Origin: Candidatus Contendobacter odensis Run_B_J11
GTDB taxonomy: Bacteria > Pseudomonadota > Gammaproteobacteria > Competibacterales > Competibacteraceae
Direction: 5' to 3'
Assembly (NCBI RefSeq): GCF_000531125.1
Contig: NZ_CBTK010000190.1
Coordinates: 1 to 32,559, forward strand
Length of the DNA stretch: 32,559 nt
The notes beneath the pieces were generated by a model that had not been told where the DNA came from, did no database searches, and saw only the letters and a list, made by a program, of their open reading frames with translations. The position numbers and the translations under genes are program-made. Below, one piece after another: positions 1 through 32,559 of this stretch; the first letter of the stretch is position 1; each line of letters begins with the position of its first letter.

Positions 1-2
1 TC

Positions 3-245
3 GCTGAGATTCCACCGCATGTCTCGGTCAGTGACTTTGTGAAAGTGGCCAAAGGGCGCAGTTCGCGGAAGGTTCAGCAGGAGTTTCCAGAAATGAGCCG
101 ACGGTATTGGGGTAGGCATTTTTGGGGTAGGGGATTTTTCAGTACGACGAGTGGAAACGTCACCGACGAGATGATCAATGACTACATCAATGGCCATGTC
201 GATGCGCACAAATCGGATAATGAAAACAACATCACGTTGGAGTGA
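3..245 (+). CDS. tnpA: IS200/IS605-family TnpA transposase, C-terminal part (5' end outside window)
   Basis: The frame is open from the first bases of the window, so this is the 3' end of a gene starting to the left. The visible 80 residues carry the KGRSSRK..QQEFPE, RYWGRHFW and GNVTDE segments typical of the C-terminal half of Y1 single-strand transposases of the IS200 type. The HUH motif would lie upstream and cannot be seen; the catalytic tyrosine lies in a C-terminal helix, and Y49 of the ORF counted from the GTG at 39 (in NDYING) is the best candidate. TnpA enzymes of this family cut and rejoin single-stranded DNA at hairpins near the element ends, and a matching hairpin lies 46 bp beyond the stop. 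Whether the full gene is intact cannot be judged from this window. Confidence 0.85.
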   Translation, partial: AEIPPHVSVSDFVKVAKGRSSRKVQQEFPEMSRRYWGRHFWGRGFFSTTSGNVTDEMINDYINGHVDAHKSDNENNITLE

Positions 246-249
246 GGAA

Positions 250-312
250 CACTCTTTAGAGTGCTTCGCGGCTTCCAGCCTAGATTTCAACCTACCGGCT
301 TCCAGCCGGTAG
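250..312. mobile_element. Probable IS200/IS605-type right end with subterminal hairpin
   Basis: Just after the tnpA stop lie two perfect small palindromes. The first is a 6-bp stem with a 2-nt loop at 250-263. The second is a 9-bp stem with the 3-nt loop TCC at 292-300/304-312. IS200/IS605 elements lack terminal inverted repeats; TnpA recognises a subterminal hairpin, which the second palindrome fits. The exact cleavage site and outer end are not determined; the end probably lies a little beyond 312. Its core GGCTTCCAGCC also occurs in the REP hairpins at 10342-10394. Confidence 0.6.
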
Positions 313-341
313 TAGTTGAGTTAAAAAGACCGGGAACTGCT

Positions 342-368
342 GTTCGTGGTGAGCTTGTCGAACCATGA
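342..368. repeat. Short dispersed repeat-like imperfect palindrome
   Basis: A 27-nt segment has near-palindromic ends, TTCGTGGT against the reverse complement of AACCATGAA, around GAGCTTGTCG. This word, or its reverse complement, is familiar as a dispersed intergenic repeat in proteobacterial genomes; that is from memory and not computed here. Apart from this, the IS end and the hairpins before it, the stretch 246-503 shows no gene. Confidence 0.4.
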
Positions 369-503
369 AAGCTTAAGTTTCAGTGATTTCGGATTTTCCG
401 TTCATCGATCTTCGCCATGTCGGGATGGTCAATCTGTTTGGCCCGTAATTCCTGAAAGTTCACCAGCACGGGGCTTCGGCAAAAGTCCTACCGCTGGTTA
501 GCT

Positions 504-848
504 TCACGTCCTTGTTCGCAGGCTGCTCTGGTAAGCCGGCACGTCGGGGTGCGCCCGCAACAGGTGTTGCAGGGTATCGGGCGCGAGCTCTTCGGGGGAT
601 TTTGCATTCCAGCCGCTTAGCAAGGTGTTGATCGCCAACCAACTTGCTTCCTTGCCCAGCGCGTGATCGCCTATGCCGTCGGCGACCACTACCAGAACTC
701 CATCGGGATTGCGCAAGTCGGAGAAGCCGAAACTGTCCTGCTGCTGTTCGCGGTCGCCTTGATGTTGCGCGTTACCGGGAACGAGGCGTGTGGGGTGGAG
801 AGTCATATTCACGGGTGCGGGGGAGTGGAGATACTGGCGCTTAATCAT
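504..848 (-). pseudogene. Truncated PP2C-family serine/threonine phosphatase remnant
   Basis: The 114-residue frame matches only the N-terminal third of a bacterial PP2C (Stp/PppA-like) phosphatase. It has the motif-1 segment REQQQDSFGF with its metal-binding Asp, then GVLVVVADGIGDHALGKEAS, where the family normally reads DGMGGH. After about residue 94 the family resemblance stops and the frame ends, so the later metal-binding Asp motifs are missing. PP2C enzymes are usually about 240-300 residues. It starts 46 bp downstream of folA on the same strand and could once have been co-transcribed. The loss of its 3' part next to IS200-type DNA suggests an insertion or deletion event. The GIGDH change in the metal-binding loop also argues against activity. 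The start at 848 is the first ATG; 806 is an alternative. Confidence 0.7.
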
Positions 849-894
849 TCATTCGACATCGCCCGAACGGTTTTGGACCCGATCAGAACACGCC

Positions 895-1386
895 CTAAAT
901 CCGCTGCCAGCGCTGAAAGCAGTACGGCCAAGCGTGTTCCGCATCCGCCGGATGTTGCTCTTCCCAATCCAGCCGCCAGTCCAGCGAATCCCATTGCGGA
1001 AACCAGACATCGCCCGGCACGCCGGCGTCCACTCGCGTCAGATACATTCGGTCGGCCAGCGGCAAGGTCTGCCCATACAACAACGCCCCGCCGATCACCA
1101 TTACCTCAGCGCCGGTGCCCGCTTCACTCAAAGCCGCATCCATGGAATGAACTACGGAACAACCCGGAGCGAGATAGCCCGGATCACTGCTCAACACCAT
1201 CATGCGACGACCGGGCAAAGGACGACCGATCGATTCCCAAGTGCGCCGTCCCATCAGCAGCGGCTTGCCTAGTGTCGTCTGCTTGAAGAAGCGCAAATCC
1301 GCCGGCAAATGCCAGGGCAGGCGGTTATCGCGACCGATAACCCGGTTGCGCGCTAATGCGGCAATCAGACTCAGTGACGGAATCAT
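895..1386 (-). CDS. folA: Dihydrofolate reductase
   Basis: The 163-residue product reduces dihydrofolate to tetrahydrofolate with NADPH, supplying one-carbon carriers for thymidylate, purine and methionine synthesis in the cytoplasm. Visible family features are the N-terminal SLIAALARNRVIG strand, the active-site segment NRLPWHLPADLRFFK with the catalytic Asp, the NADPH-binding GRRTWESIGRPLPGR segment, and the VIGGALLY glycine motif. Length is normal (E. coli FolA has 159). The ATG at 1384-1386 overlaps the apaH stop codon by 4 nt, so the two are probably translationally coupled. The apaH-folA order is also seen in Escherichia and other gammaproteobacteria. Confidence 0.97.
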   Translation of the reverse strand: MIPSLSLIAALARNRVIGRDNRLPWHLPADLRFFKQTTLGKPLLMGRRTWESIGRPLPGRRMMVLSSDPGYLAPGCSVVHSMDAALSEAGTGAEVMVIGGALLYGQTLPLADRMYLTRVDAGVPGDVWFPQWDSLDWRLDWEEQHPADAEHAWPYCFQRWQRI

Positions 1387-2216
1387 ATCGGTAGCGGCGG
1401 CAGGTTAAGGGCCGGGACACTCCAAGCCGGGACCTGCGGATCATCCAGGCGGATGGCGGTCAGCCGGTTGCCCCAGACACAACCGCTATCGAGTGCGTAA
1501 ATGCCGGGTGCCCGATAGTAGCCTAAGGATGCCCAGTGGCCGAATACGATATTAAGATGGGTGTTATGCCGATCCGGCACGGCGAACCACGGCCACAGTC
1601 CTTTATCCTGACTGCCCGGCGGTCCCTTCTCGGCCAAGGACAGTGCGCCGTCCGCAGTGCAAAACCGCATCCGGGTCAGGGCGTTGACGGTGAAGCGCAG
1701 CCGGTCATAGCCGCTCAAATCGCTCTTCCAGCGGCGCGGTTCGCTGCCGAACATCCTCCCCAGAAAATCCTGATAGTTCGGCCCGCGCAAGGCAGCTTCC
1801 ACCTCCGCTGCACCGCGTTGCGCCAAAGCCAAATCCCACTGCGGCGGCAACCCCGCATGAACCATGGTGAAGCCGAGTACCGAATCGTGATGCAGCAGCG
1901 GGCAATGACGCAGCCAGCCCAATAAACTATCCCGATCCGGCGCGTCGAGGATCGACTGGAAGGTGTCCTTGCGCTTGGGCTTGACCTGCCCGGCGGCGAC
2001 GGCCAGCAGGGTCAAATCGTGATTGCCCAGCACTGCCACCGCCTGCTCGCCCAACCCATGCAGCAACCGCAACACTTCTACCGAATGCGGGCCACGGTTC
2101 ACCAGATCGCCGACCAGCCATAAGCGGTCGGCGGCAGGATCAAAGCGCAGCAGATCAAGCAACCGTTGCAGCGGGTCGTAACAACCTTGAATATCACCGA
2201 TGGCGTAAACAGCCAT
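1383..2216 (-). CDS. apaH: Symmetrical bis(5'-nucleosyl)-tetraphosphatase
   Basis: This 277-residue metallophosphoesterase cleaves diadenosine tetraphosphate to two ADP; in enterobacteria it also removes Np4 caps from RNA. The calcineurin-type metal-binding motifs are in order: GDIQG near residue 7, GDLVNRGP near 36 and GNHD near 64. The HAG segment lies near residue 122 (TMVHAGLPPQWD), and a FGHW..LG segment lies in the C-terminal quarter. Length matches the family (about 270-280). It begins with ATG at 2214-2216 after an A-rich leader and overlaps folA downstream by 4 nt. apaG and ksgA, often upstream in other gammaproteobacteria, are not present here. Confidence 0.96.
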   Translation of the reverse strand: MAVYAIGDIQGCYDPLQRLLDLLRFDPAADRLWLVGDLVNRGPHSVEVLRLLHGLGEQAVAVLGNHDLTLLAVAAGQVKPKRKDTFQSILDAPDRDSLLGWLRHCPLLHHDSVLGFTMVHAGLPPQWDLALAQRGAAEVEAALRGPNYQDFLGRMFGSEPRRWKSDLSGYDRLRFTVNALTRMRFCTADGALSLAEKGPPGSQDKGLWPWFAVPDRHNTHLNIVFGHWASLGYYRAPGIYALDSGCVWGNRLTAIRLDDPQVPAWSVPALNLPPLPI

Positions 2217-2547
2217 TATTTGTTCTCTTCAGGGCGATGTCGGGCGTGGCGGCGGGGCAAGCTGATCGAGGATGCGCCGGGTCATGGCCTCGCCAGTCAG
2301 GATACTGTTTGCAGGGCGACATCTTCCTCTGTTCTCATTATTCTCCAATGACGCCTTGGCAACCGTCAGCGATGCATGCGGCCAAGTCGGGAGGTGCGAT
2401 AGCGACCCTATGCGCCCCCGACGCCGCACATTAGCACTGCATCGCGTTTTTCATGCGAAAATGCACACGTTCGGAACTGAAAGTCGCATTGTGCCGTAAT
2501 TTTTTGCCGGACAGCTTCGAAATCAGTTGCGAGAGAGGTAAGACTCC
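2217..2547. other. Intergenic region between divergent apaH and the exopolysaccharide synthase gene
   Basis: About 330 bp carry no convincing gene on either strand. The short frames here lack family resemblance. It should hold the apaH promoter (minus strand) and the promoter for the gene at 2548. I see no hexamer pair good enough to report and no riboswitch that I recognise. A purine-rich GAGAGAGG at 2531-2538 is the ribosome binding site that supports the TTG start at 2548. Confidence 0.5.
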
Positions 2548-5500
2548 TTGGATCAGACCCGGTTTGTTTTTTTTGATTTTAACGGCAAGCGATGGAATCA
2601 AGTACGCCTTGCAACCCTGTTGGGGGCGGCGCTCATCCTGATTCTGCTGATCGTCTTCATCCGCGCCGTTCTTGTTCTCCCGAAGTTGGGAAAAACCGAG
2701 GCGCTCCCTCATCCCGAAGCGGGGTTTCACGCTACGACGCGATTGCAGGAATCCATCCCGTTATCGTTGCCTCCACCGGATCGGCTTCGCCAAAAATCGG
2801 GGAGTCCCGCTAAATCGCTTATTCCCAGACCACCTATTACCGCTGAGGATCCAGTATTCCTGGCATTTTATGCGCCGTGGAAGACGGCAGGCTTCGAATC
2901 ACTCAAGTCTCACTACCGGGATATTACCCATCTGGCGCCCGAATGGTTTTCGATGAAAAGTTTCGAGGAGCCTCTCGTTGCTGATCCTGATGGGCAGATT
3001 GCCAGATTCAGCACTTCGACCGGGGTGAAGCTGCTGCCGCTGCTGTCAAACCTTAACAACAACAATTGGCAACCGGAAATCGTAGAGGATCTGGCCCGAC
3101 ATCCAGAGAAAAGGCTGTCCTTCTTCGAGAAGCTTAAAGATGAGTTACAGGCCGTTGACGCAGCGGGCGTCCTGATCGACTGGCAGCAGGTGGATCCAAT
3201 TTATCAAAAAGAGTTTACGTCACTCCTGGCCGACCTGGCGGATTACCTCCATGCTGAGCAACTTGAACTCTGGCTCTGTATCCCGGTTGGCAATGATATT
3301 GCGATTTTCGACCTCGATGCGCTCGCCGGGGTGGTGGATCGGTTTGTTGCGCTGCTCTATGACGAAAATGGCGAGGATGATTCCGCTGGTCCTACCGCCT
3401 CTTTGCCTTGGTGGAATGAATGGCTGGAGGTGTTGCTGGAGCATGGTGATCCCAAGCAGTGGGTCGTGGGTATCGGCAACTACGGCTATGACTGGCCCGA
3501 AGGTGGTCAGACAGCAACCCTGAGCTTTGAGGACGCCATGGCCCGCACTCGGTTGGCGGGAACTCAAACGGTCAGCGTCGAACCGCCCCTTTACCAACCG
3601 CATTTCACCTATGAAGAGAGTGGCGTCCTGCACACAGTCTGGTTCCTTGACGCCGTGACCTTCCGCAACCAATACGCCATCGCCCTCAACAAGGGGGTCG
3701 GCGGCGTGGCGCTGTATCGTCTGGGTCACGAAGACCCTGCGGTTTGGTCATTGATTGCCAATTCTGGCCTGAATTCCAGCGTACTGGAGCCGCTTACGCC
3801 TGCCGACACCGTAGCCAACATCGGCAAAGGCGATGTACTCACCGCTGTCAATCAACGGGAACCTGGCCATCGCCGAATCACTGCGTCCACCACTGCGCCC
3901 TGGGAAGCTCGTTATGAAAAATTTCCAAGCTATCCAATTATCTATCATCGTGGCGGCGGGCCAACAAACCAAGTGGTGCTGAGCTTTGACGATGGCCCCA
4001 ACCCGGTTTGGACCCCGCGTATCCTCGACATCCTCAATGCGGAGGGCGTGAAAGCGGTCTTTTTCGTGGTGGGGAGCCAGGCGGTTGAACATCCGGCGCT
4101 CATCCGCCGCATCATCGCCGAGGGTCACGAACTGGGTAATCACTCCTACTCGCATCCCGACCTTGCCAAAGCCACCGAACAGCGCACCGTGTTTGAACTC
4201 AATGCGAATCAGCGGATTCTCGAAGGGATTGCGGGCGTTTCAACCCTGCTGTTTCGCCCGCCGTATCACGCTGACACCTATCCTGAGTCATTCACTGAAT
4301 TTATGACCCTGGTGAAAGCGCAGGAACTGGGCTATCTGACGGTAGCTGAGAGCATTGATAGCGAGGACTGGAACGAGCCAACGCCCGATACTGTTTTTGA
4401 GCGGGTGAAGGCACATCGCGCCGAAGGCAATATCATCCTGCTCCACGATGGCGGCGGCGACCGTTCCGCCACGGTTGAGGCGTTGCCGCGCATCATCCGC
4501 TATCTGCACAACCGGGGCGACCAGATCGTGACGGTTGGGACGTTGCTCAATCTGCCGCGTGAGGTGCTGATGCCGCCCATCCCCGCCGATGATCCGGCAA
4601 ATTCCCGGTTGGTCGCGCAGACCGGACTTAACCTGATGCAAAAGATGGAAGCGCTGGCCTGGACGTTCATCGTCGGGGCGACCCTGCTGTTATTCCTGCG
4701 CAATGTACTGGTGGCAATCCTGGCGCTGCGGCACCAGCAGATCGAACAACGGCAGCCGTCCGCCCCAACCCTTCGGCAGCCAGTGTCGGTGGTGATCGCC
4801 GCATACAACGAGGCCAAAGTGATCGCGTCCACCCTGCGGTCGATCCTGGCCAGTGACTACCCTGGCCGGTTAGAGATCATCGTGATTGATGACGGTTCGA
4901 CCGATAACACCTTGGCGATTATTCAGGAGCTGGCAGCGCAGGAGCCACGGGTTCGGGCGTTCACCCAACCCAATCGGGGAAAAGCGTATGCCTTGCAGCG
5001 GGCGCTGGGGATGGCCCGCCATGAATTGATCGTTATGCTGGACGCCGATACCCAGTTTCAGCGGGAGACCATTCGCTTCCTGGTCGCGCCGCTGGCACAG
5101 CCCGCCGTCGGCGCGGTCTGCGGGCATATTCGGGTCGGCAATCTGAGCTCGTGGATCGCTCGCTTTCAGTCGCTTGAATACATTTGCGGCTTCAACCTGG
5201 ATCGGCGTGCCTATGACTACTGGAATGCGATTACGGTCGTGCCGGGCGCAACCAGCGCCTTCAAAAAGTCAGCCATCGCCAAAGCCGGTGGCATCGTCGC
5301 CGATACCTTGGCTGAGGACACCGATCTCACCTTTCACCTGCATCGGGCAGGCTACCAGATTCGCTATATGCCCCAGGCGGTGGCCTATACCGAGGCCCCG
5401 GACACGATACGGATATTGGTTCGGCAGCGGGTGCGCTGGGCGTTTGGGACTTTGCAATGCCTGTGGAAGCATCGCGATCTGGTGGGCAGCTTCAAGCATC

Positions 5501-5892
5501 CGGGACTGGGTTGGTTTAGTTTGCCGAGCGTGTGGTTCTGTCAGATGTTGCTGGTCGCGCTGGTGCCGGTAGTTGATGTCATGCTGATTCTGTCGCTGAT
5601 TTGGGGAGCGGGCGGGGCATTGGCGGGCTATGCGGTGTTCTTCTTTGCGCTGGAGTGGGCGATGGCGCTGCTCGGTTGTCATCTGGAAGGAGAACCTCTG
5701 CGGACCTCGCTGCGGATCTTTCCAATGCGAATCGTCTACCGACCACTGCTGTGCTATGCCGTATGGGCCTCCATTATCCGGGCGTTGCGTGGCGCGTGGT
5801 ATGGCTGGGGCAAACAGGATCGCAAGGGCACGGTAAACCCACTGGAGGATCGGGTTGAAACGACTCAGGAAACCACCCAAAAGGCGGCATGA
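2548..5892 (+). CDS. Membrane exopolysaccharide synthase: GH18-like + NodB deacetylase + GT2 glycosyltransferase
   Basis: This 1114-residue fusion has a membrane segment at about residues 20-45. A GH18-like domain (about 100-430) follows. A NodB polysaccharide deacetylase (about 470-690) has FDDGP at 480-484, the metal-binding HSYSH at 532-536 and RPPY. After a second membrane segment near 700 comes a family-2 glycosyltransferase (about 745-1000) with DD 781-782, DAD 832-834, EDTD 923-926 and QRVRW 960-964, the pattern of processive enzymes such as PgaC, NodC and hyaluronan synthase. Hydrophobic C-terminal segments follow. The product is likely an N-acetylhexosamine-containing polymer that is partly deacetylated outside the membrane; this is inference. 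In the GH18-like domain the expected catalytic Glu after IDW is Gln213, so it may bind rather than cut glycan. The TTG start is forced: an in-frame stop lies at 2539-2541, the next Met is near residue 137, and a good ribosome binding site is present. Confidence 0.88.
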   Translation: MDQTRFVFFDFNGKRWNQVRLATLLGAALILILLIVFIRAVLVLPKLGKTEALPHPEAGFHATTRLQESIPLSLPPPDRLRQKSGSPAKSLIPRPPITAEDPVFLAFYAPWKTAGFESLKSHYRDITHLAPEWFSMKSFEEPLVADPDGQIARFSTSTGVKLLPLLSNLNNNNWQPEIVEDLARHPEKRLSFFEKLKDELQAVDAAGVLIDWQQVDPIYQKEFTSLLADLADYLHAEQLELWLCIPVGNDIAIFDLDALAGVVDRFVALLYDENGEDDSAGPTASLPWWNEWLEVLLEHGDPKQWVVGIGNYGYDWPEGGQTATLSFEDAMARTRLAGTQTVSVEPPLYQPHFTYEESGVLHTVWFLDAVTFRNQYAIALNKGVGGVALYRLGHEDPAVWSLIANSGLNSSVLEPLTPADTVANIGKGDVLTAVNQREPGHRRITASTTAPWEARYEKFPSYPIIYHRGGGPTNQVVLSFDDGPNPVWTPRILDILNAEGVKAVFFVVGSQAVEHPALIRRIIAEGHELGNHSYSHPDLAKATEQRTVFELNANQRILEGIAGVSTLLFRPPYHADTYPESFTEFMTLVKAQELGYLTVAESIDSEDWNEPTPDTVFERVKAHRAEGNIILLHDGGGDRSATVEALPRIIRYLHNRGDQIVTVGTLLNLPREVLMPPIPADDPANSRLVAQTGLNLMQKMEALAWTFIVGATLLLFLRNVLVAILALRHQQIEQRQPSAPTLRQPVSVVIAAYNEAKVIASTLRSILASDYPGRLEIIVIDDGSTDNTLAIIQELAAQEPRVRAFTQPNRGKAYALQRALGMARHELIVMLDADTQFQRETIRFLVAPLAQPAVGAVCGHIRVGNLSSWIARFQSLEYICGFNLDRRAYDYWNAITVVPGATSAFKKSAIAKAGGIVADTLAEDTDLTFHLHRAGYQIRYMPQAVAYTEAPDTIRILVRQRVRWAFGTLQCLWKHRDLVGSFKHPGLGWFSLPSVWFCQMLLVALVPVVDVMLILSLIWGAGGALAGYAVFFFALEWAMALLGCHLEGEPLRTSLRIFPMRIVYRPLLCYAVWASIIRALRGAWYGWGKQDRKGTVNPLEDRVETTQETTQKAA

Positions 5893-5895
5893 CCG

Positions 5896-6996
5896 ATGAG
5901 AATGATCCACCTGTTGCTAATTCTGGCGACATGCCTCTGTGGGCCATCGGCTCATGCGCTCCCGCCGGAACCGCAAGGAGAAACCGCGTTGCACGCTGAG
6001 CCGCTCAAGCTGGTTATTCCAGACGGGCAGGCTTACGCCGGAGCCTATATTGACTTTGGCGAACGCGAGGACACCGTGACCCTGGAACAGATCGAACACT
6101 TCGACCAACTGGTGGGCAAGCAGCAGGCCATCGTGGCGTTCTCCAGCGACTGGGGTAACCAAAGCTTTCCCAACCAGCAGCTTGCGATCATTGCCAACTA
6201 CGGCGCGGTACCGCTGGTCTACTGGTCGCCCTGGGATCGGCCAGTGCATGAGAACCTCCCGCCCGGCCAGCGGGGGCGCTTCGATCTGCGGACGATTCTG
6301 GCCGGCCAGTGGGATGGTTATATTGACCTGTGGGCCACCCGCGCCAAGGAGTATGGCCAGCCGCTTTTCGTCTCCTGGGGACTGGAGATGAACGGCGAGT
6401 GGTTTCCATGGTCCGGGGTTTTTTATGGGAAGGGCGAACCGGTGGAAGGTTGCGCCAATTGCTTTGCTGGCCCGGAGATGTTCAAAAAGGCTTATCGCTA
6501 TGTGGTGGATCGGGTGCGGGCCAAGGGAGCGGCGAACATTCTATGGGTCTGGCACCCGAACAACAGCTCCAATCCTGACGAACCCTGGAATGCCATGGCC
6601 TCGTATTACCCCGGCCCGGACTATGCCGACTGGCTCGCGCTCAGCGCCTATGGCTCGCAGTATCCGACCGAGAACTGGATCAGCGTGGAGAGCGCAATCA
6701 CTGCTTATTATAAAAAAATCAGCCAGGTAGATCCGAACAAGCCCATCATGCTGGGGGAATGGGGTGTCGGGGAGTTTCCAAAAGCGGGCGATAAGGCACA
6801 ATGGTTCACCGACTTTTTTCAGCGGGCGCCCAAGGAATTTCCGAGGTTGCGCGCCGCAATCTTCTGGCATGAGCGCTGGCAGAACGGCGATCAATCCTTC
6901 AGCAATCTCCGGGTCAATTCTTCCGCCGAGGCGCTCGAAGCGTATCGAAAAGGAATTGCTGACCGTTTCTGGCTCTCCAGGCCCATTTTCAAGTAA
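5896..6996 (+). CDS. Secreted glycoside hydrolase, family 26-like
   Basis: The 366-residue product starts with a signal peptide (MRMIHLLLILATCLCGPSAHA, likely cleaved after about residue 22), so it acts in the periplasm or outside. The rest resembles GH26 (beta-mannanase clan A barrel). The presumed acid/base is Glu164 in GLEMNGEWFPW and the presumed nucleophile is Glu288 in LGEWGVGEF. In typical mannanases the first motif reads HEMNG; here the His is Leu, so substrate specificity may differ. It follows the synthase gene by 3 bp and is almost certainly co-transcribed. That pairing suggests it trims or releases the exopolysaccharide made by its neighbour rather than digesting plant mannan; this is inference. 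The second ATG at 5902 is an alternative start. Confidence 0.82.
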   Translation: MRMIHLLLILATCLCGPSAHALPPEPQGETALHAEPLKLVIPDGQAYAGAYIDFGEREDTVTLEQIEHFDQLVGKQQAIVAFSSDWGNQSFPNQQLAIIANYGAVPLVYWSPWDRPVHENLPPGQRGRFDLRTILAGQWDGYIDLWATRAKEYGQPLFVSWGLEMNGEWFPWSGVFYGKGEPVEGCANCFAGPEMFKKAYRYVVDRVRAKGAANILWVWHPNNSSNPDEPWNAMASYYPGPDYADWLALSAYGSQYPTENWISVESAITAYYKKISQVDPNKPIMLGEWGVGEFPKAGDKAQWFTDFFQRAPKEFPRLRAAIFWHERWQNGDQSFSNLRVNSSAEALEAYRKGIADRFWLSRPIFK

Positions 6997-7291
6997 CAAG
7001 GGTTGTCAAGGTTCGCCGATGCCTCGCAGGCGCGGCGCGCCCCGCGGATGCGGCGTTGGATAACGAGACCGCCGGCGGGTGCTGAGCGCCCGCACGCAAT
7101 TCACGCAGCAACGCCTCTCCTTCCGGCCAAGGGCCAAACCCCGAATCGACATTGATGTGTCCGGCCAACCCGAGGTTGAGCAGGCGGCTCCCCCAATGCT
7201 GGGCCAATTGTTTCGCCCGATCCAGTTCGAGGTAAGGGTCGTTGGCGCTGGCGACCAGAGCGCTGGGAAAGGGCAAGAGCCGCAGCGGCAC
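6989..7291 (-). pseudogene. C-terminal fragment of an RBBP9/YdeN-type serine hydrolase
   Basis: Reading leftwards from 7291, about 68 residues (7088-7291) match the C-terminal half of small alpha/beta hydrolases of the RBBP9/YdeN family. PFPSALVASANDPY carries the catalytic Asp and GLAGHINVDSG the catalytic His. The N-terminal half, with the GHSLG-type nucleophile, is missing. Just upstream of the fragment lies the inverted-repeat element at 7303-7476, which may mark the break. The last 30 or so residues down to the stop at 6989 do not resemble the family and overlap the end of the GH26-like gene, so the native C-terminus is probably also lost. It is almost certainly non-functional. Confidence 0.65.
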
Positions 7292-7302
7292 TGAATTAAA
7301 AG

Positions 7303-7476
7303 GGTTCTTCGAGGGTTCTTGTGGAGCCGGCCTTGAGAGGCCGGTCTGGGCCTGCCAAGACGGCTAGTGGCTCGGTCTGCACCTTTGTAAATCAATCGGT
7401 TGCTTAAGAGTCTCCAACTATTAGACGCATTTTTGTGACATTAAACACTGGTTTTCACAAAAATCCTCGAAGAACC
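7303..7476. mobile_element. 174-bp non-coding element with 21-bp terminal inverted repeats (MITE-like)
   Basis: The ends form an inverted repeat: a perfect 12 bp (GGTTCTTCGAGG at 7303-7314 against 7465-7476), extended to 21 bp with two mismatches (7303-7323 against 7456-7476). The interior has no coding frame. The GG-TCTTCG start resembles ISL3-type transposase ends, but this is recalled and not verified. The 8 bp on either side (7295-7302 and 7477-7484) are both AT-rich but not identical, so no target duplication is proven. Outside this element, the rest of 7292-7590 is AT-rich and shows no gene. Confidence 0.55.
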
Positions 7477-7590
7477 AAATAGTTATATAGCATCATGAAA
7501 GTGTCAATAATTATAACATAATGAAAATTAAAAGATAATTCATGTTAACAGAATAACGGCAAGCTGAAAGGCCTGGATATATCGACGCCC

Positions 7591-8238
7591 TTAAACCGCA
7601 ATTCCATACCGCACCCGGTATGCCTGCATCGCGTTCAAATGAGTCGCATAGTCCGGTCGCTCCGCCAGATAGGTTACCAAATCCGCCAGCGTCACAATGC
7701 CAGTTACGGCAATCCCGTGGGCGTGTTCCACTTCTTGCACTGCCGATAATTCGCCCTGACCGCGCTCCTGCCGATCCAGGGCGATGATCACGCCCGCTGG
7801 AATGGCCTCGTGTACGTGCAGAATCTGCATCGTCTCGCGGATCGCGGTGCCGGCAGTGATCACATCGTCCACGATCAGCACCCGACCCTTGAGCGGGGCA
7901 CCGACGATCATCCCGCCTTCGCCGTGATCCTTGGCTTCCTTGCGGTTGAAGCACCACGGCGCGTCGCGACCGTGATGCTCAGCCAGCGCGATGGCGACCG
8001 CCGCCACCAGTGGAATTCCCTTGTAGGCTGGCCCGAACAAGAGATCGAATTCCAGTCCGGCCTCGACAATGGCGGCGGCGTAACAGCGGCCCAATCGGGC
8101 CAGCGCCGCGCCGCTGTTGAACAATCCGGCATTGAAGAAATACGGGCTGATTCGCCCGGATTTGAGAGTGAACTCGCCAAAGCGCAATACGCCACACCCG
8201 ATGGCGAAGTCGAGAAAGTCGTGTTGATAGTCCCGCAT
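7591..8238 (-). CDS. pyrE: Orotate phosphoribosyltransferase
   Basis: This 215-residue enzyme converts orotate and PRPP to orotidine 5'-phosphate in de novo pyrimidine synthesis. Seen are the N-terminal [17 protein letters not shown] segment, the [12 protein letters not shown] substrate loop, the flexible [11 protein letters not shown] loop and the PRPP-binding signature [16 protein letters not shown]. Length equals that of enterobacterial PyrE (213). It is divergent from the ExoIII-family gene, with 81 bp between the start codons; the shared sequence TATCATA at 8274-8280 could serve as a -10 element on either strand, but no clear -35 is visible. Confidence 0.97.
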
Positions 8239-8319
8239 GGTTCGGATTCCGGCTTAATGATGAGGAATGCCGGTATCATAGCGCCCTTTGGGCTATTTCC
8301 ACCGGAGCATCACCGCCGC

Positions 8320-9093
8320 ATGCGGGTTATCACCTTCAACGCCAATGGCATTCGTTCCGCCGCCGGCAAAGGCTTTTTCGACTGGCTGGCTGGACAGGAC
8401 GCCGATCTGGTTTGTGTGCAGGAAACGCGCGCGCAATCCCATCAGCTTCCGCTCAAACCCTATCATCCTGCCGGCTACTGCTGCCATTACCATGACGCCG
8501 AGCGCAAGGGGTATAGCGGAGTCGCCTTGTATGCCCGCCGCGAACCGGATGAAATTCTGACCGGTCTGGGCTGGCCGGAATGCGATGCCGAAGGGCGCTG
8601 GCTGGAAGCGCGCTTCGGCCACTTGAGCGTAGTGTCGCTGTATCTACCGTCGGGATCTTCCAGCCCGGAGCGGCAGGCGGTGAAATTCGACTTTATGGTT
8701 CAGTTGGCGGAACCGTTGCGGGCGATGCGCGCCAGTGGCCGCGATTTCATTTTGTGCGGCGACTGGAATATCGCCCACAAGGAAATCGATCTGAAGAATT
8801 GGCGGGCCAATCGCGAGCATTCCGGCTTTCTGCCCGAGGAGCGAGCCTGGCTGGATGAACTGTTTGGGCCGCTGGGCTGGGTGGACGCCTTCCGGGCGGT
8901 CAATCCAAATCCTGAGCAATACACTTGGTGGTCGAACCGGGGCCGGGCGCGGGACAACAACGTCGGTTGGCGAATTGATTATCAGGTGGTTACGCCCCAT
9001 CTGGTGGAGAAGGTGCGCGCCGCCGCTATTTATCGCGATCAGCGTTTTTCCGATCACGCGCCCCTGACTCTGGACTACGACTATGCCCTCTGA
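8320..9093 (+). CDS. Exodeoxyribonuclease III / Crc-family endonuclease with intact active site
   Basis: The 257-residue protein is an exonuclease/endonuclease/phosphatase-fold enzyme of the ExoIII group, expected to cut at abasic sites and remove 3' blocking groups in base excision repair. The active-site set is complete: Asn in FNANGIR, Glu in VQETR, the Asp-x-Asn pair in CGDWNIAHKEID and the C-terminal RFSDHAPL Asp-His. Its sequence is also close to Pseudomonas Crc, which sits beside pyrE and is divergent from it in the same way, but Crc has lost these residues. I chose the ATG at 8320, where the family similarity begins, although the frame is open further upstream; GGAG lies at 8304-8307. 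The end overlaps the next gene by 11 nt. Confidence 0.9.
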   Translation: MRVITFNANGIRSAAGKGFFDWLAGQDADLVCVQETRAQSHQLPLKPYHPAGYCCHYHDAERKGYSGVALYARREPDEILTGLGWPECDAEGRWLEARFGHLSVVSLYLPSGSSSPERQAVKFDFMVQLAEPLRAMRASGRDFILCGDWNIAHKEIDLKNWRANREHSGFLPEERAWLDELFGPLGWVDAFRAVNPNPEQYTWWSNRGRARDNNVGWRIDYQVVTPHLVEKVRAAAIYRDQRFSDHAPLTLDYDYAL

Positions 9094-10345
9094 CGGCTCC
9101 CGGCGCTCTGGTCGGGACATTCTGCGGATTTGCGTCAGTGGCCGGATGTTGACCGCTCTGCTGATGGGCTTTTCCTCTGGTTTACCGCTGTTGCTTGCCA
9201 CCGGCTCGGTGCTGCAAGCCTGGTTGAAGGAAACCGGCGTGAACCTTGGCACCATCGGTCTGTTTGCCCTGGTGGGTCTGCCGTATACGCTGAAATTCCT
9301 GTGGGCACCGCTGCTGGATCGCTTCATCCCGATTGCCGGCATGGGTCGGCGGCGTGGCTGGCTGTTGCTGATCCAGTTGATGTTGATCGTCGCTATCGTG
9401 GGGCTGGGGTTCACCGATCCGGCGCAAAGTCTACCGCTGGTGACGCTGGCGGCGTTTCTGGTGGCGTTCTGCTCCGCCTCGCAGGATATCGTGATTGACG
9501 CTTATCGGCGCGAATCGCTGGCCGACGATGAGCAGGGCTTGGGCGCTTCGTTCTACGTCAACGGCTATCGGGTCGGTCTGTTGCTGGCGTCCGGTGGCGG
9601 ATTGATCCTGGCTGATTTCATCCCGTTTCAGGCGGTGTACTGGGTGATGGCAGCGGCGATGCTGCCCGGCTTGATTACAACTGTGTTTTGCGTCGAACCG
9701 CCGGTGGCGTCCGGTACGCCCCGCACTCTGCGCGATGCCGTAGTGCAACCGTTCGTGGAGTATTTCTCCCGACAGGACGCGGTGCTGATCCTGCTATTTG
9801 TGCTGCTGTACAAGGTTGGCGAGATGATGGCCAGCCAGATGACCACGCCGTTTTATCTGGATCTCGGTTTCAGCAAGACCGAGATTGGCACCGTGGTCAA
9901 GCTGTTCGGATTTTGGGCGACGGTGATCGGCGGGCTGATCGGCGGGGTGCTGATTCTGCGGCTGGGGATGTACCGGGCGCTGTGGCTGTTCGGGGTATTG
10001 CAGGCCATTGGGCTGAGCGGCTTCGTCATTCTGGCGCGGCTCGGTCACAGTCTGCCGGGCTTGGCGCTGGCGATTAGCAGCGAGAATCTGTTCAGCGGCA
10101 TGGCGACCACCGCTTATGTCGCCTTCATGGCGACGCTGACCAACAAGAAATTTACCGCTACCCAGTACGCCCTGTTGAGCAGCCTGATGGGGATTCCACG
10201 GGTGATCGTCAACACTCCAACCGGTTATCTGGCCGGGTGGCTGGGTTGGGAAGGCTTCTTTTTATTCTGCATGGTGGCGACGGTTCCGGGCCTGTGGCTG
10301 CTGACCCGGTTCCGGGCGTGGATGGAGGCCGCTCAAAGGGCGTAG
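9083..10345 (+). CDS. ampG: AmpG-family muropeptide permease (MFS)
   Basis: The 420-residue, strongly hydrophobic protein has about 12 membrane segments and the AmpG-type N-terminus LLMGFSSGLPLLLATGSVLQAWLKE, then GLPYTLKFLWAPLLDR and SASQDIVIDAYRRE. AmpG imports anhydromuropeptides released during cell-wall turnover for recycling; in species with AmpR/AmpC it also feeds beta-lactamase induction, of which nothing is visible here. It starts inside the preceding exonuclease gene (11-nt overlap), so the two share a transcript. Its stop codon lies inside the REP palindrome at 10342-10394. Confidence 0.88.
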   Translation: MPSDGSRRSGRDILRICVSGRMLTALLMGFSSGLPLLLATGSVLQAWLKETGVNLGTIGLFALVGLPYTLKFLWAPLLDRFIPIAGMGRRRGWLLLIQLMLIVAIVGLGFTDPAQSLPLVTLAAFLVAFCSASQDIVIDAYRRESLADDEQGLGASFYVNGYRVGLLLASGGGLILADFIPFQAVYWVMAAAMLPGLITTVFCVEPPVASGTPRTLRDAVVQPFVEYFSRQDAVLILLFVLLYKVGEMMASQMTTPFYLDLGFSKTEIGTVVKLFGFWATVIGGLIGGVLILRLGMYRALWLFGVLQAIGLSGFVILARLGHSLPGLALAISSENLFSGMATTAYVAFMATLTNKKFTATQYALLSSLMGIPRVIVNTPTGYLAGWLGWEGFFLFCMVATVPGLWLLTRFRAWMEAAQRA

Positions 10346-10394
10346 CACGGGCTTCCAGCCCGTGTTCCGTTCACGGGCTGGAAGCCCGTGCTAC
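10342..10394. repeat. REP/BIME-type perfect inverted pair, possible bidirectional terminator
   Basis: Two 23-bp arms (10342-10364 and 10372-10394) are perfect reverse complements around a 7-nt spacer. Each arm also folds on itself: an 8-bp stem CACGGGCT/AGCCCGTG with a 3-nt TCC loop on the plus-strand left arm. This is the layout of a bacterial REP pair. It lies between the convergent ampG-like and YdjM-like genes, overlaps both stop codons, and would block read-through transcription from either side. The loop and inner stem match the IS200-type hairpin at 292-312. Confidence 0.85.
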
Positions 10395-11150
10395 ATCGTT
10401 CAATTTATCGGGAGTTGGTATTACCCGGCGCAACAACCCCGGAAACCAGGTCTCGCCGGGCCACAAGCGCTGAGTCATGTTGCCCGCATGGGCGCGATCC
10501 AGAACCAGAGCGGCGAAGGGTCGGGGCGAGGGGCAGAGCAGAAACAAGCCGATGATCACGCCATACAGCGCCACGGTGCCCACCGGCTGATTGAAACTGC
10601 CCAGACAGAATGCAGTGCCAAAGGATCGCTTCAGCAGCTTTTTCCCGTACAGGTTGACGCTGTAAAACTCATCCAGCAGCAGGTGAACCAGAAACCCCAC
10701 TGTAACGAAGATGCCACAGATCCAAGCATGAGCCACTGCTGCGTTGAAACCGTGATAGGCCAAGGCGACGGTTGCCAGGCCGAAGCCGACGCCCGCCGGG
10801 ACGGAATGAATCAACCCGCGATGGGTGGTATAGCGGATAAACAACTTGCGCAGGCCGTAACGGATACCAAAGTAACAACCCAGCCACAAGATGATCAGTT
10901 CCAGCAATGAATAGCGGGCGCCAAAGGTAAACACCAGCAGAAAGCCCGCTACCACTGCCAGCACATTGAAGGTAATGCGAATTGGAATGGAAGTCGGCGA
11001 ATCAATGTCCGGCAATACCCCGCCGATCACCCCCAGCACGAAGTAGCCGATAACCGCCTGATGGGGCGCCATGCCGGTCATCACCAGCACCGTGGCGACC
11101 AGCCCGCTGACCGCCGCAGCTCCCATCAGGTGGGTATTGAAATCTGCCAT
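10371..11150 (-). CDS. YdjM-like inner-membrane metal-dependent hydrolase family protein
   Basis: The 259-residue protein belongs to the membrane-bound YdjM/COG1988 family (predicted metal-dependent hydrolases; the substrate is unknown even for the E. coli member). Family features are the start MADFNTHLMGAAAVSG, LPDIDSPTS, and THRGLIHSVPAG, followed by LVHLLLDEFYSVNLYGK; the His and Asp residues of these motifs are the candidate metal ligands. About five hydrophobic segments separate them. The start at 11150 is preferred because the family similarity begins there and it lies 1 bp after the DUF2333 stop; 11195 is the first possible start. The last residues, VARASSP, are encoded by the REP arm at 10371-10394 and are not part of the family fold. 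Confidence 0.85.
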   Translation of the reverse strand: MADFNTHLMGAAAVSGLVATVLVMTGMAPHQAVIGYFVLGVIGGVLPDIDSPTSIPIRITFNVLAVVAGFLLVFTFGARYSLLELIILWLGCYFGIRYGLRKLFIRYTTHRGLIHSVPAGVGFGLATVALAYHGFNAAVAHAWICGIFVTVGFLVHLLLDEFYSVNLYGKKLLKRSFGTAFCLGSFNQPVGTVALYGVIIGLFLLCPSPRPFAALVLDRAHAGNMTQRLWPGETWFPGLLRRVIPTPDKLNDVARASSP

Positions 11151-11151
11151 C

Positions 11152-12282
11152 TCAACCCTGCAAGAGCAAATTACGCAGGTCGATGATTGCGGCATTGGCG
11201 CGGGAGATGTACGAGGCCAAAATCAATGAGTGATTGGCTATGGGTCCGAAGCCGGTACCGTTGAGGATCATCGGACTCCAGATGAAGGCTTGGGTATTCT
11301 CCAGTTCGCGGACGATTTGCTTGACCGAGACCAGCGCGTTCTTATCGTGGAGTACGTCGCCAAAATCCACTTCCAGCGCCTTCAGGGTGTGTAGCAGCGC
11401 CCAAGAGTAGCCACGCGCCTCGAAAAACACGTCATCAATTTTTAGCCACGGCGTTTTGATTTGAGACTCAGCCGGGGTCGGGGTGGACTGACGGGCATTG
11501 GGATCGCCAGCTAGATCGACATTAAAGCGGGTCTGGCCGGCGCCCGCCGCCAACCGCTGCGCCAGACTTCCCAGTCGCTTCTCGACCACTTGCAGGTAGG
11601 AGCTGAGATTGTCGGCACGGGTGAAGAACTGGCCGTCGAAGGCTTTGTCGTCGGCCAACCGGTTCAGGTAATGGTAGAGCGCCTCGGTTCCTGCGCGGTA
11701 TTCCGATTCGGTGGACGGCAGGATCCAGGAATCCGAGTCGTAATTGAGCTTAGGCTCAGCTATCTGTAAATCCTTGTCCTCGACCGATTGGGTTTGCGAA
11801 CGGCTGAAATCATTGCGCAGCGAGCGGGTTAGATCGCGCAATTCGGTCAGCGCGCCGAATTCCCAGTTCGGGATGTTATCCAGATAAACCCCCGGTGGGG
11901 TGAGGTCATTGCTGAGGTAGCCACCGGGTTTGTCCAGCAGAGTCTCGGCAATGCGGATCGCGGTGGCGGTGGTGACATAACCTGCTACCGGCTTTTTCTG
12001 GTTTTTCTTGTCGTCGGGCAGATTAGTGCCGCATGCCTCAAACTTCTTCCCGTTGTTTTTATCCAGGGCGAGCGCGTTCTCACAGACATCGAATTCGCCG
12101 GGCGAGCGCGACCAGATAAAGCCGAGCACCACTACTACGATGACGTAAGTGACTAGAAACAGGCCAGCGGTCCACCACAACCCTTTCTCTTTCCAAGTAC
12201 GCGGATTATAAAGCGTAGCGACCTGAGTCACGGTTTTGCCCAGATTCGGTCTTTTCGCGGTTCCAGATTGTTGAGATTCCAT
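11152..12282 (-). CDS. DUF2333 family inner-membrane protein
   Basis: This 376-residue protein has a short cytoplasmic start, one membrane segment (GLWWTAGLFLVTYVIVVVVL, about residues 34-53) and a large, probably periplasmic domain. The segments GYVTTATAIRIAETLLDKP and PPGVYLDNIPNWEFGALTELRDLTRSLRNDFSRSQ are characteristic of the DUF2333 family of Gammaproteobacteria, whose function is unknown. AGGAA lies 8 nt before the ATG. It starts 46 bp after valS and ends 1 bp before the YdjM-like gene, so it is likely the middle gene of a three-gene transcript. Confidence 0.88.
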   Translation of the reverse strand: MESQQSGTAKRPNLGKTVTQVATLYNPRTWKEKGLWWTAGLFLVTYVIVVVVLGFIWSRSPGEFDVCENALALDKNNGKKFEACGTNLPDDKKNQKKPVAGYVTTATAIRIAETLLDKPGGYLSNDLTPPGVYLDNIPNWEFGALTELRDLTRSLRNDFSRSQTQSVEDKDLQIAEPKLNYDSDSWILPSTESEYRAGTEALYHYLNRLADDKAFDGQFFTRADNLSSYLQVVEKRLGSLAQRLAAGAGQTRFNVDLAGDPNARQSTPTPAESQIKTPWLKIDDVFFEARGYSWALLHTLKALEVDFGDVLHDKNALVSVKQIVRELENTQAFIWSPMILNGTGFGPIANHSLILASYISRANAAIIDLRNLLLQG

Positions 12283-12328
12283 CAGAGGGTTCCTTATTTT
12301 CGGTATAGGAGTGAATTCAGCTCACTGC

Positions 12329-15136
12329 TCACAACAGCCGGATGTGCGCTAATTGCTCTTCCAGCTTGGCTACGGCCATTTGGAGTTCCATCATCCGGGT
12401 GCGTTCCTTTTCGACGACCACCGCCGGAGCGCGAGCGATGAAATCGGCGTTGCCCAGTTTGGCGAGGCCGCGTTCGCGCTCTTGGCGCAGTTTGGCGATT
12501 TCTTTATCCAGACGGGCGCTTTCCGCCGTCTTGTCAATCAGGCCAGCCATTGGAATCAGAATCTTCATTCCGCCAACCAGCGCGATGGCAGCATCCGGCG
12601 CGGCTTTGTCTTCGCTCAGCCAGACGATGGATTGCAGTCGCCCCAGCGTCAGCAAGGCGCGCTGATGCCGTTCCAACCGCTCCCGATCGGCATCGGTACC
12701 GTGTTGCAGTAATACCGGTAGCAACTTGCCGGGAGCAATGTTCATTTCGGCGCGGATGCGACGCACCCCCAGCAGAAATTGTTGCAGCCATTCAATATCG
12801 GCCTCCGCTGCTGCATCCACTTGGGCGTGGTTGGCCTCCGGGTAGGGCTGGAGCATGATGGAAATCCCCTCGCCTTCGGCACCCCCCTTTGGCAAAGGGG
12901 GGTTAGGGGGGATTTTCCCGGCCAGCGGCGCGACCCGCTGCCAGATTTCCTCAGTAATGAACGGCATCAGCGGATGCAGCAGCCGCAACAGGGTTTCCAG
13001 CACTTGCACCAGGGTTTGCCGGGTGCCGCGCTGCGCCGCCTCGGCACTGGCCGGATCGGTCAGCACCGGCTTGGCCAGCTCCAGATACCAGTCGCAGTAC
13101 TCGTTCCAGGTGAACTCGTAGATCGCCTGCGCCAGTTGATCAAGGCGATAGCCTTGCACCGCCGCGTTGGCTTCAGCAATTGTCTGTTGCAACCGAGATA
13201 GAATCCAGCGATCCGCCGCACTCCGCTCAATCGAGCCACCGTTCAGACCGGTATCCTTGCCTTCGGTGTTCATCAGCACATAGCGGGCGGCGTTCCACAG
13301 CTTGTTGCAAAAATTACGGTAGCCTTCCACCCGGCCCATATCGAACACGATGTCGCGGCCGGTGGTCGCCAGTGATGCAAAGGTGAAGCGCAGCGCGTCG
13401 GTACCGTGGGCGTGAATGCCGGCTGAAAATTGCTTACGGGTGGCTTTTTCAATGCGGGGAGCCATTTGCGGCTGCATCAGGCCGGTGATGCGCTTGGCGA
13501 CCAGTTCCTCCAGGCTTACCCCGTCGATAATGTCGAGCGGGTCGAGTACGTTGCCCTTGGATTTCGACATCTTCTGGCCGTCCTGATCCCGCACCAGGCC
13601 GTGGATATAAATCTCCCGGAACGGCACATCGTCCATAAACTTCAGACCCATCATGATCATCCGCGCCACCCAGAAGAAAATGATGTCAAAGCCGGTAACC
13701 AGCACACTGGTAGGATAGAAGGTCTTGAGCGCCTCAGTATTGTCCGGCCAGCCGAGGGTCGAAAAAGGCCACAGCGCCGAAGAGAACCAGGTGTCCAGCA
13801 CGTCGGAGTCTTGAGTGAGGCTCACCTTCGGGCCAATCCGGTGCTTCTCCCGAACTTCTGCCTCATTGCGACCGACGTAGACCGCGCCCTGCTCGTCATA
13901 CCAGGCCGGAATGCGGTGGCCCCACCAGATTTGCCGGCTGATGCACCAGTCTTCAATCCGGTTCATCCAGTCAAAATAGGTTTTTTCCCAATTTTCCGGG
14001 ATGAATTTGATCCGCCCGGTCTTGACCGCCGCAATTGCGGGGCCGGCCAGCGGCGCGGTTTTGACATACCACTGATCGGTTAGAAACGGTTCGACGATGG
14101 CATGGCTACGGTCGCCACGTGGCACCATCAGCTTGTGCGGCCTGATTTCTTCCATCAGTCCCAATTCTTCCAGATCGGCAACGATGCGCTTGCGCGCCTC
14201 AAAGCGATCCAGATCACGATACGGTTCCGGGCCGTTGTCGTTGATTTTGGCGTCAGCGGTGAAGATGTTGATCAGCGGCAGGTGATGGCGTTGGCCGACC
14301 GCATAGTCGTTGAAATCGTGCGCCGGGGTGATCTTGACGCAGCCGGTGCCGAAGCTCGGATCAACGTACTCATCGGCGATGATCGGGATTTGACGGTTCG
14401 TCAATGGCAGAGCCACATGCAGGCCGATCAGATGCTGGTACCGGGTATCGTCGGGATGGACCGCAACGGCGGTATCGCCAAGCATGGTTTCCGGGCGAGT
14501 AGTAGCGACCACCAGATCGCCGCCGCCTTCGGCCAGCGGATAGCGGATGTGCCAGAGAAAGCCGTTTTCTTCGGCGCTGGCGACTTCCAGATCCGACACA
14601 GCGGTATGCAACACCGGATCCCAGTTCACCAGCCGCTGGCCTCGATAGATCAGTCCTTCGTCGTACAGCCGGACGAACACCTCCCGCACCGCCGCCGACA
14701 AGCCGTCGTCCATGGTAAAGCGCTCCCGCGCCCAGTCCACTGATGCGCCCATCCGCCGCAACTGACGGGTGATGGTGCCGCCGGATTCCGCCTTCCACGC
14801 CCACACCCGGTCGATAAACGCCTCGCGGCCCAGATCATGGCGGGTCTTGCCTTCGCCGGCCAGTTGCCGTTCAACCACCATTTGCGTCGCGATGCCGGCG
14901 TGATCGGTGCCGGGCTGCCACAGTGTATTGCAACCCTTCATCCGGTAGTAACGGGTCAGCGCGTCCATCAGGGTGTACTGAAAGGCGTGGCCCATATGCA
15001 GAGTGCCGGTGACGTTCGGCGGCGGGATCATGATGCAGTAGGGCGCGCCCTGGCCGCTGGGAGCGAAATAGCCTTGCTCTTCCCAGAAGGCATACCAGCG
15101 GGGTTCGATGGCCTGTGGTTCGTAAGTCTTGTCCAT
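12329..15136 (-). CDS. valS: Valyl-tRNA synthetase with a repeat-derived insert
   Basis: The 935-residue class I synthetase charges tRNA-Val and edits mischarged threonine. It shows [13 protein letters not shown] (the HIGH motif, residues 47-50), an editing domain, KMSKS at residues 522-526, the anticodon-binding domain and a C-terminal tRNA-binding coiled coil ([18 protein letters not shown] and on). The ATG at 15134-15136 ([11 protein letters not shown]) is chosen over the upstream frame start at 15190 because family similarity begins there. Around residues 740-753 an in-frame stretch, [15 protein letters not shown], interrupts the usual [14 protein letters not shown] region and coincides with a palindromic repeat (12882-12917). 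The reading frame is preserved, so the enzyme is expected to be active. Confidence 0.96.
12882..12917. repeat. Palindromic repeat inserted in frame in valS (encodes NPPLPKGG)
   Basis: A 9-bp perfect stem (CCCCCCTTT at 12882-12890, AAAGGGGGG at 12894-12902, loop GGC) is followed by TTAGGGGGGATTTTC. On the minus strand it reads as [11 protein letters not shown]. This word is known from many bacterial genomes as a dispersed intergenic palindrome that is sometimes translated. Here it lies inside the anticodon-binding part of ValS without breaking the frame. Confidence 0.75.
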
Positions 15137-15204
15137 GAGGGTCGTCGGATGATGAAGAGGGTGGCACGGTGCGGGGATGCGAAATGGCAAGCGGATGGTT
15201 GAAA

Positions 15205-15210
15205 AGTATA
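15205..15210 (-). promoter_or_regulatory. Possible -10 element of the valS promoter
   Basis: On the minus strand the sequence reads TATACT, one base from the sigma-70 -10 consensus, about 70 bp before the valS start and after the terminator at 15266-15288. No good -35 hexamer is seen at the normal distance, so the call is weak. Confidence 0.3.
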
Positions 15211-15265
15211 ACCCAGCTTAGCTGCGTAAGGCGTCAGCCGGTGCAAGGGGTGCCGCTGACCACAA

Positions 15266-15288
15266 AAAACCCGCCAGAGGCGGGTTTT
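15266..15288 (-). terminator. Rho-independent terminator of the lipoprotein gene
   Basis: A perfect 10-bp stem, AAAACCCGCC/GGCGGGTTTT with a 3-nt loop, lies 31 bp beyond the stop of the minus-strand lipoprotein gene. In that direction the stem runs into six T residues. It separates this gene from valS downstream. The A-rich other side gives it some terminator character on the plus strand too, though nothing is transcribed towards it there. Confidence 0.85.
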
Positions 15289-15319
15289 ACCGGTTCAAAC
15301 GACTCGGCTTGCAGCAGTC

Positions 15320-15973
15320 TTAATTGCTCACCTTGTTCTTAAAGCCCGGCCCGCGCTTGGCCGGCTTGGCCGGCGCCGGTTCCACGGTGATGGCCAGTTC
15401 CTCGACGTAGGTGAGTTTCACCTGATCACCAACATTAAGCTTGCTCAAATCCTTGTCGGCAGGCGCCTTGACGATCAAGGCGCGTTCCGGTCCCTGGAAG
15501 GTGATCTTGCGGGTTTTTTGGTCAATCGCCAGCACGTTGGCGAGAATCTCGACGGTGTTGCGCACACTGCCTCCCGGTCTTTGCCCCAGTTCAGCGCGGC
15601 TACCGCTGAGGGTGTCTTTTCTCGAGGTGATCCCGCCAGTGGTGTCACTGTTGATCCGCAACGCCACCGCTTCGTAGTATTTCACCGTCACCAAGTCGCC
15701 CACCTTCACTTGCGGCAGGTTGCGGGCTTCTTCACCAACATGGATAGTCGTCAATTTGCCTTGCTTGTCTTTGAGTGTGACCAGCCGCTGTTTGAGGTCC
15801 ACTGCCCGCACGGTAAAAGTGGCGGTCAGGACTTCACCCACCTGCGCTTCTGGCGCCGCCGGCTGCGCTGCCATCGGCTTTTGAGTCGCTTCTGGCGCCT
15901 TATCGGTAGTGGCGCAACCGGTAGTCAGCAGCAGACCTAACACACCCAGCGCGGTCACGATACGGTTATTCAT
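15320..15973 (-). CDS. Putative lipoprotein with two similar beta-rich domains
   Basis: The 217-residue product starts with a lipoprotein signal (MNNRIVTALGVLGLLLTTGC, lipid-modified Cys20; Thr at -3 is slightly unusual), then an Ala/Pro/Gln-rich linker to about residue 45. Two related segments follow. The first is about 50-110 (TATFTVRAVDLKQRLVTLKD...VKVGDLVTVKYYEAVALRI); the second is about 140-200 (VEILANVLAIDQKTRKITFQG...LNVGDQVKLTYVEELAITV). Each has a VDxKxRxVTxxD-like strand pair and a VGDxVxxxYxE strand, suggesting an internal duplication of a small OB-like barrel. A basic tail ends the protein. I do not recognise a characterised family. It is likely anchored in the outer or inner membrane facing the periplasm. 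Confidence 0.75.
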   Translation of the reverse strand: MNNRIVTALGVLGLLLTTGCATTDKAPEATQKPMAAQPAAPEAQVGEVLTATFTVRAVDLKQRLVTLKDKQGKLTTIHVGEEARNLPQVKVGDLVTVKYYEAVALRINSDTTGGITSRKDTLSGSRAELGQRPGGSVRNTVEILANVLAIDQKTRKITFQGPERALIVKAPADKDLSKLNVGDQVKLTYVEELAITVEPAPAKPAKRGPGFKNKVSN

Positions 15974-16184
15974 GCTTCATTTTCCTTGGTAAAACGTGAG
16001 AAGAGGAGGCCAAAATAAATATCCGGCGTGGAAGTGGCCGGTATTTGCAAGTTCCTGCTTGGCCGGCGTCACGCCTTGTGGTGTGACCGCACCCGCCAAC
16101 GGCGCGAATCATAGCCGCAACCGGGCAAAGATTCGACAGTCCAGTGTTTTTACCTGGATGCCAGACCGTTTCAACAGATTTCGA

Positions 16185-16865
16185 TCAATCGACCGGCAAC
16201 AATTCAGAAAAATCGTGAATCGCCGAAAACTCACCCGGCGATTGGGGTGGCTGGGTGGAATCCGACCGCAGTACTGAAACCAGATGGGCGATCCCGTAGC
16301 TTCGCGCCGTTCGTAAAATCGAAAAATTATCGTCCACCAGCAGAGTTGTCGCCGGGTCAAACGGCTCCCGCTCCCGCAAGCACGGCCAGAATTCCGGCTG
16401 TTCCTTGACCAAACCCAAGTGGTGAGCGCAAACGATAGCGTCAAAATGGCCGGCCAACCGGGTTTTCTCCATCTTCAGCGCCAAACTTTGTGGATGAGCA
16501 TTGGTCACCAGCACCACTCGGCGGCGGGCGGCGCGCAAGGCATCCAGAAAGTCCAGCACATGGGGATGCACCGCGATCAGATGCTCGATCTCGCGCTTGA
16601 GGGCTACGATGTCCAGCGCCAGTTCCCGGGTCCAGTAATCCAGGCAATACCAATCCAGCGTCCCTTCGATGGCCTGGGTACGGGTCGCCACCTCAGCGCG
16701 GGCCTGATCGAGTCGCAGGCCATGCCGTTCGGCGTAGCGCGCCGGAACCAGTTCCCGCCAGAAGTGATTGTCGAAACATAAATCCAGCAGGGTGCCGTCC
16801 ATATCGAGCAGGACGGTGCGAATCAACGGCCAGGGCAAGCGCGTGGTCAAGGGTTGGAACTCCAC
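16185..16865 (-). CDS. yrfG: GMP/IMP nucleotidase, HAD family (YrfG-like)
   Basis: The protein is a HAD-superfamily phosphatase close to E. coli YrfG, which dephosphorylates purine nucleotides such as GMP and IMP. Motif 1 is LLDMDGTLLDLCFDNHFWRELVP with the nucleophile and acid/base Asp residues; motif 2 is VTNAH; the motif 3 Lys is in VKEQPEFW; motif 4 is LLVDDN. The segment LDWYCLDYW is shared with YrfG. The GTG at 16863-16865 gives 226 residues, near the 222 of E. coli; the frame is open to 16973, but that would overlap cysQ. The divergent cysQ starts 90 bp away, so the promoters of both lie in 16866-16955. Confidence 0.85.
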   Translation of the reverse strand: MEFQPLTTRLPWPLIRTVLLDMDGTLLDLCFDNHFWRELVPARYAERHGLRLDQARAEVATRTQAIEGTLDWYCLDYWTRELALDIVALKREIEHLIAVHPHVLDFLDALRAARRRVVLVTNAHPQSLALKMEKTRLAGHFDAIVCAHHLGLVKEQPEFWPCLREREPFDPATTLLVDDNFSILRTARSYGIAHLVSVLRSDSTQPPQSPGEFSAIHDFSELLPVD

Positions 16866-16955
16866 CGGCAAGCGGTTCAGACTGCAAATTGTGTAGAATT
16901 GAAGATAGATCGTGTCGCATTCCGCGCACCCCCGCTTTATGAGGTTCCCTGCGTC

Positions 16956-17813
16956 ATGCTCGACGCCCCCCACATTGATTTAGCCGCCCTGGTGGATCCG
17001 GTTCAGGCCGTTGCCAGGGAAGCGGGGCGTCATATTCTGGAAGTCTACGCCGGTGGCTTCAGCGTCACCGAAAAAGCCGACCAAAGCCCCGTCACTGAAG
17101 CCGACCTCGCCGCCCATGGCTCCATTCTGTGCGGGCTGGCGGAACTGACCCCCGATATTCCGATCCTGTCCGAGGAAGCGCCCGATGTCAGCTTTGCTGA
17201 ACGCAGCCGCTGGGAATGGCTATGGCTGGTGGATCCGCTCGACGGCACCCGCGAGTTTATCAAGCGCAGCGATCAGTTCTCGGTCAACATCGCCCTGATC
17301 CACCGTCATGAAGTGGTGTTCGGGCTGATTCTGCTGCCGGTGGTCGGCATCTGCTATCACGCCTACCGGGGCGGCGGTGCTTATAAGCAATTGGTCGGAG
17401 CGCGTGCCCGACGGATTCAGGCGGCACGGGTTTGCCATTATCCGGTGCGGGTGGTGAGCAGCCAAGGCTCTTACAGTACTCGCCGCTTGCAGGATTATCT
17501 GAGCCTGCTCGGCCCGCACCGACATTTTTGCCTGGGCGGCGCCCTGAAATCCTGCCTGGTCGCCGAGGGCGAGGCTGATCTTTACCCTCGCTTTGGCCCT
17601 ACCGGCGAATGGGATACCGCTGCCGCCCAGATAATTCTGGAGGAAGCCGGCGGTTATTTGACCGACACCCAGTTCCGACCACTGCGCTACAACGCCCGTC
17701 CCGTCCTGATCAACCCGGATTTTTTCGCCTTCGGCGATGTGACCCACGACTGGTCGCGGTACTTGCAGCAGCACTATCCGCGCGGGCGACCGCTTTCCCT
17801 TAGCAGCTATTAG
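16956..17813 (+). CDS. cysQ: 3'(2'),5'-bisphosphate nucleotidase
   Basis: This 285-residue inositol-monophosphatase-fold enzyme removes the 3' phosphate from PAP (and PAPS), a by-product of sulfate assimilation and sulfonation. Motifs are EKADQSPVTEADLAAH, ILSEE with a metal-binding Glu, VDPLDGTREFIKR with the Asp cluster, and GPTGEWDTAAAQIILEEAGG with the C-terminal metal-binding Asp. It is a little longer than E. coli CysQ (246). The ATG at 16956 is preceded by GAGG at 16941-16944 and matches the start of family similarity; the open frame further upstream is ignored. zapE follows after 46 bp on the same strand. Confidence 0.92.
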   Translation: MLDAPHIDLAALVDPVQAVAREAGRHILEVYAGGFSVTEKADQSPVTEADLAAHGSILCGLAELTPDIPILSEEAPDVSFAERSRWEWLWLVDPLDGTREFIKRSDQFSVNIALIHRHEVVFGLILLPVVGICYHAYRGGGAYKQLVGARARRIQAARVCHYPVRVVSSQGSYSTRRLQDYLSLLGPHRHFCLGGALKSCLVAEGEADLYPRFGPTGEWDTAAAQIILEEAGGYLTDTQFRPLRYNARPVLINPDFFAFGDVTHDWSRYLQQHYPRGRPLSLSSY

Positions 17814-17859
17814 CCCGACACAATAGCCATTAGCCCGTTACCCGATTTCGAGTCCTGCC

Positions 17860-18969
17860 ATGCCCTACGAACGCTATCGCCGTGATTTGCAACAGGAAGG
17901 GTTTCAACATGATCCGGCCCAGGAACGCGCCGTTTTGCATTTGCAACGGGTTTACGACCAACTCCTGGCCCAACCGGAACCGGCTGCCAGCAAAAAACCG
18001 GGGCTGTTGGCGCGGCTGGCGGGCCGCGACAAACCGTCCGCCCCTGCGCCGCCGGTTCGCGGACTGTATTTTTGGGGTGGGGTGGGGCGCGGCAAGACCT
18101 ATCTGGTGGACACCTTTTTCGACGCCCTGCCGTTGGAGCGAAAACAGCGCATTCATTTTCATAGCTTCATGCGGGCGGTTCACGCTGAATTGAAAGAGCT
18201 GCAAAGTCAGCAGGAACCGCTCCGAATTGTAGCCCGGCGCTTCGCCGAGAAAGCGCGAGTAATCTGTCTGGACGAGTTTTTCGTGTCCGACATCACCGAT
18301 GCCATGCTTTTATATGGATTGCTGAAGGAGTTGTTCACCTGCGGTGTGACCCTGATCACGACCTCTAATATCGAGCCGGACGGTCTCTATAAGGATGGCT
18401 TGCAGCGCGCCCGTTTTTTACCGGCGATTGAATTGCTCAAGCAGCATGTTGACGTATTGAATGTAGACGGCGGGGTGGATTACCGGTTGCGTTATCTGGA
18501 GAAAGCGGAGATTTATCACTCCCCGCTGGATGACAATGCCGAGCGTGTTCTGAATGATGTGTTTAATCATATTGCGCCGGAACCGGGCCATCGTGGTGGC
18601 AATGTAGAAATCGAGGGGCGGTTTATTCCGACCCTGCGTGAGGCGGATGGCATCGTCTGGTTTAATTTCCGGGCGATCTGTGATGGGCCACGCGGCACTT
18701 CTGATTACATCGAACTCGCTCGCTGTTACCATACGGTGCTGATTTCCAACCTGCCGATCATGGACTGGCAAATGGAAAATCAGGCGCGGCGTTTTGTCAA
18801 TCTGGTGGATGAATTCTATGATCGCGGGGTCAAATTGATCGTGTCTGCTGCCGCGTCGCCGTTTGACCTGTACCGGGGCGAAAAGCTGAAATTTGAGTTC
18901 CAGCGCACTATCAGCCGCTTACAGGAAATGCAGTCGCACGACTACCTGGAACGACCACATCTACCGTAG
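17860..18969 (+). CDS. zapE: Cell division ATPase ZapE (AFG1-like)
   Basis: The 369-residue AFG1-family ATPase has a Walker A at residues 73-80 (GGVGRGKT), preceded by the family motif RGLYFWG, and a Walker B VICLDEFFVSDITDAMLL. Further family segments are LITTSNIEPDGLYKDGLQRARFLPAI and ISNLPIMDWQMENQARRFVNLVDEFYD. In E. coli ZapE associates with the Z ring, destabilises FtsZ filaments in vitro and is needed under heat or low-oxygen stress. Length equals that of E. coli (375). It follows cysQ at 46 bp. A repeat element (19031-19100) lies downstream. Confidence 0.95.
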   Translation: MPYERYRRDLQQEGFQHDPAQERAVLHLQRVYDQLLAQPEPAASKKPGLLARLAGRDKPSAPAPPVRGLYFWGGVGRGKTYLVDTFFDALPLERKQRIHFHSFMRAVHAELKELQSQQEPLRIVARRFAEKARVICLDEFFVSDITDAMLLYGLLKELFTCGVTLITTSNIEPDGLYKDGLQRARFLPAIELLKQHVDVLNVDGGVDYRLRYLEKAEIYHSPLDDNAERVLNDVFNHIAPEPGHRGGNVEIEGRFIPTLREADGIVWFNFRAICDGPRGTSDYIELARCYHTVLISNLPIMDWQMENQARRFVNLVDEFYDRGVKLIVSAAASPFDLYRGEKLKFEFQRTISRLQEMQSHDYLERPHLP

Positions 18970-19030
18970 CCTCCGGTTTTCTTGGGGTGTGCTTTATTAA
19001 ATACAGAACTTTCGCTAAACCGGTAAATTC

Positions 19031-19100
19031 GTCATACCCGCAAAAGCGGGTATCCAGGCTTTTCAGCGGCTTACTGGATTCCCGCCTACGCGGGAATGAC
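19031..19100. repeat. MITE-like palindromic repeat (reads SFPRRRES on the minus strand)
   Basis: A 70-bp element between zapE and the GGDEF-EAL gene has inverted ends: GTCATACCCGC at 19031-19041 against CGGGAATGAC at 19091-19100. Each half contains a small stem (CCCGC-AAAA-GCGGG and CCCGC-CTAC-GCGGG). On the minus strand one half reads SFPRRRES, a word often found in spuriously translated copies of a very widespread proteobacterial intergenic repeat. The remainder of 18970-19151 shows no gene. Confidence 0.8.
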
Positions 19101-19151
19101 GGAAAGCGAAAGTCCTGAAGTAGAAAACCCTGTTCAGAAGGTGTCGCTACC

Positions 19152-21716
19152 ATGGCCGCTCTCATGCTCCCTGACCTGAAATTCCAACTTGACTCCGCCG
19201 CTACTCCAGACCACCCGCCCAGCGAGGGCCAGGCTCAGGCAGACATTGCATTGGAAAATGTGCTTCCGACGCTGACGCAGATTCTCGACCTCAATCCGGC
19301 AGCAACCTTTATCCTCCAGGCCATTCCCGGTAGCACTGACCATGCTTTTCAACCGCTGTATCTCAATCCGCAATTCGAGCACATGACCGGCTATACCGCG
19401 GCAGACTGGCGGCAACCCGGCTTCTGGGCCGCGCACGTTCACCCGGAAGATCGCCCGGTGGCGCTGGCAAACCAGTACCGGCTACAGCACCAAGGCCAGA
19501 TCGAACACGAATACCGGTTTTGCCATCACGACGGCCATTACCTCTGGGTTAACGACCGTTTGGTCGCCCAATACGATGCAAAAGGTGCTATTTCCCTGTT
19601 GATGGGGGTGTGGTGGGATATTACCGGACGCAAGGAGACTGAAGCCCGTTTGCGCCTGGCCGCCAGCGTCTTCGCCGAAGCCCATGAAGGCATCCTCATT
19701 ACTGACATTGATGCGAATGTCGTGGATGTCAACGCCGGTTTTAGCATGATGACCGGTTACTCGCGGGAGGAAATTCTGGGTCGCAATCCGCGTTTCCTCC
19801 GCTCTGGTCGCCAGCCGCCGGAGTTTTACGTGGCGATGTGGCAAACACTGCTCGACACCGGTGGTTGGCGCGGTGAAGTGTGGAATCGCCGAAAGGACGG
19901 TCAGGCCATCATCGTGCTGCTGAACATTTCGGCAGTGAAAGCCAACGATGGCATGGTCACCCATTACGTCGGGGTGCTGTCCGACTTGACCGCCTTGCGG
20001 CAAAGTGAGCAACGGCTGGAACACATAGCCTATTATGACCCCCTGACCCGATTGCCCAACCGCAACCTGTTCACAGATCGCATGTATCAGGCTTTGGCTC
20101 AGGCCGACCGCCAGAACACCCTGCTGGCGGTCTGTTACCTGGACCTCGACGGGTTCAAGCCGGTCAACGACACGCTGAGTCACGCTGCCGGCGATAAGCT
20201 GCTGATTGCCGTAGCCGAGCGCCTGAACCGTGGGGTGCGCGGCGACGATACGGTGGCGCGGATGGGCGGCGACGAATTCGCAGTGCTGTTGGGAGGACTG
20301 AGCAGCGTTGAGGAGTGCGAGAATGCCTTGACCCGCCTGTTGCGTTCGCTGAGCCGGCTTCACGTCTTTGGTGACCGCTCGTTTGAGATCACCGCCAGTA
20401 TTGGCGTTACCCTTTACCCCAACGATGGCGGTGACACTGACGCCCTGCTGCGCCATGCCGACCAGGCGATGTACCTGGCCAAGCAGGCCGGGGGTAATCG
20501 CTACCTGATGTTCGATGCCGAGCATGACCGGCGCGCCCACGTTCACCGCGCCCAGTTATCCCGAATTGATACGGCGCTCACCACCGGTGAATTTCGTCTC
20601 TACTATCAGCCCAAGGTTGACCTGCGTGAGGGGCGGGTGATCGGCGCTGAGGCGCTGGTGCGCTGGCAACACCCCGAACGCGGGTTGTTGCCGCCCAGCC
20701 AGTTCCTGCCGGCTATTGAAGGTCACCCACTGCTGGCGAAACTCGATTGCTGGGTACTCGCTGAGGCCCTGAACCAGATGGATCGCTGGCAGACGCAGGA
20801 GGGGCTACCGCTTACCCTCAGTGTCAATATCTCGGCCACGACCCTGCAACAGCCGGATTTTCCCGACCGGTTAGCGGTGCGACTGGCGGTGCACCCTCAG
20901 ATAGCACCGGCGCAGCTCGAACTGGAAGTTCTCGAAACGGCCGCGCTCAATGATCTCAATCACACTGCCCAGGTACTCGAACAGTGTGCGCGGCTTGGAG
21001 TGAGCTTTGCTCTCGATGATTTCGGCACCGGTTACTCGTCGCTGGCTTATCTCCGTCGCCTGCCGGTGCGCACCGTCAAGATCGATCAATCTTTCGTGCG
21101 CGACATGCTGACCGATGCTGAAGACATGGCGATTGTGGAGGGGGTGATCAGTCTGGCGCAGGCGTTTCAACGCGAAGTGGTCGCCGAGGGCGTGGAAACC
21201 GTGCTGCACGGCGCGGTGTTGCTGAAAATGGGCTGTGCGTGCGTACAAGGTTACGGGATTGCGCGGCCCATGCCGCCGGATGCGTTGCCAGATTGGGTTC
21301 AGAACTTTGATCCTCATCCGTTCCAGGCGCTCAGTCAATCCTTACCCTGGCTGCGGGAAGATTTGCCGCTGCTCACCGTAATATCCGACCACCAAAACTG
21401 GTGCGAGCAAATTGCTGCACAGTTGCGTGGTGAACGGTGTCCGACCTTGCCGACGCCCAATCATCACCGTTGTCACTTCGACCACTGGTGCAGTGGAGCA
21501 GGGCAGCGGCGTTATGGCAACCTGGCGGTGTTCCAGGCGGTCGAACGATTGCATCATCAGACCCACGTTCTCGCCCAGGAACTACTGGATTTGCATCGCG
21601 CCAACTCTGCTGTCGCGCTGGCGCGCCTGCCGGAACTCCACGCCGCCCGCGATGAGCTGATCGCGCAATTACAGCGGTTGCAGCAGGAATTGCAGATTTC
21701 GCACCTGAGCGAATGA
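19152..21716 (+). CDS. PAS-PAS-GGDEF-EAL protein with C-terminal CZB zinc-binding domain
   Basis: The 854-residue soluble protein has two PAS domains (about 35-155 and 165-275), a diguanylate cyclase domain (about 290-450) with intact GGDEF at 372-376 and an RGDD inhibitory site just before it, and a phosphodiesterase domain (about 470-725). The latter has EAL at 500-502, SVNIS, EVLETA, DDFGTGYSS, KIDQSF and VAEGVET, so both activities look possible. The C-terminal 120 residues look like a CZB (chemoreceptor zinc-binding) domain: His in SDHQNW near 747, Cys in RCHFDHW, and the HHQTH histidine pair, as in the zinc-inhibited cyclase DgcZ where CZB is N-terminal. A coiled-coil tail follows. It may link zinc and PAS-sensed signals to c-di-GMP, and so to exopolysaccharide output; the last step is inference. 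AGAAGG at 19135-19140 supports the ATG. Confidence 0.9.
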   Translation: MAALMLPDLKFQLDSAATPDHPPSEGQAQADIALENVLPTLTQILDLNPAATFILQAIPGSTDHAFQPLYLNPQFEHMTGYTAADWRQPGFWAAHVHPEDRPVALANQYRLQHQGQIEHEYRFCHHDGHYLWVNDRLVAQYDAKGAISLLMGVWWDITGRKETEARLRLAASVFAEAHEGILITDIDANVVDVNAGFSMMTGYSREEILGRNPRFLRSGRQPPEFYVAMWQTLLDTGGWRGEVWNRRKDGQAIIVLLNISAVKANDGMVTHYVGVLSDLTALRQSEQRLEHIAYYDPLTRLPNRNLFTDRMYQALAQADRQNTLLAVCYLDLDGFKPVNDTLSHAAGDKLLIAVAERLNRGVRGDDTVARMGGDEFAVLLGGLSSVEECENALTRLLRSLSRLHVFGDRSFEITASIGVTLYPNDGGDTDALLRHADQAMYLAKQAGGNRYLMFDAEHDRRAHVHRAQLSRIDTALTTGEFRLYYQPKVDLREGRVIGAEALVRWQHPERGLLPPSQFLPAIEGHPLLAKLDCWVLAEALNQMDRWQTQEGLPLTLSVNISATTLQQPDFPDRLAVRLAVHPQIAPAQLELEVLETAALNDLNHTAQVLEQCARLGVSFALDDFGTGYSSLAYLRRLPVRTVKIDQSFVRDMLTDAEDMAIVEGVISLAQAFQREVVAEGVETVLHGAVLLKMGCACVQGYGIARPMPPDALPDWVQNFDPHPFQALSQSLPWLREDLPLLTVISDHQNWCEQIAAQLRGERCPTLPTPNHHRCHFDHWCSGAGQRRYGNLAVFQAVERLHHQTHVLAQELLDLHRANSAVALARLPELHAARDELIAQLQRLQQELQISHLSE

Positions 21717-21780
21717 CCGCGCCCATCCGTCACCGAACCGACTCAGCTATGGCGCTCCTCAGTGAGTGGTGGAATTCGTC

Positions 21781-21833
21781 GTAGCACGAGCTTCCAGCCC
21801 GGCAGCGCATCACGGGCCAGAGGCCCGTGCGAC
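21781..21833. repeat. Degenerate REP pair
   Basis: This has the same layout and length (53 bp) as the perfect pair at 10342-10394. The left arm begins GTAGCACGAGCTTCCAGCCC, one base from the first repeat over these 20 nt. The right arm CACGGGCCAGAGGCCCGTGC has several changes that restore a different local hairpin (GGGCC-AGA-GGCCC). It lies between the GGDEF-EAL gene and hemH and would separate their transcripts. Confidence 0.75.
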
Positions 21834-21859
21834 CTCCACCACCGGTTCAGGATTACTCA

Positions 21860-22966
21860 ATGAAACCGACTGCCTCAGCCGCCTTCACCCACGATCAGCC
21901 CGACTGCACCGGGATTCTACTCGCCAATCTGGGTACACCCGACGCGCCTACGCCTGCTGCGGTGCGGCGCTATCTGGCCGAATTTCTGTGGGATTCGCGG
22001 GTGGTGGAAATTCCCCGACTGCTGTGGTGGTTGATCCTGCACGGCGTCATTTTACGAGTTCGGCCCGCGCAATCGGCGCGTAAATATCAACTCATCTGGA
22101 CTCCAGACGGATCGCCGTTGCTGGCGATCAGCCGCCGCCAGTCGGCGGCCATTGCGACCCAATTGGCGGAACGCTGTCCCGGTCCGGTGCGGGTGGCGCT
22201 GGGGATGCGCTATGGCAATCCCTCCATCGCCTCCGCGCTGGCCGAATTGCGAGCTGCTGGCGCTCGCCGGTTACTGGTGCTGCCGCTGTATCCGCAATAT
22301 TCGGCGGCTACGGTCGCTTCGACTTTTGATGCAGTCGCTGCCGAGTTGCGCACTTGGCGCTGGCTGCCGGAATTGCGGCTGATCACCCATTACCACGACG
22401 ATCCGGGCTATCTGGACGCACTGGCCGACAGCATCCGCGCCGCTGACATCGGACACGCCGGTGAACGGTTGCTGTTCTCCTTTCACGGCCTGCCGCAGCG
22501 CAATTTATTCGCCGGCGATCCTTACCATTGCCAGTGCCATAAAACCGCCCGCCTGGTCGCGGAGCGGCTGGAATTATCGCCGGAGCAATGGGCGGTGGCG
22601 TTTCAATCCCGGTTTGGCCGCGCTCGATGGCTACAACCGTACACCAGCGCATTGCTGGCTGATTGGGCCAAAGCAGGGGTTAAAAGCGTGGCGGTCGTTT
22701 GCCCCGGCTTTGCCGCTGATTGCCTGGAAACGCTGGAGGAAATCGCTGTTGAAAACCGGCAGGTGTTTTTGGACGCCGGCGGTGAACAATACTGCTACCT
22801 CCCGGCCCTGAACGATGCGCCCCTCCATATTGAGATGCTGTCCGGGTTGATCAGTCGCCACGCTGCGGGCTGGCCGGAATTCAGCGCAGATTACGCTGCC
22901 GATGCCGTTGCCGCCGAACGCACTGCCCGCTGCCATCGGGCACGGGTGCTGGGTGCAACAGTTTGA
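21860..22966 (+). CDS. hemH: Ferrochelatase
   Basis: The 368-residue enzyme inserts Fe(II) into protoporphyrin IX, the last step of protoheme synthesis. Seen are the N-terminal GILLANLGTPDAPTP, YGNPSIASAL, LPLYPQYSAATVAST, the metal-site FSFHGLPQRNLFAGDPYHCQCHKTA with the catalytic His, QSRFGRARWLQPYT, and CPGFAADCLETLEEI with the conserved Glu. Length is slightly above that of E. coli HemH (320) because of a longer C-terminus. The ATG at 21860 with AGGA about 7 nt before it is chosen; the frame open from 21827 runs through the REP repeat and is not expected to be coding. Confidence 0.96.
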   Translation: MKPTASAAFTHDQPDCTGILLANLGTPDAPTPAAVRRYLAEFLWDSRVVEIPRLLWWLILHGVILRVRPAQSARKYQLIWTPDGSPLLAISRRQSAAIATQLAERCPGPVRVALGMRYGNPSIASALAELRAAGARRLLVLPLYPQYSAATVASTFDAVAAELRTWRWLPELRLITHYHDDPGYLDALADSIRAADIGHAGERLLFSFHGLPQRNLFAGDPYHCQCHKTARLVAERLELSPEQWAVAFQSRFGRARWLQPYTSALLADWAKAGVKSVAVVCPGFAADCLETLEEIAVENRQVFLDAGGEQYCYLPALNDAPLHIEMLSGLISRHAAGWPEFSADYAADAVAAERTARCHRARVLGATV

Positions 22967-23103
22967 AGTCCAGCGACGGGACAATTTCAGGTTCATTGCA
23001 AAGCAGCTTCTATACTCATTGAAACGATGGTTGCCGGCTTGCAGCAGGCGGCGTGAGCGGCCCCGCAGCAATGCGGCACTGAATCCGATTCAATGGGAAG
23101 CGC

Positions 23104-23856
23104 ATGATCAACGGTGTTTTAATCGATCTGGAAGGGGTGTTGTACGTCGGCGGTTATCCCTTGCCCGGCGCCCGTGAGGCGTTGCTTAGTCTGCGTGCGG
23201 CGGGTATTCCGATGCGGTTTGTGACCAACACCACCCGGCTGACCCGCGCCGCTATCGTCAACCGGCTGGAGCTCATGGGTTTGGACGTGTCCGCCCACCA
23301 TCTGCTTACACCGGTAGTGGTAGCTCGCCAATACCTGATCGACCGCCAGTTGACCCCGCATCTGTTGGTCCATCCCGATATTGTCGGTGAATTTGCCGAC
23401 TTGATCGGCCCGTCCCCCGGTGCGGTACTGCTCGGCGATGCTGGTCTGGCATTCAGCTACGAGACCCTCAACCGGTGTTTTCGACTGCTGCTGGACGGGT
23501 TGCCGCTACTGGCGATGGGTTCCAATCGCTATTTTCGCGACGGCAATGCTTTGAGCCTGGACATTGGGCCATTTATGGCGGCGCTGCAATACGCCGCCGA
23601 GATGGAAGCGGTGGTGCTGGGTAAACCCTCTGCCACATTTTTTCACGCGGCGCTCAACAACCTCGATCTGCCGGCACAGGATGTGGTGATGGTCGGGGAT
23701 GACGCTGAAATGGACGTGCATGGCGCACTGGCGGCAGGATTGCGCGGTATTTTGGTGCGCACTGGTAAATACCGCCCTGGCGATGAGGCCAAAGTCGAAT
23801 CGCACGGTGGCCGGGTATTCGATGATCTGGATGCGGTGGTGGACTACATCCTCTAA
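23104..23856 (+). CDS. HAD-IIA family phosphatase (LHPP/NagD-like)
   Basis: The 250-residue protein is a class IIA HAD hydrolase resembling the LHPP/TIGR01458 branch. Motif 1 reads IDLEGVLYVGG, motif 2 FVTNTTR, the Lys-containing VVLGKPSATFFHAAL region follows, and motif 4 is VMVGDDAEMDVHGALAAGLRGILVRTGKY. The second residue of the DxD motif is Glu instead of the usual Asp acid/base, which is unusual and may slow or alter catalysis. Substrate unknown; relatives act on phosphoamino acids or small phosphates. GGGAAG lies just before the ATG. Its start is 137 bp after hemH, and it is followed by pip after 83 bp. Confidence 0.85.
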   Translation: MINGVLIDLEGVLYVGGYPLPGAREALLSLRAAGIPMRFVTNTTRLTRAAIVNRLELMGLDVSAHHLLTPVVVARQYLIDRQLTPHLLVHPDIVGEFADLIGPSPGAVLLGDAGLAFSYETLNRCFRLLLDGLPLLAMGSNRYFRDGNALSLDIGPFMAALQYAAEMEAVVLGKPSATFFHAALNNLDLPAQDVVMVGDDAEMDVHGALAAGLRGILVRTGKYRPGDEAKVESHGGRVFDDLDAVVDYIL

Positions 23857-23939
23857 CAAGCGGATGGATTGCGGGTAGAATTGCCTGCAACAAATCCAAG
23901 CCCGGAAGCTCCCCGCTTCTGCATCCGAATGGAGTGCCC

Positions 23940-24890
23940 ATGCGCGTTCTCTTTCCCGACATCAAGCCCTATGCCAGCCAGCGCTTCGCCGTAGATGACC
24001 TGCACACTCTGCACGTCGAGGAATGTGGTGACCCGGAGGGTCTGCCGGTTTTATTCCTGCACGGTGGCCCTGGCGCCGGTTGCGAACCGATGCACCGACG
24101 ATTCTTCGATCCGCAACGCTACCGCATCGTGCTGTTTGACCAGCGTGGCTGCGGCCAGTCCACCCCTCATGCCGAGTTGCGCGATAACACCACCTGGCAT
24201 CTGGTGGCGGATATGGAAAAACTGCGTGAGCATCTGAAAATTGACCGGTGGATCGTGTTTGGTGGCTCGTGGGGTTCGACCTTGGCGCTGGCTTATGCGC
24301 AGACTCATCCGGATCGGGTGCGCGGCCTCATCCTGCGTGGCATCTTTCTGTGCCGGAATCGGGATCTGGCCTGGTTTTATCAGGAAGGCGCCAGCCGCCT
24401 GTTTCCCGATTTGTGGGAACACTTCCTTGCCCCGATTCCGGCGGCGGAGCGAAATGATCTGGTTCAGGCGTATTACCGGCGGTTAACCAGTGTCAATGAA
24501 CTGGAGCGGTTGCGGGTGGCGAAAGCGTGGTCGGTGTGGGAAGGATCCACCCTGACGCTGGAAAGCAATACCGCACTGGTCGATCATTTTGGCGAAGCCC
24601 GTCGGGCGCTGGGACTGGCGCGGATCGAGTGTCATTACTTCGTGAATCACTGCTTCATGGAGCCGGATCAACTGCTGCGCAATGCCAGCCGGCTGCGGGA
24701 TATTCCCGGTGTCGTCGTCCACGGGCGCTACGATGTGATCTGTCCGCTCGATAATGCCTGGGCCTTGCACCGGGCCTGGCCTGAAGCGGAATTGCGGATC
24801 ATCGGCGCCGCCGGTCATGCCGCCAGTGAACCGGGAATTGTCGATGCGCTGATCACCGCGACCCAGAGTTTCGCGGATCGGTTGGCATGA
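23940..24890 (+). CDS. pip: Prolyl aminopeptidase
   Basis: The 316-residue alpha/beta hydrolase releases N-terminal proline from peptides. It shows the oxyanion segment [23 protein letters not shown], the nucleophile Ser110 in [16 protein letters not shown], the acid in [11 protein letters not shown] and the catalytic His in [11 protein letters not shown]. It belongs to the proteobacterial monomeric type (about 315 residues). I prefer ATG at 23940 because GGAG at 23931-23934 is well placed for it; the GTG at 23934 is the first possible start. Its stop overlaps the dtd start by 4 nt. Confidence 0.95.
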
Positions 24891-25342
24891 TCGGATTGTT
24901 ACAACGGGTCACCGCAGCGTGTGTTGAAGTCGGTGAGGAGCGGGTCGGCGCGATCGACGCAGGTCTGCTGGTGCTGATCGGAGTCGAGCGCGGCGATGGC
25001 GCCGCGCAGGCCGACCGGTTGCTGGAACGATTGCTGGGCTACCGAGTGTTCGCCGACGCCGCCGGCAAGATGAATCTGAGTCTGCGCGAGACTGGCGGCG
25101 GCCTGTTACTGGTTCCACAATTCACCTTGGCGGCGGATACCGGCAAGGGTATGCGGCCCAGTTTTACTCCGGCCGCGCCGCCCGCCGAGGGTGCGCGCTG
25201 GTTTGCGTATTTGCAGGAACAGGCCGGCCAGCGCCATCGCCCGGTGGCAATGGGGCAATTCGGCGCCCACATGCGAGTCAGCCTGAGCAACGACGGCCCA
25301 GTCACTTTCTGGCTCAGAGTCGCCCCGGGTTCCGGCGAATGA
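24887..25342 (+). CDS. dtd: D-aminoacyl-tRNA deacylase
   Basis: The 151-residue enzyme hydrolyses D-aminoacyl-tRNAs (and Gly-tRNA-Ala), keeping D-amino acids out of translation. Family features are [15 protein letters not shown] at the start, the catalytic loop [20 protein letters not shown] and the second signature NDGPVTFWL, equivalent to the GPVT cross-subunit motif. The first signature is normally SQFTL; here the Ser is Pro. The role of the residue is debated since chemistry is attributed to RNA-assisted catalysis, so activity is likely kept. It overlaps pip by ATGA and is probably translationally coupled. Confidence 0.95.
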
Positions 25343-25381
25343 ATTCGCCCCTCGCTTCTGAATCGATCAACGCGGTTCTCA

Positions 25382-25410
25382 TTCGCGCCACTACCAAAAA
25401 TCCTTATAAT
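25382..25410 (+). promoter_or_regulatory. Probable sigma-70 promoter of fabA-fabB
   Basis: A perfect TATAAT lies at 25405-25410, 63 bp before the fabA start. The hexamer 17 bp upstream, TTCGCG at 25382-25387, matches the -35 consensus poorly, so the promoter may need an activator, as E. coli fabA does with FadR. I could not recognise a FadR operator here. Confidence 0.45.
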
Positions 25411-25473
25411 CCTTAATCCAGATTCCGCTTCGACTCCAATTTTTCCCACTGCGTTACCAGGACATCCAAGGTC

Positions 25474-25989
25474 GTGAATAAAAAATCCAGCTACACCCGC
25501 GAAGAGTTGCTTGCCTGCGCTCGCGGCGAATTGTTTGGCCCCGGCAACGCTCAATTGCCACTGCCAAACATGCTGATGATGGATCGCATCGTTCATATCG
25601 CCGCCGAAGGCGGCCAGTACGGTAAGGGTGAGATTATCGCGGAACTGGACATCCAGCCTGATCTGTGGTTTTTCGGCTGCCATTTCATCGGTGATCCGGT
25701 GATGCCGGGTTGCCTGGGACTGGACGCGATGTGGCAACTGGTCGGATTCTTTCTGGGCTGGGCGGGGGGGCTGGGGCGGGGGCGGGCGCTGGGTTGCGGT
25801 GAAGTTAAATTCACCGGTCAGGTGCGCCCCGAAGCTCACAAGCTCACTTATCACATTCATATGAAGCGGGTCATCCTGCGTAAACTGGTCATGGGCATCG
25901 CTGACGCAACTCTGGAGGTTGATGGCCGGACTATTTATATCGGCAAAGATCTGCGGGTTGGACTGTTCACCTCAACCGATGGCTTTTGA
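25474..25989 (+). CDS. fabA: Beta-hydroxydecanoyl-ACP dehydratase/isomerase
   Basis: The 171-residue hotdog-fold enzyme dehydrates 3-hydroxydecanoyl-ACP and isomerises the trans-2 to the cis-3 product, the branch point to unsaturated fatty acids. The active-site pair is visible: His70 in [16 protein letters not shown] and Asp84 in LGLDAMWQ, at the same numbers as in E. coli. The length also equals E. coli FabA (172). The GTG start at 25474 is preceded by AAGG very close (25468-25471) and AGGA further up. fabB starts 11 bp after the stop, so the pair is one operon. Confidence 0.97.
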
Positions 25990-26000
25990 GGGTAGAAAAG

Positions 26001-27218
26001 ATGAGACGGGTGGTGGTAACCGGTATCGGTATCGTGTCCAGCATCGGCAACGACCGCTGGGAAGTGCTGGAATCGTTGCGGCAGGGTCGCAGCGGTCTGG
26101 AATTCGCGGAAGACTACAAGGAAATGGGCTTGCGCTCTCATGTGCGTGGGCCGTTGCGAGTCGACCTGGCAGCGCTGATCGACCGCAAAATCCTGCGGTT
26201 CATGGGCGAGGCGGCGGCATTCAACTACATCGCCATGCGCGAGGCCATCGCCGACGCCCAGTTGCCGGGGGACATGGTGTCCAGCCCGCGCGCCGGTCTG
26301 GTGACCGGTTCCGGCGGCGGCAGTCCGCAGAACCTGGTCGAGGCCGCCGATCTGCTGCGCAGCAAGGGCTTGAAACGGGTCGGGCCGTACATGGTGCCCC
26401 GCACCATGACCAGTACCACGACGGCCTGTCTGGCGACGCCGTTCAAGATCAAAGGCGTCAATTACAGCATCAGTTCCGCCTGCGCCACCAGCGCCCATTG
26501 CATCGGCCATGGTGCAGAGCTGATTCAGTGGGGCAAGCAGGACATCATGTTCGTGGGCGGCGCTGAGGAACTGCATTGGACCCTGACCCATCTGTTCGAC
26601 GCCATGGGTGCGCTGTCGACCAAGTACAATGCCGCTCCGCAGACGGCTTCACGCCCCTATGATGCCAACCGCGATGGCTTCGTGATTTCCGGCGGTGGCG
26701 GATTGGTGGTGCTGGAAGAGCTGGAACACGCTCAGCGGCGCGGTGCGCGGATTTATGCCGAACTGGTGGGCTACGGGGCGACTTCGGATGGCCATGACAT
26801 GGTGCAGCCCTCCGGCGAGGGTGCGCTGCGCTGCATGAAGCAGGCGCTGGAAGGGGTGAACGAGCCAGTGGACTACATTAACACCCACGGCACCAGCACT
26901 CCCGCTGGGGATATTCGCGAACTGGAAGCGATTCAGGCGGTGTTCGGCGATCATATCCCGCCGATCAGTTCTACCAAGTCGCTGACCGGTCACGCGCTGG
27001 GTGCGGCCAGTGTCCATGAAGCGATCTACTCGCTGTTGATGATGGACAACCGCTTTATTACCGCCTCGGCCAACATCGAAACGCTCGATCCGGCGGCGGA
27101 AGGTTTGCCCATCGTGCGCCAGCGGGTGGATAACGCCGATCTCAAGGTGGTGATGTCGAACAGCTTCGGTTTTGGCGGCACCAACGCCACGCTGGTGTTC
27201 CGGCGCTTCGCGGGTTAG
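26001..27218 (+). CDS. fabB: 3-oxoacyl-ACP synthase I
   Basis: The 405-residue condensing enzyme elongates acyl-ACPs and is needed with FabA for cis-unsaturated fatty acids. The Cys-His-His triad is present: Cys161 in [14 protein letters not shown], His in [13 protein letters not shown] and His in [16 protein letters not shown], followed by the [14 protein letters not shown] end motif. Length equals that of E. coli FabB (406). The ATG at 26001 with GAGGG at 25988-25992 is chosen over the TTG at 25986. A terminator-like hairpin lies about 130 bp downstream. Confidence 0.97.
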
Positions 27219-27344
27219 CGACACGGCGGTGCAGCCCGATCACTGCGGAACCGATAGGGCAGGACTTTCGTTTCTATAGCGCTCTTCGATAAATTGCGGC
27301 GGCCCTTATGGCATGGGCTTGCCATCTACCGGTTTTCGACCGAT

Positions 27345-27385
27345 GCGGCAGGAACGGGTGTTAGCCCGCTCCTGCCGCCGATTTT
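27345..27385 (+). terminator. Probable terminator after fabB
   Basis: A 14-bp stem with one mismatch (27345-27358 and 27365-27378, six-base loop TGTTAG) is followed by CGATTTTCC. The stem is GC-rich, the T-run is short (TTTT), and the distance from fabB is long, so efficiency is uncertain. It could instead be a REP-like hairpin. The remainder of the 27219-27531 gap shows no gene; a possible heat-shock promoter is listed separately. Confidence 0.55.
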
Positions 27386-27471
27386 CCGTGAGTGACCCAC
27401 TTCAATGCTGAATCTGTTAAGTGAGGTTCTGTTGGCATAGCCCACACTCACGAAGGCTGGCCTGCTATGCT

Positions 27472-27499
27472 CTTGCAATCGCCCGCATCGCCCGCATTT
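27472..27499 (+). promoter_or_regulatory. Candidate sigma-32 (heat-shock) promoter of lon
   Basis: CTTGCAA at 27472-27478 and CCGCATTT at 27492-27499 are separated by 13 bp. They differ from the sigma-32 consensus (CTTGAAA, 11-16 bp, CCCCATNT) by one base each. The -10-like part lies in a tandem copy of ATCGCCCGC. Transcription would start some 25 bp before the lon start. lon is a sigma-32 regulon member in many Proteobacteria, which makes the match meaningful. Confidence 0.45.
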
Positions 27500-27531
27500 A
27501 AGGGTTAAATCCCATTAGCCGCGTGAAAAAT

Positions 27532-29982
27532 ATGACCGATCACGAAGCCATTGAAGCGGAAGTCGTGCGTGAGGATGACAGCAGCGAGGCGTCTTCCTCC
27601 CCCAATAACACAATTGTCGCCGCCTCCGACATCCTGCCCAACACCCTGTATCTGCTGCCGTTGTCCGAACGCCCATTTTTCCCGGCTCAAGCGCTGCCGT
27701 TGTTGCTCAGTGAAGAACCGTGGCTACCCACGGTCGAAGTTGCCGCCAGTCGCGAGCAGCGGGTCATTGGCCTGATTCTGGTCAAACCGGACAGTGCGGA
27801 AAAAGTCACCGGTCCTGGTGACTTTCATGAGGTAGGCACCGTTGCCCGGATGCACCAGTTGAATCGCAACGAAGGCCGTCTACAGTTCATTGCCCAAGGT
27901 CTGAAGCGGTTCCGTATTCTGAGTTGGCTGTCCCACGAATCGCCATATCATGTTCAGGTCGAGTACCTGAGTGAGGATGATGGAGCTGATGTTGAAGAAC
28001 TGCGCGCCTATTCGCTGGCGGTGATCAACACTCTCAAGGAATTGATCCCGCTTAACCCACTGTATTCCGAGGAACTGAAATTCTTCCTCAACCGCTTCAA
28101 CACCCACGATCCCTCGCCGCTGGCCGATTTCGCCGCCAGCCTGACCACCGCCAGCAAGGATGAATTGCAGGAGATTCTTGCCACCGCGCCGATCCTGGAG
28201 CGGTTGAAAAAGGTGATCGTGCTGATCAAGAAGGAGCTGGAAGTCGCCAAACTCCAGACCCAGATCCGCAAGCAAGTGGATGAGAAGATGAGCGAGCATC
28301 AGCGCAAGTTTTTCCTGCGCGAGCAACTCAAGGCGATTCAGCAGGAACTGGGCATCGCCAAGGATGATCGCACTGCTGACGTGGATCGTTTCCGTGAGCG
28401 TCTGGACAGCCGGAAGGTGCCTGATGCGGCGTTGAAGCGGATTAACGAGGAGTTGGACAAGTTATCTATTCTGGAAACCGGATCGCCGGAATACGCAGTG
28501 ACCCGCAACTATCTGGATGCAATGACTGAACTGCCATGGGGTGTGTACTCCACCGATAACCTCGACCTCAAACACGCCCGCCAAATCCTGGATCGCGACC
28601 ATGACGGGCTGGAAGACGTAAAGGATCGGATCATCGAATTTCTGGCAGTGGGGGCGCTGAAAGGCCAGGTCGGCGGTTCGATCATCCTTTTGGTCGGGCC
28701 GCCCGGCGTTGGCAAAACCTCGATTGGCCGCTCGGTAGCCGCCGCGCTGGATCGCAAATTTTACCGGCTCAGTCTGGGCGGAATGCGCGATGAGGCTGAG
28801 ATCAAGGGGCATCGCCGCACCTACATCGGTGCGCTGCCCGGCAAGTTCATTCAGGCCATCCGCGAAGCGCAGACCGCCAATCCGGTGATCATGCTGGACG
28901 AGATCGACAAGATCGGCGCGTCGTTCCGGGGCGATCCGGCCTCGGCGCTGCTGGAAGTACTCGATCCCGAACAGAACAACGAGTTTCTGGATCACTATCT
29001 GGACGTGCGGTTTGACCTGTCCAAAGTGTTATTTATCTGTACCGCCAATCAGCTCGACACCATTCCGGGACCGCTGCTCGACCGGATGGAGACCCTTCGG
29101 CTGTCCGGTTACATCACCGCCGAGAAGTTGCTAATCGCCCGTAATCATCTCTGGCCGAAGCTGCTGGAACGCAGTGGCATGGAACGCGACCGGATCCAGA
29201 TCGGTGACGAGGCATTGCGGAACATTATCGAGGGCTATGCACGGGAAGCCGGAGTGCGCAATCTGGAAAAGCAACTGGGCCGGATTGTGCGTAAGAGTGC
29301 GGTAGAGATTGTCAATGGCCGTGAGGGGGCGATTGCGGTGGAATCGCCCAATCTGGACGGCTATCTGGGCAAGCCGCCGTTCAAGACCGAAACACCCATG
29401 TCCGGCGTCGGGGTCGTCACCGGACTGGCGTGGACTGCAATGGGTGGAGCAACGCTCAATGTCGAAGCCAGCCTGGTTCATACTAAAAATCGCGGCTTCA
29501 AACTGACCGGGCGACTGGGCGAGGTGATGCAGGAGTCGGCCAATATCGCCTACAGCTATCTCAGCGCCCATCTGGAAGCGTATCAGGCCGATCCCAAATT
29601 TTTCGATGAGGCGTTCGTTCATTTGCACGTCCCGGAAGGCGCGACTCCCAAGGACGGTCCCAGCGCCGGCATTACCATGGCGACCGCGTTGCTGTCCCTG
29701 GCTCGTGGTCAGCAGACGAATCGGCCGCTGGCGATGACCGGCGAACTGACTTTAACCGGGCAAGTGCTGCCGGTGGGCGGCATCCGTGAGAAGCTCATCG
29801 CCGCCCGCCGGGTGGGTATCCACGAGATCATTTTGCCGGAAGGCTGTCGCGGCGATGCTGAGGAGTTGCCGGACCATATCAAGGAAGGCGTAACCCTGCA
29901 TTTCGTCGAGCGGTTTCCGCAAGTGGTGAATTTGGCGTTCGCGCCGTGTACTCCCTCGCCCAGTGGGAGAAGGTTGGGGTGA
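27532..29982 (+). CDS. lon: ATP-dependent protease Lon
   Basis: The 816-residue LonA protease degrades misfolded and selected regulatory proteins in the cytoplasm. It has the N-terminal substrate-binding LAN domain (about 40-230), a coiled coil (KKELEVAKLQTQIRKQVDEKM), an AAA+ domain with Walker A GPPGVGKTSIGRS and Walker B VIMLDEIDKIG, and the protease domain with catalytic Ser in KDGPSAGITMATALLS and Lys in REKLIAARRVG. The ATG at 27532 is chosen; a GTG at 27523 is possible; neither has a clear Shine-Dalgarno sequence. The final residues TPSPSGRRLG are encoded by a palindromic repeat rather than family sequence. The stop overlaps the next start in a GTGA. Confidence 0.96.
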   Translation: MTDHEAIEAEVVREDDSSEASSSPNNTIVAASDILPNTLYLLPLSERPFFPAQALPLLLSEEPWLPTVEVAASREQRVIGLILVKPDSAEKVTGPGDFHEVGTVARMHQLNRNEGRLQFIAQGLKRFRILSWLSHESPYHVQVEYLSEDDGADVEELRAYSLAVINTLKELIPLNPLYSEELKFFLNRFNTHDPSPLADFAASLTTASKDELQEILATAPILERLKKVIVLIKKELEVAKLQTQIRKQVDEKMSEHQRKFFLREQLKAIQQELGIAKDDRTADVDRFRERLDSRKVPDAALKRINEELDKLSILETGSPEYAVTRNYLDAMTELPWGVYSTDNLDLKHARQILDRDHDGLEDVKDRIIEFLAVGALKGQVGGSIILLVGPPGVGKTSIGRSVAAALDRKFYRLSLGGMRDEAEIKGHRRTYIGALPGKFIQAIREAQTANPVIMLDEIDKIGASFRGDPASALLEVLDPEQNNEFLDHYLDVRFDLSKVLFICTANQLDTIPGPLLDRMETLRLSGYITAEKLLIARNHLWPKLLERSGMERDRIQIGDEALRNIIEGYAREAGVRNLEKQLGRIVRKSAVEIVNGREGAIAVESPNLDGYLGKPPFKTETPMSGVGVVTGLAWTAMGGATLNVEASLVHTKNRGFKLTGRLGEVMQESANIAYSYLSAHLEAYQADPKFFDEAFVHLHVPEGATPKDGPSAGITMATALLSLARGQQTNRPLAMTGELTLTGQVLPVGGIREKLIAARRVGIHEIILPEGCRGDAEELPDHIKEGVTLHFVERFPQVVNLAFAPCTPSPSGRRLG

Positions 29983-30041
29983 GGACCGTAGCATTGAACG
30001 CCCGCCCTCAGCCTCAGCCCCTCTCGCAGCGGGCGAGGGGC
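29952..30041. repeat. Inverted pair of GC-rich palindromic repeats spanning the lon/pentapeptide gene junction
   Basis: The left unit at 29952-29984 (TCCCTCGCCCAGTGGGAGAA...) and the right unit at 30006-30041 are related as imperfect inverted copies; the reverse complement of the right unit begins GCCCCTCGCCCGCTGCGAG. The right unit forms a GCCCCTC/GAGGGGC stem followed by GTTTT and could terminate lon transcription in part. The left unit provides lon's last ten codons and, at 29965-29973, the purine-rich GGGAGAAGG that serves as ribosome binding site for the next gene. Confidence 0.65.
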
Positions 30042-30773
30042 GTTTTCTGCCTGCTGGTCTTGCTACAACTCCCTTTGGTCGCCTGGGCTGCCTGTGATGA
30101 TCCGCCCGCCCGGCGGGTCAACTGGCTGCGCTGCGACAAGCAGGGTGCTGATCTGCAAGGAGCCGATTTGCGCGAGGCGATCCTGGAACAGGTCAATTTG
30201 AGCAACGCCAAACTGGCTGGTGCCCGGCTCAGCGGAGCGGATTTGGGCGGTGCAATGTTGAGTCACGCCGATTTTTCCGGCGCGGCGCTGGCGGGGGCGC
30301 GGCTGGTATCGGCGAATCTGGATCACGCGGTGTTCGCCGGCGCCAATCTCAGCGGCGCACGGCTGGATCGGGCGGTATTGACCCAAGCCAATCTGAGCGG
30401 CGCCGACCTGAGTGGGGCCAGGCTGTATCAGGCTAACCTCGGCGGCGCCAACCTGAGCGGCGCGAACCTGAGCAAAGCCCATCTGGCGCAAGCGGATTTA
30501 ACCAATGCCCAGTTGCCAAACGCCAATTTAAGCGGCGCGGCGCTCAGCCGGGCGGTGTTGGAGAATGCGGTATTGACCGGCGCCAATTTGCACGGCGCCA
30601 AACTGGATGGAGCTAATCTGCTGGGGGTGGATTTCACCGGCGCCGACTTGTCGGAAGCGGCGCTCGCTGAGGCCCGGATTGATAACGCCCGTTTTACGGA
30701 CGCCAAACTGGACAGCGCCATCTGGGTAGGCCGCAAACGCTGTTCGCCGGGTTCGGTGGGGGAATGCCGCTAG
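29979..30773 (+). CDS. Exported pentapeptide-repeat protein
   Basis: The 264-residue product has a signal peptide whose hydrophobic core is VFCLLVLLQLPLVAWA, likely cleaved before ACDD. The body is about 38 consecutive pentapeptide repeats of the A(D/N)LSG type, enough for a right-handed quadrilateral beta-helix of 9-10 coils. Cys pairs flank it (CDDPPARRVNWLRC and CSPGSVGEC), suggesting disulfide-locked caps in the periplasm. Cytoplasmic pentapeptide proteins can mimic DNA (Qnr, MfpA), but export argues for another, unknown role. I chose GTG at 29979 because GGGAGAAGG lies 5 nt upstream and the start overlaps the lon stop as GTGA; the first possible start is 29946. The ribosome binding site and first 20 or so codons come from the repeat. 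Confidence 0.8.
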   Translation: MRTVALNARPQPQPLSQRARGVFCLLVLLQLPLVAWAACDDPPARRVNWLRCDKQGADLQGADLREAILEQVNLSNAKLAGARLSGADLGGAMLSHADFSGAALAGARLVSANLDHAVFAGANLSGARLDRAVLTQANLSGADLSGARLYQANLGGANLSGANLSKAHLAQADLTNAQLPNANLSGAALSRAVLENAVLTGANLHGAKLDGANLLGVDFTGADLSEAALAEARIDNARFTDAKLDSAIWVGRKRCSPGSVGECR

Positions 30774-30789
30774 GGTTGCCACGGCGCGA

Positions 30790-30819
30790 TTGCGGTACGA
30801 TTCATGCTCCCGGTAATAA
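30790..30819 (+). promoter_or_regulatory. Possible sigma-70 promoter before the 2OG oxygenase gene
   Basis: TTGCGG at 30790-30795 and TAATAA at 30814-30819 are separated by 18 bp, a fair match to TTGACA-17-TATAAT. The gene start is 82 bp downstream at 30902. Confidence 0.35.
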
Positions 30820-30901
30820 ATCATGAATCCATCCGATCCCGCCGTGTTCAAGCGGCTCATCGCCAAATAGCGCCAGAGGTTGCACAAAACGGAGAAAATT
30901 C

Positions 30902-32559
30902 ATGACATCCATCACCACCGAACTGGCTGGACTATTGAGCAAGGTCCGGCGTCCCGGCGATTTTTACGCGACCGGATCGACCGAGATCTTTGCGCCGTTC
31001 CTGGAAGTGGCAGGGGTCGGCCCTATCGCTCTGCCGCTGCTGCCGGTTCAGGCCGAACAACTCATCGCCGTCGCCGAACAGGCCCCCTATGGCCGGGGTG
31101 AGGAAACCCTGGTCGATACCAGCGTGCGGCGGACCTGGCAGATCGACGCCGCCAAGGTCCACATCGGGGGGCGAAACTGGCCGCGCACCCTGGAGGTCAT
31201 CGTCAAGCGAGCCGCCGAGGGTCTGGGAGTCATCAAGCCGGTAGTGGCGGAACTGTACAAGCTGCTGGTATACGACGCAGGTAGCTTCTTCGTGAGCCAT
31301 CGCGACACCGAGAAAGCGCCCGGCATGTTCGCCACCCTCATCATCGTGTTGCCCTCCCTGTACACCGGCGGCGAACTGCGGGTGCGCCACCGCGACCGGG
31401 AAGTCCAACTCGACCTGTACAGCCTGGAACCATCCGAGGTGGCCTTCGCTGCGTTTTATGCCGACTGCGTGCACGAGGTGCTGCCCATCACGTCGGGCTG
31501 CCGGTTGACGCTGGTCTACAACCTCCTGCTGCACCCCGGCAAGGGCCGGTTGCCCGAACCGCCCAGTTACGAGACCGAACAGGCCGCCCTGGCAGACCTG
31601 TTGCAACAATGGGTCGCCGACAAGAAATCGCCCGACGACGACTCGCCCGAAAAGCTGATCTACCCCCTGGAACATGCCTATACCCCGGTGGCGCTCGCCT
31701 TCGACGCCCTGAAGGGAGCGGACGCCGCCGCAGCGTCCGTATTGGTTCCGGCGGCGGAGCAGGCCGACTGCGATCTTCATCTGGCGCTGGCTTCCATCGA
31801 GGAGAGCGGCGGTGCCGAATACACCGGCGACTATTACGGTTCGCGCCGCCGCTGGGGGCGATCCGATGCGGATGAAGATGAGGAGGATGAAGGATTCGAG
31901 GTGGGTGATATCTGCGACCGGAGCGCGACGCTGGCCGAATGGCGGCGACCGGACGGCAGCCAGTCGGATTTGGGGGTCTTTCCGTTCGAGGAAGACGAAC
32001 TCTGTCCGCCCGGCGCCTTTGATAACCTGAAACCCGACGAGCAGCATTTCCACGAGGCCACCGGCAACGAAGGCGCGTCCTTCGACCGCATCTACCGCCG
32101 GGCGGGTCTGGTGCTGTGGCCGCGCGGGCGGCGGCTCGCGGTGCTTAACCAGGCGGGTTTGCCTGCCACCCTGCCCTATCTGGGTGAACTGGTCCGGCGC
32201 TGGGCCGAGGGCGGCGCAGGCTCCGAATCGCCCTTGTGGTGGGAGGCGCACCAACTGGCTGGGCACATGCTGCGCACCTGGCCGAGGGAAGGCGGGCGCC
32301 ACTGGCGAACCGACACTCAGAGTTCAGAGGCCAAAGTACTGGCGCTCCTGAACCAGTTGCGGGATACCGCGCGTATCGACGTCTTTCTGGCCGATCTCTC
32401 CGCTGCTGGCGAATACAGCCTGGGTGACAACGCGGCCCTGGTCGAAGCCCTCGGCCTGTTGCCGCCGCCGCGAGCCGCCGAACTGATCGAACGCATCATC
32501 GCCCGGAATGCCGCGCCAGCCCTCGGTGCCTGCGGCGATCTGCTGGCCCGCTGCGCCGC
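30902..32559 (+). CDS. 2-oxoglutarate/Fe(II)-dependent oxygenase-like protein (3' end outside window)
   Basis: The frame is open from ATG 30902 to the window end (552 codons seen). GGAG at 30890-30893 sits 8 nt before the ATG. The N-terminal 210 residues hold a double-stranded beta-helix oxygenase domain: LLVYDAGSFFVSHRDTEKAPGMFATLIIVLP with the His-x-Asp iron ligands, LYTGGELRVRH, and CVHEVLPITSGCRLTLVYNLLL with the distal His and the 2-oxoglutarate-binding Arg. The next 340 or more residues are not a family I recognise. They include a strongly acidic stretch (DADEDEEDEGFEVGD near residue 325) and a helical C-terminal part resembling repeat-type scaffolds. Similar large predicted prolyl 4-hydroxylase-like proteins exist in bacteria; the substrate is unknown. 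Confidence 0.8.
   Translation, partial: MTSITTELAGLLSKVRRPGDFYATGSTEIFAPFLEVAGVGPIALPLLPVQAEQLIAVAEQAPYGRGEETLVDTSVRRTWQIDAAKVHIGGRNWPRTLEVIVKRAAEGLGVIKPVVAELYKLLVYDAGSFFVSHRDTEKAPGMFATLIIVLPSLYTGGELRVRHRDREVQLDLYSLEPSEVAFAAFYADCVHEVLPITSGCRLTLVYNLLLHPGKGRLPEPPSYETEQAALADLLQQWVADKKSPDDDSPEKLIYPLEHAYTPVALAFDALKGADAAAASVLVPAAEQADCDLHLALASIEESGGAEYTGDYYGSRRRWGRSDADEDEEDEGFEVGDICDRSATLAEWRRPDGSQSDLGVFPFEEDELCPPGAFDNLKPDEQHFHEATGNEGASFDRIYRRAGLVLWPRGRRLAVLNQAGLPATLPYLGELVRRWAEGGAGSESPLWWEAHQLAGHMLRTWPREGGRHWRTDTQSSEAKVLALLNQLRDTARIDVFLADLSAAGEYSLGDNAALVEALGLLPPPRAAELIERIIARNAAPALGACGDLLARCA

Follow-up and report, generated by a model that had tools for sequence, protein, structure and literature searches.

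The window, a 32,559-nucleotide stretch of DNA from Candidatus Contendobacter odensis Run_B_J11, carries two adjacent ORFs on its forward strand. The first encodes a large fused synthase and the second, as the preliminary description had it, a secreted GH26-like protein whose ATG lies 3 bp (CCG) beyond the stop of the fusion. The features of the locus are:

2548..5892, + strand: fused synthase ORF, TTG start, 1114 aa; N-terminal transmembrane segment (TM), GH18-like domain, NodB (CE4), TM, processive-type GT2, C-terminal TMs
2593..2697, + strand: N-terminal membrane anchor, aa 16–50 (hydropathy; model helix 14–42)
2848..3774, + strand: GH18-like domain, aa 101–409; fold retained, Gln in place of the proton-donor Glu
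3184..3186, + strand: codon CAG for Q213, at the GH18 catalytic Glu position (DxxDxDxE)
3955..4557, + strand: NodB/CE4 deacetylase domain, aa 470–670; all checked motif residues intact
4597..4752, + strand: transmembrane helix ahead of GT2, aa 684–735 (hydropathy, model)
4777..5502, + strand: GT2 catalytic domain, aa 744–985, PgaC/IcaA-like; D782, DxD 832–834, ED 923–924, QxxRW 960–964
5500..5790, + strand: C-terminal transmembrane helices, aa 985–1081 (hydropathy, model)
5896..6996, + strand: GH26 ORF, ATG start, 366 aa; secreted protein, lichenase-type (CtLic26A) GH26
5896..5955, + strand: signal-peptide-like hydrophobic N terminus of GH26, aa 1–20 (hydropathy)
6385..6387, + strand: E164, GH26 catalytic acid/base Glu, present in 35/35 partners
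6757..6759, + strand: E288, GH26 catalytic nucleophile Glu, present in 35/35 partners

The nearest flanking genes tested – those for DHFR, an ApaH-kind phosphoesterase and a phosphoribosyltransferase – are unrelated and on the other strand. Pfam and PDB sequence searches did not yield an identity for the F5/8C neighbour protein.

The three-domain polypeptide first described is borne out by the ORF, by an AlphaFold model (pLDDT 88.8), and by three Pfam matches over cut-off: Glyco_hydro_18 (aa 180–393, 43.2 bits), Polysacc_deac_1 (aa 472–575, 110.4 bits) and Glycos_transf_2 (aa 747–910, 118.3 bits). In the model, aa 101–409 align with the GH18 chitinase 5jh8 (Z 34.1, 2.2 Å, 304 aligned), and aa 703–1099 align with Chlorella virus hyaluronan synthase (Z 31.1, 2.7 Å, 375 aligned), membrane part included. 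This second alignment and the processive-type motifs uphold the description of the GT2 as processive; a grouping with non-processive transferases was not seen. The best-scoring model for the GT2 is the PgaC/IcaA equivalog TIGR03937, although its 194.1 bits fall below the cut-off of 422.3. Domain order, hydropathy and the model place CE4, TM and GT2 in that order on one chain, with the deacetylase predicted to lie outside the membrane and the GT2 inside.

The second ORF matches Pfam Glyco_hydro_26 with 45 bits (cut-off 20.2). Its AlphaFold model (pLDDT 86.9) aligns with the GH26 lichenase CtLic26A at Z 35.2, against 26.5 for the next group, the mannanases. CtLic26A is the closest solved protein in both fold and sequence, with 28% identity and both catalytic glutamates in common. 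The two differ in that the window gene adjoins a synthase, and in the residue before the acid/base Glu, which is His in CtLic26A and Leu, Val, Asn, Ile or Cys in the 35 partners.

The fusion by itself is widespread, occurring in at least eight phyla among the best 80 of 577 matches, and fusions of related design have been published; the suggestion that the one-chain combination is new was therefore not sustained. A total of 106 fusions were tabulated, after one frameshifted sequence (L053) and one duplicate (L081, of L048) had been left out. GH26 pairing marks a single clade of 39 fusions, found in Competibacteraceae, Thermodesulfobacteriota and Verrucomicrobiota; a further fusion, split across two contigs (G476), is not among the 39. 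The other 67 fusions fall outside this clade, and four of them (L046, L077, L099, L125) end less than 1 kb from a sequence end, so that a GH26 gene beyond it would escape. Conservation of the neighbour was confirmed in the clade: 32 of the 39 fusions have a GH26 gene downstream on their own strand, and 36 of the 38 genomes carry one. Five clade fusions that have no adjacent GH26 or lie at a contig end have one elsewhere in the assembly (one round of this assembly-wide look-up comprised 50 of the 80 listed loci, 20 of them clade members and 30 others).

The pairing also holds at the level of whole genomes. Among 684 genomes from two phyla, 19 have both genes, none has the fusion only, one has GH26 only, and 664 have neither. 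In Verrucomicrobiota, 9 of 387 genomes have a fusion-profile match and the same 9 have GH26; in Thermodesulfobacteriota the fusion-profile match is found in 10 of 297 genomes, and GH26 in the same 10 plus one more. Two first-look candidates were scored per genome in this survey, so misses are possible, and 3 of the 19 positive genomes (G059, G062, G070) also contributed rows to both search profiles. In a set of 59 kin genomes, including that of the window, the same four have both the fusion (at least 66% identity) and GH26. Distances between fusions and between their GH26 partners are correlated, with r of 0.89 for 35 pairs and 0.59 for 21 spread rows, and in each case none of 2000 permutations gave a value as high. 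A chance neighbourhood was rejected on the strength of the genome-level co-occurrence.

This conservation of the pair supports the compact two-gene system that had been proposed, and the locus can with good confidence be regarded as a functional two-gene module. A different account is that GH26 feeds on outside beta-glucans and is a mere genomic passenger of the fusion. Its secretion and its nearest solved relative, a lichenase, are compatible with such a role, as is the GH26-only genome (G673), which has a 322-bit GH26 match and no match to a clade-type fusion. That account is nevertheless improbable: the presence of GH26 follows the fusion across the 684 genomes, even where the genes are unlinked, and the divergence of one protein parallels that of the other. 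It is likely that GH26 acts on the polymer made by the fusion.

The 14 largest groups of neighbouring genes within 6.5 kb were inspected for a third family, and none is common to more than 3 of the 38 loci across phyla. Placement of GH26 in a larger operon was rejected, as the bigger neighbour groups reflect synteny within one verrucomicrobial group, or frames opposite the GH26 strand. A second fusion in the same genome (L042, 38%) was rejected as another copy of the system; it has no adjoining GH26 and retains the GH18 Glu.

The Gln at the GH18 catalytic position was absent from the first reading. The catalytic Glu is the proton donor of the GH18 family. Since the donor is lost, the window GH18 is probably not the glycan-cleaving module proposed in the preliminary description; judged from its sequence, it is very probably non-catalytic. 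GH18 chitinase-like lectins of the YKL-40/SPC-40 type, which have lost the catalytic Glu and bind glycans, share the same fold, and such chains are among the structural matches of the fusion model. Those lectins are soluble animal proteins, whereas the window GH18 is fused to a synthase.

The Glu is gone in 17 of the 39 clade members and present in all 67 fusions outside the clade. On the tree, a minimum of nine changes is needed to account for its loss, all within the clade, which holds 35% of the tree length. GH26 is unlinked at three Glu-less loci (L056, L204, L181); at a fourth (L075) a contig end cuts the locus and GH26 is elsewhere in the assembly, and at a fifth (L080) a search of the assembly did not find it. 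The remainder of the domain is well kept in the clade, where conservation reaches 90% or more at 55 positions, Trp 242, 292 and 305 among them. A general decay of GH18 is unsupported: mean identity for GH18 and GT2 is 0.465 and 0.620 in the clade and 0.349 and 0.556 in other fusions, and in both groups no domain varies more than GH18, whose relative variability is not raised in the clade. The substitution of W390, seen in 38 of 39 clade members, was dropped as proof of an inactive domain because chitinase 5jh8 has Tyr at the aligned position.

Q213 might also be a neutral or lineage-specific change, with GH18 still an enzyme or transglycosylase and GH26 adding a second, unrelated activity. Retention of the Glu in 22 of 39 clade members and of D211 in 37 of 39 would agree with this, but the invariance of the family's proton donor in the other fusions makes it unlikely, and the W390 substitution, despite the Tyr of 5jh8, points the same way.

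Four independent pairs were available for comparing GH26 with Glu loss: none showed the expected difference, a mean of 1.2 differed the opposite way and 2.8 did not differ. These four pairs lend no support to an association; a sign test on them says little and, if anything, goes against it. The arrival of GH26 and the relaxation of GH18 represent a single origin, and their association is confined to one clade.

The other two domains are intact throughout. The NodB metal Asp/His/His and motif residues (D481, D482, H532, H536, R570, H633) are present in 106 of 106 fusions, and the GT2 motifs D, DxD, ED and QxxRW were found in every sequence reaching each site, one incomplete sequence being without the last motifs. 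Outside the motifs, five GT2 residues (N817, N860, T871, W873, G903) that are over 90% conserved in the 67 outside fusions are substituted in most of the clade. These substitutions, and a partner of lichenase rather than mannanase type, would fit a clade that makes another polymer – a glucan or a glucose/amino-sugar hybrid instead of a GlcNAc homopolymer – for which a glucan-type GH26 was recruited, while GH18, which requires an N-acetyl group next to the bond it cleaves, was left without a substrate. This is possible, though doubtful. NodB is intact in 39 of 39 clade members, and an N-acetyl sugar is therefore still expected; moreover, PgaC/IcaA scores of three clade members (173–194 bits) are in about the range of four outside fusions and the genome's own B paralogue (176–209 bits).

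Among known systems, PgaABCD, which makes PNAG, is similar in its PgaC-type GT2, NodB-type deacetylase and outer GH-fold domain, PgaB and PgaC being its most comparable members. According to the available part of one report, the GH153 domain of PgaB, which is joined to the deacetylase, cuts after deacetylation (PMC5933820). The fusion differs in being a single membrane-anchored chain, in its GH18-type domain in place of GH153, in its separate GH26, and in its GT2 scoring far under the PgaC equivalog cut-off. It also differs in the PgaA-type porin: none was noted beside the locus, and genome-wide there was no match over the TIGR03939 cut-off (366.65) in 11 genomes – that of the window and 10 others with fusions, 9 from the clade and 1 outside – all of which gave partial matches, the best of 64.6 bits (1 of 14 controls exceeded the cut-off).

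MatB of Streptomyces, a CE4-GT2 fusion that makes PNAG, likewise has CE4 outside, TM and GT2 inside on one chain; it works with MatA, and the available part of the source names only CE4 and GT2 and mentions no GH26 partner (PMC5972031). Gram-negative fusions of a GT with a PgaB deacetylase, lacking pgaA and pgaD, also join synthase and deacetylase without a porin (Bundalovic-Torma 2020, PMC7112194). The GT fusion is described there as N-terminal, and GH18, catalytic loss and a GH26 partner go unmentioned in the available part of that paper (PMC7112194). A GH18-NodB-GT2 fusion with GH26 was not found among the literature matches listed, which covered few subscription papers. Since GT2-deacetylase fusions are already in print, the fusion itself is not special; what stands out is its pairing with GH26.

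On balance, the data lean toward a two-gene synthase-dependent exopolysaccharide module in which polymer cleavage passed to GH26 and GH18 has turned, or is turning, into a non-catalytic part that holds the glycan. On the cytoplasmic side, the GT2 of the membrane-anchored fusion would polymerise a beta-linked chain that probably contains N-acetylhexosamine; the chain would go through the fusion's own membrane helices, and NodB would deacetylate it on the inner membrane's outer face. GH18 would be the ancestral built-in hydrolase, whose catalysis is lost or being lost in the clade and whose most likely role is now to hold or guide the chain. Cleavage would fall instead to the secreted GH26, which would trim, release or clear the deacetylated chain, much as the PgaB GH domain may do for PNAG. 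Whether GH26 has functionally replaced GH18 is an even call, and any replacement is incomplete because 22 of 39 clade members retain the GH18 Glu. We know of no characterised GH26 that cuts GlcNAc or GlcN polymers, and action on an amino-sugar polymer would, if true, be new as far as we are aware. Tentatively, this could be a new pathway, in which the fused GH18 serves as a chain-holding pseudoenzyme and GH26, with ordinary retaining chemistry independent of the N-acetyl group, cleaves an amino-sugar polymer, deacetylated or hybrid, that the fused synthase makes.

Hydrolases are kept beside several polymer synthases, as with BcsZ, PelA and AlgL. The pair bears on the question of why synthases keep an adjoining hydrolase, PgaB among the cases. 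In one clade of a widespread synthase a further hydrolase, of a different family, is present, and the built-in one has repeatedly lost the proton donor. Thanks to this natural experiment, what the hydrolase does could be probed using two genes and substitutions at a single residue. The pair is also a candidate for matrix-polymer production in Competibacteraceae. Granulan, a granule polymer, has been extracted from Competibacteraceae enrichments, according to the available part of the source (PMC12016536); no link to it is claimed.

In a different setting, a GH26 (WpsE) is listed in an Actinoplanes Wzx/Wzy cluster (PMC13390465, a 2026 paper available in part). Although it is not clear in the window GH26, a lipobox-like Cys was seen by eye at the N terminus of several of its relatives.

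The two open reading frames of the preliminary description are present at their positions, and the second begins 3 bp after the first:

2548–5892, + strand: fusion of 1114 aa; from N to C terminus it has a membrane anchor, GH18-like domain, NodB deacetylase, membrane helix, GT2 domain and more membrane helices
5896–6996, + strand: secreted GH26 protein of 366 aa, as had been claimed

The closest flanking genes tested on both sides are on the opposite strand and unrelated to these two, so the pair stands alone. The genome is 4.6 Mb and 99.5% complete.

AlphaFold models were made for the fusion (54-row alignment, pLDDT 88.8, pTM 0.71) and for the GH26 protein (22-row alignment, pLDDT 86.9). The modeled GH18 part resembles chitinase 5jh8 (Z 34.1, 2.2 A, 304 residues), with the spore enzymes SleL also among its structural matches, and residues 703 to 1099 resemble the processive hyaluronan synthase of Chlorella virus (Z 31.1, 2.7 A, 375 residues). 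The GT2 domain has D782, DxD, ED and QxxRW – the complete set of processive residues – and is thus of the processive type, as first described, rather than a non-processive transferase. Its best NCBIfam model is PgaC/IcaA at 194 bits, with the cut-off far above at 422. The GH26 model is closest to the lichenase CtLic26A (2cip; Z 35.2, 1.8 A, 271 residues), while mannanases score far lower (Z 26.5 and below).

Such fusions are not rare: a scan of named genomes gave 577 matches, and the best 80 of them, assigned to phyla by their record titles, include Verrucomicrobia, Thermodesulfobacteriota, Acidobacteria, Gemmatimonadetes, Bacteroidetes, Firmicutes, Cyanobacteria and Proteobacteria. The novelty at first seen in having these activities on one chain is therefore not supported: synthesis and deacetylation on a single chain are already known from MatB of Streptomyces, a CE4-GT2 fusion with PNAG as product (PMC5972031), and from glycosyltransferase-deacetylase fusions without pgaA and pgaD that have been reported in Gram-negatives (PMC7112194). 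In the PNAG system, PgaB first removes acetyl groups from the polymer and its GH domain then cuts the deacetylated product (PMC5933820); here, instead, synthase, deacetylase and GH18 share one chain.

The special feature is the pairing with GH26, not the fusion itself. One clade, with SH-aLRT 99 in a 64-row tree of NodB-GT2 columns and support of 0.994 in a FastTree tree of 106 rows, holds 39 of the 106 tabulated fusions. Of these 39, 32 have a GH26 gene downstream on the same strand, 30 as the direct neighbor and two within 3 kb. No GH26 was found beside the 67 other fusions; in four of these the fusion ends close to the limit of the sequence examined. Of the seven clade fusions without a neighboring GH26, two (loci L058 and L075) end at a contig edge, and five (L055, L056, L075, L181 and L204) have a GH26 elsewhere in the assembly. 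The assembly search found no GH26 for L080; for L058 it gave only a weak match to a different GH26 (193 bits). In all, 36 of the 38 genomes with clade fusions have GH26. Across phyla, no third neighbor family recurred at more than 3 of the 38 loci. The fusion-GH26 pair is real, conserved and well delimited.

The two genes also occur together in whole genomes. In Verrucomicrobiota (n = 387) the fusion profile (E at most 1e-100) and the GH26 profile (E at most 1e-60) matched an identical set of 9 genomes; in Thermodesulfobacteriota (n = 297) the fusion profile matched 10, and the GH26 profile the same 10 plus genome G673. The fusion searches scored only two candidates in each genome. Over the 684 genomes, 19 have both, none the fusion only, one GH26 only and 664 neither (Fisher p 4e-36, genomes counted without correction for kinship); three of the 19 contributed rows to both search profiles. 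The GH26 of G673 (contig C168, 2868–3824) scored 322 bits, and no clade-type fusion was matched in that genome. Fusion and GH26 distances are correlated (r 0.89 over 35 pairs, r 0.59 in 21 spread rows); for each set, 2000 permutations never gave so high a value. Of thirty genomes with non-clade fusions, none gave a strong GH26 match and four gave weak ones (45–125 bits). A second, more distant GH26 group (L157–L163, about 200–270 bits to the profile) occurs in many of the same Verrucomicrobia, and no fusion was seen beside it at the four loci examined (L157–L160).

The window's own phylum was searched in 398 genomes, and GH26 was found in the window's genome only (E at most 1e-50). The pair is patchy among the window's kin: of 59 kin genomes, this one included, four have both genes, and five further genomes from that genus lack both. 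The four kin fusions are placed in the tree among Thermodesulfobacteriota and Verrucomicrobiota, which hints at transfer.

The loss of the GH18 catalytic Glu is the one testable surprise. The acid of GH18 enzymes is the Glu of DxxDxDxE; when aligned to 5jh8, the window fusion has Gln at this position (residue 213, codon CAG at 3184). The Glu is kept in 67 of 67 non-clade fusions versus 22 of 39 in the clade, where it is replaced by Gln (11), Gly (3), Ala, Ser or Asn (1 each). By parsimony, which does not distinguish losses from regains, the position changed at least nine times, always inside the clade, which is 35% of tree length; the chance of this, if changes fell randomly along the tree, is about 8e-5. 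The other domains show no such loss: all 106 fusions have the NodB residues that were checked, every sequence that extends to the GT2 residues has those too, and the GH26 catalytic Glu pair is present in 35 of 35 partners. In one non-clade fusion, from the Bacillota (Pseudalkalibacillus; L108, 8926–12267), Asn replaces the Asp before the Glu, the sole such case among the 67.

The clade has 55 GH18 positions conserved at 90% or more, versus 31 in the other fusions. Trp 242, 292 and 305 are among these and are not typical of the others. This constraint fits a retained binding part better than decay, although diversity within the clade is also lower than among the other fusions. GH26 may have taken over chain cutting in this clade, with the GH18 having become, or becoming, a non-catalytic part. 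The GH18 mechanism depends on the N-acetyl group of the substrate and that of GH26 does not, so fuller deacetylation, or glucose in the chain, would favor such a change. The polymer itself may have changed: at five GT2 positions (N817, N860, T871, W873 and G903; window 4777–5502) most clade members carry clade-specific replacements of residues that are over 90% conserved elsewhere in the fusion family, possible marks of an altered donor or acceptor.

Against a takeover by GH26, more than half of the clade still has the Glu, and L080 lacks it with no GH26 found. We know of no GH26 that acts on amino-sugar polymers. Because the association has a single origin, independent contrasts cannot separate GH26 arrival from a relaxed GH18; of four independent pairs (GH26 versus Glu loss), 0 went the way expected and, on average, 1.2 went the other way. 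No PgaA-type porin scored over the cut-off in 11 genomes tested.

Some individual loci differ in arrangement. One verrucomicrobial genome has two fusion-GH26 pairs in tandem (L178, 2474–11587). In genome G017 (L045, 6521–15074) the pair is flanked by genes for a lysyl-phosphatidylglycerol synthase (PF09924) and a VirJ-family protein (PF06057), all on the same strand. The window's own genome has a second fusion (L042, contig C24, 5319–11011), 38% identical, which keeps the GH18 Glu and follows a 720-aa protein with an F5/8C domain. Relatives of this protein flank L042-type fusions in other Competibacteraceae and adjoin GH26-clade fusions in three Verrucomicrobia (L055, L069 and L082).
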